Shown: in pieces, positions 1 to 64,000 of the stretch
Numbering within the stretch: the stretch's first letter is position 1
Layout: each line of letters begins with the position of its first letter
Notes under the pieces: generated by a model
Database searches by the model: none
Seen by the model: only the letters and a program-made list of their open reading frames with translations
Told to the model about the DNA's origin: nothing
Translations under genes and position numbers: made by a program
Assembly (NCBI GenBank): GCA_018266395.1
Contig: JAFEAM010000010.1
Location: 33,887-97,886, forward strand
Reading direction: 5' to 3'
Source of the DNA: Bacteroidota bacterium
GTDB taxonomy: Bacteria > Bacteroidota > Bacteroidia > Cytophagales > Cyclobacteriaceae
Length of the DNA stretch: 64,000 nt

Positions 1-648
1 TTTACGGTGATTTTTGCCGTGTACTTTCTCATAAATGGCGAGCGCTTTTTCGTAGTACTCAAGGGCCAGGTCTGGATTGATCCCGCTATAAACCAATCCA
101 AGATCGTTATAGGCTGCTGCCGTTTCTTCAGTATTTTCTCCGTAGAGTTGCTCGTGAAGGTTCAATGTCACGAGCGCATTTTCAAGTGCCTGATTGATTT
201 TTCCGGAACTTAGGTACACCAGACTCAGATAGGTGAGGCATGTGGCTGCCTCCGGCGATTTGGATTGACCTGCCTTTTCAAAAAGTTCTAGACTGTTCTG
301 CAGATCTTCAAGTGCAAGGTCATTCCGTGCTTTGTTAAGATGCAGGAATCCCATTCTTGTGCGAGTAACTGCTTCGGTGAATGGATCGCTGGAGTTCAGG
401 TGTGGTTTCAGTACCGTCTCAGCCGCATCCAGATTTCCCTGGAGAATTAGAATTGATGCCGTACGACTGGCGAGCAACCCGAGGGTTCGTTCGTCTGCGG
501 ATGGCCTTTTTAGGTCGATGCGTTGAATGGCTGTTGTATAATCTTCATTCGCAATAAGGGAGTCAATTTCATCCAATCGCCTGTCGCGCTGCCCCTGGGC
601 AGTCAACCAAAAGGTGAGTAGTAGTAGGATGATTGAAGATCGCATCAT
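1..648 (-). CDS. Secreted TPR-repeat protein, 3' part outside the window
   Basis: Reading the minus strand from 648 gives an open frame to the window edge, about 216 codons seen. It starts MMRSSIILLLLTFWLTAQGQ, a typical Bacteroidota signal peptide cleaved after AQG. Tetratricopeptide repeats follow; the last one visible (ALEYYEKALAIYEKVHGKNH) has the TPR_12 form found in scaffold proteins and in the sensor part of some hybrid histidine kinases and LuxR-type regulators. The start lies 3 bp after the stop of the upstream barrel gene, so the two are probably translationally coupled. The C-terminus is unseen, so function beyond protein-protein contact in the periplasm cannot be assigned. Confidence 0.8.
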   Translation of the reverse strand, partial: MMRSSIILLLLTFWLTAQGQRDRRLDEIDSLIANEDYTTAIQRIDLKRPSADERTLGLLASRTASILILQGNLDAAETVLKPHLNSSDPFTEAVTRTRMGFLHLNKARNDLALEDLQNSLELFEKAGQSKSPEAATCLTYLSLVYLSSGKINQALENALVTLNLHEQLYGENTEETAAAYNDLGLVYSGINPDLALEYYEKALAIYEKVHGKNHRK

Positions 649-651
649 CCT

Positions 652-1617
652 CTAGAAACGATAAATGTAAGTGAGAGAGGATACCAACTCCCGTGTCAGA
701 CCATCCGGACTGAATTCGCGCTGAACAATCTTGTGTCCTACCAGCAGCCGAATGCCTGAATTCACATTAAAGCTATATCCGATGGTGGCAATGGCAGAGA
801 GGGCAAGTCCCCTGGCTATGTTGCCTTTGCTGTCCACTGAACTTCGCTCACCAAATTTTCCCTGAACGGATGGGTCTGGCGTGTACCGGTCCGCAGTAAT
901 CCGGTAAATGGGCAGCATCCCCAATGAGAAGTTGACTCTTGACAGCCGGAAGTTTCTTTCCACCCTGAGCATAACATCTGTTCCACGCTTGAGGTCGGTC
1001 GAGTTTGGATATTTCTGTACATAGAGGAATTCATCAGGATCATTCTGAGGCCAGCGATGCCAGTCGAACTTGTTTCCATTCTGATTCAGTGGTATCTGAA
1101 TTCCAGTTGCAAACAGCCATTGCCGGTTTATGAGAGAGATTCCCGCTATAAAATCATAAGTGCCGAGACTGGTCTGATAGTACATGGGGAGGGGATTGCC
1201 TTCCTGATCCTTAAGATTGGAATTGTTGGTGGGCACTTTTGCCCCCACTGAAAGATTAAGATCAAACCGATCGGAATTGATAAGGTTGTGGGTGAAGCAA
1301 AAGGAGAGGTCACTCATACTGCCAGTGGCGCCGAGACGGCCCTCCACATGCTGAAGCGGGACCTTAACCTGTATCGTATTTTTCCTGTTGAGACTGAAGT
1401 TCATGTCGGCGGTTGCCACATAAACAATAGGGGTAAGAGTGGTGGTGCCCCGGTAGAAACTGAACTCAATGGTTCTGAGCTTAAATTCAACCTTTTTGTT
1501 GTAGGGTTGATCTGGCTTCATGGCCCCCATGGTGCAAAAGCCGGCATCACTGCAACCTTGCCCGCTGGAGAAATGCCAGACCATGACTAACGTTCCAAGC
1601 AGGGTAATTGGCTTCAT
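652..1617 (-). CDS. Outer-membrane beta-barrel protein of unknown function
   Basis: 321 residues with an N-terminal signal peptide (MKPITLLGTLVMVWHFSSGQ). The mature part is a series of amphipathic strands of 9-12 residues alternating with polar turns and ends in the C-terminal aromatic signature TYIYRF, which the BAM machinery recognises. This supports an integral outer-membrane barrel, perhaps of 12-14 strands. A short Cys-containing stretch (CSDAGFC) follows the cleavage site. No family name is recognised; comparable proteins in Bacteroidota are small transport or assembly barrels. It is followed within 3 bp by the TPR protein, suggesting a shared envelope role. Confidence 0.7.
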   Translation of the reverse strand: MKPITLLGTLVMVWHFSSGQGCSDAGFCTMGAMKPDQPYNKKVEFKLRTIEFSFYRGTTTLTPIVYVATADMNFSLNRKNTIQVKVPLQHVEGRLGATGSMSDLSFCFTHNLINSDRFDLNLSVGAKVPTNNSNLKDQEGNPLPMYYQTSLGTYDFIAGISLINRQWLFATGIQIPLNQNGNKFDWHRWPQNDPDEFLYVQKYPNSTDLKRGTDVMLRVERNFRLSRVNFSLGMLPIYRITADRYTPDPSVQGKFGERSSVDSKGNIARGLALSAIATIGYSFNVNSGIRLLVGHKIVQREFSPDGLTRELVSSLTYIYRF

Positions 1618-1698
1618 CTGGAAATATTTCCAAATTAAGAAAACATTCCCGTTTGAAAATCACGAGGAATGGATCAGAATTTCCCCGGCAGAGTTGGA

Positions 1699-2703
1699 TC
1701 AGCGCTTGCTGCTGATGACTGAACCGCCATCATTGCTCTGGTTCTCTATGGAGGCCAGTTCAACGATTTTTGCATATTCTTCAGGAGTCAGGTCATTGAA
1801 GAAGTAATGTATCGGGTTGACCTGAGAGTGGTTGATAAATACTTCGTAGTGCACATGCGGTGCGGTTGATAAGCCGGTGTTGCCCACATAGCCGATTAAT
1901 TCGCCACGCTTGACTTTCTGACCATTTCTCACCACGAAGCTGTGCATGTGTGCATAGCGTGTCCGGTAACCAAAGCCATGATCGATCTCTACTTTCTTTC
2001 CATAACCTGTGAAGGCTATTTCGGTATTGTCCACCACACCGTCAGCGGTAGCATAAATCGGCGTGCCAAGAGGTGCGGCGAAGTCAATCCCGGGATGCAT
2101 GTTCCAGACCTTATAGATGGGGTGGATTCTCATTCCATAGCCGGAGGAAAGAACGACGGTCCCATTTTTTGGAATAGGCTGAATGGCAGGTATTGCGGCA
2201 AACAGCATTTCCTTGTGGCTGGCTACTTCGACGATTTCATCCTGCGACTTGGATTCAACGTACGATTTCCTTCTCAGTTTATCGACAGATTCGTTAAGCT
2301 TTACAATGATGTCCTCGTGGGCCAGATTCCTCTCGCGGATGTCTTCATACCGGTCAATACCACCCACGCCGGCCTCCCGGATTGACTTGTCAATGGGTTC
2401 GGAACCCAGAACCACCCTGTAGATGTTATCATCCCGATAAGCCATCTCACCCAGGAGTTTGTCCAGGTTTTCAACTTTCTTATTGAGTTCGTCATAATAG
2501 AACTCCATATTCTTGAGCTCATTCTTGAGCATCACCTCCTTGGGCGACTCAAAGTAGTTGTTGTAAAGCAGCAATAGTCCCACCGCCATGGCCAGTGTGA
2601 GTGATAAGAGGCCGATGGTATTCAACAGGACATCTCCCCATGAAGTCTGCACGCGTACGTACTTGCAGGAAACGGTGTCGTAGTAGTATTTGATGCGGGC
2701 CAT
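1699..2703 (-). CDS. M23 family metallopeptidase (LytM domain, membrane anchored)
   Basis: 334 residues. A single hydrophobic segment near residues 29-48 anchors it in the inner membrane, a coiled-coil region (about 55-150) follows, and the C-terminal half is a LytM/M23 fold. Zinc ligands are visible as HPGIDFAA (HxxxD) and as HVHYEVF (HxH), with the typical GYGMRIHP lead-in. These enzymes cut peptide crosslinks in peptidoglycan, or act as division and elongation regulators when degenerate; here the ligands are intact, so activity is expected. It lies 13 bp downstream of mogA. The anchor plus coiled-coil arrangement is the usual Bacteroidota form. Confidence 0.9.
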   Translation of the reverse strand: MARIKYYYDTVSCKYVRVQTSWGDVLLNTIGLLSLTLAMAVGLLLLYNNYFESPKEVMLKNELKNMEFYYDELNKKVENLDKLLGEMAYRDDNIYRVVLGSEPIDKSIREAGVGGIDRYEDIRERNLAHEDIIVKLNESVDKLRRKSYVESKSQDEIVEVASHKEMLFAAIPAIQPIPKNGTVVLSSGYGMRIHPIYKVWNMHPGIDFAAPLGTPIYATADGVVDNTEIAFTGYGKKVEIDHGFGYRTRYAHMHSFVVRNGQKVKRGELIGYVGNTGLSTAPHVHYEVFINHSQVNPIHYFFNDLTPEEYAKIVELASIENQSNDGGSVISSKR

Positions 2704-2716
2704 ATGTTAAACAACT

Positions 2717-3253
2717 CTATTTTGACTGGGGCCGGAATGCCTTAATGACAGATTCATTGCATTCAAGATAGGGCCCATCCAGCAAATCTAAGCAATAAGG
2801 GATTGCCGGAAAAACGGCGTCAAGGCATTGCCGGATGGATCGGGGCTTACCCGGTAGGTTTAGGATAAGCGTTTTACCCCGAATTCCGGCTGTTTGGCGC
2901 GAAAGGATGGCCGTAGGCACATATTTCAGGCTTTCTAAACGCATTCTTTCGCCGAATCCGGGCATCATTTTTTCACATACAGCCTCGGTGGCCTCTGGTG
3001 TAACATCCCGGACCGCGGGCCCGGTACCACCGCAGGTAACGATAAGGCAGCACCCCTTACGGTCAGCCATATCTTTCAATGTCTCCTCGATTAGCGGTTG
3101 CTCATCCGGTATAACCGCATATTCTTTTTCCCAGGGGTTCGTGAGGTATTCATTGAGGGTTTCCACAATGGCCTTGCCGGGAAGATCTTCATAAATGCCC
3201 TTGCTGGCGCGATCCGACACGTTGATAATTCCAATTCTTACCGTTTGCTCCAT
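2717..3253 (-). CDS. mogA: Molybdopterin adenylyltransferase MogA
   Basis: 178 residues, full length for the MogA/MoaB family. It begins RIGIINVSDRASKGIYED and carries the MPT-binding signature CGGTGPAVRDVTPEA around residues 75-90. MogA adenylates molybdopterin before molybdate insertion in the cytoplasm. No other moa, moe or mod gene is in the window, so the rest of the pathway lies elsewhere. The name MoaB is also used for close homologues; the C-terminal extension after the core favours MogA. Start is the first ATG, preceded by the intergenic stretch 3254-3367. Confidence 0.88.
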   Translation of the reverse strand: MEQTVRIGIINVSDRASKGIYEDLPGKAIVETLNEYLTNPWEKEYAVIPDEQPLIEETLKDMADRKGCCLIVTCGGTGPAVRDVTPEATEAVCEKMMPGFGERMRLESLKYVPTAILSRQTAGIRGKTLILNLPGKPRSIRQCLDAVFPAIPYCLDLLDGPYLECNESVIKAFRPQSK

Positions 3254-3367
3254 AAGAAAGATTAGAGACAGATGAACCCTGAACGCTTATATCCTCTTCA
3301 TCACTCGATTGCGAGTCAGGCCTGCAATGAGTTCAAGTCTTTATTCGGTCGGTTGGCCGGTTGAATG

Positions 3368-4417
3368 CTATTCTTCCAGGCTTACCTTCTTCAAGTGATT
3401 AGCCCTTCCTTTCTTGTAGACCAGTCTCGCCTGGGCTCTTCCCTTCCTGTACAACTTTTGTTCCTCAGTTGGCCTGTGAATAATCTCGCGACATTCTTCG
3501 GAACAGCAGCCGTCAAATTTTACGGAACACTCAGGGCATTGGATGAAGAGAAGATGGCAACCTTCATTTCTGCAGTTGGTGTGGGTATCACATGGCTTGC
3601 CGCACTGATGACAGTGACTGATGATCTCACTGGAGATCCTTTCTCCAAGACGCTCATCAAAGACAAAGTTCTTACCATGAAATTTGTTGACAAGTCCCTG
3701 GTCTTTGGCCTGGCGGGCGTATTCAATAATTCCGCCGTTGAGTTGATGAACATGCGTGAAGCCCCGGTGCTTGAACCACGCGCTGGCCTTTTCACAACGA
3801 ATGCCACCAGTGCAGTACATCACTATATTCCTGTCCTGTTTTCCTTCCAGCAACCTTTCTACAATCGGAAGGGATTGTCTGAAAGTATCTACATCTGGAC
3901 AAATCGCACCCTCAAAATGCCCGACTTCACTTTCATAATGATTACGCATGTCAACAATAACGGTCTGCGGATCATCGGTGAGTTGATTAAACTCAGCCGC
4001 ATTCAAATGCCTGCCGCTATTCGTAACATCAAAAGTTTCGTCATCCAGGCCATCTGCCAGTACCTTCCTTTTCACCTGGATCTTCAGGACAAAGAAAGAT
4101 TTCCCATTGTCCTCAATTGCCCAGTTAAGCCGGATGCCTTTAAGGAATGAAATCTCGTTGATCGAATCAATGAAGGGATCTTTGTTTGAAGACGGCATGC
4201 TGAGTTGAGCATTGATGCCTTCAGATGCCACATAAATCCGGCCCAGTACACCCAAAGGGAACCATTTGGCAAAGAGTTCGTCCCTGAACGCTGCGGGATC
4301 TTCGATGCGATGATATTGGTAAAAGGAAAGTGTAACCCTCTGTTCCGGATATTGCTGCATCCGGGCTTTCAGAACTCTCTTGTCGATCCGGTTATGAAGC
4401 TGAACCTTTTTCATCAT
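3368..4417 (-). CDS. trhO: tRNA uridine(34) hydroxylase TrhO (rhodanese family)
   Basis: 349 residues, the usual TrhO/YceA length. N-terminal acylphosphatase-like domain (about 25-120, with GRIYVASEGINAQLS), a central rhodanese domain with the catalytic loop YCTGGIRCEKA near residue 200, and a C-terminal cysteine-rich zinc part (CHQCGKPCD, CPECSVKFDGCC). In characterised bacteria TrhO hydroxylates U34 of tRNAs as the first step to 5-alkoxyuridines, using prephenate-derived chemistry or oxygen. It appears as a single-gene unit. The internal domain order and both Cys clusters are intact. Confidence 0.9.
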   Translation of the reverse strand: MMKKVQLHNRIDKRVLKARMQQYPEQRVTLSFYQYHRIEDPAAFRDELFAKWFPLGVLGRIYVASEGINAQLSMPSSNKDPFIDSINEISFLKGIRLNWAIEDNGKSFFVLKIQVKRKVLADGLDDETFDVTNSGRHLNAAEFNQLTDDPQTVIVDMRNHYESEVGHFEGAICPDVDTFRQSLPIVERLLEGKQDRNIVMYCTGGIRCEKASAWFKHRGFTHVHQLNGGIIEYARQAKDQGLVNKFHGKNFVFDERLGERISSEIISHCHQCGKPCDTHTNCRNEGCHLLFIQCPECSVKFDGCCSEECREIIHRPTEEQKLYRKGRAQARLVYKKGRANHLKKVSLEE

Positions 4418-4459
4418 GGCGCAAAATTAGCTCATTGCGGCCGAGCCGGCAAAGAGTGA

Positions 4460-5089
4460 TTAATTGCTGGCCGGTTTCAATTCACCCCGAAGCAATTTGT
4501 TGTAGTCCTCGCAGCTAAGCGTCCCAACCTTATTGCAGTAGGGGCATGTCCTGTAGGTTTCTCCATGCAGGTAATCCTTGCGGATGATAACCGTTGAACC
4601 GCTGCACACAGGACAGGAGACTCTGCCTGCAGGACCGCAATCTATGGTATAGTCGCGTGAAAGGACCTCAACGGCATTTTGACTCTGCGATGCGTGTTCA
4701 GCTACAAGCTCTTTTTCAGCCATTTTCAACCATTGTGCAGCTTCAGTCGAATACTGGCCCGTTGTGCCCTTCAGCTGTATATACTTGGTAAGCCAATCAA
4801 CACTTTGTTTGTATTTCCCCAGGAAGTAGGAATTCTTTCCAAAATAGAATGCCAGGTCTGAAGGGATGCTCTTGAGATTACTTAGTGCATACCTTAGCTT
4901 GCTGTCTGCCAGTTCATATTTCTCCTGGTTCATGTAAAATATGCCGGAGTCCATCTGTTGGCGGACGTATCGGGACTTTTCCTGCTCTTTCTGGAGTTCG
5001 ATTGTCCTGATCTTTTCTCGTTCCGCTTCCTGGGCATTCACTTCCACAGCGGCAAGCACGAATAGCATTATGATGAATACCCTTGTCAT
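4460..5089 (-). CDS. Secreted protein with TPR-like helices and a C-terminal zinc-ribbon motif
   Basis: The start chosen (MTRVFIIMLFVLAAVEVNAQ) overlaps the stop of the upstream decarboxylase by ATGA and gives a clean signal peptide; a start ten codons earlier is possible but spoils it. The 209-residue product has a charged helical stretch, a TPR-like region (MNQEKYELADSKLRYAL and KYKQSVDWLTKYIQL), then CPVC...CPYC near residues 155-190, spaced like a DnaJ-type or rubredoxin-type zinc ribbon, with a further Cys in TLSCEDY. An exported protein with a reduced zinc ribbon is unusual. No family is recognised; a metal-binding periplasmic adaptor is an inference. Confidence 0.7.
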   Translation of the reverse strand: MTRVFIIMLFVLAAVEVNAQEAEREKIRTIELQKEQEKSRYVRQQMDSGIFYMNQEKYELADSKLRYALSNLKSIPSDLAFYFGKNSYFLGKYKQSVDWLTKYIQLKGTTGQYSTEAAQWLKMAEKELVAEHASQSQNAVEVLSRDYTIDCGPAGRVSCPVCSGSTVIIRKDYLHGETYRTCPYCNKVGTLSCEDYNKLLRGELKPASN

Positions 5090-6093
5090 TGAAAGTGATT
5101 TTTTGGGAGGTTGAGCCACTCCAAAGCAGCATTGGCAAAGATGTCTGCTTTGACTTTTGCTGACAGGGAAGATTCCTCAATAAACCTGCCAATCTCCAAA
5201 TCTCCCAGCGGAAACGGGTAGTCAGAGCCGAGTGTTACACGTTTGGATCCCACCAGCTTGAGTACATAATCCAGAATCACCGGATCATGGGTAATGCTGT
5301 CGACCCAGAATCTTCCAAGATAGTTGCGGGGAGGTACGGGATTGTCAATCGCCACCAGGTCAGGTCGGCAATCAAATCCGTGCTGTATTCTGCCGATCGT
5401 TGGCAGGAAGGATCCTCCGGCGTGTGCAAAATTCACCCTGAGTTTGGGAAGGCGTTCGAATATTCCTCCGAAAATCATAGAACACATGGCTCTTGAAGTT
5501 TCAGCCGGCATCCCTACCAGCCAGGGCAACCAGTACCGCGACATATTTTTTTCACCCATCATATTCCATGGATGCACCAGAACGGCCAGGTCTTCCTTTT
5601 CGCAAGCCTCGAATACAGGAAAAAACCGATCCTCATTGAGGTTGTCATCATTAATGTTGGACCCTATCTGAATCCCCTTCAAACCAATTTTTTTACATCG
5701 CTTTACTTCCTGTACTGCCAGCTCAGTGTCCTGCATCGGCACGGTACCGAGACCGACATAGTTTTTTGGATATCGGACTACGAGCTTCGCGATATGATCA
5801 TTCAGATAGCGTGAGATATCAAGTGCGTCGAGCGGTTTGGCCCAATAGGAGAACATAACCGGAACAGTACACACCACCTGTACCTGTGTCTTGAATTGTT
5901 CATATTCACGGATGCGCAAATCCACATTCCAGCAGTTCTCCTGTATTTCACGGAAAAATTGGTTACCCCTCATCATCTTTGCATAACCTTTTTTGTGATG
6001 CTGGAGGTAGATGAAACCTTCATAGCCAAATTTCTCTGCCCAATTGGGCATTTTCTTAGGTAAAATATGCGTGTGGGAGTCGATCTTCAGCAC
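5086..6093 (-). CDS. Amidohydrolase family 2, aminocarboxymuconate-semialdehyde decarboxylase-like
   Basis: About 335 residues if translation begins at the GTG at 6093 (product MLKIDSHTHILPKKMPNW). The metal-binding HxH (DSHTHIL), the later HPWNM and NFAHAGG histidines and GSDYPFPLG with the catalytic Asp match ACMSD, which decarboxylates 2-amino-3-carboxymuconate 6-semialdehyde in tryptophan/2-aminobenzoate breakdown. The longer open frame reaching 6564 runs through the TCGCAT repeat array and cannot be real coding sequence. No kynurenine pathway genes are adjacent, so another gamma-resorcylate-type acid could be the substrate. It overlaps the following secreted-protein gene by 4 bp. Confidence 0.85.
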   Translation of the reverse strand: MLKIDSHTHILPKKMPNWAEKFGYEGFIYLQHHKKGYAKMMRGNQFFREIQENCWNVDLRIREYEQFKTQVQVVCTVPVMFSYWAKPLDALDISRYLNDHIAKLVVRYPKNYVGLGTVPMQDTELAVQEVKRCKKIGLKGIQIGSNINDDNLNEDRFFPVFEACEKEDLAVLVHPWNMMGEKNMSRYWLPWLVGMPAETSRAMCSMIFGGIFERLPKLRVNFAHAGGSFLPTIGRIQHGFDCRPDLVAIDNPVPPRNYLGRFWVDSITHDPVILDYVLKLVGSKRVTLGSDYPFPLGDLEIGRFIEESSLSAKVKADIFANAALEWLNLPKNHFQ

Positions 6094-6140
6094 AACCCGA
6101 TGGCTAATCCGGCAAATATCGTGTTTTTGAAAACCAGGTG

Positions 6141-6193
6141 CAGCGGTCTCATCAACTTTTGATTTTATTCCTGTTGGCCAGGTATTTGTGAAG
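6141..6193. repeat. Imperfect direct repeat, left copy
   Basis: CAACTTTTGATTTTATTCC with flanks is repeated at 6554-6604 as CAACTTTTGATTCTATTCC followed in both by a GGCC(A/T)G and TATT...GAAG tail. The copies flank the hairpin and 11-bp array, about 413 bp apart. The right copy includes the last codons of the endonuclease gene, so the left copy may be a duplicated gene end. Confidence 0.6.
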
Positions 6194-6284
6194 AAAGTAG
6201 ACAGTTGACTGTGGATAGTGAGGCAGCGGTAGCAATAGACTTCAGTCGATTTGCTACCGGGCCCACCCTCATTTCCAGCGAAAT

Positions 6285-6447
6285 TGTCGCATAACGTCGC
6301 ATACCCATCGCATACCCGTCGCATACTCGTCGCATACCCGTCGCATACCCGTCGCATGAGCGTCGCATGAACGTCGCATAAACCAGGCTTGAACGAGGCT
6401 TGCGCGTCGCTAGCGCATCGCATGAACGTCGCATGCGCGTCGCATAA
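6285..6447. repeat. 11-bp tandem array, core TCGCAT
   Basis: The hexamer TCGCAT occurs at 6287, 6297, 6308, 6319, 6330, 6341, 6352, 6363, 6374, 6418, 6429 and 6440. After a first step of 10, every step is 11 bp. The interruption between 6374 and 6418 keeps the register: AGGCTT at 6385 and 6396 and TCGCTA at 6407 are degenerate units at exact 11-bp steps. Most units read CGTCGCATACC or CGTCGCATGA. Period 11 is close to one helical turn, so each unit presents the same DNA face. Confidence 0.95.
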
Positions 6448-6553
6448 AACATCCCTCCGGAAGGACCGGCTAAGGCCCAAACCATTGAAAATCAGGCCAT
6501 AGGAAGAGATGGGCAGACAAGAGTGGACAGATGGGGACAAGAGTGGGCTGCCA

Positions 6554-6604
6554 GCAGTAGTCACACCAACTTTTGATTCTATTCCAGCTGGCCTGTTATT
6601 GAAG
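6554..6604. repeat. Imperfect direct repeat, right copy
   Basis: Partner of 6141-6193. It overlaps the stop codon and last residues (TGQLE) of the exported endonuclease/phosphodiesterase gene on the minus strand. Confidence 0.6.
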
Positions 6605-7535
6605 TCTGGGTATCCCCCAGTCCTGTAAGGGTGCCCTGCAAACCGAAGTGATCAGACAGGTCCTGATGCTCAGGATGCCAGGGGGACCTCATGATGGTCA
6701 CCTTACGCTTAAGCTGGAGTTGCGCTGATCCGTTGGACCGGAGAAGTATATAATCCAGAAGTAGACGGAATTCCTTTCGCTTTTTGCATAGATCGTTGAA
6801 AGGGCGGTCCATCGTATACTGCTGTTCGCCAGTCAACTCGCCATCAACTGCCTGCAATGTTGAAATCATTTTTTCATAACGAGGCATGGTTGTCAGCGAA
6901 TTCTGCGTAACATTCAGCGAAAGGGACGCCGGAATTGATTTTAACGTATTGAAATCTCCGCAGATCAACTGAGGAATCCCTGCCTTGTGGTTTGGGGCCA
7001 GAAGTTCATTGGCAAGTTGGTGGTATTGGGCAAATAGAATTTCATCGGTTCCAAAGGCCTGGAGATGAGTGCCGGCGATTTGAACGGTCTTTCCGTTCAC
7101 ATCAATCTCAGCGAGCATGGCGCCTTTCCTTGCCATGCGATCATATCCCTTACGGGCCTTGTACCTGATCTCATCTACCTGAATGATCGGAAAGCGGCTG
7201 AAGATCATGACGCCGCCGTTGGTTTTCAGTGCAATGTTTTTCCTGTTGAGGATATCAGTGTGATAAAGATAATGTGCAGCCAGGTTGCGAGTGATCAGCT
7301 TTCTTGAACGGCGATGAAACAACTCCTGGAAGACCACTATGTCATATGACGCCTGGTTTAATTTGTCTGAAATGGCCTGGGCACGTTTCATCTTACCATT
7401 GCTTTTCACCCAGCCGGGCAGCATCTGAATATTCCAGCTAAGAATCGAAAGGGAATCCGCCTGTGCAAAAGATATGGCGTGGCTCATGATGAGCATCCAG
7501 AACAGGCAACAGGCACGCAATGGGTAAGAGGCCAT
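6579..7535 (-). CDS. Exported endonuclease/exonuclease/phosphatase family protein (sphingomyelinase-like)
   Basis: 318 residues with a signal peptide (to about SFAQADS). The EEP fold is shown by ILSWNIQMLP, the catalytic Glu in DIVVFQELFHR, the GTHLQAF and ICGDFNTLK motifs (metal-binding D and N) and the terminal LSDHFGL with the general-base Asp-His pair. The opening and the PRY-type spacing resemble bacterial neutral sphingomyelinase/phospholipase C. Its substrate is therefore a lipid phosphodiester or a nucleic acid outside the cytoplasm. It follows nudK by 27 bp on the same strand. Confidence 0.85.
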   Translation of the reverse strand: MASYPLRACCLFWMLIMSHAISFAQADSLSILSWNIQMLPGWVKSNGKMKRAQAISDKLNQASYDIVVFQELFHRRSRKLITRNLAAHYLYHTDILNRKNIALKTNGGVMIFSRFPIIQVDEIRYKARKGYDRMARKGAMLAEIDVNGKTVQIAGTHLQAFGTDEILFAQYHQLANELLAPNHKAGIPQLICGDFNTLKSIPASLSLNVTQNSLTTMPRYEKMISTLQAVDGELTGEQQYTMDRPFNDLCKKRKEFRLLLDYILLRSNGSAQLQLKRKVTIMRSPWHPEHQDLSDHFGLQGTLTGLGDTQTSITGQLE

Positions 7536-7562
7536 TGTCGGGGTAACGAATTTCCTGGTGAG

Positions 7563-8138
7563 TCAGTTCATTAACTTCTTGATAGCGGCGTGATACAGCA
7601 GCATGATCGTCTTGGCATCCTTGATCTCACCCGTGCTTATCATGTCCATGGCTTTCTGGAAGGGAAGTTCCAGTACTTCAATGTCTTCACCGTCCACACC
7701 GCCGCCCGCATCTGTTTTTTCGGATGATTCATACTGGGCTACGAAGAAGTAAAGTAATTCAGTAACGGAACCCGGAGACATGTATACCTCCATAACCCTT
7801 TTTACCTCTTTGATCCTGAATCCCGTCTCTTCCTGTGTTTCCCGGACGATGGCATCTTCAGGATGTTCATTATCGAGCAAACCCGCACAGGCTTCAATCA
7901 GCATTCCGTCCTTGTTGCCATTCAGGAAGGTGGGGAGACGAAACTGCCGTGTCAGGATAATGGTTCCCTTATTCCGATTGTAAAGAAGTATGACAGCACC
8001 GTTTCCGCGATCATAGGCTTCACGAACAAGTTGGGACCGTGAGCCATCATGCTTTGTGATTTCGATGGTGTACTTCTTAAGTGTATACCAGCTGTCTGAA
8101 AGAACTTCTTCTTTCAGCACTTTGACATTGGAAGCCAT
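7563..8138 (-). CDS. nudK: GDP-mannose pyrophosphatase-type Nudix hydrolase NudK
   Basis: Start set at the ATG at 8138 (MASNVKVLKEEVLSDSWY), giving 191 residues as in NudK; upstream codons overlap the preceding gene and are not conserved in type. The Nudix box is seen in AGLLDNEHPEDAIVRETQEE, including the AGLLDN start typical of NudK rather than ADP-ribose pyrophosphatase. The enzyme splits GDP-mannose to GMP and mannose 1-phosphate in the cytoplasm. It sits 8 bp after the Gfo/Idh gene, so it is probably cotranscribed with the sugar-oxidation cluster. Confidence 0.87.
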   Translation of the reverse strand: MASNVKVLKEEVLSDSWYTLKKYTIEITKHDGSRSQLVREAYDRGNGAVILLYNRNKGTIILTRQFRLPTFLNGNKDGMLIEACAGLLDNEHPEDAIVRETQEETGFRIKEVKRVMEVYMSPGSVTELLYFFVAQYESSEKTDAGGGVDGEDIEVLELPFQKAMDMISTGEIKDAKTIMLLYHAAIKKLMN

Positions 8139-8146
8139 GCAACTTT

Positions 8147-9595
8147 TTAGAGCTTGTAAGGCGCGCGGTATTCTCTTTTCACAAACTGGTTGGCCGGATC
8201 GAAGTTGGTCACTTTCATATTGTTGCCATCCCACAATAGCTTGATGCCGCGACCGGGGTAGTCAAATGCCGTTTGGCTGCCGGGTCGTGGTGTCCGGTAA
8301 TCATAACTGCGAATGGCGAGGTTGCCCATCAGAATAGTTTCCGTCAGGGGACCTGCGGTTTCAAATGGCGAACTGACTTCCATTTTACCGTAACCGGCTA
8401 TACAGGCCTCAACCCATTGCGCGTAATGCCCTTCAGCACTGCCCTGAACTCTCTTAGTAGTCTCTGGGACCTTGGCGTCTTTCGTTTTGCTGGTTGGCAG
8501 CAGCTGCGGATACATACCATAAGTTCCGCACATCATCTTGCCTTTTGTTCCAATGAATAAAGCGCCATTTCCGCCGTCACCCATTCTCTCATTTGGCCCG
8601 AGTTCTTCCGGACGTTCGGGTTGGATACCGCCGTCCATCCAGTGCAACTTAACAGGGGGCTTGCCGTCCCTTCCAGGGAAGGTGAAAATAATGTAGGAGG
8701 AGGGAGGACCGCTTTCTGGGAAATAGCCCCGTTTGAATTCATCAACAAACACACTACCCACGCTTGCGGTCACATCGGATGGATACTGTAGCCCAAGTAC
8801 GCGGAACGGGGGCTCAATAATATGGCAACCCATGTCGCCCAACGCGCCTGTGCCATAGTCCCACCAGCCTCTCCAGTTGAACGGAACAAGTTTCTCCACG
8901 TAATCTTTGAATGGCGCTGTTCCCAACCAGAGATCCCAATCCAGGGTTGAGGGTACACTTGCTTTTGCAGCAGGCCAGGGGATACCCTGTGGCCACACCG
9001 GGCGGTCGGTCCAGCAATAAACAGTGTGCACATCTCCGATTAACCCTGCTTTGTACCAGTCCACCAGTTGCCGTACGCCATCACCTGATGAACCCTGGTT
9101 GCCCATCTGGGTTACGACTTTATATTTTTTTGCCGCTTCAGTCAGTGCACGTGCTTCAAAGACATCATGGGTCAAAGGTTTTTGTACGTAGACATGCTTT
9201 CCTAATTGCATGGCGGCCATGGCCTGAACCGCATGCATGTGATCAGGAGTAGACACACTCACTGCATCAATATTTTTTGCCTCCTTTTCCAGCATAATCC
9301 GATAGTCTTTGTAATAGACTGCTTTGGGGAAGTTGGCTACCGTCTTGGCTGCGCGTTTGTCATCCACATCACACAAAAAGCCAATTTCTGCTTTGCCACT
9401 CTTGGCGAAGTTTGCGATGTCACTTTCGCCTTTCCCACCTACGCCAATTCCAGCCACAACAATTTTGTCGCTGGGGGCAATATATCCCTTACCCCCCAAC
9501 ACATGGCGGGGAAGAATGGTAAGCCCGGCAGATGCCAGGCCCAGGGTCTTTAGAAAATTGCGTCTTGAGAATTCTTTTGAATGCTGGTCTTTCAT
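8147..9595 (-). CDS. Gfo/Idh/MocA family oxidoreductase with Tat signal
   Basis: 482 residues. The N-terminus carries a Tat motif (SRRNFLKTLGLASAGL), then a Rossmann fold (KIVVAGIGVGGKGESDIANF) and the sugar-dehydrogenase loop YVQKPLTHDVFEA, where the usual EKP is QKP. The C-terminal substrate half (GALGDMGCHIIEPPF) follows. Exported members of this family use a tightly bound NAD(P) and act on sugars or keto-sugars. With the GMC pair upstream it suggests periplasmic oxidation and interconversion of glycosides. Substrate cannot be read from the sequence. Confidence 0.88.
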   Translation of the reverse strand: MKDQHSKEFSRRNFLKTLGLASAGLTILPRHVLGGKGYIAPSDKIVVAGIGVGGKGESDIANFAKSGKAEIGFLCDVDDKRAAKTVANFPKAVYYKDYRIMLEKEAKNIDAVSVSTPDHMHAVQAMAAMQLGKHVYVQKPLTHDVFEARALTEAAKKYKVVTQMGNQGSSGDGVRQLVDWYKAGLIGDVHTVYCWTDRPVWPQGIPWPAAKASVPSTLDWDLWLGTAPFKDYVEKLVPFNWRGWWDYGTGALGDMGCHIIEPPFRVLGLQYPSDVTASVGSVFVDEFKRGYFPESGPPSSYIIFTFPGRDGKPPVKLHWMDGGIQPERPEELGPNERMGDGGNGALFIGTKGKMMCGTYGMYPQLLPTSKTKDAKVPETTKRVQGSAEGHYAQWVEACIAGYGKMEVSSPFETAGPLTETILMGNLAIRSYDYRTPRPGSQTAFDYPGRGIKLLWDGNNMKVTNFDPANQFVKREYRAPYKL

Positions 9596-9637
9596 GGCTA
9601 ATGCAAAAAAATGATAGTTGTTGATTCCTGTTGTTGA

Positions 9638-10300
9638 TTAATCAAATTTAACTGACTCTTTCAGGGTGCGCTCATCATACTTAACGCCGTATTGATCCAG
9701 TACGTCCTGCGGAACTCCATCCCATTGGTTGGGCTGGTTACCTGCATATCCCAGATCTTTGATTCCGATTTGACTGGAAAAGAAGCCTGCAGCAGTAAGG
9801 TCACGCATGAGGTTGAAGAAGGCTACACCCTGTTCCATTCCTGGCTTGACTTTTTCAGGGTAAGCAATTTCATCCACAATGGAAATTTGTTGTTGCGCGT
9901 TGCAGTCAGCAAAGGTGGCGCCATATAATTTGAGGCATTGGACATCGAGCCATCGCATGCCGCCTCTCAAGGGCGTCTGATGATGGGGCATGTCCTTGGC
10001 AATAAACTCAATGAATGCAGGAACCCCTGCCTGGCTCGCGCTTCCGGAGACTTCATCCTGGGGGATGATAATGTCAGACAGGATGGTAATCGTCTTCAAC
10101 TCGTGATCTGTGAAGAACTTTTCCGCAGAAATCTTTCTGTAGTGCTCGATCTCATCGGGCTGCCGATTAGGGCCTGCACCCTCATCGGAAACGACTGACT
10201 TGTCTTCTTCCTTCTTGGTCTGGTCAGGACCGCATGAAATCAATGCGCCTGCACCGATGGTGCCTACAGCAAGTGATTTGAGATATTTTCTTCTGTCCAT
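9638..10300 (-). CDS. Gluconate 2-dehydrogenase subunit 3 family protein
   Basis: 220 residues from the ATG at 10300 (MDRRKYLKSLAVGTIGAGALISCGPD), which gives a Tat-like RRKYLK motif followed by a lipobox ending in SCG. The body (FFTDHELKTITILSDIIIP, FIEFIAKDMPHH, DEIAYPEKVKPG) is the subunit 3 domain. In gluconate- and fructose-dehydrogenase-like complexes this small subunit is exported by Tat and brings its signal-less flavoprotein partner with it. The GMC gene lies immediately upstream, 14 bp away, so the pair forms one complex, probably lipid-anchored in the periplasm. Confidence 0.9.
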   Translation of the reverse strand: MDRRKYLKSLAVGTIGAGALISCGPDQTKKEEDKSVVSDEGAGPNRQPDEIEHYRKISAEKFFTDHELKTITILSDIIIPQDEVSGSASQAGVPAFIEFIAKDMPHHQTPLRGGMRWLDVQCLKLYGATFADCNAQQQISIVDEIAYPEKVKPGMEQGVAFFNLMRDLTAAGFFSSQIGIKDLGYAGNQPNQWDGVPQDVLDQYGVKYDERTLKESVKFD

Positions 10301-10314
10301 GTTTGAGGATTCGA

Positions 10315-12057
10315 TCAGAGGTTCTGTTTCTTCAATTCTTCCATAATAAACTCGGATGTGCGCATGGACAACGCGAGAATGGTCCAGGTGGGATTCTTGT
10401 CTGCCTGCGATACAAACGGACCACCATCCACAACAAAAAGGTTCTTGCAATCGTGCGCCTGGTTATACTTGTTAAGTGCAGATCGCCTGGGATCATTGCC
10501 CATTCTTACCGTTCCGACTTCATGAATAATTCTTCCCGGTGTTTCCAACCCATAGTTGGTTTCTTTCCCCTGAATGCCCCAGGTGATTTCACCACCCACT
10601 TTGTGGATAATCTCCTTGAAGGTCTCCTGCATGTGGCGTGCCTGGTTGATTTCGTGATCGCTCCACTTGTAATGGAACCTCAGCACCGGAATGCCATACT
10701 TGTCGACAGTACCGGGGTCGATTTCACAATAGTTGTCCTCACGCGCAATGGCTTCACCGCGGCCCGCCATTCCGAAGGTCGCGCCATAATAGTAACGGTA
10801 GTCGTCTTTAAGTGAAGCACCATATCCACCGGCATTTTTCTTCTCACCGTTGCGTCCAGGGTACTTTCCATTAAGTCCCTGCATGCCGGATCCGAATCCG
10901 TAGCCCGGCATTCCCATGCCGCCCCAGTATTCAATGTGGTAGCCGCGGGGAAAATCAAGCTTCTTATTGTCAAGCCACCAGGGTGTGTAGACATGCATTC
11001 CTCCAACCCCGTCTTCGTTGTAGCGTTTCCTGCCAAATAACTTTGGTAAGACACCGCCCATACCGACGCCTGTCGAGTCGTGCAGGTATTTGCCTACTAC
11101 GCCGCTGGCGTTGGCCAGTCCACCAGGATGCTGTCTGGATTTTGAATTGAGAAGCAGTCGCGCCGATTCGCAGGCGCTGGCAGCAAGGACTACTACTTTG
11201 GCATTGACCTGGTACTCCTGCAGATCATTCTTATCCACATAGGAAATGCCGGTAGCCAGTCCCTCTTCATTGGTCAATACTTCCCGCGCCATCGCATTCG
11301 GAATAACATCGATGTTGCCTGTTTTCAGCGCTGGCTTGATCAGCACAGAAGATGACGAAAAATCACCATATACGGTACACCCACGATTGCATTGTGAGCA
11401 AAAAAAACAGGCGCCACGTTCTTTATTATCAGGAAGGGGACGAGTAAGAATAGAAAGCCGGGAGGGTATAACCGGAATCCCGATGGAGGTAGCGGCATCT
11501 TTCAGGAATAATTCATGCAACCTCGGTTTAGGCGGAGGAAGAAAGTGGCCATCCGGCTCGTTAGGCAGATTCTCCTTCGATCCGAAAATTCCAATGAGTT
11601 TATCCACCCGGTCATAGTAGGGGGCAACATCATCATAACTGATGGGCCAATCGTCACCGAGACCGTCGATGCTTTTGCGTTTGAAATCTTTAGGACCGAA
11701 CCTCAGGGATATTCTTCCCCAGTGATTGGTGCGCCCACCCAGCATACGAGAACGGAACCAGTCGAACTGGGTGCCGCCTTTTTGTGTATAGGGTTCACCA
11801 TCGATCTCCCAACCGCCATAAGCTGCATCAAAATCACCAAATGGTCGATGGTTGCCGGCTCCACGGCGTGGTGACTCCCACGGCCACTTGAGTTGAGTTA
11901 CGTTTTTGGCCGGATCGTACAGAGGACCTGCCTCCAGAAGTGCGACCTTAACACCAGCCGTTGCGAGCATGTAGGCCGCCATCCCGCCGCCTGCACCCGA
12001 ACCTACAATGCAGACATCATAGTCCTTCTGCACCTTCTTAATTTCAAAATCGTTCAT
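10315..12057 (-). CDS. GMC family oxidoreductase (flavoprotein)
   Basis: 580 residues. FAD-binding motif CIVGSGAGGGMAAYMLATAG at the N-terminus, the GGRTNHWGR second FAD motif, a Cys cluster CFFCSQCNRGCTVYGDF, and the C-terminal GMC domain with HEVGTVRMG and NPTWTILALSMR. It has no signal peptide, in keeping with hitch-hiker export by the subunit 3 protein encoded next. Such enzymes oxidise sugar hydroxyls, for example at C3 of glycosides. The Gfo/Idh gene further downstream probably acts on the same substrate. This pathway link is inferred from context. Confidence 0.92.
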   Translation of the reverse strand: MNDFEIKKVQKDYDVCIVGSGAGGGMAAYMLATAGVKVALLEAGPLYDPAKNVTQLKWPWESPRRGAGNHRPFGDFDAAYGGWEIDGEPYTQKGGTQFDWFRSRMLGGRTNHWGRISLRFGPKDFKRKSIDGLGDDWPISYDDVAPYYDRVDKLIGIFGSKENLPNEPDGHFLPPPKPRLHELFLKDAATSIGIPVIPSRLSILTRPLPDNKERGACFFCSQCNRGCTVYGDFSSSSVLIKPALKTGNIDVIPNAMAREVLTNEEGLATGISYVDKNDLQEYQVNAKVVVLAASACESARLLLNSKSRQHPGGLANASGVVGKYLHDSTGVGMGGVLPKLFGRKRYNEDGVGGMHVYTPWWLDNKKLDFPRGYHIEYWGGMGMPGYGFGSGMQGLNGKYPGRNGEKKNAGGYGASLKDDYRYYYGATFGMAGRGEAIAREDNYCEIDPGTVDKYGIPVLRFHYKWSDHEINQARHMQETFKEIIHKVGGEITWGIQGKETNYGLETPGRIIHEVGTVRMGNDPRRSALNKYNQAHDCKNLFVVDGGPFVSQADKNPTWTILALSMRTSEFIMEELKKQNL

Positions 12058-12139
12058 CTGAAAGCCACGGCTTCTTCCGTGAATTCTAAATGTAGATTTT
12101 ATTTATACAAATCGAAAAGTAAAAGGAGGGGAGCGGCTT

Positions 12140-12415
12140 CTATTTTTCTTTTTTGGGAACAGGGTCATACCCGCTGGTGCCCCAGGGATGGCAACGCGCT
12201 ATTCTTCTGGCACCTAACATTATTCCTTTTAACACCCCCCACTCCTGTATGGCCTCAATGGCATATTGCGAACAGCTTGGAGTGTGCCGGCAATGAGCGC
12301 CGAGCATCGGCGAGAGCATGAGCTGATACAGCCTGATGGGAAGTATGAAGAGTTTCTTTAGCAAAGCTTCAAGTCTGTCATTCTGCAGACCAGGTGATTT
12401 CACCATCCTTCCCAT
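12140..12415 (-). CDS. yidD: Membrane protein insertion efficiency factor YidD
   Basis: Up to 91 residues. The core [31 protein letters not shown] and [17 protein letters not shown] is diagnostic for YidD, a small amphipathic membrane-associated protein that helps YidC-dependent insertion. The ATG at 12415 lies inside cysS (38-bp overlap); a TTG at 12364, 14 bp after the cysS stop, would give [14 protein letters not shown] and fits homologues better, so the true start is uncertain. The usual rnpA-yidC neighbours are absent; cotranscription with cysS is likely. Confidence 0.88.
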
Positions 12416-13883
12416 CCTTCAGCTGAATGCCGATGGACTTTAATTCGTCACGAATCTTGTCCGAGAGGGCAAAATTCCTGTCTGCTCTTGCTTTCTTACG
12501 TAACCCGATCAGTACACCGATAGTTCCATCGAGCAACTTCTCGTCTGAACCTGATTCCTCTTTCAGTCCGAGGACATTCTCCATAAACCCTGTGTAAGCA
12601 TTGGCGAATGAATTGAAATTTTCAACCTCCAGGCTGCTCAGCGGAAGGTTGCCCGATTTCATGTCATTGATTCTTGATGCCATCTCGAAAAGCACGGCCA
12701 GGGTCTTGGCCGTGTTGAAGTCGTCGCTCATTTCCTTGTAGCAGGTTTGAACGAGAGATTCCAGGCTTTCATTCGCAGAAGGATCCGGCATTGAAGTTCC
12801 CGGATGTGAAAGTTCCCTCAATGTCTTCAGCGCCGAACTTAATTTCTTGTATCCTTTCTCCGCCGCCTGAAGTGCCTCATTGGAAAAATCAAGTGTGCTG
12901 GAGTAATGCGACTGAAGCATAAAGAACCGTACTGCCATAGGCGTGTAACCCCGCTGGAGCATGGGGTGACTTCCTGAGAATAATTCGGATGGGAGGAATG
13001 AGTTGCCGAGGGACTTGCTCATCTTCTGGCCGTTCACGGTAAGCATATTCGAGTGAATCCAGTAATGAACCGGAGCTTTTCCATTCGCACCGGTACCCTG
13101 TGCAATCTCGCATTCATGGTGCGGGAACTTGAGATCCATCCCTCCGCCATGAATATCGAATTGTTCACCGAGATATTTGGTGCTCATGACAGTGCACTCA
13201 ATATGCCATCCGGGGAATCCGTCGCCCCACGGTGATGGCCATCTCATGATATGTGATGGGGAGGCTTTCTTCCAAAGAGCGAAATCGATCTTGTCTCTTT
13301 TTTCATCCTGGCTGTCAAGATCGCGGCCGCTCTCTATCAGCTCCTCTATATTTCTTCCTGACAAGATCCCGTATGAATGGGACTGGTGGTATTTCTTTAC
13401 ATCGAAATAGACGGAGCCATTCACTTCATAGGCAAGCCCCAGATCGAGCAGTTTTTTGGTAATCTCTATCTGTTCAACAATGTGCCCCGTTGCAGTGGGT
13501 TCAATGCTGGGTGGAAGGATATTGAATTGCCTCATTACGGAGTGAAAATCCTCCGTGTACTTTTTCACCACTTCCATAGGCTCCAGTTGTTCGAGCCGGG
13601 CCTTCTTGCCAATCTTGTCTTCCCCCTGGTCATCATCATTTTCGAGGTGTCCTACATCGGTGATATTCCTGACATAGCGGACCTTATAGCCCAGAAATCT
13701 GAAATAGCGGGAGATGATGTCGAAGGTGAGGAAAGTTCTTGTGTTGCCCAGGTGCACGTTGTTGTACACCGTGGGGCCGCATACATACATCCCTACAAAA
13801 CCTGGAATAATCGGTTTGAAGAGTTCCTTTTTTCCCGAAAGGGAGTTGGAAAGGCTTACAGGATATTGTTCGTAAAGCTTCAT
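12378..13883 (-). CDS. cysS: Cysteinyl-tRNA synthetase
   Basis: 501 residues, normal length. Class I motifs are in place: the HIGH-equivalent region [16 protein letters not shown] with the zinc-binding Cys of MYVCGPTVY, the other zinc ligands in HIECTVM and HHECEIAQ, and KMSKSLGN. The C-terminal DALR anticodon-binding domain ends in ITWSAE. It charges tRNA-Cys in the cytoplasm. It heads a two-gene unit with yidD. Confidence 0.96.
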
Positions 13884-14034
13884 GGATGTAATTCGACGGC
13901 GAAACTAATAAATATAACCGGGCCTGGCACGAACTGGGGGGCTGTTGATCAATTCCGGATTATTTAAATTCTGAACTGGGGCCAAGCACACGGTTTTAAT
14001 CCGGCAACTAAGGGATACCTGGGGCTTCCAGTCT

Positions 14035-14919
14035 TTAAACTGAAAGAGCAGGTATTGGCAGTTTGGCTCCACAATGGGAGTTCAGCTGCTCGATCAGATA
14101 CTTGCATAGCGCAGGTGAATGCGATTCATCTTCCTGATGGATAAAGAAAAATAGTTTCTGCAGACCCTGGGACTGCCATAGTTGAATACGTTTTGCCCAT
14201 TGGTCGAGGCGACGATAGTCCGTGGGATGGAGGCCATTCCCAACGAAACGAACGAAGGCAACTGGTGTGGTCAGTCTCATATGCAGGGCGTCTCTTCTCC
14301 CGGCCGCATCAGTTATCGCAGTGCCTCGTGACAAATCTTCGAGCATGGAGAACACTTCTTCAGATGCTTTCTTTTCGAACCACTTCGGGTTTCGGAATTC
14401 AACGGATAGGGGAATGTCGACCGGCCATGTCTTGAGATATTCTTTCAAGGATTCGAAATTCTTTGGTGGATAATTCGGAGGCAACTGCAGCAACGAGGGG
14501 CCTAGGTGATCGCCAAATGCACTCACACCCTTGATGAAGACATCGGTATATTCACCTGCATCCTTCAAACGCTTAATGTGCGTGATCTTGTCGTTCACTT
14601 TGGGACAAAACTTGAAGCCGGGTAACGCTTTTTCTCGCCACTCAGTCACCTGCCTTACGGAAGGAAGCTTGTAGAAAGTGGCATTCAGTTCGACGCAATT
14701 AAACTTTTTGGAGTATTCCGTAAGAAACTCAGTTTCCGGAGTGTCTCTGGGGTACACACTTCCAATCCATTCCTTGCGTCCCCACTTGGCGCACCCGACA
14801 TAGAATGCAGTCCCCGCCGACTTCGTTCTTCCTAAAATGTCGGCAGTATGTAGATGATCCGCCGGCAAGGTGAAGTCAATTTTATCCAATTCATCAGGTG
14901 CGGCCTTCCCAAAGTCCAT
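14035..14919 (-). CDS. DUF72 domain-containing protein (YecE-like)
   Basis: 294 residues. It shows the DUF72 TIM-barrel landmarks YVGCAKWGRKEWIGSVYP, YSKKFNCVELNATFYKLPS, FKFCPKVNDKITH and VEFRNPKWF. The family is widespread and its biochemical role is not established; proposals include phosphohydrolase or nuclease activity. It stands alone, transcribed away from the M20 gene. The roughly 50 bp between the two starts must contain both promoters. Confidence 0.88.
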   Translation of the reverse strand: MDFGKAAPDELDKIDFTLPADHLHTADILGRTKSAGTAFYVGCAKWGRKEWIGSVYPRDTPETEFLTEYSKKFNCVELNATFYKLPSVRQVTEWREKALPGFKFCPKVNDKITHIKRLKDAGEYTDVFIKGVSAFGDHLGPSLLQLPPNYPPKNFESLKEYLKTWPVDIPLSVEFRNPKWFEKKASEEVFSMLEDLSRGTAITDAAGRRDALHMRLTTPVAFVRFVGNGLHPTDYRRLDQWAKRIQLWQSQGLQKLFFFIHQEDESHSPALCKYLIEQLNSHCGAKLPIPALSV

Positions 14920-14969
14920 GATGAAAAGTTAATCGTTTATCTTGCGCAATACCTAATCCTAACCATGAT

Positions 14970-16622
14970 ATGAAAAAGACTGTACTAGTGGTCCTTGCCG
15001 GGTTCCTGTTTATCAATCTCCGGGCTCAGACCGAACTGCAGCAGGTTGAAAAGCTGAAAAACGAGGCTGTCCAGGAAGTCGAAAAGAATGCGGTCCTTGG
15101 CCAACAGATCAATGACATGCTTTTCAGCTTCGCGGAACTTGGTTTTCAGGAAGTTGAAACGTCTGCTTACCTGACCTCCTTGCTGGAAAAGAACGGATTC
15201 AAAATTCAGCGGGGTATTGCCGGCATACCTACCGCGTGGACCGCCACGTGGGGCAATGGTAAGCCGGTAATTGCACTGGGTTCTGATGTGGACTGCATTC
15301 CCAAGGCATCGCAGAAACCTGGTGTAGCTTATCACGACCCAATAGTAGAGGGAGCCCCAGGGCACGGAGAGGGTCACAACTCCGGCCAGGCTGTCAATAT
15401 TATATCTGCACTTGCCATGAAGAAGATCATGGAGCGCGACAAGCTTCAGGGAACCCTGATTCTGTGGCCGGGTGTCGCCGAGGAGCAGTTGGGAACCAAA
15501 GCTTATTATGTGAGGGCCGGCATCTTCAAGGACGTTGATGCCTGTATTTTCACACACGTCGATGATAATATGGGTGTGTCATTCGGTGATGACGGTTATA
15601 ATGGCTTGGTATCCGTGAAGTTTAACTTTGAAGGTTCTGCCGCTCACGCTGCCGGTGCTCCCTGGAGAGGCAGGAGCGCACTGGACGCAGTGGAGTTGAT
15701 GAACGTGGGATGGAACTTCCGCAGGGAGCACCTTGAACTCACCCAGCGGTCGCACTATGTTATTCCTGATGGCGGCGATCAACCGAATGTTGTGCCCAGC
15801 AAGGCATCAGTATGGTATTACTTCCGTGAAAGAACATACCCTGGCATCAAGAACCTCTTTGATATAGGAATGAAAATGGCGGAGGGCGCGGCATTGATGA
15901 CAGATACCAAGTTTACCTACGAAATTCTGGGATCGGCCTGGCCCGGCCACTTTAACAGGCCGATGGCAGAGGCGATGTATCAAAACATCAAAAAGGTTGG
16001 ACTGCCCGTGTGGTCGCAGGAAGATCAGATGCTTGCCCGCGCAACCCAAATGGAGATGAAGGCGCCAAAGATCACCGGATTGGCCTCCAAGCTGGACACT
16101 CTGGGTATGCCGGCGCCTACCGGACCAGTCAATGTAATGGGACGCCAACTTATGTCTATGGGTGGTGGATCTGATGACATCGCGGATATCAGCTGGTCTG
16201 TGCCAACAGTAGTTCTCCGCTACCCATCCAACATACCCGGTCTCCCAGGTCATCATTGGAGCAATGCCATCTCTATGGCAACGCCAATTGCGCACAAAGG
16301 AATTGTTTACGGGGCCAAAACAGAAGTGATGACGTTGCTGGATTTGCTGTTGAAGCCGGAGTTGTTAAAGAACGCATGGGAATATTACCGGACAGAACAA
16401 ACCAAGGATCAGAAATACATTCCTCTGATCGGTGATAAGGATAATCCTGCCATTTTTCTGAATCAAAAGATCATGACAGAGTATGCGCCGAAGTTGAAGC
16501 CCTTCTATTACAATCCAGCCAAGTACAAAACTTACCTTGAACAACTAGGCATTCAGTATCCGACCATACGGCCTGATCAGAAAGAGGCACTGAATAAATT
16601 GGCGGAAAAAGAAAGGAAGTGA
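14970..16622 (+). CDS. Secreted M20 family amidohydrolase/peptidase (AbgB-like), first copy
   Basis: 550 residues with a signal peptide (ends LRAQ). The M20D fold is seen in ALGSDVDCIPK, GAPGHGEGHNSGQ, WPGVAEEQLGTKAYYVRAG, the lid-domain SAAHAAGAPWRGRSALDAVELMNV and the late GGGSDDIADISW. The sequence resembles the B subunit of aminobenzoyl-glutamate hydrolase and related amino-acylases. The usual metal-binding Cys of the GCGHN-type motif is Glu here (GHGEGHN). Export suggests breakdown of an outside N-acyl amino acid or dipeptide. A near-identical copy follows after a terminator. Confidence 0.88.
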   Translation: MKKTVLVVLAGFLFINLRAQTELQQVEKLKNEAVQEVEKNAVLGQQINDMLFSFAELGFQEVETSAYLTSLLEKNGFKIQRGIAGIPTAWTATWGNGKPVIALGSDVDCIPKASQKPGVAYHDPIVEGAPGHGEGHNSGQAVNIISALAMKKIMERDKLQGTLILWPGVAEEQLGTKAYYVRAGIFKDVDACIFTHVDDNMGVSFGDDGYNGLVSVKFNFEGSAAHAAGAPWRGRSALDAVELMNVGWNFRREHLELTQRSHYVIPDGGDQPNVVPSKASVWYYFRERTYPGIKNLFDIGMKMAEGAALMTDTKFTYEILGSAWPGHFNRPMAEAMYQNIKKVGLPVWSQEDQMLARATQMEMKAPKITGLASKLDTLGMPAPTGPVNVMGRQLMSMGGGSDDIADISWSVPTVVLRYPSNIPGLPGHHWSNAISMATPIAHKGIVYGAKTEVMTLLDLLLKPELLKNAWEYYRTEQTKDQKYIPLIGDKDNPAIFLNQKIMTEYAPKLKPFYYNPAKYKTYLEQLGIQYPTIRPDQKEALNKLAEKERK

Positions 16623-16638
16623 TTGAGCGATGAACTCA

Positions 16639-16680
16639 AAGAAGGCCAATGCCCGGCGGGTTATTGGCCTTCTTGCTTTT
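16639..16680 (+). terminator. Rho-independent terminator after first M20 gene
   Basis: Perfect 12-bp arms AAGAAGGCCAAT and ATTGGCCTTCTT around a 12-nt loop, followed by GCTTTTG. It lies 16 bp after the stop and separates the two tandem copies into independent transcripts. Confidence 0.85.
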
Positions 16681-16774
16681 GTGCTTCAGCGGCCGACCCT
16701 TACCATTCATGTAATCTGGCGTTTTGGGGATGCGGGCATGCTGTTTATCTTGTACGGTACCTTAATCCTACACT

Positions 16775-18427
16775 ATGAAGAAGAATGTGTTACTCATGAT
16801 TGCCTGCCTGCTTTCGTGGAGCCTGATGGCCCAAACGGAGTTGCAGCAAATAGAGAAATTGAAAGCCGATGCCGCCCAGGAAGTGGAGAAAAATGCGGTA
16901 CTGGGCCAACAGATCAACGACATGCTGTTCAGCTTCTCCGAGCTGGGTTTTCAGGAGATCGAAACTTTTAATTACCTCACGTCTCTCCTGGAGAAAAACG
17001 GTTTTAAAGTTCAGCGTGGTATTGCCGGCGTGCCCACGGCGTGGATCGCCACATGGGGCAGCGGTAAGCCGCTGATTGCTTTGGGTTCTGATGTGGACTG
17101 CATCCCCAAGGCTTCTCAAAAACCCGGAGTAGCATATCACGATCCGATTGTTGACGGAGCTCCCGGACACGGAGAAGGCCATAATTCTGGTCAGGCGCTT
17201 AATATTATTTCAGCACTGGCTATGAAGAAGATCATGGAAAAAGAGAAGATGTCCGGGACACTCATGCTGTGGCCCGGCGTTGCGGAAGAGTTGGTTGGTA
17301 CCAAAGCATATTATGTTCGAGCAGGTTATTTCAAGGACGTAGATGCCTGTATTTTCACTCACGTGGCTAACAACCTGGGCGTGTCATATGGGGATGGTGG
17401 CAACAATGGACTGGTTTCAGTAAAGTTTACTTTTGAAGGATCGGCAGCTCATGCTGCCGGTGCTCCCTGGCGCGGTCGCAGTGCATTGGACGCTGTGGAA
17501 CTCATGAATGTGGGTTGGAATTTCCGGCGTGAACACCTTGAACTTACCCAGAGATCCCATTATGTGATTCCGGATGGAGGTGATCAGCCCAATGTAGTGC
17601 CAAGCAAGGCTTCTGTCTGGTATTATTTCAGGGAAAGAACGTACCCGGCTATCAAGAATCTCTTTGACATTGGGGTGAAGATGGCGGAAGGGGCATCGCT
17701 AATGACAGATACCAAGTTTACCTATGAAATATTGGGGTCGGCCTGGCCTGGTCACTTCAACAAGCCGATTGCAGAGGCTATGTACCAGAACATCAAAAAG
17801 GTCGGGCTGCCCACCTGGTCTGCAGAAGATCAGATGCTCGCGAAAGCCACCCAACTTGAAATGAAGGCACCCAAAGTTGAAGGTCTTGCTACCAAACTTG
17901 ATACACTTGGTATGCCTGCTCCGACAGGTCCCGTTAATGTGATGGGGCGTCAGCTCATGGCGATGGGAGGAGGCTCTGATGACATCGCAGATATCAGTTG
18001 GTCCCTTCCGACGGTTGTACTACGCTATCCCTCGAACATCCCCGGTTTGCCAGGTCACCATTGGAGTAATGCGATTTCTATGGCAACACCAATTGCGCAC
18101 AAAGGCATTGTATACGGTGCAAAGGCAGAAGTGATGACCCTACTTGATCTATTCCTTAAACCGGAGATTCTCAAGAATGCATGGGAATACTACAGAACAG
18201 AGCAGACCAAGGACCAGAAATACACGCCACTGATTGGTGAAAAGGACAATCCAGCCATCTATCTGAATCAAAAGATAATGACGGAATATGCTCCAAAGCT
18301 GAAGCCGTTTTATTACAACCCGGCCAAGTATAAGACCTACCTGGAGCAGTTGGGAATACAATACCCAACGCTAAGACAGGATCAGAAGGATGCGTTAAAC
18401 AAACTGGCTGAAAAGGAGAAAAAGTAG
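16775..18427 (+). CDS. Secreted M20 family amidohydrolase/peptidase, second copy
   Basis: 550 residues, the same length as the upstream copy. The signal peptides differ (LVVLAGFLFINLRAQ against LLMIACLLSWSLMAQ), but the mature parts are collinear and mostly identical, with the same GHGEGHN variant metal motif and the same C-terminal YLEQLGIQYPT. This is a tandem duplication. Differences are concentrated at the signal peptide and in scattered conservative changes (for example VDDNMGVSFGDDGYN against VANNLGVSYGDGGNN), consistent with both copies being kept under selection. Confidence 0.88.
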   Translation: MKKNVLLMIACLLSWSLMAQTELQQIEKLKADAAQEVEKNAVLGQQINDMLFSFSELGFQEIETFNYLTSLLEKNGFKVQRGIAGVPTAWIATWGSGKPLIALGSDVDCIPKASQKPGVAYHDPIVDGAPGHGEGHNSGQALNIISALAMKKIMEKEKMSGTLMLWPGVAEELVGTKAYYVRAGYFKDVDACIFTHVANNLGVSYGDGGNNGLVSVKFTFEGSAAHAAGAPWRGRSALDAVELMNVGWNFRREHLELTQRSHYVIPDGGDQPNVVPSKASVWYYFRERTYPAIKNLFDIGVKMAEGASLMTDTKFTYEILGSAWPGHFNKPIAEAMYQNIKKVGLPTWSAEDQMLAKATQLEMKAPKVEGLATKLDTLGMPAPTGPVNVMGRQLMAMGGGSDDIADISWSLPTVVLRYPSNIPGLPGHHWSNAISMATPIAHKGIVYGAKAEVMTLLDLFLKPEILKNAWEYYRTEQTKDQKYTPLIGEKDNPAIYLNQKIMTEYAPKLKPFYYNPAKYKTYLEQLGIQYPTLRQDQKDALNKLAEKEKK

Positions 18428-18448
18428 AACTGATAATTGTAGCAAGGA

Positions 18449-18485
18449 TTAGCCAATGATGATGCCATCATTGGCTAATTTTGTT
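18449..18485 (+). terminator. Rho-independent terminator after second M20 gene
   Basis: A perfect 13-bp stem (TTAGCCAATGATG with CATCATTGGCTAA) closes a 4-nt loop, followed by TTTTGTTT. An ATG inside it is in frame with ribE but belongs to the hairpin, which helps place the ribE start at 18498. Confidence 0.88.
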
Positions 18486-18497
18486 TCAAAGCACAGT

Positions 18498-19094
18498 ATG
18501 TTCACAGGAATTATCGAAGACCTTGGTAAACTCAAAAAAATTGAAGCGGAAGGCACCAACCGTCATTTCTACTTTACGAGCAAGATCAGCAAGGAACTGA
18601 AGGCCGACCAGAGCGTGTCACACAATGGTGTATGCCTTACAGTTACGCGTTGTGAAGGTGACGGACACTGGGTCACGGCTGTGAAAGAAACCCTGCAGCG
18701 ATCGAACCTTGACGGGCTTGAAATTGGGAGCTTGGTGAATCTGGAAAGATGCATGGTGAATAATGGTCGCTTTGACGGCCACATTGTACAAGGTCATGTG
18801 GACCAGGTGGCTACAGTCCGTTCCATCAGGGATGAGGGAGGCAGTTGGCTGTTTGAATTCGAATACGACGCGCAACCTGGAAATATCACTGTTGAGAAGG
18901 GGTCCATTGCTATCAATGGAGTAAGCCTTACTTGTTTTGGGTCCTCTAGGAATGGTTTCCGGGTCGCTATAATTCCCTATACCCACCAGCACACGAATTT
19001 TCATGCGCTGAAAACAGGGGATGCCGTGAACCTGGAATTCGACATAATTGGGAAATATGTCAAAAGACTGCTGGAAATGCGGCAGGCAGGTTGA
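18498..19094 (+). CDS. ribE: Riboflavin synthase alpha chain
   Basis: 198 residues from the ATG at 18498 (MFTGIIEDLGKLKKIE), the invariant family start. Two lumazine-binding repeats are visible, the first with SVSHNGVCLTVT and the second with GSIAINGVSLTCFG. The enzyme dismutates two 6,7-dimethyl-8-ribityllumazines to riboflavin. No FMN riboswitch is seen in the short upstream region, which holds only the previous terminator. Other rib genes are not in the window. Confidence 0.95.
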   Translation: MFTGIIEDLGKLKKIEAEGTNRHFYFTSKISKELKADQSVSHNGVCLTVTRCEGDGHWVTAVKETLQRSNLDGLEIGSLVNLERCMVNNGRFDGHIVQGHVDQVATVRSIRDEGGSWLFEFEYDAQPGNITVEKGSIAINGVSLTCFGSSRNGFRVAIIPYTHQHTNFHALKTGDAVNLEFDIIGKYVKRLLEMRQAG

Positions 19095-19172
19095 CCAGTG
19101 ACAAATCGCGCCTGTGTAATATTTTGACCAGTTCTGCCAGAAAGAAACCATGAGGAATTACTACTTTGTGGT

Positions 19173-19658
19173 ATGCTTGACCAATTTCTAAAAATCGTCG
19201 AAGAGAATGCTGAAAGGGCAATTGTCAGCAATCAGGCCATCCCAAATCAGTTCAATCAACCTGCCATTAAGGAGGTGGCCCATCAGATCTTTTCCTCCCT
19301 TCAAGGGCAGGTTGCCTCTGGGAATATGCAGCAGGTCATTCACCTTTTTCATTCAGCTTCTGCAAGAGGGATAGCACAGCATCCCCTGGTGAATCCTATA
19401 ATTGAGAACGTAGCCGGCGGTCTTGCAGCCAAGTTTAATTTATCGCCTCAAGTCACAAGATCCATCGCCGAGTCGCTCGTCCCAACTGTCATAGGTCAGG
19501 TGGTCACGAAGACCAATGATCCCAAGGACATCGAGTTTGACTTGCAGCACATGATGCGAAGGATGTCGGGCAACCCGTCACTGGATATTTCAGGAATGCT
19601 CAATTCGGCGCCCAAAGGAGCTATCGGAAATATCCTGGGAAAGTTGTTCGGGAAATGA
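19173..19658 (+). CDS. Small helical protein of the DUF937/YidB-like type
   Basis: 161 residues, no signal peptide. It starts MLDQFLKIVEENAERAIVSNQAIPNQFN and has alternating amphipathic helices with a Gly-rich end (GMLNSAPKGAIGNILGKLFGK). This pattern matches the DUF937-like proteins common in Bacteroidota, whose role is unknown. Its stop is 2 bp from the stop of the convergent PAP2 gene. Family assignment is from memory of the sequence style and is moderate. Confidence 0.7.
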   Translation: MLDQFLKIVEENAERAIVSNQAIPNQFNQPAIKEVAHQIFSSLQGQVASGNMQQVIHLFHSASARGIAQHPLVNPIIENVAGGLAAKFNLSPQVTRSIAESLVPTVIGQVVTKTNDPKDIEFDLQHMMRRMSGNPSLDISGMLNSAPKGAIGNILGKLFGK

Positions 19659-19659
19659 T

Positions 19660-20238
19660 TCAGGTATCTGAGGCTGCCTTCTGGCGGAACCTGAGCATTT
19701 GAAGAACCGCGAAGCCGCCCCAGCCCAAGAGCCATCCAATCACTGCTCCAACTAATATGTCACCAGGGAAATGAACACCGAGGTAGACCCTTGTATAACA
19801 GTTGATAAAAGTCCACAGAAACAGCCATTTGATCTTCCGGTACCTGTCACGGAACAGGAGATAAAAGAAAGTTGCCACGGCCATTGTGTTGGCTGCATGA
19901 CTGGAAGCGAACCCATAGAGACCTCCACGGTAATCATAGACGATATGAACCACAGGCTCGAGGGCGGGATCATGCGAAGGTCGGAAGCGGTGAAAGATGG
20001 GCTTCATAAGCCCGCTGGTCACCTGATCGCTGGCAGCCACGGTAAGAAGAATCAATGCTATGATGAGCCACGACTGCTTTCTGAAGTTGACAACAATCAG
20101 ATAGATAAGGAAAAGGAACAGAGGAATCCAGACCTCTGTTTGAGAGAGCCAATACATCAGGGGATCGAGCCCATTGGTATGTTGGTCGTTGATTAGAAAG
20201 AACAGTTCGGCATCCCAGCGTTTCAGTACCTCGATCAT
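19660..20238 (-). CDS. PAP2 superfamily membrane phosphatase
   Basis: 192 residues from the ATG at 20238 (MIEVLKRWDAELFFLIND). Five or six membrane segments and the three PAP2 motifs are seen: KPIFHRFRP (KX6RP), FASSHAANT (PSGH-like) and RVYLGVHFPGD (SRX5HX3D-like). Such enzymes dephosphorylate undecaprenyl pyrophosphate or phosphatidic acid at the outer face of the inner membrane. The catalytic His residues and Arg are intact. Substrate cannot be fixed from the sequence. Confidence 0.9.
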   Translation of the reverse strand: MIEVLKRWDAELFFLINDQHTNGLDPLMYWLSQTEVWIPLFLFLIYLIVVNFRKQSWLIIALILLTVAASDQVTSGLMKPIFHRFRPSHDPALEPVVHIVYDYRGGLYGFASSHAANTMAVATFFYLLFRDRYRKIKWLFLWTFINCYTRVYLGVHFPGDILVGAVIGWLLGWGGFAVLQMLRFRQKAASDT

Positions 20239-20331
20239 AACCGGTTTGGGTTCTGTGGGTGAATATGCCCTTTTCGGGCTCAATATTCAAATGCATCCTT
20301 TATCTTCGGTTGAAATTATTTGTCTTCGTCT

Positions 20332-21810
20332 ATGGAAAAGTATGACCTCGTGGTTATTGGTGCCGGACCTTCCGGTTATGCAGCAGCCATGCGATCGCTC
20401 GATTTTAAGAAGCGAACATTACTTGTGGAAAAGAACAGGGTGGGTGGTGCCGGTGTAACCAACGGTGCCCTTTCCTCCAAAACATGGTGGGAACTCTCAA
20501 GAGAGGCCTCAACTTTCCGCCGAAACCTCAACCGTTACAACATTCAGGCCCCAACCGTGAATTATGATGAGATGCGTCGGGAAGTGCAGCGGGCTGTCCA
20601 GGAACGAAAAGGTCTGTTGGAAGAGCAGATGCAACAGTTGAGAACGCAGTCTTTGCCCCTTTTGGACTACAGAGCCGGCACAGCGCGATTGATCACACCC
20701 CATGAAGTGGAAATTGATCACAATGGCAGTAAGGAGTGTGTCCAGGCAGACTACGTGATTCTGGCCACCGGCAGCCGCCCGCGTTACCTTCCTGAATTGC
20801 CAATAGACGAAAAAATTGTCATGACCAGCGATGGGATTGAAGAAATGAAGGATTTTCCTGAAAGCATGGTCATTGTGGGAGCCGGTGTGATTGGTTGCGA
20901 ATACGCCACCATCTTCAGTGGATTTGGCAAGACAAAGATCAACCTGATCGACAAGGGAGATCGTATTCTTCCCTTTGAAGATGAGGACGTAGTGAAGATC
21001 ATCGAGCGCAATATGGAGAACAACGGTGTCCTTATCCACCGGAATTCCAGACTGGTCACCATGCGCATCATCAACGGAAGGGTGGAGTACGAGCTTGAAT
21101 ATACCGATGGCAGCAGACAGATATTTAATGTGGAAAAGGCACTGGTGTCAGTCGGGCGAATACCGAACCTGGAGAATTTGTTTAACGACAATGTTGGTAT
21201 TCAGATCAGCAAAAGAGGCATTGAAAACAACGACACACAAACCAACGTTTCCAATATTTACGCTGTAGGTGATCTGACCGCGGACATTTCGCTTGTAAAC
21301 GTCGGAGAGCTTGAGGGAAGGTATGCAGTGGAGAGAATCTTTGGCAAACCTGAACGGAAGCTGGTGTACGAAAACATCAGTACCATCATGTTCCTGAGCC
21401 CGGAGGTCGCCGGGGTGGGTCTGAATGAGACCCAGGCAAGAGAGAAGGGTATGGATTATAAGATGGTAACGCTGGAATACAGCACGATTCCACGAGCGAT
21501 AGCCAAACGCAACACACAGGGATTTATCAAGTTGCTGGTGACCAACGATGACCGAATGAAAATCCTCGGCATGAAAGTAGTGGGTAATCATGCGAGCAGC
21601 GCTATTCAGGCTGTTGCCGTATTGATTTCCATGGATAAAGGAATTGAAGAACTTGCGGAATGTGTGCACCCGCACCCAAGCATTACAGAGGGAATTCAGG
21701 AATGTGTGCGCATGCTGATGGGCAAGTCAACCCTGAAGCCGACTGCTCTCAAGGGAAGATTGTCGTGCAGGCGTTTTGTAGGAGGGAAATATGAGGACAT
21801 ACAGTTTTGA
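20332..21810 (+). CDS. Class I pyridine nucleotide-disulfide oxidoreductase family protein without the redox cysteines
   Basis: 492 residues from the ATG at 20332; a TTG four codons earlier is less likely. FAD motif VVIGAGPSGYAAAMRS, NAD motif VIVGAGVIGCEYATIFSGFGK and ATGSRPRYLPE, second FAD motif NIYAVGDLT, and the C-terminal dimer motif HPHPSITEGIQE. It resembles soluble transhydrogenase and dihydrolipoamide dehydrogenase. The active-site stretch reads GGAGVTNGALSSK (residues 38-50): Gly41 and Ala46 replace the two cysteines of GGTCxxxGCIPSK, so disulfide chemistry is impossible. A direct NAD(P)H or quinone oxidoreductase, or transhydrogenase, role is inferred. Confidence 0.85.
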   Translation: MEKYDLVVIGAGPSGYAAAMRSLDFKKRTLLVEKNRVGGAGVTNGALSSKTWWELSREASTFRRNLNRYNIQAPTVNYDEMRREVQRAVQERKGLLEEQMQQLRTQSLPLLDYRAGTARLITPHEVEIDHNGSKECVQADYVILATGSRPRYLPELPIDEKIVMTSDGIEEMKDFPESMVIVGAGVIGCEYATIFSGFGKTKINLIDKGDRILPFEDEDVVKIIERNMENNGVLIHRNSRLVTMRIINGRVEYELEYTDGSRQIFNVEKALVSVGRIPNLENLFNDNVGIQISKRGIENNDTQTNVSNIYAVGDLTADISLVNVGELEGRYAVERIFGKPERKLVYENISTIMFLSPEVAGVGLNETQAREKGMDYKMVTLEYSTIPRAIAKRNTQGFIKLLVTNDDRMKILGMKVVGNHASSAIQAVAVLISMDKGIEELAECVHPHPSITEGIQECVRMLMGKSTLKPTALKGRLSCRRFVGGKYEDIQF

Positions 21811-21819
21811 TGCTTTGGA

Positions 21820-22542
21820 ATGAAACTATCGGGTAACAAAATCCTGATCACCGGAGGCGCAACCGGCATAGGTCTTGGAATGGCGGAGAGATTTGCGCAT
21901 GAAGGAAATCGGCTGATCCTTTGCGGAAGGAGAGAGGCTGTTCTTCGGGAGGCAGCCGGGAGAATTTCCGGAGCGGAGTACTATCCATGCGATCTGACAC
22001 GGGTCGAGGAGAGGAAGAAACTCAGAGACTGGGTCGGGAAAAATCATCCCGATCTGACTGTGTTGGTAAACAATGCCGGAATCCAGCAATGGATGGGGAT
22101 AACCGATAATGATTTCTATGTGAGAGCCAAGGAAGAAATCGCCATCAACATAGAGGCTCCCGTCCACTTATGCCATCTCTTTGCAGGTATGCCGTCGCTT
22201 CGAACTGTCATAAACGTAACCTCTGGACTGTCCTTTGTTCCCTTGACAAAAGTGCCGGTATATTCAGCATCCAAAGCATTCTTTCATTCATTCACGATTT
22301 CGCTTCGCGCACAGCTGAAAGAAAGAAATATTGAGGTGATAGAAGTGATACCACCGGCCCTTAACACCGATCTGGGAGGCAAGGGCCTCCATGATTCTTT
22401 TCCGCCCGTTGATGACTTTGTGCAATCCATGTTTAAGCAGTTGGCGGAAGGCAGCACTGAAATTACCTTCGGTTTCAGTCAGGTCATGATACAGGCCGGA
22501 CCCGATGAGTTGAAGAAAGCATTTGAACGAATGAACGGTTAG
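21820..22542 (+). CDS. Short-chain dehydrogenase/reductase (DltE-like)
   Basis: 240 residues. NAD(P)-binding TGGATGIG at residues 11-18, NNAG near 88, and the catalytic YSASK near residue 148 preceded by a Ser in VTSGLSF. The sequence resembles DltE/YdfG-like SDRs; the tail GPDELKKAFERMNG is typical of the Bacteroidota members. Substrate unknown. It lies 9 bp after the flavoprotein gene and 17 bp before the cysteine-synthase-like gene, so the three form a likely operon. Confidence 0.88.
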   Translation: MKLSGNKILITGGATGIGLGMAERFAHEGNRLILCGRREAVLREAAGRISGAEYYPCDLTRVEERKKLRDWVGKNHPDLTVLVNNAGIQQWMGITDNDFYVRAKEEIAINIEAPVHLCHLFAGMPSLRTVINVTSGLSFVPLTKVPVYSASKAFFHSFTISLRAQLKERNIEVIEVIPPALNTDLGGKGLHDSFPPVDDFVQSMFKQLAEGSTEITFGFSQVMIQAGPDELKKAFERMNG

Positions 22543-22559
22543 AAAAAGATACTTTTGAT

Positions 22560-23489
22560 ATGAATCGCGTCAGCAGTATGCTCGAAGCCATTGGCAACAC
22601 GCCTTTGGTTCAATTGAGGTCGGTTGTTCCGAATGAGGCAGCTGACGTGTACGTCAAATTGGAATATTATAATCCAACCGGTTCATATAAGGACAGGATG
22701 GCACTTTCAATTGTGGAGGAAGCGGAGTGGAGGAAAGACCTTGTGCCAGGTATGACGGTTGTGGAATGCACAGGCGGCAGTACAGGAACATCCCTTGCAT
22801 TTGTTTGTAACGCCAAAGGATACAGATCACTGATAGTCTCATCTGATGCCTTTGCAAAAGAGAAACTAAAAGCGATACGGATGTTTGGTGCGGACCTTCA
22901 GTTGATTCAAAGTGAAGGAGGTAAGATTACCCCGGACCTCATTCCCAGAATGATGAAGGCTGCGGAAGAATTGTCGGCCAAGCCGGGCCACTATTGGACC
23001 CGACAATTCACCAATGTAGACGCACTCAAGGGTTATGGAATCATGGGAACTGAAATCACGGAGCAGTTAGGCAGTGTGCCTGATTTTTTTGTAGCTGCCG
23101 TGGGAACTGCCGGAATGATGGGTGGCGTGGCAAGGGCGCTGAGGAAACATGGCTCTGTCAGGGTTATTGGCCTTGAGCCTGCGTCTGCACCACTGCTTTC
23201 GGCCGGACAAGAAGGTGCGCACCGGATTGAAGGTATTGGGGTTGGCATAGTTCCTCCACTTTTGTCTTCGGAAACCTTTGACGAAATGCGCGCAATAGAT
23301 GAATCAGAAGCACGTGAAATGGCGCGCAGGCTGGTACGCGAGGAGGGCATTCTTGCCGGAACTTCGAGTGGAATGAACGTGGCGGCGGCAGTGGCACTTG
23401 CAAAGGAAATTGGACCAGGCAAGGCTGTTGTTACAGTCGCCTGTGACTCTGGCTACAAGTACATGGCAGGCGACCTCTTTGAGGTTTAG
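22560..23489 (+). CDS. Cysteine synthase/cystathionine beta-synthase family PLP enzyme
   Basis: 309 residues. The PLP lysine is K44 in NPTGSYKDRMA, the phosphate-binding loop is GTAGMMGG, and CTGGSTGTSLA is the substrate loop (TSGNTG in O-acetylserine sulfhydrylases). The altered loop (STGTS) points to a cysteine-synthase-like enzyme whose exact acceptor may differ from CysK/CysM. It makes or breaks a beta-substituted alanine. It converges with hisIE, 21 bp apart. Confidence 0.85.
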   Translation: MNRVSSMLEAIGNTPLVQLRSVVPNEAADVYVKLEYYNPTGSYKDRMALSIVEEAEWRKDLVPGMTVVECTGGSTGTSLAFVCNAKGYRSLIVSSDAFAKEKLKAIRMFGADLQLIQSEGGKITPDLIPRMMKAAEELSAKPGHYWTRQFTNVDALKGYGIMGTEITEQLGSVPDFFVAAVGTAGMMGGVARALRKHGSVRVIGLEPASAPLLSAGQEGAHRIEGIGVGIVPPLLSSETFDEMRAIDESEAREMARRLVREEGILAGTSSGMNVAAAVALAKEIGPGKAVVTVACDSGYKYMAGDLFEV

Positions 23490-23510
23490 TCTGGTGAGGT
23501 TCCAAATTCT

Positions 23511-24101
23511 TCAGGCCTTGTGCCTGTGGTGCAGCACCTGTGTTACTTCCTTTAATGTGTGGCCTTTGTGAGCCAGAAGAACAAGAAAGTGATACATCAG
23601 ATCGGCTGCTTCATTGAGGAATCGTTCGGTATCGCGGTCCTTTGCCTCAATAACCAGTTCAACAGCTTCTTCACCGACCTTCTGGGCAACTTTGTTCACG
23701 CTACCGCTCAGCAGGTGGTTGGTGTACGAACCCTCTTTAGGATTCTTCTTCCGGTCAAGAATAATAGCCTCCAGAAACTCCAGTCCAGTGACCTGGTTCT
23801 TTTCCTGAAAGCAGGTGTCGGCGCCTGTGTGGCACACGGGGCCCTTTGGTTTCGCCTTTATCAGCAATGTGTCGCCATCACAGTCTGCGATGGCATTAAT
23901 CATTTCCAGGTAGTGACCTGAGCTCTCGCCTTTGGTCCACAGCCTTTGCCTGGAGCGGCTGAAAAAGGTGATTCGTTTTTCTTTCTGTGTCCTTTGCCAG
24001 GCCTCTTCATTCATGAAGCCGAGCATAAGGACTTTGTCGGTTTGGGCGTCCTGCACCACACAGGGCAGTAGCCCATTCAGTTTCTTGAAGTTAAGTTCCA
24101 T
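23511..24101 (-). CDS. hisIE: Bifunctional phosphoribosyl-AMP cyclohydrolase / phosphoribosyl-ATP pyrophosphatase
   Basis: 196 residues. HisI part (about 1-105): VLMLGFMNEEAWQRT, FSRSRQRLWTKGESSGHYL, CDGDTLLIKAKPKGPVCHTGADTCF with the zinc cysteines. HisE part (about 110-196): KKNPKEGSYTNHLL, KVAQKVGEEAVELVIEA, EAADLMYHFLVLL. It performs steps 2 and 3 of histidine synthesis. Last gene of the operon, 7 bp after hisF. Confidence 0.97.
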   Translation of the reverse strand: MELNFKKLNGLLPCVVQDAQTDKVLMLGFMNEEAWQRTQKEKRITFFSRSRQRLWTKGESSGHYLEMINAIADCDGDTLLIKAKPKGPVCHTGADTCFQEKNQVTGLEFLEAIILDRKKNPKEGSYTNHLLSGSVNKVAQKVGEEAVELVIEAKDRDTERFLNEAADLMYHFLVLLAHKGHTLKEVTQVLHHRHKA

Positions 24102-24108
24102 GGGGGTG

Positions 24109-24864
24109 TTAAGTGCGAATGGGTATTTGATGCTCTTGAAGATACTGCTTCAATTCGTGAATGCCGACTTCGCCAAAATGAAATATGCTCGCGGCAAGCG
24201 CAGCGTCGGCTTTTCCGATAGTAAATACTTCCAAAAAATCTTCCATGCGCCCGGCTCCGCCTGATGCTATCACAGGAATGCTGAGTAGTTGGTTGAGCTT
24301 AACGAGCGGGTCAGTGGCAAAGCCTTTTTTAGTGCCATCGTGGTCCATGCTGGTGAAGAGTATTTCTCCGGCACCCCGGCTCTGACACTCCTTAGCCCAA
24401 CTGAACAGTTTCTTTTCTGTGGCACGTGTACCACCATGAGTGAAAACGGTCCATTGGTTATTGATCTTCCTGGCGTCGATGGCCACCACAATAAACTGGG
24501 ATCCGAATTCTTTTGTAAGCTTGTCGATGAACGCAGGATCTTTCACCGCAGCTGAGTTGATGCTGATCTTATCGGCACCCGCTTCCAGCAATGGGCCAAC
24601 GTCCTTCAATTCACTGATACCTCCACCGACAGTAAAGGGTATGTTAAGATGACGTGCGATTTCATTCACCAGCACGGCAAAGGTTTTGCGTTCCTCCTGT
24701 GTGGCACTGATATCCAGGAAAACCAGTTCATCAGCCCCCTGGGAAGCATAATATTCTCCTAGTTGGACAGGGTCGCCGGCATCGCGCAGGTTTTCAAAGT
24801 GGATGCCTTTGACGGTTCTACCGGCCTTGATGTCCAGACAGGGAATGATCCGCTTGGTAAGCAC
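24109..24864 (-). CDS. hisF: Imidazole glycerol phosphate synthase, cyclase subunit
   Basis: 251 residues, a full (beta/alpha)8 barrel. [19 protein letters not shown] at the start with catalytic Asp, FTVGGGIS and KISINSAAV phosphate sites, the second catalytic Asp in [11 protein letters not shown], and ASGGAG. It closes the imidazole ring using ammonia from HisH. It lies 4 bp after hisA; hisH is just upstream of hisA, so the two subunits are made from the same mRNA. Confidence 0.97.
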
Positions 24865-24868
24865 GCAA

Positions 24869-25585
24869 TTATTGTAGTTTCTTCAGATCCGCAAGTTTGA
24901 TCTTCTGCTCGTAAATGGCCTTTCCCACAATGGCCCCGTGAAGGTTGAGGTAAGTCAGTTCAGTGAGATCGTCTACGGAGCTGATGCCACCGCTTGCAAT
25001 GACCTTCAGGTTTGGAAATTTCTTCTTCAGTTTGCGGTAGAGGCCGAAGTTGGGGCCTTGAAGCATTCCATCTGTATGAATGTCGGTGCAGGTGAGAAAT
25101 TCCAGGCCTTCCTTTTCGAATTGTGCTGCCAGGTCAAAGATGGAAATCGCTGATGCCTGTGTCCAGCCGCCGAACTGAATCATTTCATTCTTCACATCTG
25201 CACTCAGGATAAAGTTCTCACTCCCGTAGTCATGCATCCAGCGAACAAAGGTCTCCGGCTCACGTACGGCCAGACTGCCGATATTGATTTGTTCAATGCC
25301 CAACTCCAGCAGTTCCTCCACTTCCTGCTGGGATTTGACACCTCCTCCGAAATCCACCTTCAATGCAGTTTCCGCCTGAATGGCCTCAATCACTTTCCAA
25401 TTGACCACATGCCCCTTTTTGGCGCCATCCAGATCCACGAGGTGCAGGTACTCCAGGTCAGCCTCCTCAAATTCTTTCGCCACCTCGACGGGGTTTTCAC
25501 GGTACACCTTCATTTTACCAAAATCACCCTGTGTAAGGCGTACACATTTGCCTTCAATAATATCGATGGAGGGGAAGATTCTCAT
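24869..25585 (-). CDS. hisA: ProFAR isomerase
   Basis: 238 residues from the ATG at 25585 ([21 protein letters not shown]), one base after the hisH stop. The catalytic Asp is in PSIDIIEGK, the second in [10 protein letters not shown], and the phosphate sites are VDFGGGV and IASGGIS. It isomerises ProFAR to PRFAR (Amadori rearrangement). Codons upstream of this ATG lie within hisH and are not conserved in the family. Confidence 0.96.
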
Positions 25586-25586
25586 G

Positions 25587-26174
25587 TCAGTCAGGTTGTT
25601 GAAAAAAACAGCGGAGTATTTTGATTCCTGCAGAGGCTGACTTTTCCGGATGGAATTGCACTGCAAAGAAATTTCCCTTCCTCATGGCGGCAGAAAAGGG
25701 AGAGCCATACGAGGCCTGCGCTACAGTGTGGGGATTCACGGGTACGTAATAGCTGTGTACAAAGTAAACATATTGGTCTTCCAGTGCGGAATCAAGCCAA
25801 CCTGATACTTTTTGCAGATTGTTCCACCCCATATGAGGTATTTTGATGTTTCCTGCCGGGAAACGCTTCACCACATCTTCAAAGATTCCAAGGCAGTTGG
25901 TATTATTTTCTTCAGAATGACTGCAAAGCAGCTGCATGCCAAGACAGATGCCAAGAGTAGGCTGCTTTAAGGACTTGATGACCTCATCGAGCTTTGTGTT
26001 TCGCAAGTAGTTCATTGTGCTGCTGGCTTCTCCCACGCCTGGAAATATGACCTTGTCGGCAGACTGTATGGTTTCAGGATGGTCGGTTATTTCAAAGTCA
26101 ACCTGGAGCCTTTCAAGGGCAAATGCAACCGAACGGATATTTCCTGCATTGTATCGGATGACAGCAACTTTCAT
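25587..26174 (-). CDS. hisH: Imidazole glycerol phosphate synthase, glutaminase subunit
   Basis: 195 residues. Class I amidotransferase triad: nucleophile in GICLGMQLLC, His and Glu in VQFHPEKSA. Starts MKVAVIRYNAGNIRSV, typical for HisH. It passes ammonia through the HisF barrel. Two bases after the hisB stop. Confidence 0.96.
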   Translation of the reverse strand: MKVAVIRYNAGNIRSVAFALERLQVDFEITDHPETIQSADKVIFPGVGEASSTMNYLRNTKLDEVIKSLKQPTLGICLGMQLLCSHSEENNTNCLGIFEDVVKRFPAGNIKIPHMGWNNLQKVSGWLDSALEDQYVYFVHSYYVPVNPHTVAQASYGSPFSAAMRKGNFFAVQFHPEKSASAGIKILRCFFQQPD

Positions 26175-26176
26175 TG

Positions 26177-27295
26177 TCAGATAACACCTTTGGTGGTCGG
26201 CAGCAGTGCGGTCCCGTCGGATTTGACGGCCATGCGGATGGCACGCGCAAAGGCTTTGAAAATGGATTCTATTTTGTGATGCTCATTTTGTCCTTCTGCC
26301 TTGATGTTCAGATTACATCGTGCCGCGTCGGAAAAGGACTTGAAGAAGTGCTGGAACATTTCTGTGGGAACGTCACCTATTTTTTCTCTTTGAAAGACAA
26401 CTTCCCAAACGAGCCATGGCCGTCCGCCAAAATCAACCGCCACCTGGGCCAGTGCATCGTCCATAGGCAGACAAAAGCCGTATCGTTCAATGCCCCTTTT
26501 GTCGCCGAGAGCCAATGCAATAGCTTCCCCCAAGCCAAGCGCGGTGTCTTCAATGGTATGGTGCTCATCGATGTGTAAATCGCCTTTCACATCAATGGAC
26601 AAGTCAAACTTTCCGTGTCTGGCCAGCTGTTCCAACATATGATCAAAAAAGCCGAGACCTGTATGAATGGATGATACTGCAGAACCATCGAGGTTAAGCT
26701 CGATTTGTACATCGGTTTCAGATGTCTTTCGGCGGTGACTTATTTTCCGGATTTTCCTTAGGGTCAGGTTGGCGATGTCTTCCCATGAGTTAGTGATCAG
26801 GGCGCACGAATCTTCGAGGCCTTGGGCCTTCACGTCTTCAGCCCCCTTCTTGCTGCCCAGCAGAATACCCTGCGCGCCAAGGTTCCTGGCCAGTTCAAGG
26901 TCAGTGAGGCGGTCGCCGATCACGAATGAACTTGCAAGGTCATAGTCCTGTGAAAAATATCGTTGCAGGAGGCCTGTGCCCGGCTTCCTTGTTGGTCGTT
27001 TCTCATGGGCAAACGAACGGTCAATGTGAACGTCGCTGAAGTGAATCCCTTCATTCTGGAATGCCTTGATGATTTTGCTTTGTGGGATATGGAAATTCTC
27101 TTCGGGGTACCTGTCAGTCCCCAACCCATCCTGGTTGGAAACGATAACCAGTTCGTACATTCCGCTTCTCGCTATTCGGCCAAGCCCATTGAATACGCCG
27201 GGATAGAACTCCAGCTTGTCCAGACTGTCGATCTGTTCATCATGCGGCTCCAGTATCAGAGTTCCGTCACGGTCTATAAAGAGTACTTTCTTCAT
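26177..27295 (-). CDS. hisB: Bifunctional histidinol-phosphatase / imidazoleglycerol-phosphate dehydratase
   Basis: 372 residues from the ATG at 27295, which overlaps the hisC stop as ATGA. N-terminal HAD-type phosphatase ([12 protein letters not shown] with nucleophile Asp8 and Asp10; [18 protein letters not shown]), residues 1-165. C-terminal IGP dehydratase ([33 protein letters not shown]) with the paired metal histidines. The fused form performs steps 6 and 8. The 22 upstream codons lie within hisC and are not used. Confidence 0.96.
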
Positions 27296-28332
27296 ATCAG
27301 CTTTAAAGCCTGGATAAGTTGATGATTTTCTTCCGGTGTGCCAACCGTAATGCGCAGGCATCCTTCACATAGGGTTACACTGGAACGGTCGCGTACAATT
27401 ATGCCCTTTCGAACAAAATGGTGGTAAACCTTTTGTGCATCCTTCATACGCACCAGCAGAAAATTGGCGTTTGATGGAAACACATGATCAACTGCGCTGC
27501 ACGAAAGAAGCAAATCTGCGAGTCTATTTCTCTCACTCAGAACAGTTTGAACATGTTCCTTCATTTCAATCTGACGTGTGGTGAGAAACCTGTGCGCCTC
27601 CTTTTGGGTGAGGACATTGATATTATACGGCGGCTTCACCTTGTCCAGTAGACCAATTACTTCTTCGTGAGCAAAGCACAGCCCCAGTCTCAGACCCGCA
27701 AGTCCCCATGCCTTGGACAGCGTTTGCAGCACGATCAAGTTTGGATATTCCTGCAGGCGTGGCACCCAACTCGTCGTGTCAGCAAAATCAATATATGCCT
27801 CATCCACGACCACAAGGCCGTTAAACTGATTCAGGAGGTTTTCAATTGCCGAGTTGGTTAACAGGTTTCCGGATGGATTATTGGGACTGCACAGGAAAAT
27901 GATTTTGGTCCGCGGCGTAACAGCATCAAGGATGGCGTCTATATCAATGTCAAACGATCTTGTGAGGGAGGGGGTATGTACGATTACATCATTGATTGAG
28001 GCGCTTACACTGTACATGCCGTAGGTTGGCTGGGGAATGATGACCTGATCCGTCCCTGGATTGCAGAACACCCTGTAAAGAAGGTCAATGGCTTCATCAC
28101 TGCCATTTCCTGCAAAGATGTTCTTAGCTGGTACAAGTTTGACTGCGGAGATCGTTTCTTTCAATATTCTCTGGTGCGGATCAGGATAGCGGTTATATCC
28201 GGTGGTGAAAGGGAGTTCATTAGCGTCCAGCAATACAGATGCCTTACCCTGAAATTCATCCCTTGCAGTTGAATACGGTTTGAGGTTCAGCACATTCTGC
28301 CTAACCAGTCTATGGAGGTCAGCCGCCTTCAT
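27292..28332 (-). CDS. hisC: Histidinol-phosphate aminotransferase
   Basis: 346 residues, PLP fold type I. Landmarks: [40 protein letters not shown], and the PLP lysine in [16 protein letters not shown]. It transfers an amino group from glutamate to imidazole acetol phosphate. Overlaps hisD stop (upstream) and hisB start (downstream) by 4 bp each. Confidence 0.97.
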
Positions 28333-29612
28333 GAGAGTTTGTCCATCCTTATTTGAACGGCGCGACGGTGAGCCTCCAATTGCTCAGCCTTTGCCAAAGT
28401 TTCGACTACAGGCGCGATATTGCGAAGCCCCTCTTCAGTCAGCGACTGGAAGGTTATACCCTTGGTGAAACTATCAAGTGAAATGCCGCTGTAAGATTTG
28501 GCGAAGCCGTTCGTGGGGAGTGTATGGTTGGTGCCGGAAGCGTAGTCGCCGACTGCCTCGGGTGTCCAGGGGCCAATGAATACGGAGCCGGCATTTGTTA
28601 TTTTTCCGGCAATGCTCTCTGGGTCTTTGATTTGCAGTATCAGGTGCTCCGGCGCGTAGTCATTTATGAAGTCAAGAATAGTTTCTTCGTTCTCTATGTG
28701 AATCATCATGCTGTTCTTCAGGGCCTGCGATGCAACTTCCGCCCTTGGAAGTGTGGATAACTGCTTTTCAATTTCCTTGCTTACTGCCTTCAGGATTTTG
28801 AGATCCCGGCTGACCATGACCACCTGACTATCAGGACCATGTTCAGCCTGGGAAAGGAGATCGGCAGCAGCAAAAGCAGGCACACAAGTGTCATCGCCAT
28901 ACACCAAAACTTCTGAGGGACCTGCTGGCATGTCTATGGCTGTTCCTTGCTGGGCTATCAATTGCTTGGCCCTTGTGACATACTGGTTCCCTGGTCCGAA
29001 GATCTTGCTGACCGCTGGTACTGATGCCGTCCCATATGCCATGGCGGCGATGGCCTGCGCACCTCCAACAGGATGAATCTGAGTGATGCCGCAATAGTCT
29101 GCAGCGAAGAGGATGGCAGGGTGGATGGAGCCATCTTTGCCTGGAGGAGTACAGAGGTGTATTTCCTTGCAGCCCGCCAACTGGGCGGGTATGCCCAACA
29201 TCAGTACCGTAGAAAATAATGGTGCGGATCCGCCTGGGATGTAAATTCCAACTCTTTCAATGGGTACATATCTGCGCCAGCAAACAACTCCTTGCATGGT
29301 CTCCACACGCTCGACACCGCGTGCCTGGGCGGAGTGAAAGGTCCGGATGTTCGTGGCGGCGGTCTCTATCGCCTGCCGCAGTGCAGGATCCAAAGTATTG
29401 ATCGCCGCTTCGACAAATTCGCGCGAAACCGATAATGACTCGACTTTCTGGCCATCAAATTGGAGAGAGTATTTAATGAGAGCGGCGTCACCTTCTTTTC
29501 TTACGGCGTCAAGAATTCCCAGGATGCTTTCGTCAAGTGAAGCATGAGGTTGAACGGGTCGCGTCACCAGCACCCTCCATTGCGTACGATCCGGGTTGTC
29601 AATGAATTTCAT
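28329..29612 (-). CDS. hisD: Histidinol dehydrogenase
   Basis: 427 residues. VGIYIPGGSAPLFSTVLMLGIPAQLAG-type region, the conserved GGAQAIAAMAYGT and SKIFGPGNQYV, AGPSEVLV, the catalytic EHGPDSQ, and APEHL near the C-terminus. The zinc enzyme oxidises histidinol to histidine in two NAD-dependent steps. One base separates it from hisG. Confidence 0.97.
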   Translation of the reverse strand: MKFIDNPDRTQWRVLVTRPVQPHASLDESILGILDAVRKEGDAALIKYSLQFDGQKVESLSVSREFVEAAINTLDPALRQAIETAATNIRTFHSAQARGVERVETMQGVVCWRRYVPIERVGIYIPGGSAPLFSTVLMLGIPAQLAGCKEIHLCTPPGKDGSIHPAILFAADYCGITQIHPVGGAQAIAAMAYGTASVPAVSKIFGPGNQYVTRAKQLIAQQGTAIDMPAGPSEVLVYGDDTCVPAFAAADLLSQAEHGPDSQVVMVSRDLKILKAVSKEIEKQLSTLPRAEVASQALKNSMMIHIENEETILDFINDYAPEHLILQIKDPESIAGKITNAGSVFIGPWTPEAVGDYASGTNHTLPTNGFAKSYSGISLDSFTKGITFQSLTEEGLRNIAPVVETLAKAEQLEAHRRAVQIRMDKLS

Positions 29613-29613
29613 A

Positions 29614-30483
29614 TCAGGCGATCATTTTTTCTATGGGTATGACCAGTATGCCCTCTGCTCCGCAGGCCTTTAATAAATCAATCTTTGCCCAGAAGTCATT
29701 TTCATTGACCACCGAGTGCAAAGAAGACCAACCGGGCTTGTTAAGAGGCATGATGGTGGGGGAGTTCATGCCGGGAATAACGGTTGTGATTTTAGGTATG
29801 GCATCATTAGGGCAGTTGAGAAGAATATACTTATTGTTTTTTGCCGAGTTGACGGCATCCATTCTGAACAGTAATTGATCCAGAATGTCGCGCTTGGTGC
29901 CTTCCAGTGCTGGTCCTGTTATAAGCACAGCTTCTGAATGCATTACCACTTCAACCTCGCGAAGCCCATTGCTAAGCAGGGTGCTTCCTGTGCTCACAAT
30001 ATCGCAGATGGCATCAGCCAAACCAATGCCGGGTGCAATTTCCACTGAACCGCTAATCTCGTGTATCCCGGCGTCAGTCTGATGTTGCTCCAGGAATTGC
30101 TTAACCACATTTGGGTACGAGGTGGCAATATTTTTCCCCTGAAGCCATTTTATGCCTGTGTATTCTGCGCCTTTGGGTACAGCGATGGACAGCCGGCATT
30201 TGGCAAAGTCAAGCCGCTTGACGAGCTCATTATTTCTACCTTTTTCCCTCAACACATTTTCTCCAACGATGCCGACATCTGCCACCCTATCTTCAACATA
30301 TTGAGGGATATCATCATCCCGCAGAAAGAGAATTTCAACAGGAAAATTTCTCGCCTGGGTCTTCAGCTGATCTCTTCCGTTGCTGATGGCAAGCCCACTC
30401 TCTTTTAATAGTTCAAGCGATCCTTCCTGAAGACGGCCCGATTTCTGTATCGCAATTCTAAGCAGTTCTTTCATATCATTCAT
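29614..30483 (-). CDS. hisG: ATP phosphoribosyltransferase, long form
   Basis: 289 residues, the long HisG with C-terminal regulatory ACT-like domain (ILVIPIEKMI at the end), which allows feedback inhibition by histidine. RIAIQKSGRLQEGSLELL opens the catalytic domain and the PRPP loop is DAICDIVSTGSTLLSNGL. Start could be this ATG or the one at 30474 (MKELLRIA). First structural gene after the attenuator, so transcriptional control and end-product inhibition both act here. Confidence 0.97.
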   Translation of the reverse strand: MNDMKELLRIAIQKSGRLQEGSLELLKESGLAISNGRDQLKTQARNFPVEILFLRDDDIPQYVEDRVADVGIVGENVLREKGRNNELVKRLDFAKCRLSIAVPKGAEYTGIKWLQGKNIATSYPNVVKQFLEQHQTDAGIHEISGSVEIAPGIGLADAICDIVSTGSTLLSNGLREVEVVMHSEAVLITGPALEGTKRDILDQLLFRMDAVNSAKNNKYILLNCPNDAIPKITTVIPGMNSPTIMPLNKPGWSSLHSVVNENDFWAKIDLLKACGAEGILVIPIEKMIA

Positions 30484-30504
30484 TTAATGTTCAGGCAGCT
30501 GGCA

Positions 30505-30574
30505 ACAAAAAAGGCCTGCCGCGTGGCAAGCCTTAGTTTCAATGCTTTGTTTAGTCAGAACATGAACCTGCCAC
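30505..30574 (-). promoter_or_regulatory. his operon attenuator: terminator and competing antiterminator arms
   Basis: On the minus strand, arms AAGGCTTGCC (30534-30525) and GGCAGGCCTT (30520-30511) close a 4-nt loop with one G-U pair and run straight into six T residues. GTGGCAGG (30574-30567), directly after the leader stop codon, can pair with CTTGCCAC (30530-30523), the 5' arm of the terminator, again with one G-U pair. This is the expected arrangement of classical transcription attenuation: ribosome stalling at His codons would free the antiterminator arm. hisG begins about 20 bp after the T run. Confidence 0.8.
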
Positions 30575-30628
30575 TCAACATGCCAATGCATGAACGTGAT
30601 GGAGGATGTGGTTCTGAAATTGTTTCAT
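30575..30628 (-). CDS. His leader peptide (hisL-type, 17 residues)
   Basis: ATG at 30628 gives MKQFQNHILHHVHALAC and a TGA stop at 30577-30575. Four of residues 7-13 are His (positions 7, 10, 11, 13), two of them adjacent, in a peptide placed between the DUF3592 gene and the hisG terminator. Too short for usual gene finding. The stop lies against the antiterminator arm, as in enterobacterial his leaders, though the peptide itself is unrelated. Role inferred: sensing charged tRNA-His through ribosome stalling. Confidence 0.82.
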   Translation of the reverse strand: MKQFQNHILHHVHALAC

Positions 30629-30638
30629 AATACTGGGA

Positions 30639-30670
30639 CAAAGAAAATGCGGTTATACAGAAAAAACAAA
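30639..30670 (-). promoter_or_regulatory. Candidate his operon promoter
   Basis: Minus-strand TTTG (30670-30667), 20 bp spacer, then TTTCTTTG (30646-30639), close to the Bacteroidota TTTG / TAnnTTTG pair. It would place the start point only a few bases before the leader ATG, so the leader would be almost leaderless; a start further upstream cannot be excluded. Confidence 0.3.
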
Positions 30671-30671
30671 G

Positions 30672-31097
30672 CTATTTGTTGAAAAAGTAGAGAAGCGCCC
30701 CGCCGATCCCTCCGAAAACGATAGCGAGAAAGGCCAGCAGGACTATTACGAAGTAACGCTCCATCCAGCTGTCAATGCGGGCAGTCCGAGGGTTTCCATC
30801 TGTAATTCTTACCCGCACTGCTTCGCCCACCTCAAACGCGGGTGGGGTTGACCAGACGGTGCCCTCAATACGGTGTCTTTGACCGTTCACTCTGAATTCA
30901 ACAACTGGGGCAGAAGAACTTCCGTTGTAGTTCAGGGTTATTACTTTGCCATCGACCACCTGTTCCCTGGCTGCGTCAGACCGGTCACTCCAAATCAGAA
31001 TGGTGCCAACTGCAATAAGGATCAATCCAACTCCCGAAAAAACCCAGCCGACAATCAAAGCGGGATTGATGTCTTTGATCTTGTTATTTTGATTCAT
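30672..31097 (-). CDS. DUF3592 membrane protein
   Basis: 141 residues from the ATG at 31097 (MNQNNKIKDINPALIVGW). Two membrane segments (about 16-38 and 115-137) flank an extracytoplasmic beta-rich domain with VVEFRVNGQRHRIEG and GEAVRVRITDGNPRTARID, the DUF3592 layout. Function unknown. It lies just upstream of the his leader on the same strand; no terminator is obvious between them, so partial readthrough into the leader is possible. Confidence 0.8.
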   Translation of the reverse strand: MNQNNKIKDINPALIVGWVFSGVGLILIAVGTILIWSDRSDAAREQVVDGKVITLNYNGSSSAPVVEFRVNGQRHRIEGTVWSTPPAFEVGEAVRVRITDGNPRTARIDSWMERYFVIVLLAFLAIVFGGIGGALLYFFNK

Positions 31098-31159
31098 GTG
31101 AATGCAATCTACTCTCAATCCCCTAAATTGACCAGCGACTTTTCAGATCAAATGTATTC

Positions 31160-32194
31160 ATGAGGCTCCGCATTCCTTTTGCCCTGTTGCTGGTTGTACT
31201 TTGGTTGGTTTTCACAAGATGTTCGGAAAACAAGGAGGTTCGTATTCAACAGTTCCTCCTTAAGGGCAATATCGCTTTGAAGGAAAGGAACCCTGAACAG
31301 GCTGTAGTCTACTTCAATGAGGCGCTGAAACTAGACCCCTGTTTTGCCGATGCACTGAATAATCTCGGGACGATTCAGTTTCAGAGCCGGCACTGGGTCG
31401 AGGCCATTGGATATTACAGCAAGGCACTGGAGTGCAAGCCAGGCTTTTTCATGGCGAGGATTAACCGGGCGAATGCCTATTACGAGGCCCGTGAATACTA
31501 CAATGCTGAACAAGATATACAGCGTGCCAAGTCCCAGAAACCCGATACGGCCGTGGTCTACTTTCTTGAAGGCCTGGTCGCTACCAAGATGAGGGACTTT
31601 GACATGGCGCTTGATGCTTTTGATCGTGCCATGAAAATGGACAGCGTTCGGGCTGATTATTTCGTCAACAGGGGCACGATCTTTTACTACCGGCATCAGT
31701 ATGACTCAGCCAACCATGATCTGTGGCGTGCGAAGAGAATCAATGAAAAGGAACCTAACATCTATAACACGCTGGCTATGATTGACATGGCCAGGGGCAA
31801 CCTGGATAGCGCAATGATCCATATCAACCGGGCGATTGAACTGGTACCAAGGGAGCCGTATTTCCTTAACAACAGGGGTTATGTCCTTCTTATGCTTAAT
31901 CGCCAGGAAGAGGCGCTGGCCGATATAAATGAAAGCATTGTCCTTGACTCCCGCAATGCATGGGCCTACCGCAACAAAGGGCTTTATTACTACATGCAGG
32001 GTGAATATCCGCGCGCTGTAAGGCTATTGGAACAAAGTATAGGCATGGACTCGTTTGTAGATAAGATTCATTATTATCTGGGGATGGCCTATTACAAGAA
32101 TGGTCAGTTGAATAAGGCCTGCGAGCAATTCAGGTTGTCGGACAAGGTTGGTGATCAGATGGTCTCTGTAGAATTGCTGAAACAATGTCGTTGA
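31160..32194 (+). CDS. TPR-repeat lipoprotein or secreted protein
   Basis: 344 residues. An N-terminal hydrophobic leader ends at Cys (LVFTRCSEN), a loose Bacteroidota lipobox with Arg before the Cys. About eight consecutive tetratricopeptide repeats fill the rest, for example PEQAVVYFNEALKLDPCFADALNNLG and DSAMIHINRAIELVPREPYF. Such proteins are scaffolds in the periplasm. The gene overlaps the Nudix start by 10 bp, so the two are cotranscribed, without an obvious functional link. Confidence 0.8.
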   Translation: MRLRIPFALLLVVLWLVFTRCSENKEVRIQQFLLKGNIALKERNPEQAVVYFNEALKLDPCFADALNNLGTIQFQSRHWVEAIGYYSKALECKPGFFMARINRANAYYEAREYYNAEQDIQRAKSQKPDTAVVYFLEGLVATKMRDFDMALDAFDRAMKMDSVRADYFVNRGTIFYYRHQYDSANHDLWRAKRINEKEPNIYNTLAMIDMARGNLDSAMIHINRAIELVPREPYFLNNRGYVLLMLNRQEEALADINESIVLDSRNAWAYRNKGLYYYMQGEYPRAVRLLEQSIGMDSFVDKIHYYLGMAYYKNGQLNKACEQFRLSDKVGDQMVSVELLKQCR

Positions 32195-32847
32195 GTTTTG
32201 ATGCCCTGATTTCGAGGCTTTCGCAGCGACTCCGGGAACCCTTACCCGGAGCTTCAGCTCATGAACCGCTCAGGGCCACCCCAACCGGAGCATTTAAGCC
32301 TGTCTTCAATCATAATACGCCACCAAAGCCAGGCAGCGTGCTAATTCTGCTATATCCTTACGAGGGTCGCATCCTGTTTCCTCTGACGAAACGTCCCGAA
32401 TATGCGGGAGCGCACAGCGGCCAGGTAAGCTTGCCGGGGGGAAAAGCGGAAATTGGTGAAACGGCTGAGCAAACGGCACTCAGGGAAGGAGAGGAGGAGA
32501 TTGGAGTGAGGCCCTCAGGAGTTGAGGTATTGGGAAGGCTAAGTGATTTTTTTGTTATTCCCAGTAATTTCGTGGTTAGTCCGGTGGTTGCCTGGCAACC
32601 GGAACGAACGCCATTTACGCCTGACCCGGTCGAGGTTGTGAGGATTCTGGAGGGGACAATCGAAGACCTTATACGCGAAGATGCCGTGCAAACGAGGGAA
32701 ATTCTGGCAGCACGGACTTATCCTATGATTGCACCTCACTTTCTGATTGAAGAGGAAATTGTCTGGGGCGCAACCGCGATGATCCTGAATGAATTCCGTC
32801 TGATCATCCGTGAAGTGCTTCAGAAAAGCTCGCCCAACCCAAGGTAA
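32185..32847 (+). CDS. CoA pyrophosphatase-type Nudix hydrolase
   Basis: 220 residues. HSGQVSLPGGKAEIGE followed by TALREGEEEIG forms the Nudix box, and the preceding RPEYAGAHSGQVSLPGG is the NudL/UPF0035 signature of CoA pyrophosphatases that cut CoA to 3',5'-ADP and phosphopantetheine. Its end overlaps the convergent outer-membrane gene by 28 bp, so both genes share their last codons on opposite strands. Confidence 0.87.
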   Translation: MSLSFDALISRLSQRLREPLPGASAHEPLRATPTGAFKPVFNHNTPPKPGSVLILLYPYEGRILFPLTKRPEYAGAHSGQVSLPGGKAEIGETAEQTALREGEEEIGVRPSGVEVLGRLSDFFVIPSNFVVSPVVAWQPERTPFTPDPVEVVRILEGTIEDLIREDAVQTREILAARTYPMIAPHFLIEEEIVWGATAMILNEFRLIIREVLQKSSPNPR

Positions 32848-34013
32848 AAGGTGAAAGATTTCTCGCCGAAACCAAAATCAAAAGTGATGTTGGTATTGGA
32901 TTCCTTGTTGAACTTGAGGCGTGCGCCAAACCCAATGGCCGGGTTCACCTTGTGATACTGGTTGTCTTCTTCTGTGAGCGATTGGGCATTGGCAAATACA
33001 ACACCTCCCAGCAGGCCATTATCGGTGATATCGAAGCGATATTCTGTTTCGAAGTATAGCATTTCGCGACCCCGGAATCGACCCTGCGCATACCCCCTGC
33101 CAGAACTGAAAGCGTATTCCAGTCTTGTGCCTGGCAAGTTCATGTAAGGAACACTTCCGAATGTTCCCCAGTAAAATCCCCAAAGGGCCAGAATTTTCCT
33201 GTGTGTACGGTCGAGTAACAAATACTTCCTGGCATCTACATAAACAGAACTCCAAAGTTCATTGTTCGCCATCCAGGAAGGATTAGTCCTGAAGGTGATC
33301 AGTGTATAAAAGCCGCGGTCAGGGTTGATTGAATTTCTTCTGCTGTCCCTGAGGAGGTTGAAAGTGATACCCGTGGAATTAGAATTCGTGGCAGTACCAT
33401 ATCCATATTTTTCGAACGCACTGGGATCGGTCGGCGCATTTTTTGCCGCCACATTCCAATAACGGTCATAGTTGAAACCCATACCGAGGTAAAGGTAGCG
33501 GCTGATGTGTCGGTTCGCGTTCAGGTAAAGCCTGATGTAGTTGTATCTAAGCGTAAACTCATCAGTGGGTTGGGTTGTACTGCCCAGACCGTAGGAGTAT
33601 TCTGTCAGGTTCATGATCCTGAAATCGGAAGGCAGGTTCCATCGGTTCCCCGGCGTCCAGAGATTGGCCTTCGTATAAAAGCCATACGTGTCCGACAAGT
33701 CTGTGTAGGGGGTAAAGTAAATGCTGGAGACATTGGTTGAGTCCTCGTGACCCATGACAAAAGCGGCGCTTACGGATGAAACCAGAATCTGTTTTCCTCC
33801 GGTGCTTCCGCTGGCGACCGGAATGACTGAAAAGCTGATCCTCTTTTCGCCCGGTACTCTTTCTTTGACTTTAATATCAAGTGCTTTAACCAGAACTTCA
33901 AGGATATCTTTTTGATCCTTGGAATAGAAAATGGATGTGGCTTGCTGGGAAAACGCTGCAGGCGCAATAAGACTCACCAACAGTACACTGAACAACCTTC
34001 TGCAGTAGACCAT
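32820..34013 (-). CDS. BamA/TamA-type outer-membrane beta-barrel protein
   Basis: 397 residues from the ATG at 34013 (MVYCRRLFSVLLVSLIAPAAFSQ), a good signal peptide. The body is a C-terminal surface-antigen barrel: FTLRYNYIRLYLNANRH, DRGFYTLITFR, RLEYAFSSGRGYAQGRFRGR (a relative of the RGF/Y loop of Omp85 barrels), YFETEYRFDI and a terminal FTFYLGLGELF strand. POTRA domains are absent, so it is a barrel-only member of unknown function, as often seen in Bacteroidota. Confidence 0.8.
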   Translation of the reverse strand: MVYCRRLFSVLLVSLIAPAAFSQQATSIFYSKDQKDILEVLVKALDIKVKERVPGEKRISFSVIPVASGSTGGKQILVSSVSAAFVMGHEDSTNVSSIYFTPYTDLSDTYGFYTKANLWTPGNRWNLPSDFRIMNLTEYSYGLGSTTQPTDEFTLRYNYIRLYLNANRHISRYLYLGMGFNYDRYWNVAAKNAPTDPSAFEKYGYGTATNSNSTGITFNLLRDSRRNSINPDRGFYTLITFRTNPSWMANNELWSSVYVDARKYLLLDRTHRKILALWGFYWGTFGSVPYMNLPGTRLEYAFSSGRGYAQGRFRGREMLYFETEYRFDITDNGLLGGVVFANAQSLTEEDNQYHKVNPAIGFGARLKFNKESNTNITFDFGFGEKSFTFYLGLGELF

Positions 34014-34073
34014 TCTTTCGCAAAAATACAACCGGAATTGCCAAAGTGGGTTTGCTGAGTGAGGAAACAAAAA

Positions 34074-34100
34074 AAGTGCAATCCCTGGAGGGACTGCACC
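34074..34100 (-). terminator. Terminator downstream of aconitase
   Basis: On the minus strand GTGCAGTCCCT and AGGGATTGCAC pair (one G-U) across a 2-4 nt loop and are followed by TTTTTTTG. It lies about 25 bp after the aconitase stop and before the divergent end of the barrel gene; the mirror strand also ends in T-rich sequence. Confidence 0.8.
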
Positions 34101-34124
34101 TTTCTTGTTTTCAATACAATGAAG

Positions 34125-36527
34125 CTAGCGTCGCGATTTGCGTGCCGACTTCTTTGGTGCCTTCTTTGACTTTACCGCCTTTTTCGCAGGCTTCCTGATT
34201 GCCTTTTTCTTAGCGGCTTTGGCTGCAGTCTTCTTCTTTTTGGCCGGAGATTTTTTCGCAACGGAAGTGGACTGTTTGGCCAACAGGTTTAATGCTGATC
34301 CAGCCTTGAACCAGCCGATTTGATTGGCATTGTAGGTGTGGTTGGCTTTGATAGTGTCGACACTCCCGTTTGTATGGCGAATGGCAAGCGTCAAAGGTTT
34401 GTCAGGTGAGAAGGAGGTAAGGTCAGTGATGTCAATGGTGTCATCCTCCTGAATCTTATTGTAATCATCCTTATTCGCGAACGTGAGTGCAAGCATGCCC
34501 TGTTTTTTCAAGTTGGTCTCATGGATGCGGGCGAAGGACTTAACGAGGATGGCTTTCACACCGAGATGTCGGGGTTCCATGGCAGCATGCTCCCTTGAGG
34601 AACCTTCACCATAGTTTTCATCTCCAACAACAATGGACCCTATTCCCTGGGCCTTGTAATTGCGTTGCACTTTTGGAACTTCATCATATGTGCCAGAGAG
34701 TTGATTCTTTACACTGTTGATCTTATCGTTGAAGAAATTGGTGGCCCCAATAAGCAAGTTGTTGGAAATATTGTCGAGATGGCCACGGTACTTCAGCCAC
34801 TTGCCTGCCATTGAGATGTGGTCAGTAGTGCATTTCCCTTTGGCTTTAATCAGGATCCTGAGGCCAGTATAATTCTTGCCATCCCATGGCGCAAATGGAG
34901 CAAGCAACTGCAGTCGGTCGGATTGAGGGCTCACCTTTACAACCACTTTGCTTCCGTCTTTAGCGGGCGCCTGGTACCCCGGGTCTTTCACGTCAAATCC
35001 TTTCTTGGGCAATTCTTCACCTTTAGGAGGATCCAATTTTACTTTCTCCCCCTTCTCATTGGTCAGATAGTCGGTGATGGGATTAAATGCAAGATCACCA
35101 GCAATGGCAAGGGCGGTAACGAGCTCAGGCGAACCCACAAATGCGTACGTATTCGGATTGCCGTCGTTCCTTGACTGAAAGTTCCGGTTGAAAGAATGAA
35201 CGATGGTGTTCTTCTCTTTCTTGTCGGCACCCATGCGACTCCACATGCCAATGCAGGGACCACAGGCGTTGGCAAAAACGGTGGCGCCGACCTTGTCAAA
35301 TGTCTTGATGAAACCGTCTCTCTCGATGGTATATCGAACCTGTTCAGAACCGGGTGTTATGGTGAACTCGGCCTTGGTCTTCAATCCCTTGGCTGCCACC
35401 TGCTCAGCGAGGCTGGCTGCACGGGCGATGTCTTCGTAGCTGGAGTTCGTACAAGATCCTATCAATCCGACTTCAACTTTGGTAGGCCATCCATTGCGGG
35501 CTGCTTCATCACGCATTTTGGAAATCGGTGTGGCAAGGTCAGGAGTGAAAGGACCATTGAGATGAGGCTCCAGTTCAGACAGATTGATTTCTACAATCTG
35601 GTCAAAGTACTTTTCGGGCGACTTGTAGACTTCCGGATCGGCGGTCAAATGTTGTTTGATCTTGTTGGCCATTTTGGCTACTTCCGCACGCCCTGTGGCT
35701 TTCAGGTATCGTTCCATGGAAGCGTCATATCCAAAAGTGGAAGTGGTTGCACCGATCTCAGCGCCCATGTTGCAGATGGTTCCTTTGCCGGTGCAGCTCA
35801 GTGACTCGGCCCCTTCACCAAAGTATTCCACAATTGCGCCGGTCCCGCCTTTTACGGTCAGGATACCTGCTACTTTGAGGATCACATCCTTTGCAGAAGC
35901 CCAGCCGCTCAGTTTCCCAGTGAGTTTGATGCCGATTAGCTTAGGGAACTTGAGTTCCCACGCCATTCCGGACATTACGTCCACTGCATCAGCTCCTCCC
36001 ACACCGATGGCAACCATCCCCAAACCTCCGGCATTCACGGTATGCGAGTCAGTGCCGATCATCATGCCACCGGGGAATGCGTAGTTTTCGAGAACGACCT
36101 GATGTATGATACCCGCACCAGGTTTCCAGAAGCCAATACCATATTTGTTTGATACAGAGGAGAGGAAGTCATAGACCTCCTTACTTTCGGCATTTGCTGC
36201 GGTAAGGTCTGCCTTGGCGCCGGTCTTCGCCACAATCAGGTGATCGCAGTGTACCGTTGAAGGAACTGCCACCTTGGGACGGCCCGCAGACATGAACTGA
36301 AGTAGCGCCATTTGGGCCGTAGCATCCTGCATAGCCACCCGATCAGGCGCAAAATCCACATAGGATTTACCCCGGCCAAAGTTTTCAAGTTTTTGATCGG
36401 CAAAAAGGTGGGAGTAAAGAATCTTCTCGGACAGGGTCAGTGGTTTACCCACGACCTTCCGGGCTTTGGTGATACGCGCCGGCATGGCTGCGTACAATTT
36501 CTTGATCATGTCCAGGTCAAATGCCAT
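34125..36527 (-). CDS. acn: Aconitate hydratase with a lysine-rich C-terminal tail
   Basis: 800 residues from the ATG at 36527 ([15 protein letters not shown]). The family core is about 752 residues. Fe-S cluster cysteines are in [12 protein letters not shown] and [25 protein letters not shown] is the swivel-domain active site. It converts citrate to isocitrate. The final 48 residues are foreign to the family: 19 Lys and 4 Arg, with PAKK/KKSA-like repeats such as [19 protein letters not shown], like histone H1 tails. Base use in the tail shows no frameshift; the stop is followed by a terminator. The tail may bind nucleic acid. Confidence 0.95.
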
Positions 36528-36640
36528 AAGTATCGGTTTTTTGCAGGATGCTAAACTACAACACCTTTGACAATGATTCAACGCCGGTTTTGGAATTGCC
36601 GCATACCGGGCGCCAGGGCAATGCCCCCGGCTACATGTAA

Positions 36641-37321
36641 CTACTTCGAATTGATGAAGTTCAGGAATTCACGCTTGGTGTTTTCATCTTTGAACTTTCC
36701 CGAAAAATAGGCGGTCCCGGTCTTGCTGTTGGTGTCCCCGACACCCCTCATGGCAACGCACATATGGTTGGCATCAATTACAACTCCTACGCTGTCGGTC
36801 TTCAGGATTCTCTCAAGTTCCTTTCCAATCTGAACGGTAAGTCGTTCCTGCACCTGTGGACGCTTGGCGTAGTACTGAACAATGCGGTTAATCTTCGAAA
36901 GCCCGATTACCTTCCCCGATGAAAAGTAAGCCACATGGGCCCTCCCATAAATCGGCACGAAATGGTGCTCACAATGTGAATAAAATGTAATTTCTTTTTC
37001 GACCAGCATCTGGTCGTATTTGTACTTATTCTCAAACAACTTGGTCTGTGGCCGGTTATGCGGATTGAGGCCGCTGAAGACCTCCTTGACATACATCTTG
37101 GCTACACGTTTTGGTGTGCCGCTGAGGCTGTCATCCGTAAGATCCAGGCCGAGTGTGACCATTATGTCGCGCACACTCTTTTCGATACGCTCGATCTTGT
37201 CTTCATCCGAAAGGTCAAACGCATCTGGGCGCAAAGGTGTATCCCACGAGGAAATCACATGATCCTCACCGTACGCATCATCGAGCGGCCGGATATTCAA
37301 CGAAATTTCTTTCTGTCTCAT
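36641..37321 (-). CDS. folE: GTP cyclohydrolase I
   Basis: 226 residues. [18 protein letters not shown] and [16 protein letters not shown] with the zinc Cys/His set, and [10 protein letters not shown] near the end. It makes dihydroneopterin triphosphate from GTP. It overlaps the preceding queD gene by 44 bp, an unusually deep overlap. With queD next to it the product is likely drawn towards 6-carboxytetrahydropterin (queuosine) as well as folate. Confidence 0.95.
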
Positions 37322-37691
37322 AGAGTTTGACTTTCAGTTCGAACTTGGGATCGATCCGCTGTCTAAGGATTCTCCAGATCACGACAGCGATATTTTCTGC
37401 GGTCGGGTTGAGGTCCCTGAAGTAAGGCGTATCCAAGTTAAGGTTTTTATGATCAAAGTGAACCAGTACGTGTGCACGGACCAGATCACTCAATTCTTTC
37501 ATATCAAATACATAACCCGTTTGGGGGTCAGGCTCACCCACAAGCGTAACGATCAGTTCATAGTTGTGACCATGGTAATTGGGATTGCTGCATTTGCCGA
37601 ACACTGCAGTGTTCTTTTCGTCCGTCCATTCTTTGTTGTAGAGTCTATGGGCAGCGTTGAAGTGTTCCTTGCGGCTTACAGAAACGAGCAT
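37278..37691 (-). CDS. queD: 6-carboxytetrahydropterin synthase QueD family
   Basis: 137 residues. FNAAHRLYNKEWT, FGKCSNPNYHGHNYELIVT and HKNLNLD carry the zinc histidines and the catalytic Cys of the 6-pyruvoyl-tetrahydropterin synthase fold. It uses the FolE product. Bacterial members usually make the queuosine precursor. Promoter should lie in 37692-37760. Confidence 0.93.
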   Translation of the reverse strand: MLVSVSRKEHFNAAHRLYNKEWTDEKNTAVFGKCSNPNYHGHNYELIVTLVGEPDPQTGYVFDMKELSDLVRAHVLVHFDHKNLNLDTPYFRDLNPTAENIAVVIWRILRQRIDPKFELKVKLYETERNFVEYPAAR

Positions 37692-37921
37692 GTTATATAA
37701 ACAGGATAAGGTTCAAAAGGTTCGGCTAAAATGGTTACCGACAATAATTATATGAATAATTACGCTCATCACACTTTCCTATTCTGTACCCAGGATCTTA
37801 TAACTGGCTTCCTTTCATTGTTTTGCAAAGTTGTGATCGCATTGTTTGCCCAATCCTATCATCTGCCGTAAACAAAAAAAAGGGGCGTGAACCCCTTTTG
37901 CACTATTATGCTCTTGTGCTA
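37692..37921. other. Intergenic stretch with only a terminator
   Basis: 230 bp between queD (minus) and the bacilliredoxin gene (minus). Apart from the hairpin at 37876-37899, nothing gene-like or riboswitch-like is recognised. Confidence 0.6.
37876..37899 (-). terminator. Terminator after bacilliredoxin gene
   Basis: Arms AAAAGGGG and CCCCTTTT enclose a 6-nt loop; on the minus strand it is followed by TTTTTTTG. It sits 22 bp after the gene stop and ends the suf-side transcription unit. Confidence 0.82.
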
Positions 37922-38344
37922 TCAGCAAAACTCGTCAAATACTTCGACCAGGTGTTCGCCTATCATCTGTGCATTGCGGCCCTCGATGTGGTGACGCTCG
38001 ATGAAGTGCTGCAATTCTCCGTCCTTGAACAAGGCAATGCTGGGCGAAGATGGAGGATAGGGCATGGTGAGCTGGCGTGCTTTGGCGACAGCCTCCATAT
38101 CCACCCCCGCAAAAACGGTAGCGAGGTGGTCAGGCTTCTTTGCACTGTGCTCCAGGGCCCACTTCACGCCGGGGCGGGCGGCGCCTGCCGCACAGCCGCA
38201 TACTGAATTGATGACCAGCAGGGTTGTGCCTTTTTCGTTCTTTATCTGCTTCTCAACGTCGGCAGGCGTTTTCAATTCTTTGAATCCAACGCTGGTGAGG
38301 TCCGTTCTCATCGGTGCTACCAGCTGTTCGGGATACATGCTCAT
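37922..38344 (-). CDS. BrxA/BrxB family bacilliredoxin
   Basis: 140 residues. The active-site stretch VCGCAAGAARPG matches the CGC motif of YphP/YqiW bacilliredoxins, within a thioredoxin fold. These proteins remove bacillithiol from oxidised cysteines. N-terminus MYPEQLVAPMRTDLTSVGF is typical. It follows the suf genes by 33 bp, consistent with a shared oxidative-stress role. Confidence 0.9.
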   Translation of the reverse strand: MSMYPEQLVAPMRTDLTSVGFKELKTPADVEKQIKNEKGTTLLVINSVCGCAAGAARPGVKWALEHSAKKPDHLATVFAGVDMEAVAKARQLTMPYPPSSPSIALFKDGELQHFIERHHIEGRNAQMIGEHLVEVFDEFC

Positions 38345-38377
38345 GGTTCTATCTTTTGGTTAATGGGTTTAACAATA

Positions 38378-38731
38378 TTAAAGAAATCCTAGTTCCAGTT
38401 TGGCCGCCTCACTCATCATATCCTGCGAATAGGGCGGATCCCAGGTGATTTCCACCTTGACATCATTGACTCCCTCGATCTCTTTCAATTTTTGTTCCAC
38501 TTCCAGCGGTATGGCTTCCGCCGACGGACAGGAGGGAGAGGTGAGGGTCATCAGAATGTGAATATTATTGAGCGGGAAGATGTTGATCTCATAAATGAGG
38601 CCCAGCTCGAAAATGTCCACCGGGATCTCCGGATCATACACCGTTTTCAACGCCGCAAGAATCTTGTCCCGCAGGTTGGGAATTTCCAGCGACGAGGTCT
38701 CAGGGGTCTTATTTTCTTCCAATTCACTCAT
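38378..38731 (-). CDS. MIP18/DUF59 family Fe-S assembly protein (SufT-like)
   Basis: 117 residues. YDPEIPVDIFELGLIYEINI and LTSPSCPSAEAIP, with the conserved Cys, are the MIP18 family signature; it ends in WDPPYSQDMMSEAAK. Members help mature Fe-S proteins. It overlaps sufE by ATGA and ends the suf operon. Confidence 0.92.
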   Translation of the reverse strand: MSELEENKTPETSSLEIPNLRDKILAALKTVYDPEIPVDIFELGLIYEINIFPLNNIHILMTLTSPSCPSAEAIPLEVEQKLKEIEGVNDVKVEITWDPPYSQDMMSEAAKLELGFL

Positions 38732-39162
38732 GCCTGTATCTGGGAACGCGTCTGGAAGGCCAGTGCGTACATTTTCATTTGTTTGATCATCGCTGCAAAA
38801 CCATTGGACCGCTGGGTGCCGATAAACCGGTCCATGCCTATCCTCGAAGGAAAGGTGATCTCTCCACTCAGAATTTCCTGTGGAGTATGTCCGCTGAAAA
38901 CCCTGATCAGCAAACTGATCAGACCCTTGGTGATTGCCGTATTACTGTCCGCGGAGAAGAAGACTGCCCCATGCTTCACTTCAGCCGTGAGCCACACTCT
39001 GGACTGGCATCCCTTCACTTCATTTTGCTCTGTCTTGTCCTCTTCTTTCATGGCCGGTAGTTTCTGCCCCAACTCCATCAGGTACAGCACAGACATCTCC
39101 TGGTCCCCCTCCAGCAGCGAAAATTCATTAACAATTTCCTCCTGTGTATCTGTAATGCTCAT
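38728..39162 (-). CDS. sufE: Sulfur acceptor protein SufE
   Basis: 144 residues. VKGCQSRVWLTAE contains the catalytic Cys and GGHTP-like FSGHTPQEIL follows. It accepts persulfide from SufS. Overlaps sufS stop and the DUF59 start by 4 bp each. Confidence 0.94.
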   Translation of the reverse strand: MSITDTQEEIVNEFSLLEGDQEMSVLYLMELGQKLPAMKEEDKTEQNEVKGCQSRVWLTAEVKHGAVFFSADSNTAITKGLISLLIRVFSGHTPQEILSGEITFPSRIGMDRFIGTQRSNGFAAMIKQMKMYALAFQTRSQIQA

Positions 39163-40403
39163 TTCAGGAACCCAATAACTCTTTGTAAACCCTCGATCAG
39201 TTTGTCTGTTTCCTTCCTGGTGTTATAAACAGCAAAGGAGGCCCTTACCGTTCCCTCCAGTCCCATCCTGTCCATCAAAGGTTGTGTGCAGTGATGGCCA
39301 GTGCGTACGGCAATGCCCCGGGTGTCAAGCATCTGACCAATATCAAATGGATGAATGCCTTCTATGACAAATGAAAGCACACTCACTTTGTTCTTGCTGA
39401 TGCCTACCACACGAAGCCCTTTCAGTTCGGATAGCTGCTCAGTCGCATACCGCAACAACATGCTTTCATGTTGAGCCATAGCTTCCTTACCCGTGCCGGA
39501 GATGAAATCAAATGCTGACTTCAGCGCTATGACATCGGCAATATTGGGTGTACCAGCCTCAAACTTATAAGGCACATCATTCCATGTGGTCTTTTCAAAA
39601 GTAACTTGCCGGATCATCTCTCCACCGCCCATATAGGGAGGCATGGCTTCGAGGATTTTTTTCTTCCCGTACAAGACCCCCACACCGGTAGGTCCATACA
39701 TCTTGTGCCCTGAAAGGCAGTAGAAGTCGCAATCCAGGTCCTGTACATCGATCGGAAGGTGCGCTGCTGCCTGGGCACCGTCAATGAGTGTAACTGCTCC
39801 AGCCTGGTGGGCCAACTTTATAATTTCCTTCACTGGATTAATAGTACCAAGGCTGTTGGAGGCATGGTTGACTGACACAATCCGGGTACGTTCATTTAGA
39901 AGTCCCTTGTAAGCGAGAAGGTCCAGTTCCCCGCTGTCGGTAACAGGAATGACTCTGATGTGGCATTGCTTTTCTTCAGCGATGAGTTGCCACGGCACAA
40001 TGTTGCTGTGATGCTCAAGCCCGGACAGAATAATTTCGTCACCCTTTTTCAGCATGGAGCGCCCGTAACTGGATGCCACAAGGTTAATGGCTTCGGTCAC
40101 GCCTCTGACAAAGATGATCTCCTCCTTGCTCCCGGCATTCAGAAATGAAGCTGCAGTTGCACGTGTTTGTTCAAATGCAGTGGTAGCGCGCTCTGCAAGA
40201 GTGTGAATACCCCGGTGGATGTTTGCATTGTAACCGGTATAGTAGGCTTGCAGTGCGTCAAGTACCTGTACCGGCTTTTGGGTGGTGGCGGCATTATCAA
40301 AGTAAACGAGGTCGTGGCCATTGATCTTCTGATGGAGGATGGGGAATAGCTTCCTGATTTCCTCCACTTCAATTCCGGACCCTATGGATGCCACGTTCTC
40401 CAT
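39159..40403 (-). CDS. sufS: Cysteine desulfurase SufS
   Basis: 414 residues, class V PLP fold. YFDNAATTQKP, the PLP lysine in SGHKMYGPTGVGVLYGK, and the persulfide Cys in RTGHHCTQPLM. It releases sulfur from cysteine for cluster assembly. Seven bp after sufD. Confidence 0.96.
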   Translation of the reverse strand: MENVASIGSGIEVEEIRKLFPILHQKINGHDLVYFDNAATTQKPVQVLDALQAYYTGYNANIHRGIHTLAERATTAFEQTRATAASFLNAGSKEEIIFVRGVTEAINLVASSYGRSMLKKGDEIILSGLEHHSNIVPWQLIAEEKQCHIRVIPVTDSGELDLLAYKGLLNERTRIVSVNHASNSLGTINPVKEIIKLAHQAGAVTLIDGAQAAAHLPIDVQDLDCDFYCLSGHKMYGPTGVGVLYGKKKILEAMPPYMGGGEMIRQVTFEKTTWNDVPYKFEAGTPNIADVIALKSAFDFISGTGKEAMAQHESMLLRYATEQLSELKGLRVVGISKNKVSVLSFVIEGIHPFDIGQMLDTRGIAVRTGHHCTQPLMDRMGLEGTVRASFAVYNTRKETDKLIEGLQRVIGFLK

Positions 40404-40410
40404 GTTCTCT

Positions 40411-41649
40411 TCAGACCTTTAACAACCTTGAAGTCACCAGTCCGTCAATTGTTTCTTTCCATTGCGTCATCTTCATCTCCTTAAATGTCTCGGCCACAAA
40501 TGCATGCAGCAGCATGGCGTAAGCGCTCCGTTTATCAATTCCACGGGAGCGGAGGTAGAAAAGGGCTTCTTCATCCAGTTGACCGGTTGTGCAGCCGTGC
40601 GAACATTTGACATCATCGGCCCAGATTTCAAGCTGGGGTTTGGTATTGACGGTGGCATTCTCACTCAGCAGAATGTTCCGGTTGGACTGAAAAGCATTGG
40701 TCTTTTGGGCGTGCGGTCTCACGTAAATCTTGCCGTTGAAGACGCCCTTGGACCTGTCGTTCATGACTCCTTTATACATCTCGTTGCTGAAAGATTCCGG
40801 CTGCCTGTGATCTACCACAGTGTGATTGTCAATGAGCGAATCCCCGGAAGGGAGATACAGTCCATATAAATGGGCTTCCACCTGGCTCCCGTCAACGACG
40901 AGCTTCATGTTATTGCGAACAAACCTGCTGTTGAGTGAAATGGTAAAGCAGGACGCATAGGAGGAGAGCGCGCATCGCACTTCAGTGTGATTCACCTCGG
41001 TCTGCGCAGGCGTGCCATCCTGAAGGATCAGGTATTCCAATGAAGCTTTTTCCCCTGCTTCAATGACTGATTTCTTGTTTTGAAATAATTCGTAAGCATG
41101 AGGCTGACACATTTCAATAACGGTAGCTTTGCTTCCTTTAAGCAACTGCAGGGTCCATCTGGGGTTGACGAGTGTCCCTCTGCCACTCGAGTGATACACA
41201 ATCGCGATAGGGTGCTGAAGTGCTACTCCTTCCTCTACTGTAATTATAGTCAGCGACGGTGAGAAAGCTGCGTTCAGCCACTCGAAGGGATCCTTAGCGT
41301 CGTGAGATTCTTCCGTGGTTCGCGTAGTTACCTTCACTTCCTTATCAGCGAGCTTGGCACTGGAAAACCTTCCGTCGACAAACACGATGTAGTTGCAGGT
41401 CTGCCCACTCAGGAATTGCGGGAGGGGGGTCGGCAGCAGAACATCTCCTGCAGAAGGTTTCAGTGCCGGCAGTTTTTCCAACTGACGTGCGATGGGCGCA
41501 TATTTGTATTCTTCACTCTTTTGCCCGGGCAGTCCTGTTTGGATGAATTGCTCCCAGGCCTTTGACACAGCAGGTTCCGACTTTGAACCCGCAGGGAGTA
41601 CGGACTCAAGTTCCGATATAAGATTTCTGTTTGCAGTTGCGATGGTCAT
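40411..41649 (-). CDS. sufD: Fe-S cluster scaffold component SufD
   Basis: 412 residues. SufD/SufB fold seen in VDGSQVEAHLYGLYLPSGDSLIDNHTVVDH, QNRNILLSENATVNTKPQLEIWADDVKCSHGCTTG. N-terminal helical part shows PGQKSEEYKYAPI. Forms the SufBC2D complex. Confidence 0.95.
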   Translation of the reverse strand: MTIATANRNLISELESVLPAGSKSEPAVSKAWEQFIQTGLPGQKSEEYKYAPIARQLEKLPALKPSAGDVLLPTPLPQFLSGQTCNYIVFVDGRFSSAKLADKEVKVTTRTTEESHDAKDPFEWLNAAFSPSLTIITVEEGVALQHPIAIVYHSSGRGTLVNPRWTLQLLKGSKATVIEMCQPHAYELFQNKKSVIEAGEKASLEYLILQDGTPAQTEVNHTEVRCALSSYASCFTISLNSRFVRNNMKLVVDGSQVEAHLYGLYLPSGDSLIDNHTVVDHRQPESFSNEMYKGVMNDRSKGVFNGKIYVRPHAQKTNAFQSNRNILLSENATVNTKPQLEIWADDVKCSHGCTTGQLDEEALFYLRSRGIDKRSAYAMLLHAFVAETFKEMKMTQWKETIDGLVTSRLLKV

Positions 41650-41651
41650 GG

Positions 41652-42407
41652 TCAGGCAGTAGCCGGTTCATTCTTGATCCAGTCGTAACCTTTCTTCTCG
41701 AGCTCGAGGGCCAACTCCTTGTCTCCCGATTTGACGATCCTTCCGTTGAACAGCACGTGCACATAATCGGGTACGATGTAGTTGAGAAGTCGCTGATAAT
41801 GTGTTACCACAATAGTGGCATTGGATGGATTGCGAAGTTTGTTCACGCCGTTGGCGACGATTCGGAGTGCGTCGATATCAAGACCTGAATCCGTTTCGTC
41901 CAGAATGGAGAGCCTGGGTTCAAGCATTGCCATCTGGAAGATCTCATTGCGCTTTTTTTCCCCGCCTGAAAATCCCTCATTAAGCGCGCGGTTGAGCAAG
42001 GACTGATCAATCTCCACCAGTTTCATTTTCTCTTTCATCAGCTTCAGGAAGGCCACTGCATCCAGGGGTTCCTCCCCGCGATACGTGCGGATCTGGTTGA
42101 TGGCGGTCTTCATGAAGTTAACCGTGCTGACGCCTGGTATTTCCACAGGATATTGAAATGCGAGGAATATACCTTCACGGGCCCGGTCTTCCGGTTCCAT
42201 CTCCAGAAGGTTCTTCCCCATAAAAGTCACTTCACCTTCTGTAACCTGGTATTCTTCACGGCCTGACAGGACAGATGCCAGGGTGCTTTTGCCTGAACCA
42301 TTGGGTCCCATAATGGCATGCACCTCTCCGGGCTTCACATCAAGGTTAATTCCTTTGAGGATTTCCTTTCCTTCTATTCCTGCACGCAGATTATGAATAT
42401 GTAACAT
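41652..42407 (-). CDS. sufC: Fe-S assembly ATPase SufC
   Basis: 251 residues, ABC ATPase. Walker A GPNGSGKST, SufC-type signature FSGGEKKRNEIFQM, Walker B with LSILDETDSGLDIDAL. It drives conformational change in SufBD. Two bp before sufD. Confidence 0.97.
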   Translation of the reverse strand: MLHIHNLRAGIEGKEILKGINLDVKPGEVHAIMGPNGSGKSTLASVLSGREEYQVTEGEVTFMGKNLLEMEPEDRAREGIFLAFQYPVEIPGVSTVNFMKTAINQIRTYRGEEPLDAVAFLKLMKEKMKLVEIDQSLLNRALNEGFSGGEKKRNEIFQMAMLEPRLSILDETDSGLDIDALRIVANGVNKLRNPSNATIVVTHYQRLLNYIVPDYVHVLFNGRIVKSGDKELALELEKKGYDWIKNEPATA

Positions 42408-42425
42408 TCTGTTTCTGAAAAATAT

Positions 42426-43871
42426 CTATCCTACACTTCCTTCAAGCGTGAGCGCCAGTAGTTTCTGGGCTTCCACTGCAAATTCCATCGGCAGTTGGTT
42501 CAATACCTCCTTTGCGTAACCGTTCACAATCAGGGCAACCGCGGCCTCCTCATCGATACCCCGCTGCCTGCAGTAGAAGATCTGGTCTTCACCGATCTTG
42601 GAGGTGGTGGCCTCATGCTCAACACGTGCCGTGCTGTTCTCCACATCGATGTAAGGGAAGGTATGGGCGCCACAGCGGTCACCCATGAGCAGCGAATCGC
42701 ATTGGGAGAAGTTCCTTGCATTAATAGCTCTCTTCAATACATGCACTTGTCCACGGTAGCTGTTCTGTGACAGGCCTGCCGAAATTCCTTTTGAAACAAT
42801 TCGCGAGCGGGTATTTTTTCCGATGTGAATCATCTTCGTTCCCGTGTCGGCCTGCTGGTGATTGTTGGTGACGGCCACGGAATAGAATTCTCCGGAGGAG
42901 TAATCGCCCTTGAGGACGCAGGAGGGATACTTCCATGTGATGGCGGATCCAGTCTCCACCTGTGTCCAGCTGATCTTGGAATGATCGCCCGCACAAAGTC
43001 CGCGCTTGGTGACAAAATTGTAGATGCCTCCCACACCTTCCTTGCTCCCCGGATACCAGTTCTGTACGGTTGAATACTTCACGTGGGCGCTCTTCATGGC
43101 GTAAATTTCCACCACAGCTGCATGCAACTGGTGTTCATCACGCATGGGCGCTGTGCAACCTTCCAGGTAGCTGACGTAACTGTCTTCATCCGCCACAATC
43201 AGTGTGCGCTCGAACTGACCCGTCTTCGCCGCATTGATGCGGAAGTAAGTGGAAAGTTCCATCGGGCACCGTACCCCTTTAGGGATGTAGCAAAAAGATC
43301 CGTCGCTGAATACTGCTGAATTAAGTGCAGCAAAGTAGTTGTCTTGCATGGGCACTACAGATCCAAGATACTTCTTCACAAGTTCGGGATGCTCTTTCAC
43401 AGCCTCACTGAATGAACAAAAGATGATGCCCAACTCGCCAAGTTTCTCCTTGAAAGTTGTGGCCACCGAAACACTGTCCAGTACCGCATCGACGGCAATG
43501 CCAGTAAGGCGCTTTTGTTCTGTAAGGGAGATGCCCAGTTTTTCGAAAGTCTTCAGCAGTTCAGGGTCAACTTCCTCCAGAGAACCAGGAGCGGCCTTCT
43601 GTTTTGGGGCGGAGTAATATATAATGTCCTGGTAGTCTATGGCAGGGTAGGTGACATTGGGCCATCTTGGCTCTTTCATGGTGAGCCAGGCGCGATAGGC
43701 CTTTAGACGCCATTCCAACAACCAGTCTGGTTCCTGTTTCTTCCTGGAAATGAAACGAACGATATCTTCATTCAGGCCCTTAGGCGCAGAGTCGGCCTCA
43801 AGGTTGGCTGTCCATCCGTGTTCGTATTCGCGGGAGGTTATTTCTTCCAGGATCTGGTTGTCCTTGGCCAT
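42426..43871 (-). CDS. sufB: Fe-S cluster scaffold component SufB
   Basis: 481 residues. Motifs include [50 protein letters not shown]-region, and [20 protein letters not shown] with the conserved Glu and Cys. First gene of the operon sufBCDSE plus DUF59. The gene starts 27 bp after a good promoter. Confidence 0.97.
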
Positions 43872-43901
43872 TTAATAATTAGACTGATTTCAAATAAAGG
43901 T

Positions 43902-43930
43902 CAAAAATACCAACAAATATTCACTCACAA
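43902..43930 (-). promoter_or_regulatory. Promoter of the suf operon
   Basis: Minus-strand TTG (43930-43928), 18-bp spacer, then TATTTTTG (43909-43902), a perfect TAnnTTTG -7 box of the Bacteroidota housekeeping sigma. The ATG of sufB is about 30 bp further on. No repressor site is recognised. Confidence 0.6.
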
Positions 43931-44067
43931 GGTTCTGTTTGCTTTCAAAATAATGGGAAAACGTGGTTTTGAGCCTTTGTTATGACCAATCCGGTGGTCG
44001 AGACCATTAAGTGGTGATGGACGGTATTTGTCATACCCTCAGCTTCAAGACTAATGACCGCTCCGTG

Positions 44068-44529
44068 CTAAATGATGCTCCTGTCCAGGCTCTCTTCCAG
44101 CGAAATCATGGTCTCGGTGCGCTCAATCCCATCTACCTGCTGCATCTTATCGTGCAATACCTCCTTGAGATGATTGGTGTCCCGGCAATGGATTTTCACA
44201 AACATGGAATAGTTGCCCGTAGTGTAGTGGATGTTGGTGATCTCTGGAATCCCCTTAAGTTTTGTTAACACACTTTCATATAATGCACTCTTTTCCAGGT
44301 AAATACCTATGAATGCAGTAATGTCATACCCGAGTTTTGCGTAGTTGATCTTGAGGGTCGTCTTCTCAATGATTCCGGCCTCGGTCATCTTGTTCATCCT
44401 GACGTGAACTGTTCCCTGTGAAACGGCCACCTTTCTGGCCACCTCGGTATAAGGCCTCTTCGCATCCTCTATCAGAATGGATAAGATCTTGAGATCCGTA
44501 TTATCAACTTCATAATTATGAGGCTTCAT
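44068..44529 (-). CDS. Lrp/AsnC family transcriptional regulator
   Basis: 153 residues. Winged HTH with DLKILSILIEDAKRPYTEVARKVAVSQGTVHVRMNKM, then a RAM/ACT domain (ITAFIGIYLEKSALYESVLTKLKGI, YSMFVKIHCRDTNHLKEVL). Such proteins sense amino acids and often autoregulate. A palindrome upstream (44565-44583) is a candidate operator. Transcribed away from the tRNA-like gene. Confidence 0.92.
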   Translation of the reverse strand: MKPHNYEVDNTDLKILSILIEDAKRPYTEVARKVAVSQGTVHVRMNKMTEAGIIEKTTLKINYAKLGYDITAFIGIYLEKSALYESVLTKLKGIPEITNIHYTTGNYSMFVKIHCRDTNHLKEVLHDKMQQVDGIERTETMISLEESLDRSII

Positions 44530-44564
44530 TTGCGGTCTATTTTAGTTAATACTCAATATTATGC

Positions 44565-44583
44565 ACACTTTATTAAATAGTGT
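44565..44583. promoter_or_regulatory. Candidate operator palindrome for the Lrp-type regulator
   Basis: ACACT and AGTGT arms around a 9-bp AT-rich centre, within the 120-bp divergent region between the regulator and the tRNA-like gene. Its position about 36-54 bp before the regulator ATG suits autoregulation; it could also affect the tRNA-like promoter. Confidence 0.4.
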
Positions 44584-44603
44584 ATAATGTTTGTGATGTA
44601 TTA

Positions 44604-44635
44604 TTGAAAGGACGTATAGTACTCTGCTTACTTTG
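44604..44635 (+). promoter_or_regulatory. Candidate promoter of the tRNA-like gene
   Basis: TTG at 44604-44606, 21-bp spacer, and TTACTTTG at 44628-44635, near the TAnnTTTG -7 consensus. It ends 15 bp before the first base of the tRNA-like fold, a normal leader for a bacterial tRNA. Confidence 0.45.
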
Positions 44636-44650
44636 TACTGTCAATCACAA

Positions 44651-44795
44651 TGTAGGGTGTTGAAATTGGCAGACAAGCCCTCCTGTCTCGGGGGTGGGGA
44701 GTCCAGGAAAAACGCAGGATAATGGGTTGACCACTAAAGTTTATTCTTGTCCTGTAGCTAACTGCCCCGTGGAGGTTCGAACCCTCCCTCTACAG
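44651..44795 (+). tRNA. tRNA-like gene with giant variable region, anticodon GUC
   Basis: A complete tRNA core is present. Acceptor arms TGTAGGG (44651-44657) and CTCTACA (44788-44794), D-stem TTG/CAA, D-loop AAATTGGCAGA of tRNA-Leu type, anticodon stem CCCTC/GGGGG with loop CTGTCTC (44683-44689), T-arm GGAGG-TTCGAAC-CCTCC (44771-44787), discriminator G (44795). U8, A14, A15/U48, G18, G19, U54, U55, C56 and A58 are kept. GUC with G73 points to Asp, and the loop matches tRNA-Asp except U at 37. The variable region (44695-44770) is 76 nt and folds on GGGGAGT with ACTGCCCC. CCA is not encoded. Could also be a degenerate class II tRNA or a regulatory tRNA mimic. Confidence 0.6.
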
Positions 44796-44802
44796 CAACA
44801 CA

Positions 44803-44828
44803 AGCCCCTCGCCTGAGGGGCTTTTTTA
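44803..44828 (+). terminator. Terminator of the tRNA-like gene
   Basis: Arms AGCCCCTC and GAGGGGCT around a 4-nt loop, followed by six T residues. It starts 8 bp after the discriminator base and shows that the tRNA-like RNA is a self-contained transcript. Confidence 0.9.
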
Positions 44829-44875
44829 TTTGCCAGTGTTTCAAAACAAGCGTTTGTTAACCATCTTCGTGGGTA

Positions 44876-46555
44876 ATGACTCCTGATTTTCCCTGGTTTG
44901 GCAAATACCCTAACGGGACACCCAAAGTGATCGGTCCGCTTGGGTACAGTTCGTTGGTTGAACTCTTTGAAGTCTCTAGCCGACAATTCAAGAACCGCAC
45001 CGCCTTCGTCAACATGGACGCGTCTCTGACATTTGAAGAGGTGGACAGGCTTTCCGACGCTTTTGCTGCATACCTGCAGAAGAGTCTGCAGCTTCAGAAG
45101 GGAGAACGCATCGCCATCCAGCTGCCAAACCTTCTGCAATTTCCTGTTGCCTTCATTGGCGCACTCAAGGCAGGACTTGTGGTGGTGAATACGAATCCAT
45201 TGTACACCTCCCGCGAAATGGAGCACCAGTTTACCGATGCCGGTGTATCGGCTGTAGTAATCCTGGAAAACTTTGCCGCCAACCTTGAGGCGATCAGGTC
45301 CCGCATTCCAGCGAAACACGTAATCGTTACAAGCATGGGTGACATGCTCGGCGGATTCCGAGGCGCACTGGTAAACTTCGTAGTCAGAAGAGTTAAGAAG
45401 CTGGTACCTGACTTCAAACTGCCGGGCGTCATCGCTTTTAATAAGGTGTTGAGAGAAGGGGCCCATCTCAAACTGGACAAAGTGCAGATTCAGCCTGAAG
45501 ACCTGGCCGTTCTGCAATACACCGGTGGAACCACCGGCGTCGCCAAAGGCGCACAACTGTCACACCGGAATATCCTGGCACACAACATCATGATCACCCA
45601 TTGGTTCAAACCATGGATGACAGAGAACCGGTCTGACATTATAATTACGGCCATTCCGATGTATCATATTTTCGGACTTACCGTTAATGGTGTACTGATG
45701 TACTCCTCCGGCGTGAAGAATGTGCTGATAACCAATCCCAGAGATATTCCTGGCTTTGTGAAAGAACTGAAGAAGCACAAATTCACCATCGTGACGGGCG
45801 TTAACACCTTGTTTAACGGGCTCCTCAATAACCCGGGATTCAAAGATTGCGACTTTAACTACATGATGGGGGCAGTGGGCGGTGCCATGGCCGTACAAGA
45901 CGCTGTGGCAAACAGATGGGAGGAAGTAACGGGCACCTCCATCGTCGAAGGATATGGACTTAGCGAAACATCACCAGTACTATGCTGCAACCCGCTGGAT
46001 GGCCACCACAAACGGGGAACAATTGGCTTGCCGATGCCCAGTACAGAGATTGCCATCATGGATGACAATGGCAACAGGGTACCACAAGGGCAGCCCGGGG
46101 AAATATGCGCCAAGGGCCCGCAGGTCATGCGCGGATACTGGCAGAAGGATAATGAAGGTGTGTTCTTTAATGGCGAGTGGTTCAGAACAGGCGACATCGG
46201 TGTAATGGACGAGGACGGCTTCTTCAAAATTGTGGACCGAAAGAAAGATATGATCAAAGTCTCAGGCTTTAATGTTTACCCGAACGAGATTGAAAATGTA
46301 ATCGCCTCTCACCCGAAAGTGCTTGAAGTGGCTGCCATCGGCGTTCCGGATGCCAAATCCGGAGAAGTGATCAAAGCCTTTATTGTTAAGCGCGACGGAA
46401 CCCTTTCGGAAGAAGAATTGAAATCATTCTGTCATTCAAATCTCACCAACTACAAAGTGCCGCGCTATTTCGAATTCCGCACCGAACTGCCCAAGACCAA
46501 TGTGGGCAAAATCCTTCGCCGCGCGCTCAAAGACGTGGATGCAAAAGTGGCCTAG
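44876..46555 (+). CDS. fadD: Long-chain fatty acid-CoA ligase
   Basis: 559 residues, AMP-forming ligase. P-loop-like YTGGTTGVAKGAQLSH, VEGYGLSETSPV, GEWFRTGDIGVMDEDGFFKIVDRKKDMIKVSGFNVYP region and the catalytic lysine in PKTNVGKILRR. It activates long-chain fatty acids with ATP and CoA at the inner membrane. The FadD-type name fits overall length and motifs; chain-length choice cannot be judged. Confidence 0.9.
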   Translation: MTPDFPWFGKYPNGTPKVIGPLGYSSLVELFEVSSRQFKNRTAFVNMDASLTFEEVDRLSDAFAAYLQKSLQLQKGERIAIQLPNLLQFPVAFIGALKAGLVVVNTNPLYTSREMEHQFTDAGVSAVVILENFAANLEAIRSRIPAKHVIVTSMGDMLGGFRGALVNFVVRRVKKLVPDFKLPGVIAFNKVLREGAHLKLDKVQIQPEDLAVLQYTGGTTGVAKGAQLSHRNILAHNIMITHWFKPWMTENRSDIIITAIPMYHIFGLTVNGVLMYSSGVKNVLITNPRDIPGFVKELKKHKFTIVTGVNTLFNGLLNNPGFKDCDFNYMMGAVGGAMAVQDAVANRWEEVTGTSIVEGYGLSETSPVLCCNPLDGHHKRGTIGLPMPSTEIAIMDDNGNRVPQGQPGEICAKGPQVMRGYWQKDNEGVFFNGEWFRTGDIGVMDEDGFFKIVDRKKDMIKVSGFNVYPNEIENVIASHPKVLEVAAIGVPDAKSGEVIKAFIVKRDGTLSEEELKSFCHSNLTNYKVPRYFEFRTELPKTNVGKILRRALKDVDAKVA

Positions 46556-46613
46556 CGCCAGTTGTGTCCACTTACTACCACTTACCATTTTAAACTAACC
46601 CACCATCACTACC

Positions 46614-47681
46614 ATGAGATCACCCCTAACTCTGATACTCACCCTGTCTGTCACCGTGCTCTTCGCCCAACAGGTTGATTCCCTCCGATATCCGGAAGAG
46701 AAACACCTGAAAAATATGAGACAGCTCACTTTCGGGGGCGACAACGCAGAGGCTTACTGGAGCTTCAACGGGAAGATGGTCAGTTTCCAGTCCAACAATA
46801 AAGCATGGGGACTGCAATGTGACCAGATCTTTTATATGAACATAACCGGTCAGGACCTGAGCAAAGGGAACAGGCCTAAACAGATCAGCACAGGTCAGGG
46901 AAGAACCACTTGTGCATTCTTCATGCCGGGCAACAAAAGCATCCTCTATGCTTCCACGCACGCTGGCGGTAAGGATTGCCCTCCGGAGCCGGAGCGTAAA
47001 CCCGGAGGCAAGTACCTATGGCCGGTATATGATTCCTATGATATCTACGTTGCCGACCTGAATGGAAAAATGATCCGTCAGTTGACCAATACAACGGGGT
47101 ATGACGCTGAAGCTACATTATCGCCGAAAGGAGACAAGATTGTTTTTACCTCCACACGCAACGGGGACCTTGATCTCTACACCATGGACGTCGATGGTAA
47201 GAATGTAAAGCAGATCACACATGAACTTGGATATGACGGTGGCGCATTCTTTTCTCCTGATGGAAAGAAGATTGTCTTCCGCGCCTCACGCTTCACCACA
47301 GACGAGCAGAAGAAGGAATACCAGGATTATTTGAAGCAGGGATTGGTCGCCCCGACCGCCATGGAAATCTTTACTTGCAATGCCGACGGCTCTGATCTGA
47401 AGCAGATCACGCATTTGGGTAAAGCGAACTGGGCGCCATTCTACCATCCATCAGGAAAGAAAATCATCTTCAGCTCCAATCACAAGGGAACCCGAGGGTT
47501 CGAATTCAATCTCTTCATGGTCAATGAAGACGGTTCGGGACTGGAGCAAATAACCTACGACAAAGTATTTGATTCCTTCCCGATGTTCTCACCCGATGGC
47601 AAGAAGATCATCTTTTCCTCCAACCGCCATAACAAAGGAACCAGAGACACAAATCTGTTTGTAGCAGACTGGATAGATTAG
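46614..47681 (+). CDS. Secreted PD40/TolB-like beta-propeller protein
   Basis: 355 residues with a signal peptide (LSVTVLFAQQ). Five or six PD40 repeats, for example ATLSPKGDKIVFTSTRNGDLDLYTMDVDG and PMFSPDGKKIIFSSNRHN, form a beta-propeller as in TolB. The protein starts with HLKNMRQLTFGGDNAEAYWSFNG. Function unknown: often a ligand- or peptide-binding periplasmic protein. Stands alone after fadD. Confidence 0.85.
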   Translation: MRSPLTLILTLSVTVLFAQQVDSLRYPEEKHLKNMRQLTFGGDNAEAYWSFNGKMVSFQSNNKAWGLQCDQIFYMNITGQDLSKGNRPKQISTGQGRTTCAFFMPGNKSILYASTHAGGKDCPPEPERKPGGKYLWPVYDSYDIYVADLNGKMIRQLTNTTGYDAEATLSPKGDKIVFTSTRNGDLDLYTMDVDGKNVKQITHELGYDGGAFFSPDGKKIVFRASRFTTDEQKKEYQDYLKQGLVAPTAMEIFTCNADGSDLKQITHLGKANWAPFYHPSGKKIIFSSNHKGTRGFEFNLFMVNEDGSGLEQITYDKVFDSFPMFSPDGKKIIFSSNRHNKGTRDTNLFVADWID

Positions 47682-47692
47682 GTTACAGATTC

Positions 47693-47734
47693 CAGATTTC
47701 AAATTTCAGTTAGCAACCTGAGATCTGAAATCTG
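47693..47734. repeat. Imperfect palindrome built of heptads, between convergent genes
   Basis: CAGATTTCAAATTTCAG (47693-47709) and CTGAGATCTGAAATCTG (47718-47734) pair at 15 of 17 positions across an 8-nt loop. The arms are made of 7-bp units near GAAATCT. It may work as a bidirectional terminator for the propeller gene and the convergent transporter gene. Related sequence is at 61477-61500. Confidence 0.75.
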
Positions 47735-47744
47735 AAATATTGTC

Positions 47745-49127
47745 CTATCCCCACAGCCATTCAAGCCCAAAGAACTTGTCTGTGATGACAAGCACTGACA
47801 TGATACCCAGCAGCACCGGACATATGTACATGATGGTGTAATGGATGTAGCTTTTGAGCCAGGATCCCATATAGCCTGGATTGCCGATGGAAAGTTCTTC
47901 ATGGAGGTTTTCAATCTTCCAGCGGTTTCGGATGAAGATGGTCATAAGGCAGCCTCCGCTTACAAGGGCAATGTCACACAGATCGGAGATGAGAGATAGC
48001 ATGTCCGGTGTGTTGTGAATGGGAAGCTTATTCAGGAATGGCACAATTCCCTGGCTGAACATGCTGGGCAACCCGAGCAAAAAGATGATGCCCGACATCG
48101 ACCAGACGACAACTTTGCGCGGCAGTTTTTTCTGATCTACCAGGAAGGCAACGGGCACTTCAAGCAATGAAATAGTGGAAGTAAGCGCTGCAAAGCATAT
48201 CAGAAGAAAGAAGGCCCCTCCAACAATCCTTCCGGTCAGCGGCCCCATCTGTTGAAAAGCCTGGGTCAGAATCACGAAGATGAGTTTGGGTCCTTGTCCC
48301 GGCTCTGCACCGAGCGAGAATACCAGAGGGAAAACCATCAGCCCTGCCAGGAATGCCACCGAAGTATCTGCGATGGAGATGATGGCAGCTGACTTTACGA
48401 TGTTCTGGTCTTTGGTGACGTACGAACCATAGGTGATCAAACAGCCCATCCCCAGAGAAAGAGAAAAGAAGGCCTGGCACAGCGCATAAAAGATGGTCTT
48501 GGACGTAATTTCATTCAGTTGTGGTACCAGGTAGAAGTTGACTCCGGCGCCTGCATTAGGCAGGGTCAGGCTGTAGATGATGATGCCGATGAGAATGAGG
48601 TAAAGCCCTGGCATCATGATCTTGTTGGCGGCCTCAATTCCCTTGGCGATTCCCTGCGAAACGATGACTGCGGTCATCACCATGAAGCCCAGTGAGAAAA
48701 GAAACAACGGACCAATCTGATTGACGTATTCTCCAAAAAAACTTCCAAAGTCCTGGTGGTTGAGAAGATTGCCGAAAGAGATTTCTATAAAATAGCCAAA
48801 GGCCCACCCGGCAACTACGTTGTAGTAGGAGAGGATAAACACTCCTGCCAGGATTCCGTACAAACCCAGGTATCCCCATTTCCCTCCGCCCAATTTGTTA
48901 TAGGAGCCATACGCATCGCTGAGTGCACGGCGACCGATGGCGATCTCACCGATCATGACAGGAACACAGAGTGTCGCGATGCAGATGAGGTAGATAAACA
49001 GGAATCCGGCCCCACCGTTGGTTCCCGCAAGGAACGGGAATCGCCAGATGTTGCCGAGTCCTACGGCTGAACCGGCAGCAGCCAAAATGAATCCTATTCT
49101 GCTCGAGAAGTTACCTCTGTTGGACAT
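47745..49127 (-). CDS. Sodium-dependent transporter, NSS (SNF) family
   Basis: 460 residues, about 11-12 membrane segments. FILAAAGSAVGLGNIWRFPFLAGTNGGAGFLF is the diagnostic TM1 with the sodium and substrate sites (unwound helix). GMGCLITYGSYV and the later SLLEVPVAFLVDQKK also fit. Bacterial members import amino acids with sodium. Substrate unknown. Stand-alone gene. Confidence 0.93.
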   Translation of the reverse strand: MSNRGNFSSRIGFILAAAGSAVGLGNIWRFPFLAGTNGGAGFLFIYLICIATLCVPVMIGEIAIGRRALSDAYGSYNKLGGGKWGYLGLYGILAGVFILSYYNVVAGWAFGYFIEISFGNLLNHQDFGSFFGEYVNQIGPLFLFSLGFMVMTAVIVSQGIAKGIEAANKIMMPGLYLILIGIIIYSLTLPNAGAGVNFYLVPQLNEITSKTIFYALCQAFFSLSLGMGCLITYGSYVTKDQNIVKSAAIISIADTSVAFLAGLMVFPLVFSLGAEPGQGPKLIFVILTQAFQQMGPLTGRIVGGAFFLLICFAALTSTISLLEVPVAFLVDQKKLPRKVVVWSMSGIIFLLGLPSMFSQGIVPFLNKLPIHNTPDMLSLISDLCDIALVSGGCLMTIFIRNRWKIENLHEELSIGNPGYMGSWLKSYIHYTIMYICPVLLGIMSVLVITDKFFGLEWLWG

Positions 49128-49298
49128 GGTGATTGGTTTGGGTCGGCAAAATAGACGTTAAAGCAAAATAATCAAAAGTGATAGTTCGGGTGCTGGCGGA
49201 CAACTGCCAACTGCCAGTGGCCATTACCAGCCATTACCCAACAGCCGCTCCAGTGACTTTTAATGTCAAATGGTATCTTTACTATGCAAGGGGAAGAT

Positions 49299-49306
49299 TA
49301 ACTTTG
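49299..49306 (+). promoter_or_regulatory. Candidate -7 box for the conserved unknown gene
   Basis: TAACTTTG is a perfect TAnnTTTG element, 28 bp before the ATG at 49335. A TTT(A) trinucleotide 18 bp upstream is only a weak -33 match. Confidence 0.4.
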
Positions 49307-49334
49307 TAAAACGCCTATTTTTTAAGCTTCAAGA

Positions 49335-50777
49335 ATGGAGACCAAGCAGCTCACCACACAAGAGAAGGCATTGCAGATTAACCTGAGCAAGACCATCTAT
49401 GGGTCTTTTGCAGAAATTGGCGCCGGACAGGAAGTGGCTGCAAACTTCTTCAAAGTGGGCGGTGCGTCAGGTACAATAGCAAAGACTATTTCCGCCTACG
49501 ACATGCAGTTCTCCGATGCCATTTACGGGCACTGCGAGCGGTATGTTTGTGAGGATCGACTGGTCAAAATGCTGGACCATGAATATTCCCTTCTCTGGGA
49601 AAGACTTCCGCACCGCGTGGAGCAGACCCGTTTCTTCGCATTTGCTGATACGATCGAGGCATTGAATTACGACCGGACCAACCAGGGTCATGGTTGGATC
49701 GGCCTGCGTTTCCAGACACATCCCAAGGGTGAATACAATGACTGTGTCATTCATGTTAACATGAGGGACAATGACCCGCTGCAGCAGCAGTATGCCATCG
49801 GGGTGCTGGGTGTCAATATGCTCTATGGTTGCATGTTCCTGGAGGAACCCGAACAAATTATGATGTCACTCCTCGACGGCCTGAGCACGCGAAGGGTTGA
49901 GATCGACATGTTCAGGATCATCGGCCCCGACTTTGTCCACGTAGACAACCGCCTTATGGCGCTCAAGTTGGTGAAGAACGGCCTGTCCAAGGCAGCCATG
50001 TTCGGCCCAGACGGAACGATATTGCAGCCCTCAGAGACATTATACAAAAAGAATGTGCTCGTATTGCGCGGACGCTTCCGCCCCGTTACGCACGTCAATG
50101 TGGATATGCTGCTGACTTCCAGGAGACACTTCAAGAATGAACCTGACGTCGATAAGTCACGCATAGTGGTGCTTACCGAGCTGACGCTGAATGATCTGAG
50201 CTCAGATGGAAAGATCGATGAGCGCGACTTTCTGCACCGTGCGGATATCATCTGCAGTCTCGGCCAGACGGTGCTTTTGTCGAATTACTTTGAATACTAC
50301 CGTCTAACAGACTACCTCTCCAAAATCACCAAAGGCAAAAAGATCGGCATCGTGGTCGGTATCTATGCATTGAAGAAGATTTTTGAGGAAAAGACCTACG
50401 AGAACATCAGGGGAGGGATACTGGAGAGTTTTGCCTCACTCTTTGGAATGAATGTCAAGATCTACGTATATCCGGCCTGGCATGCCGATTCCCACAATCT
50501 CTGGACGTTGAAGGACTTTGAACAGCATCTGTCACCCACTACCAGGAACCTATTCCGCTACCTGATGGACAACAACAAGCTTGAGGATATTCAGGATGCC
50601 AACATCAGCAATCTCCATATCATATCCGACAATGTGCTGGCCATGATCAGGAAAGGGGAGATCGGATGGGAGAAATTTGTACCGCATAAAGTAGAGGCTG
50701 CCATCAAGGAACATGGACTCTTTGATTACCCTTACCAGAATGATGGGCGTGCAGTGACGAGCGACGTGAGCAAGTAA
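49335..50777 (+). CDS. Conserved protein of unknown function (often mislabelled TonB receptor)
   Basis: 480 residues, no signal peptide or membrane segment, so cytoplasmic. The opening TTQEKALQINLSKTIYGSFAEIGAGQEVAANFFKVGGASGTIAKT is, to my recollection, shared by a wide family in Bacteroidota and others that databases have labelled TonB-dependent receptor; nothing here supports a receptor, as there is no plug or barrel. Later landmarks are NQGHGWIGLRFQTHPKGEYNDCVIHVNMRDNDPLQQQYAIGVLGVN-type, mixed alpha/beta. The activity is unknown. It has its own promoter and a strong terminator. Confidence 0.8.
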   Translation: METKQLTTQEKALQINLSKTIYGSFAEIGAGQEVAANFFKVGGASGTIAKTISAYDMQFSDAIYGHCERYVCEDRLVKMLDHEYSLLWERLPHRVEQTRFFAFADTIEALNYDRTNQGHGWIGLRFQTHPKGEYNDCVIHVNMRDNDPLQQQYAIGVLGVNMLYGCMFLEEPEQIMMSLLDGLSTRRVEIDMFRIIGPDFVHVDNRLMALKLVKNGLSKAAMFGPDGTILQPSETLYKKNVLVLRGRFRPVTHVNVDMLLTSRRHFKNEPDVDKSRIVVLTELTLNDLSSDGKIDERDFLHRADIICSLGQTVLLSNYFEYYRLTDYLSKITKGKKIGIVVGIYALKKIFEEKTYENIRGGILESFASLFGMNVKIYVYPAWHADSHNLWTLKDFEQHLSPTTRNLFRYLMDNNKLEDIQDANISNLHIISDNVLAMIRKGEIGWEKFVPHKVEAAIKEHGLFDYPYQNDGRAVTSDVSK

Positions 50778-50781
50778 AACA

Positions 50782-50810
50782 AAAATGCCCGGCATAACCG
50801 GGCATTTTCC
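50782..50810 (+). terminator. Terminator after conserved unknown gene
   Basis: Arms AATGCCCGG and CCGGGCATT with a 5-nt loop, followed by TTCC. It can also end transcription of the convergent small gene at 50826-51068. Confidence 0.85.
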
Positions 50811-50825
50811 TTGAATTAACCTGCA

Positions 50826-51068
50826 CTAGCCTTTCTTTTTTTCTTTCTCTTTACCCTTCATCTGACCTTCCTTGCCCTTTTCACCTTCTTTTTTGTGGTC
50901 CTTGGCATGCTCCTCTTTTTCCTTCATGCCCTTCTCATCCTTCTTACCCTGCTCAGTTTTCTCCTTCTCCTTACCTTTCTCTTTGTCCTTCTTGTCCTGT
51001 GCATTTGATCCAGCTACCACGGCCAGGAGAAAGACCATGGAGAGAAGGATGGTTGTCAATTTTTTCAT
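50826..51068 (-). CDS. Small secreted Lys/Glu-rich protein
   Basis: 80 residues. A good signal peptide (MKKLTTILLSMVFLLAVVAGSNAQ) is followed by a low-complexity, almost wholly charged tail of K, E, D, G, Q and H repeats, for example KEKGKEKEKTEQGKKDEKG. It is likely disordered in the periplasm. Function unknown. Tail codons are simple and may change length by slippage. A typical length for this sort of envelope stress peptide cannot be given. Confidence 0.65.
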   Translation of the reverse strand: MKKLTTILLSMVFLLAVVAGSNAQDKKDKEKGKEKEKTEQGKKDEKGMKEKEEHAKDHKKEGEKGKEGQMKGKEKEKKKG

Positions 51069-51184
51069 GGCTTTAGAATTTTAACGAAGGTAGGCTCACA
51101 ATTAATTATTGCCAAAGTTATGTTGATGAATACGCCGGAATGAGGGATAAAATCCGTATTTTGATTAGGTAAAATTCTTAGCCT

Positions 51185-51775
51185 ATGAAAAAGATTTGTC
51201 TGCTCCTCCTCAGCCCTGTATTCTGCATGGCCCAAAACTACCCCAGCGCCGAAGTTCAAATCAAGCTGGCTGTGGCGGCAGCGCCTGCTGATATGCGAGC
51301 TGGTGCCACTGTGTATGGGTATGATGCCAATGGCAAGTGGATGGTTCTGCGCCAGGGAACCAATGACATGGTGTGCCTTACCGACGATCCGAAACAGGAC
51401 GGCCTCAACGTGAGCTGTTATCATAAGAGCCTGGATCCGTTCATGGCGAGGGGTCGAGATTTGCGTGCCGAAGGGAAGTCACCCGCCGATATCCTCAAGA
51501 CCCGCGAGGAAGAAGTGAAGGCAGGGAAACTTATGATGCCTAAAGGACCGACAACCCTGTTTGTCTTTTATGGTCCTGAAGATGGATTCAACAAGACCAC
51601 TGGTGAAATAACAAAAGCCCAATTCAGATATGTGGTCTATATCCCTTACGCCACAGCCGAGAGCACCGGCCTTCCCCTGAAACCCGAAGTGCCCGGAATG
51701 CCCTGGCTTATGGACCCAGGTACCCATCGGGCACATATCATGATTACGCCGGCACCGGAGAAGAAGGAGAAGTAA
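51185..51775 (+). CDS. Secreted protein of unknown function
   Basis: 196 residues with a signal peptide (MKKICLLLLSPVFCMAQ). The mature part is mixed and includes GATVYGYDANGKWMVLRQGTNDMVCLTDDP, suggesting a beta-rich ligand-binding fold, and GPTTLFVFYGPEDGFNKTTGE. Two Cys residues (VCLTD, VSCYHK) could form a disulfide. No family recognised. Convergent with the AGCS symporter. Confidence 0.7.
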   Translation: MKKICLLLLSPVFCMAQNYPSAEVQIKLAVAAAPADMRAGATVYGYDANGKWMVLRQGTNDMVCLTDDPKQDGLNVSCYHKSLDPFMARGRDLRAEGKSPADILKTREEEVKAGKLMMPKGPTTLFVFYGPEDGFNKTTGEITKAQFRYVVYIPYATAESTGLPLKPEVPGMPWLMDPGTHRAHIMITPAPEKKEK

Positions 51776-51777
51776 GG

Positions 51778-51886
51778 AATGTTGAACTGATGAATGTTGG
51801 ATGCTGAATGCTGAATGTCGAAGGTGGGTCGCACCCCATTCATAATTCCCTGTTCAACATTCAAAATTCAACATTCAACATTCTGT
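51778..51886. repeat. Long imperfect palindrome of 7-bp units, between convergent genes
   Basis: The left arm holds GAATGTTGAAC, GAATGTTGG and GAATGCTGAATGCTGAATG; the right arm is its approximate reverse complement (TTCAACATTCAAAATTCAAC followed by ATTCAACATTC). Arms are about 45 bp with indels, and the centre has a small GGTG/CACC hairpin. Period is 7 bp (TGAATGT). It fills the gap between a plus-strand gene end and a minus-strand gene end and may end transcription both ways. Confidence 0.75.
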
Positions 51887-53274
51887 CATAACCCATTCAT
51901 CCTCCTGAAATAATCCTTCGCCTCCGTCATCACCTTCGGCGCCAGGATGAAACCAGAAATCATTGTGGGAACGGCCATGAGCGCATAGGCAATGTCGATG
52001 ATATTCATGACGTCAGCCATAGAGGCCACCGCGCCAAGGACAATCGTGGCCAGGTAGAAGTAATCATAATACCGTGCCGCCTTTACTCCGAATAGAAAGG
52101 ACAGCGATTTATTGCCGTAGTAAGAATAGGAGAAGAGGGAGGTGATCGCGAAGAAGAAGGCACACAAGAGCAGAAGGTATTTTCCTACGCCTGGGAGTGA
52201 ACTATTAAACGCATGGGCGGTCAGTGAAACTCCATTCGCATCGGAGGTTTCCCAAACGCCCGTGACCAGAATGGCCAATGCTGTGAGTGTGCAAACCAGC
52301 AAGGTGTCAATCGCAGGACTCAACATCGATACCAATCCTTCCCGGATGGGTTCTGTACTTTGTGAGGCGCCCAACGCCATGGGAGCTGTGCCGATGCCTG
52401 CTTCATTTGAAAACGACGCCCGTCTTACGCCAGCCACAATGAGCCCGCCTACCATCCCACCAAGCGCAGGGTTGCCGTGGTAATGATGTGCAGCGAATGC
52501 ATCAGTGATGATCATCAGCAGGTACTTTGGTACCTCTGATATATTCACGAGCAGAATGGCGATCACTGATCCGAAATAGATGACGATCATGAGCGGAACC
52601 ATCTTGCCGGCCCAGCTTCCGATGCGCTGAATACCCCCGAGGATGACAATGCCGGAAATGATCGTCAGGATAGTGCCGATGACGAATTTCAATGTGTTGA
52701 TCTCAAACCCGAGGAACATAAAGGTCATGGCTTTGACATCTGGTGAATCCACTCCAATATCAATGATGGCCTGCGTAAGCTGGTTAGCCTGGAAGATGGG
52801 AAGGCATCCCACCATACAACACAGGCAGAAAAGTACAGCCAATGGCATGTATGGTTTACCCAATGCCTCACGAATGACATACATCGGCCCGCCTTGTATG
52901 GTGCCCGCTGAATCTTTGCCGCGGAACATGACCGATAATGTGCTGGTGAAAAAGTTTGTAGACATACCAACAAAAGCAGTGACCCACATCCAGAACAACG
53001 CACCCGGACCGCCCATGGTAATGGCGGCCGCAACCCCTGCAATGTTACCCATCCCCACTGTCGAGGCAAGGGCAGTGGATAGCGCCTCATACGGACTGAT
53101 CTGTCCGGGGTCATGAGGGTTGTGGTACTTGCCCCGAAGGATATCAATGGAATGACTGAAGTACCGGTAATGGATAAGCCGCGAGTAGATGAAAAAGAAA
53201 ACGCCTCCCAGGATGAGAAGAAACAAAATGGGTGTCCAGACACCTGTGGCAATGGTACTGATGAGTTCACTCAT
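51886..53274 (-). CDS. Sodium:alanine/glycine symporter (AGCS family)
   Basis: 462 residues, about 10-11 membrane segments. STVGMGNIAGVAAAITMGGPGALFWMWVTAFVGMST and GGPMYVIREALGK, and SFSNEAGIGTAPMALGAS are the AGCS signature stretches. It imports alanine or glycine with sodium. No glycine riboswitch is visible in the 60 bp upstream. Stand-alone. Confidence 0.93.
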   Translation of the reverse strand: MSELISTIATGVWTPILFLLILGGVFFFIYSRLIHYRYFSHSIDILRGKYHNPHDPGQISPYEALSTALASTVGMGNIAGVAAAITMGGPGALFWMWVTAFVGMSTNFFTSTLSVMFRGKDSAGTIQGGPMYVIREALGKPYMPLAVLFCLCCMVGCLPIFQANQLTQAIIDIGVDSPDVKAMTFMFLGFEINTLKFVIGTILTIISGIVILGGIQRIGSWAGKMVPLMIVIYFGSVIAILLVNISEVPKYLLMIITDAFAAHHYHGNPALGGMVGGLIVAGVRRASFSNEAGIGTAPMALGASQSTEPIREGLVSMLSPAIDTLLVCTLTALAILVTGVWETSDANGVSLTAHAFNSSLPGVGKYLLLLCAFFFAITSLFSYSYYGNKSLSFLFGVKAARYYDYFYLATIVLGAVASMADVMNIIDIAYALMAVPTMISGFILAPKVMTEAKDYFRRMNGL

Positions 53275-53335
53275 GAAGAAGGAGTCAGATTAAAGTGCCC
53301 AAAATAGGAATTTTCGTGGGGAGTCAATCCTGTTC

Positions 53336-54388
53336 TTATTTTGTCGGAACGTAATTGAGCAGCCCCTGCGATACACCCGTCCAGTTGCAAAGCTGCCACA
53401 GAATCCTCGCCCCTACGTTGGCATCCCAGTCAGTGCCGTCCGAACTGCCGACTTCATTGAGGTCGAATCCGATGATGCATCTCCTGCTGGTAGCGAGGGT
53501 TCTCAGAAGAACAGATGCCTGGAAGAAGCTGAGTCCCCCGGGCACGGGTGTACCCGTATGCGGACAGAGGGAAGGATCAAGGCCGTCAATATCAAAGCTT
53601 ACATAAACTTCTTCAGGTAAATCCTTGATGATGCTGCGACAGATGGATTCCCAGGATTCACCACGGTCCATCCTCAGTTTGAGATCTTCATCATGATGGG
53701 TGCGCACCCGGCCGCCTGTTTTCTTCACGAGTTCCTGCTCTTCCTCACACCAATCTCGTATGCCCACCTGAACCAGGCGCGAAACAGCCACCATCTTCAT
53801 CGCATTGTACATGATGGAGCCATGCGAATAGATATTGCCTTCATAGGCCTTCCGGAGGTCTGCATGCGCATCGATTTGAAGAATGCCAAAGCGCGAGTGC
53901 CGCTCCGACAGCGCGCGCAGGAATCCCAGAGGTGTGCTATGGTCCCCACCCAGCAGTCCAACGATCTTCTTCTGATCCAGTAATTGCGAAGCCTGTTTCT
54001 TGACGTAGATATTCAGGTTTTCGCAGGCCTTGTGAATACTTTCGGCGACAAGTCTTTTTGCTTCAGGATCCTCATAAGCCGCGCTCTCCTTTGCCAGCCA
54101 GCGGAGCCGGTCGCTCTCTTTCCTTATCTCCTGCGCAAGTGGCAGGCTGGTGACGCCCAGCCTCCAGGCATCTGCTATGCCATTCTGAAATATATCCAGT
54201 TGCTGTGAAGCGCGGATGATTTGCTCAGGTGCAGCAGCCGTGCCCGTATGATAAGTGACTGTCGCTTCCCAAGGTACGGGAAGGATGACCAGCCTCGCAG
54301 TCTCCATTGTGTATGGGAGTCCGAATAACCGTCCCGGAATCCCCGGCCCATTGGGATTGAAGGCCCGTATCTGTTCTTCCGGCATCAT
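53336..54388 (-). CDS. Arginase/agmatinase/formiminoglutamase family enzyme
   Basis: 350 residues from the ATG at 54388, which overlaps the sixA stop (ATGA); the longer frame upstream is within sixA. Manganese-binding motifs are all present: GLLGGDHSTPLG, QIDAHADLR and SFDIDGLDPSLCPHTGTP. Ureohydrolase fold. Substrate could be agmatine, arginine, formimidoylglutamate or guanidino acid; the sequence alone does not say. Cotranscribed with sixA. Confidence 0.9.
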   Translation of the reverse strand: MMPEEQIRAFNPNGPGIPGRLFGLPYTMETARLVILPVPWEATVTYHTGTAAAPEQIIRASQQLDIFQNGIADAWRLGVTSLPLAQEIRKESDRLRWLAKESAAYEDPEAKRLVAESIHKACENLNIYVKKQASQLLDQKKIVGLLGGDHSTPLGFLRALSERHSRFGILQIDAHADLRKAYEGNIYSHGSIMYNAMKMVAVSRLVQVGIRDWCEEEQELVKKTGGRVRTHHDEDLKLRMDRGESWESICRSIIKDLPEEVYVSFDIDGLDPSLCPHTGTPVPGGLSFFQASVLLRTLATSRRCIIGFDLNEVGSSDGTDWDANVGARILWQLCNWTGVSQGLLNYVPTK

Positions 54389-54864
54389 GGTTGAAATCTC
54401 GCGATAAGGTTGCATGCACCAGATGGCCGTTTGGCCCAGTTGCCGGGCCATTCGATGCCCAGGCACTCACAAGGGGAAAGATCTACAGCCTTGGAAAGAA
54501 GCGCACTTGCGAACTCTGACAACACCGGGTTATGACCGACCACGAGCACATGGTGTGTATCTGCAGGAAGGGTCCTTACAAGTTCCCACAATGTTGAGGG
54601 GAAGGCTTCGTACAGATCACTTTCATGCCTGATTCTGGCGGGCGACAACTGCAAACCTTCGTTTACCAGTCGCGCCGTCTCAATTGTACGCACTGCAGTG
54701 CTTGTCACAATAAGATGGATCCCGATTTCATCTTTGTTTAACATTAAACCCAGTCGTTGTGCAGATTCCTTGCCGGCTGCTGTCAGATGACGATCCTTGT
54801 CAGTGCTGCCAGCCTGAGTTCCAGCGCTTTGTGCATGACGAAGAATGTATAGCACGTTGTTCAT
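54385..54864 (-). CDS. sixA: Phosphohistidine phosphatase SixA
   Basis: 159 residues, histidine phosphatase fold. LRHAQSAGTQAG has the catalytic RHG-type His (RHA), and HVLVVGHNPVLSEF the second His. SixA removes phosphate from histidine on HPt domains or PtsH-like proteins. First gene of a pair with the arginase-family gene. Confidence 0.9.
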   Translation of the reverse strand: MNNVLYILRHAQSAGTQAGSTDKDRHLTAAGKESAQRLGLMLNKDEIGIHLIVTSTAVRTIETARLVNEGLQLSPARIRHESDLYEAFPSTLWELVRTLPADTHHVLVVGHNPVLSEFASALLSKAVDLSPCECLGIEWPGNWAKRPSGACNLIARFQP

Positions 54865-54924
54865 TTGATCGGGAAAAACTGACAGCCTGACGGAAGAATT
54901 TCCCGCAAATATTGAAAGCGGAAA

Positions 54925-54952
54925 TTGATTTTTTAAAAATTTGTGATATTTG
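54925..54952 (+). promoter_or_regulatory. Candidate topA promoter
   Basis: TTG (54925-54927), 19-bp AT-rich spacer and TATTTG (54947-54952), 25 bp before the topA ATG. The -7 box is one base short of TAnnTTTG. Divergent from sixA. Confidence 0.35.
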
Positions 54953-54977
54953 GGGCCTTCGCAACATAATTTTTTGA

Positions 54978-57317
54978 ATGTCTAAGAACCTCGTAATTGT
55001 TGAGTCTCCCGCGAAAGCGAAGACGATTGAAGGTTATCTCGGAAAGGATTTCAAGGTTGCCTCAAGCATGGGTCATGTGCGTGATCTGCCGAAAGGCAAC
55101 AACGCCATTGATATTGAAGACAACTTCAAGCCGACTTACGAAGTGAGTGCGGATAAAAAAGAAGTAATATCGAAACTGAAGAAGCTTGCAGAAGATGCCG
55201 AGACGGTGTACCTGGCAAGCGATGAGGACCGTGAGGGGGAAGCCATCAGCTGGCACCTGAAGGAGGTGCTGGACCTCAATGACAAGAAGACCAGGAGGAT
55301 TGTATTCACTGAAATCACGAAGAAGGCGATTCTGAATGCGATCGAAAATCCGCGTGGTATCGATATTGATCTGGTAAATGCCCAGCAGGCACGCCGCGTG
55401 CTTGATCGCCTCGTGGGTTTTGAACTGTCGCCGATCCTTTGGAAGAAAATCAAAACCGGACTCTCAGCAGGCCGTGTTCAGTCAGTGGCTGTAAGACTGG
55501 TAGTGGAACGAGAACGCGAGATCGATCGCTTTGAAGCAAAGTCATCATTCAAAGTAGTTGCCCGATTCGATCTTGGAAAGGGCAAGACATTACAGGCTGA
55601 GCTGGGTGAGAAATTCGATACGAAAGAGGAAGCGCTGGAATTTCTGCAGTCTTGCGTTGGAGCGAAGTTTACCATCGGCGACCTGCAGAAGAAGCCTGCG
55701 AAGAAATCGCCAGCGCCTCCATTTACTACTTCCACATTGCAACAGGAGGCCGGCCGCAAGCTTGGATTCTCTGTCCTGCAGACCATGACGGTGGCGCAGA
55801 AGCTGTATGAGGCGGGTAAGATTTCCTATATGAGAACGGACTCTGTCAACCTCAGCGACGAGGCAGTGGCAGGCGCGACCCGCCAGATTGAGACTGCTTT
55901 TGGAAAGGAATTCGTGCACACCCGTCGCTACAAGACCAAGTCGTCCGGCGCACAGGAGGCCCACGAAGCAATCAGACCTACAGATTTCTCTGTTACAGAA
56001 GCAGGAGCCGACCGCAATGGCCAGCGCCTGTATGAACTGATCTGGAAAAGAGCGATCGCCTCCCAGATGGCAGACGCCGAACTGGAAAGAACCACTGCGA
56101 CGATTACCATATCTACCAACCCGAGAACGCTTACTGCCACCGGCGAGGTGATAAAGTTTGAAGGATTCCTCAAAGTATATATGGAGTCCAGGGATGAAGA
56201 TGACCTGGATGAAGACGAAGATGGCAAAGTACTGCCGCCGCTGACGGTAGGACAGGAACTGAACCTGGACCAGATGACTGCCACCCAGACGTTCTCCAGA
56301 CACCCTGCCCGCTACACAGAACCTACGCTAGTAAAGAAACTTGAAGAACTCGGCATTGGCCGGCCTTCTACTTATGCACCTACAATTTCCACCATCCAGA
56401 AGCGTGGATACGTGGTGAAAGAAAGCCGTGAAGGCGAGGAACGGAAGTTCAAGGTGATGACACTGGCAGATGGTAAGATCGACCAGCGGCTGGATTCTGA
56501 AATAACAGGGGCGGAGAAAAATAAGCTGTTCCCTACTAATATAGCCATGGTGGTCAACGACTTCCTGGTAGAGCATTTTCCTGATATCACCAACTACTCC
56601 TTTACCGCAGAAATCGAACAGGAGTTTGATGAAATCGCCAGCGGCAAAGTTCAGTGGCAGAAGATGATAGACCAGTTCTATCGTCCCTTCCACAAGACCG
56701 TCTCCAAGACCGAGCTGGTGGAGCGCTCTTCGGTGCAAAACAAGGCTCGTGAGCTTGGTGTGGATCCCAAAACCGGAAAGAACGTTTATGCAAAACTCGG
56801 ACGATATGGCGCTTACGTTCAGATCGGGGAAAACCCGGAAGAGGGAAGCAAGGAGAAACCGAAGTTTGCCAGCCTCCGCCCCGGTCAGTTTATCGAAAAC
56901 ATTACGCTGGAAGAAGCGCTGGAACTGATGAAGATGCCGCGTGACCTCGGACAGTTTGAAGAGAAACCCGTGGTGGTGAACATCGGACGTTTCGGTCCCT
57001 ATGTGCTGCACGACAAGAAGTTTGTCTCCATTCCCAAGACGGATGACCCTTATGCCATCAACCTGGATCGGGCAGTGGAGTTGATCAGGGCCAAGCGTGA
57101 AGCGGATGCCAACAAGACGATCAAACTATTTGACAGCAACCCTGACATCCAGATCCTGAATGGCCGGTTCGGTCCCTATATCAAAGCAGGCAAGAAGAAT
57201 GTGAAAATCCCGAAAGGCAAAGTGCCGGCTGACCTGACACTCGAAGAATGCCTCACACTGGCCGAAAATGCCCCGGAGAGGAAGGGTAGGTTTGGGTTCA
57301 GGAAAAAGGCGTCGTAA
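54978..57317 (+). CDS. topA: DNA topoisomerase I
   Basis: 779 residues. TOPRIM (NLVIVESPAKAKTIEGYLG ... LASDEDREGEAISWHL), the active-site Tyr in KISYMRTDSVNLS, QSVAVRLVVERERE, and a C-terminal set of Toprim_C repeats (GRYGAYVQIGENP, GRFGPYVLHDKKF, GRFGPYIKAGKKNVKIPKG) instead of zinc fingers, normal for Bacteroidota. It relaxes negative supercoils. ends KGRFGFRKKAS. Confidence 0.97.
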   Translation: MSKNLVIVESPAKAKTIEGYLGKDFKVASSMGHVRDLPKGNNAIDIEDNFKPTYEVSADKKEVISKLKKLAEDAETVYLASDEDREGEAISWHLKEVLDLNDKKTRRIVFTEITKKAILNAIENPRGIDIDLVNAQQARRVLDRLVGFELSPILWKKIKTGLSAGRVQSVAVRLVVEREREIDRFEAKSSFKVVARFDLGKGKTLQAELGEKFDTKEEALEFLQSCVGAKFTIGDLQKKPAKKSPAPPFTTSTLQQEAGRKLGFSVLQTMTVAQKLYEAGKISYMRTDSVNLSDEAVAGATRQIETAFGKEFVHTRRYKTKSSGAQEAHEAIRPTDFSVTEAGADRNGQRLYELIWKRAIASQMADAELERTTATITISTNPRTLTATGEVIKFEGFLKVYMESRDEDDLDEDEDGKVLPPLTVGQELNLDQMTATQTFSRHPARYTEPTLVKKLEELGIGRPSTYAPTISTIQKRGYVVKESREGEERKFKVMTLADGKIDQRLDSEITGAEKNKLFPTNIAMVVNDFLVEHFPDITNYSFTAEIEQEFDEIASGKVQWQKMIDQFYRPFHKTVSKTELVERSSVQNKARELGVDPKTGKNVYAKLGRYGAYVQIGENPEEGSKEKPKFASLRPGQFIENITLEEALELMKMPRDLGQFEEKPVVVNIGRFGPYVLHDKKFVSIPKTDDPYAINLDRAVELIRAKREADANKTIKLFDSNPDIQILNGRFGPYIKAGKKNVKIPKGKVPADLTLEECLTLAENAPERKGRFGFRKKAS

Positions 57318-57332
57318 GAAGTTCCTGGCTTG

Positions 57333-57353
57333 CCCCGATATTCATCGTCGGGG
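57333..57353. repeat. Dispersed CCCCGA palindrome after topA
   Basis: CCCCGATATTCATCGTCGGGG: arms CCCCGA / TCGGGG around a 9-nt centre, 16 bp after the topA stop, so it may act as its terminator. The same motif recurs at 62501-62521, 63075-63093 and in each 242-bp unit. A degenerate copy is at about 57381-57402. Confidence 0.75.
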
Positions 57354-57423
57354 CTCGCCTTGGCATCATCCTAAGGATTTATCCCGACATTTATAGCCAG
57401 GACATCATCGGCGGAATTTATAA

Positions 57424-58116
57424 ATGAAAAAGCTCGTTGTACTTTCCGGTGCAGGTATCAGTGCTGAAAGCGGCATACCTACCTTCCGCGATGCGGGAGG
57501 CTTGTGGGAAGGATACAGGGTTGAAGATGTAGCCACTCCCGATGCGTGGCGCAAGGACCGGGCGCTGGTACTGGACTTTTACAATGAACGTCGCAAGAAG
57601 GCATTGTCGGTCGAGCCCAACCGTGGTCATGAGATCCTGGCTGAACTGGAATCCCGATTTGACGTCACCATCGTTACGCAGAATGTCGACAACCTTCATG
57701 AGCGGGCGGGGTCATCGCATGTGATCCATCTTCACGGAAGTCTTTTTGAATCCAGGAGCACAGTTGATGAAAACCTGGTCTATCCCATTAAAGGATGGGA
57801 ACTGAAACTTGGTGACAAATGCGAGAAAGGTTCACAGCTACGCCCCAATATCGTCTGGTTCGGTGAAATGGTACCCAAGATGGAAGAGGCTGCTGCGTAC
57901 GCCCAGGATGCAGATATCTTCATTGTGGTCGGTACATCCATGGTGGTCTACCCTGCAGCGGGACTTATCGAATACGTACGGCGGGAAGTGCCGAAGTTCA
58001 TCGTTGATCCGGGTAGTCCTGAGTTCAGGGACGCAAGGGATATTGTCTTTATCAGGGAAAAGGCTTCGACAGGCCTTGAGAAGGTAAGAGAGGAATTGCA
58101 TAAGTTCCTGGGTTGA
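57424..58116 (+). CDS. cobB: NAD-dependent deacylase (sirtuin, CobB type)
   Basis: 230 residues. LSGAGISAESGIPTFRDAGGLWEGY is the NAD site, TQNVDNLHERAG and the catalytic His in IHLHGSLF follow, and the deacylase Y-x-x-R signature is DFYNERR. The usual four zinc cysteines (CxxC twice) are missing: only one Cys (DKCEKGS) remains, as in other Bacteroidota members. It removes succinyl or acetyl groups from lysines. Confidence 0.92.
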   Translation: MKKLVVLSGAGISAESGIPTFRDAGGLWEGYRVEDVATPDAWRKDRALVLDFYNERRKKALSVEPNRGHEILAELESRFDVTIVTQNVDNLHERAGSSHVIHLHGSLFESRSTVDENLVYPIKGWELKLGDKCEKGSQLRPNIVWFGEMVPKMEEAAAYAQDADIFIVVGTSMVVYPAAGLIEYVRREVPKFIVDPGSPEFRDARDIVFIREKASTGLEKVREELHKFLG

Positions 58117-58211
58117 CCACCACCGGGCCCTTATTTGCAAAGCGCACCATAGCCGCGTATTTTTCCGAAAGTTTGGCTCCATCGATTTGATGGCGTACAA
58201 CAGGACCCTAA

Positions 58212-60368
<2,157 letters not shown>

Positions 60369-60421
60369 TCATATTAGAATTTCTCAAACGGATCACCCAT
60401 TCACTTCAAATTGCACCCGCA

Positions 60422-61468
60422 ATGCTTGTCACCACTCACGCAGAACTAACACACTTGTCCGCCCACCAGATCGGCAACAAGACCAATGGCGATGACCTCG
60501 CCGTTTCAAAGGAAGAATTGGAAGTCACCGATGACCTTCGTCTGCAGTTGCAGGAATTCTTTCTCGGATCATTCGTCTCAGAAGAGGTGTTCCGCTTTTC
60601 ATCCACTGACGGTGATTTTCGCAGAAACCCTTTGTTTCAGATGGTTACGGATATGTTTGAATCGAGCAGGGTTTTTCATCTGCGGACCATCCAGGTGGCC
60701 AAACACTTGTATGAAGTATCCACCCATCCGCAGATCAAGGCCGGCGACCTGTATGTAGCCTACTTCACCAATGTGAAAATCGATGACGAGGAAACGGACG
60801 CGATAGGGATCTTCAAGGCCGAGAGTCATCATTCCTTCCTTCAGTTGCACAGGAAGAGGGATGGCAACTTCGCGCTCGACTGCCAATCGGGAATAAGCAT
60901 GGACAAGCTCGATAAAGGTTGTCTTATTTTCCGCACCCAGGCCGGCGACGGTTTCCGGCTTTCTATCATCGACCGCACCGGCAAGTCACACGATGCACAG
61001 TACTGGAAGGAGTTATTCCTGCGGGCCGAACCCGTTCACAATCATTTTCAGTCCACGAAGAACGTCCTCGACATTGCGCGACAGTTTGTCACCGATCAGA
61101 TGGGGGATGAGTTTGATGTTTCCAGGGCTGACCAGGCCGGCTATCTGAAGAAGTCCATCGACTATTTCAAGAAGCGCGGTGAGTTCAACCGCCAGGAATT
61201 CGAGCAGGAAGTCTTTGAAGACCCCGACCTCATCAAGTCATACAAGAAATTCGACCGGGAGTACCGAAGCCGCTTCAGCTTTGATGACGAGCAGGTCTTT
61301 GATATTTCGCGTGAGGTTGTCCGAAAGCAGTCGCGTGTCTTTAAAAGCGTGCTCAAGCTCGACAAGAACTTCCACATCTACATCCACGGCGACCGCAGCC
61401 TCATTGAGCGCGGCACTGAAAAGGATGGGAGGAAGTTTTATAAGATCTATTATAGGGAGGAGTTTTAG
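60422..61468 (+). CDS. Nucleoid-associated protein, NA37 family
   Basis: 348 residues from the ATG at 60422 (MLVTTHAELTHLSAHQIGNK); the frame from 60281 overlaps GH97 and is not used. NA37/NdpA features include SGISMDKLDKGCLIF, FLRAEPVHNHFQSTKN and VTDQMGDEFDV. E. coli homologue YejK binds DNA. Homology is at family level; DNA binding is inferred. Confidence 0.82.
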   Translation: MLVTTHAELTHLSAHQIGNKTNGDDLAVSKEELEVTDDLRLQLQEFFLGSFVSEEVFRFSSTDGDFRRNPLFQMVTDMFESSRVFHLRTIQVAKHLYEVSTHPQIKAGDLYVAYFTNVKIDDEETDAIGIFKAESHHSFLQLHRKRDGNFALDCQSGISMDKLDKGCLIFRTQAGDGFRLSIIDRTGKSHDAQYWKELFLRAEPVHNHFQSTKNVLDIARQFVTDQMGDEFDVSRADQAGYLKKSIDYFKKRGEFNRQEFEQEVFEDPDLIKSYKKFDREYRSRFSFDDEQVFDISREVVRKQSRVFKSVLKLDKNFHIYIHGDRSLIERGTEKDGRKFYKIYYREEF

Positions 61469-61476
61469 GCATTGTT

Positions 61477-61500
61477 GAGATCTGAAACCTGAAATCTGAA
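61477..61500. repeat. Heptad repeat, half copy, between convergent genes
   Basis: GAGATCTGAAACCTGAAATCT and following bases repeat the right arm of the palindrome at 47718-47734 with one extra 7-bp unit. It lies in the 40-bp gap between the NA37 and mutarotase genes. Confidence 0.7.
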
Positions 61501-61508
61501 ATTGATAA

Positions 61509-61871
61509 TCATCTCAATTCAAATATCCTCTCCATCCTCCTCCACTTCTCCCCAGGCGTGCTTCCTGGTATAGCCTGCTGATATTTCCACATCAGTTTCT
61601 CCCATTCCTGCACTTTTGGGTTGGAAGCGTCGAGGGCGGCTTTAGTTTCGAAAGAGAAGGATTCATCGGCCTCTATGATCATGAACAGCCGGTTTGCCAC
61701 GCGGTAGATTTCCATTGATGTGATACCGGAATCTTTGATGCTCTCTACGATCTCCGGCCACACGCGTTTGTGCCATGCTTCATATTCTCGTATCAGTTGA
61801 GGATCATCTTTAAGGTCGAGGGCTAAGCAGTGGCGCATGGGGGGAGGATTAGCTGATTGCAAATTGCTCAT
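61509..61871 (-). CDS. rhaM: L-rhamnose mutarotase family protein
   Basis: 120 residues (or 109 from the ATG at 61838). MRHCLALDL, YEAWHKRVWPEI with the conserved His, MEIYRVANRLFMIIE and W...MERIF at the end match RhaM. It interconverts alpha and beta L-rhamnose or a related sugar. No rhamnose operon is nearby, so substrate could be fucose. Cytoplasmic. Confidence 0.88.
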   Translation of the reverse strand: MSNLQSANPPPMRHCLALDLKDDPQLIREYEAWHKRVWPEIVESIKDSGITSMEIYRVANRLFMIIEADESFSFETKAALDASNPKVQEWEKLMWKYQQAIPGSTPGEKWRRMERIFELR

Positions 61872-61891
61872 TTTTTCTCGAGTGCATTGAA

Positions 61892-62407
61892 TTAACCCTC
61901 ATTCTCTTCTTTGTCTCTATTCAGTAGTCTCGCTATGGCTGCCCGGTTACTAAGGAGTGTGAGGCCTACCAGAAAATTTATACTGCTCACGGTAATGTCG
62001 ATCTTGTCTTTTGATGAGCGTTCTTGTTTGGCAACTTCGCCCTGAACCCAACCGTACAGTTGCGTGGCAAGCGAAGGAACACTTCGCAGTAACAACAGTC
62101 CCCCGGTAATAATCACGCCGATCTTGAGGATATCCTCAGGCTTGATGTTCGTCATATCAACACGATCGTCTGAAAATCCCTGCTGCATTTTCAGGGAGTC
62201 AACAATGGACCCGGTTTTAACATTGAGCAGCCACAGGAGTCCAAAGGTGAGTAGCACTGTCCATAAGGCACGGCTGTAGTCGCCGATTCCTGCCTCTCCT
62301 GATAATCCCAGCGCGATAACACCTGGGAGGGTAGTAAATACTGCGTCCACCGCGATGTACAGCCCGAAGACTTTCAATATCAGAATCAGGAGGTCTCTTT
62401 TGGTCAT
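61892..62407 (-). CDS. Hypothetical membrane protein, four segments
   Basis: 171 residues with hydrophobic segments near 5-30, 45-65, 92-112 and 140-155. Not recognised. The internal part 66-90 (SIVDSLKMQQGFSDDRVDMTNIKPEDILKIG) is polar. It lies 20 bp before the mutarotase gene on the same strand, so the two are likely cotranscribed. Confidence 0.65.
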   Translation of the reverse strand: MTKRDLLILILKVFGLYIAVDAVFTTLPGVIALGLSGEAGIGDYSRALWTVLLTFGLLWLLNVKTGSIVDSLKMQQGFSDDRVDMTNIKPEDILKIGVIITGGLLLLRSVPSLATQLYGWVQGEVAKQERSSKDKIDITVSSINFLVGLTLLSNRAAIARLLNRDKEENEG

Positions 62408-62500
62408 TAGTTAGAGTCTTTAGAAAGGTAAAGGTGGATTGGTAAGTGATGATTGCAAATTTACTTGAGTGTCAGGATCAAATTAAAGGTTTCAGGCTTG

Positions 62501-62562
62501 CCCCGACATTTATCGTCTGGGTTCAAGATTCAGGCTAATACAGTTGTAGGCTTGCTCCGACA
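62501..62562. repeat. Two degenerate copies of the CCCCGA palindrome
   Basis: GGCTTGCCCCGACAT (from 62496) and GGCTTGCTCCGACAT (from 62549) are direct repeats 53 bp apart; the first retains the palindromic partner CGTCTGGG, the second lost it. Confidence 0.6.
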
Positions 62563-62578
62563 TGCATCTTGAGAGGCC

Positions 62579-63073
62579 TCATATTGCGTTCTTCTCCAGA
62601 AAATCGATTATTCTGTCAGTGTATTCGTCGCCGTAGTCGTTCTTTCTGAAGAAGTTCATTCCGCCCAAATGGTCTCCTTCAAATTCAATGATGGTTACAT
62701 TATTCCTTTTCGCAAATTCCCTGGCGTCAACTGTCATTGTTGTTTTGTCCTTCCTGGCACAAAAAATCAAAGTCGGAATTCTTGGCTTAAGCCTGGTGAT
62801 GTGCTTGGCACCAGGAGGCAGCAGGACTGTCTCTCCTTTGTTGACTTTAATTCTTTCAATCACCTTTTGTGGATCATTGTAAAAGCCTTCCGCTATCGAA
62901 AAGGCCACTTCTTCATTTCGCATCAGGCTAACATAGGTTCCCATGGAAAGTGAATATAGCCCTATCTTATCAGCAGGATATTTCTTCTTTGTTGACCTGA
63001 TTACGGAATCCAGGTCCTTGCCAAATTCTGTATAAAACAGGAGATCCTGGTTAATCGCAAAGTTTGAGCTCTT
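62579..63073 (-). pseudogene. 5'-truncated alpha/beta hydrolase
   Basis: The open frame (ATG at 62944) gives only 121 residues, but the same frame continues upstream without stop to about 63073 and encodes family sequence before the Met, including the nucleophile elbow IGLYSLSMGTYV and, at the far end, GKSSNFAINQDLLFYTEFGKDL, the typical hydrolase GxGxSS region. Then it runs into the repeat element; a stop follows a few codons on. So the N-terminal third (the beta-strands and oxyanion region) is missing. LIFCARKDKTTM and GDHLGGMNFF (Asp and His) remain. Probably inactive. Confidence 0.75.
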
Positions 63074-63074
63074 A

Positions 63075-63093
63075 CCCGACGATGAATGTCAGG
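63075..63093. repeat. CCCCGA-type palindrome at the pseudogene junction
   Basis: CCCGACGATGAATGTCAGG, a copy of the dispersed motif, exactly where the hydrolase reading frame loses similarity to its family. It is followed by a partial left end of the 242-bp unit (GCTAGAAACCAA). Confidence 0.8.
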
Positions 63094-63152
63094 ATAAGAA
63101 ACCAGAACCCGATTATGATTTTCGAGCTGTGCTAGAAACCAAGAAATAGAGA

Positions 63153-64000
63153 CATGTCACCCCGTCGGGGTTCCGTTTCCATTATCGATTGCCTTTCTAT
63201 AATAATACCAACCCTTCGGGTTTTGTGTCCGCACCATGGTGGGAGAGCGCCATCTCAACATTCAGAATTTTCTGTTCAGCATTCAGAATTGCTTCTCGTT
63301 CATCGTTTGTTCCTGAGTTCAACCCCGACGAAGAATGCCGGGGCAGGCCCAGCACCTCTACGATAAATGGAGGGGGATGCTTGAAACTAATAATCATGTC
63401 ACCCCGTCGGGGTTCCGTTTCCATTATCGATTGCCTTTCTATAATAATACCAACCCTTCGGTTTTTGTGTCCGCACTGTGATGAGAGAGGTCCACTTCGG
63501 CATTCAGAATTCCCTGTTCAGCATTCAGAATTGCTTCTCGTTCATCAATTGTTCCTGGGTTCAACCCCGACGATGAATGCCAGGGCAGGCCCAGCACCTC
63601 GATGACAAATGGAGGGGGATGCTAGAAACTAATAATCATGTCATCCCGTCGGAGTTCCGTTTCCATTATCGATTTGCCTTTCCATAATAATACCAACCCT
63701 TCGGGTTTTGTGTCAGCACTGTGATGGGAGAGGCCCACTTCGGCATTCAGAATTCCCAGTTCAGCATTCAGAATTGCTTCTCGTTCATCAATTGTTCCTG
63801 GGTTCAACCCCGACGATGAATGCCGGGGCAGGCCCAGCACCTCTACGATAAATGGAGGGGGATGCTTGAAACTAATAATCATGTCACCCCGTCGGGGTTC
63901 CGTTTCCATTATCGATTTGCCTTTCCATAATAATACCAACCCTTCGGTTTTTGTGTCCGCACTGTGATGGGAGAGGCCCACTTCGGCATTCAGAATTCCC
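63153..64000. repeat. 242-bp tandem repeat array, reaching the window edge
   Basis: Units begin (CATGTCACCCC or CATGTCATCCC) at 63153, 63395, 63637 and 63880, steps 242, 242 and 243. At least three full units and half of a fourth are seen. Each unit holds a short ACCCCGTCGGGGT palindrome, GATTGCC-TTT-type AT-rich part, heptads (ATTCAGAATT, CAGCATTCAGAATTG) and the CCCCGAC...YCGGGG hairpin. Units differ by single bases and small changes. ORFs across the array are not genes: unit length is not a multiple of 3. Confidence 0.95.

Follow-up and report, generated by a model that had tools for sequence, protein, structure and literature searches.

The non-proteinogenic tRNA-Gly of Staphylococcus is set aside for cell-wall bridges and is altered to avoid translation; for decoding, U33 and a purine at position 37 are needed. 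The asparagine synthetase gene asnA of E. coli is transcribed divergently from asnC, whose product regulates it. Asparagine is also made on a tRNA in Bdellovibrio, Deinococcus and Thermus, where a non-discriminating AspRS is used and the product is formed on tRNA-Asn (PMC4206432). The signals that govern such reactions are listed in a review (PMC9976931): G73, G34, U35, C36 and C38 are strong aspartate determinants for AspRS, and bacterial tRNA-Asp strictly keeps G1-C72, a pair that helps the E. coli AspRS to position the 3' end. Both sources agree that U1-A72 confers GatCAB amidation of Asp-tRNA(Asn), whereas G1-C72 prevents it (PMC9976931, PMC4206432); in Asp-tRNA(Asp), U20a joins G1-C72 in this protection, as stated in the review (PMC9976931).

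The RNA described here lies at positions 44651-44795 (+ strand) of a 64,000-nt stretch of Cyclobacteriaceae DNA (hereafter the window) and is, with a rough probability of 0.78, an aminoacyl carrier reserved for asparagine synthesis, probably non-decoding, that would act through AspRS and GatCAB. Its body runs from U1 to G73 without an encoded CCA, as delimited by direct reading, blastn conservation and alignment. The initial annotation had announced a complete cloverleaf with its tertiary bases kept, a 76-nt variable region, a Leu-type D-arm, a GUC anticodon, U37 and G73, and direct reading bears out each of these: T8, G18-G19 and the TTCGA T-loop are all present, and G73 is at 44795. The acceptor 5' strand UGUAGGG (44651-44657; 3' strand CUCUACA) opens with the pairs U1-A72, G2-C71 and U3-A70. 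It is followed by the D-arm (44660-44676), which has a 3-bp stem and an 11-nt loop and resembles the tRNA-Leu sequences of the same genome, and by the anticodon arm CCCUC-CUGUCUC-GGGGG (44678-44694), whose loop (44683-44689) contains U33, U37 and C38 around the anticodon (44685-44687). The variable domain (44695-44770) comprises a stem V1 (GGGG at 44696-44699, partner 44765-44768), a core internal loop and a stem V2 (44713-44719 with 44750-44757, one bulge). The 5' strand of the internal loop (44700-44712), of GGAYAAA type in relatives and near-invariant in one alignment (A1), faces CUAAC at 44758-44762, and a peripheral motif, GGGUUGACCACUAA, lies at 44724-44737. The T-arm, GGAGG-UUCGAAC-CCUCC, occupies 44771-44787. 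The promoter-like site and terminator of the initial annotation were also recovered, as a single + strand match scoring 9/12 at 44591-44620 and as an intrinsic-terminator-like hairpin followed by a T run at 44802-44823 (+).

Standard detection tools pass over this RNA. ARAGORN reported no tRNA within the window and was also silent on 16 other scanned member loci, and Rfam gave zero matches at gathering score in the window or in four further member loci; the tRNA or tmRNA match that the initial annotation had proposed to look for is thus absent at that score from the window. A tmRNA or another known Rfam RNA was rejected on the same ground, seven of the ten sub-threshold matches overlapping the terminator hairpin and being judged chance. 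Folding energy does not stand out (z -0.26 for the full RNA, z -1.52 for the variable domain) and, since these scores are weak, was dropped as evidence; a chance fold was instead rejected on conservation, the window RNA being judged above chance because it is conserved across genomes.

This conservation is extensive. Matches by blastn, some of them partial, were found in 40 of 58 genomes, the source genome included. In an alignment of 30 sequences, one of which comes from a 636-kb phage record, 96.3% of cells are paired and two-sided changes occur at 18 of 31 pairs, versus 9.8 on average after shuffling and no more than 8 with slid partners. The corresponding values for 100 distinct sequences fitted to the covariance model are 97.0% and 22 of 31. 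The extra arm itself covaries in this larger set, with two-sided changes at 10 of 11 pairs (3/4 in V1, 7/7 in V2), and the conserved sequence with compensatory changes that the initial annotation had suggested seeking in relatives is therefore found. The idea that the RNA is a decaying tRNA, which could draw on its being missed by ARAGORN and Rfam, is rejected by the covariation in both alignments and the conservation across families, and has next to no probability left; among the three options originally offered, decay thus falls, while a special Asp-tRNA used outside translation is strongly supported.

That a real conserved RNA family is involved is near certain; it has no Rfam match, it occurs in many genomes and viral contigs, and its scanned members are missed by ARAGORN. 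Against the covariance model (R1), members reach at least about 75 bits (170.1 bits for the window RNA, which is among the building sequences), and ordinary-tRNA-looking matches stay at or below about 64 bits; those between about 20 and 64 bits were read mainly by length and loop as ordinary tRNAs or chance and are outside the counts. With a cut of ≥84 bits, 40 of the 395 genomes sampled across the phylum have the RNA; with E ≤ 1e-17, 67 of the 395 sampled from the class do. The two samples overlap and both contain the source genome. Pattern scans gave at least 119 stretches in named genomes, with Dyadobacter, Spirosoma, Algoriphagus, Cyclobacterium, Flammeovirga and Saprospiraceae among the matches listed, and 112 stretches in viral contigs. 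The 289 distinct sequences of at least 88 nt measure between 91 and 200 nt; the longest contains a run of N and some members are cut. Here, and in the locus, pair, motif and place counts, script filters had removed anything shorter than about 88 nt or lacking a UC-N-C loop. The variable domain of the family combines V1, the internal loop (GGAYAAA-type versus CUAAC), a V2 of variable length and often a peripheral GGGUUGACCAC element. Close forms of the window's peripheral motif occur in 103/227 bacterial and 56/62 viral distinct sequences, and a strict motif search recovered the internal loop and the peripheral element each in part of the family only. For the internal loop, a twister-like and a UAA/GAN reading were also considered.

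Several members depart from this general plan. Flammeovirga pacifica carries five tandem copies at 197-nt spacing (L136:3687-4630, - strand), and three other loci (L073, L074, L129) hold tandem pairs, the leading copy combining a short variable domain with a CGAUCUC loop (G33, A34) and the second having a CUGUCUC loop. An extra hairpin-like insert is found inside the D-loop in three viral contigs (L256:814-984, L265:4918-5089, L207:1473-1643). In one group of related viral contigs (including L217, L223 and L224), the position of the RNA is recurrent, beside genes that by inspection resemble PhoH and encode a large protein, possibly a terminase. Finally, a 77-nt relative with a CUAUCUC loop and a tiny variable loop, perhaps a reduced form, lies in genome G047 (L360:1338-1414, - strand), which has AsnA.

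Identity elements were counted in 100 distinct members from searches made without an anticodon pattern, although some bias remains, the model having been trained mostly on CUGUCUC sequences. U35, C36 and C38 are found in 100/100, a count to which no length or UC-N-C loop filter was applied, G34 in 92/100, and G73 in 99/99 of those with both ends, the A73 of tRNA-Leu being absent; GUC and G73 had been taken from the start as aspartate identity elements, and these counts agree. Among the same 99 bacterial members with both ends, U1-A72, G2-C71 and U3-A70 are invariant and G1-C72 is absent. U1-A72 is also present in 120 of 121 sequences of a pattern-selected genome set, the remaining one having A-A, and in 56 of 61 viral sequences, the other five having A1-U72. 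The source genome (G000; 4.43 Mb in 56 contigs, 97.6% complete) has one copy of the RNA by blastn and provides its own comparison, as its tRNA-Asp has G1-C72 and its tRNA-Asn U1-A72. The RNA thereby combines the synthetase signals of tRNA-Asp with the amidotransferase signal of tRNA-Asn. With ordinary bacterial tRNA-Asp it shares G34 (mostly), U35, C36, C38, G73 and G2-C71, but it differs by U1-A72 in place of G1-C72, U37, the Leu-type D-arm and the 76-nt variable domain; with ordinary bacterial tRNA-Leu it shares the D-arm and the type II variable attachment, but not the discriminator (G73 instead of A73), the anticodon or the size of the variable domain, which is far larger. Two points count against a carrier loaded by AspRS: the G1-C72 pair that helps the E. 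coli enzyme is missing, and G34 is replaced in 8/100. Of note, the anticodon is CUC in two RNAs and UUC (Glu) in one; such Glu-type members (L336:1501-1611, L339:1501-1616, L340:1501-1616), with U1-A72, might serve glutamate-to-glutamine conversion.

The same positions bear on whether the RNA decodes. U33 is kept in 84/100 (otherwise A in 7, G in 6 and C in 3), so that most members may be able to decode, and together with the GUC anticodon and the complete cloverleaf this would suit an unusual but translating tRNA-Asp isoacceptor. Such an isoacceptor is nonetheless very improbable, given that position 37 is U in 89, C in 7, G in 4 and never A, that 16/100 lack U33, that the first pair is U1-A72, that the variable domain is very large and that the RNA is tied to GatB and AsnC (see below). 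Moreover, the source genome also encodes an ordinary tRNA-Asp(GUC), a coexistence that the initial annotation had allowed for, along with five ordinary tRNA-Leu. A seryl carrier has its own appeal, because SerRS might recognise the type II arm, G73 and G2-C71; G73 and a long arm are among the determinants of this enzyme (PMC7609411). With the invariance of U35, C36 and C38 and the links to AsnC, AsnB and GatB all left unexplained, such a carrier is even less credible. The RNA likewise shares an unusual long arm with the allo-tRNA and selC-like tRNAs of bacteria, which have lengthened acceptor and anticodon stems (PMC7609411). Its own acceptor domain is normal, with a 7-bp acceptor and a 5-bp T-stem, and its anticodon stem has 5 bp; lengthening of the allo-tRNA or tRNA-Sec type is absent.

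The Lrp-type neighbour of the initial annotation is indeed an Lrp/AsnC protein (44068-44529, - strand; Pfam AsnC_trans_reg), encoded divergently with 121 bp between starts, and the intergenic region thus shared (44530-44650) is presumably regulatory, on the basis of promoter-like matches and the conserved divergent arrangement. The best NCBIfam model for this regulator is AsnC, at 170.2 bits, under the cut-off of 227. AsnC is the top model for nine other regulators as well, seven adjoining the RNA and two adjoining AsnB or an AsnB-like gene, the ten together scoring 137-179 bits against the same cut-off; it is not the top model for a control paralogue from the source genome (L398). Upstream of the RNA, 59/118 named-genome loci and 55/82 other genome loci have a divergent AsnC-type gene no more than 600 bp away, versus 0/73 viral loci with such a gene beside the RNA; 114 of the 115 loci with an AsnC-type gene have it upstream and divergent, and one has it convergent. 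Since certain places were represented by two loci, the loci were recounted by distinct sequence, which gave 105/186 bacterial places with the divergent gene within 600 bp, or 105/166 when only places with enough upstream DNA or a match are counted; at the other 81/186, 20 of which hold less than 800 nt upstream, the gene is absent or elsewhere. Genes downstream of the RNA vary between loci, and a functional tie to the downstream FadD gene was dropped because the FadD cluster recurs in only 18/119 loci.

In one genome with the same genus label as the source (G030), the AsnC-type gene is divergent, at about 160 bp, to a gene for the asparagine synthetase AsnB (NF006949, 950 bits), and the RNA was found neither by blastn nor by the model beside that AsnC-type gene. 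In a second genome (G110), the divergent partner of an AsnC-type gene is AsnB-like, at 491 bits against a cut-off of 499. No AsnC-type neighbour was found within 1.5 kb of AsnB in the other 13 genomes with AsnB over the cut-off, nor at the second copy of one of them (G078), and the AsnC-AsnB pair is thus present in 1/14 genomes with AsnB over the cut-off, plus G110. A swap of the RNA for AsnB in place therefore has one clear case (G030) and one weaker one (G110). Both same-genus genomes G005 and G030 are without the RNA and without GatB over the cut-off, and both have AsnB.

The U1-A72 pair, the AsnC-likeness of the regulator, the AsnB swap and a link to GatCAB all go beyond the initial annotation. 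The last of these comes from a panel of 80 related genomes, hand-picked from those listed, of which 48 have the RNA and 32 do not; the negative calls include ten made by blastn alone, eight by the class scan at 1e-17 and thirteen by the phylum scan with strict filters, and G047 is counted as negative despite its reduced relative at 70 bits. GatCAB presence was judged from GatB, which is found in 48/48 genomes with the RNA (47 over the cut-off, and G027 in two pieces) and in 13/32 without. AsnRS is present in 80/80, and GlnRS in 38 genomes with the RNA and 20 without. Among these GlnRS-positive genomes, GatB occurs in 38/38 with the RNA versus 1/20 without (Fisher p 2e-14, kinship uncorrected); in GlnRS-negative genomes, it occurs in 10/10 and 12/12, respectively, the latter being expected from a need for glutamine. 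The sole GlnRS-positive, RNA-negative genome with GatB (G460) has it fused to AspRS: directly after a gatA-like gene, L441:1304-4621 (+ strand) encodes a 1106-aa protein in which GatB is joined to an AspRS of bacterial type. This may be a single unit for turning aspartate into asparagine, and another way to feed GatCAB with aspartate.

Housekeeping AsnB is found in 0/48 genomes with the RNA versus 14/32 without, and AsnA over the cut-off in 3/48 versus 3/32, with one more RNA genome under the cut-off. TIGR01536-class paralogues, which might make asparagine, are over the cut-off in 41/48 RNA genomes; being so in 70/80 overall, TIGR01536 was dropped as a test for asparagine synthetase and NF006949 was used. 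Of the ten genomes without a TIGR01536 member over the cut-off, seven have the RNA, and these seven have no AsnA or AsnB over the cut-off either; the three without the RNA are G253, which has AsnA, G048 (1.6 Mb) and G056 (1.1 Mb). Neither AsnA nor AsnB is present in 11 of the 13 RNA-negative genomes with GatB, and five RNA-negative genomes (G048, G102, G110, G171, G463) have no GatB, AsnA or AsnB over the cut-off. These two groups, the AsnA found in a few RNA genomes and the TIGR01536 paralogues in 41/48 of them count against a role in asparagine synthesis.

Taken together, the AsnC link, the AsnB swap, U1-A72 and the GatCAB link point to asparagine synthesis. From what the sequences support, namely conservation, determinants, U1-A72, AsnC pairing, GatB co-occurrence and one clear AsnB swap, we infer the following pathway. 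AspRS would load aspartate onto the RNA, since the latter keeps the Asp determinants (G34 mostly, U35, C36, C38, G73, G2-C71); that the RNA is aspartylated is very likely. GatCAB would then convert Asp-RNA to Asn-RNA, as the RNA begins with U1-A72 and not with the protective G1-C72 of tRNA-Asp, and a role as GatCAB substrate is likely too. Since an RNA with a GUC anticodon would bring asparagine to aspartate codons, it would need to be held off the ribosome, an exclusion to which the loss of U33 and of the purine at position 37, and probably the large variable domain as well, would contribute. The asparagine would be freed from the RNA and then used by AsnRS, and free asparagine is somewhat favoured as the main product. 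Transcription of the RNA would be governed by the divergent AsnC-type regulator, and the variable domain may be a dock for an AspRS-GatCAB complex.

Two further readings keep the RNA outside translation. The first is an aspartylated RNA with another job, as a donor of aspartate or asparagine to a lipid, peptide or protein, or as a charging sensor for AsnC. It would show the same Asp determinants, and it could accommodate both the viral contigs, which have the RNA without the regulator (none of the 73 loci), and the possible asparagine synthetase paralogue kept in so many RNA genomes. This reading is unlikely, as AsnB takes the same divergent place in G030, as the housekeeping AsnB is missing from every RNA genome and as no aminoacyl transferase was recognised, by reading, beside the RNA among the neighbour clusters inspected. 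The second, an uncharged regulatory RNA or decoy controlling AspRS or asparagine genes, would fit with the RNA having its own terminator and a regulator. The invariant discriminator and the conserved U1-A72 suggest, however, that the acceptor end is in use, which makes a decoy hardly believable.

A dedicated asparagine carrier would be close to the tRNA-dependent route of Deinococcus, Thermus and Bdellovibrio, in which aspartate is likewise placed by AspRS (non-discriminating there) on a U1-A72 RNA and amidated by GatCAB (PMC4206432). There, the carrier is the decoding tRNA-Asn, whereas here it is a separate, seemingly non-decoding RNA with an Asp anticodon, for which a discriminating AspRS would do. 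The staphylococcal tRNA-Gly is likewise a tRNA set aside for metabolism, but its amino acid goes to peptidoglycan, with no amidation and no extra domain. The chemistry is already known; for the dedicated carrier, searches of open-licence PMC text listed no earlier description.

If this reading is true, the RNA would be a tRNA-like molecule that makes an amino acid instead of decoding, located where another genome of the same genus has an asparagine synthetase. Asparagine would then be made without a non-discriminating AspRS, and the retention of GatCAB in Bacteroidota that have both AsnRS and GlnRS would be explained. On a broader scale, the balance tips slightly toward the view that free-living Bacteroidota have exchanged a metabolic enzyme for an RNA, making their asparagine on a tRNA-like carrier that is reserved for this task and kept out of translation. 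In this view, the extra domain would bring order to AspRS and GatCAB, and perhaps to asparagine release, and the copies in phages would be auxiliary metabolic genes.
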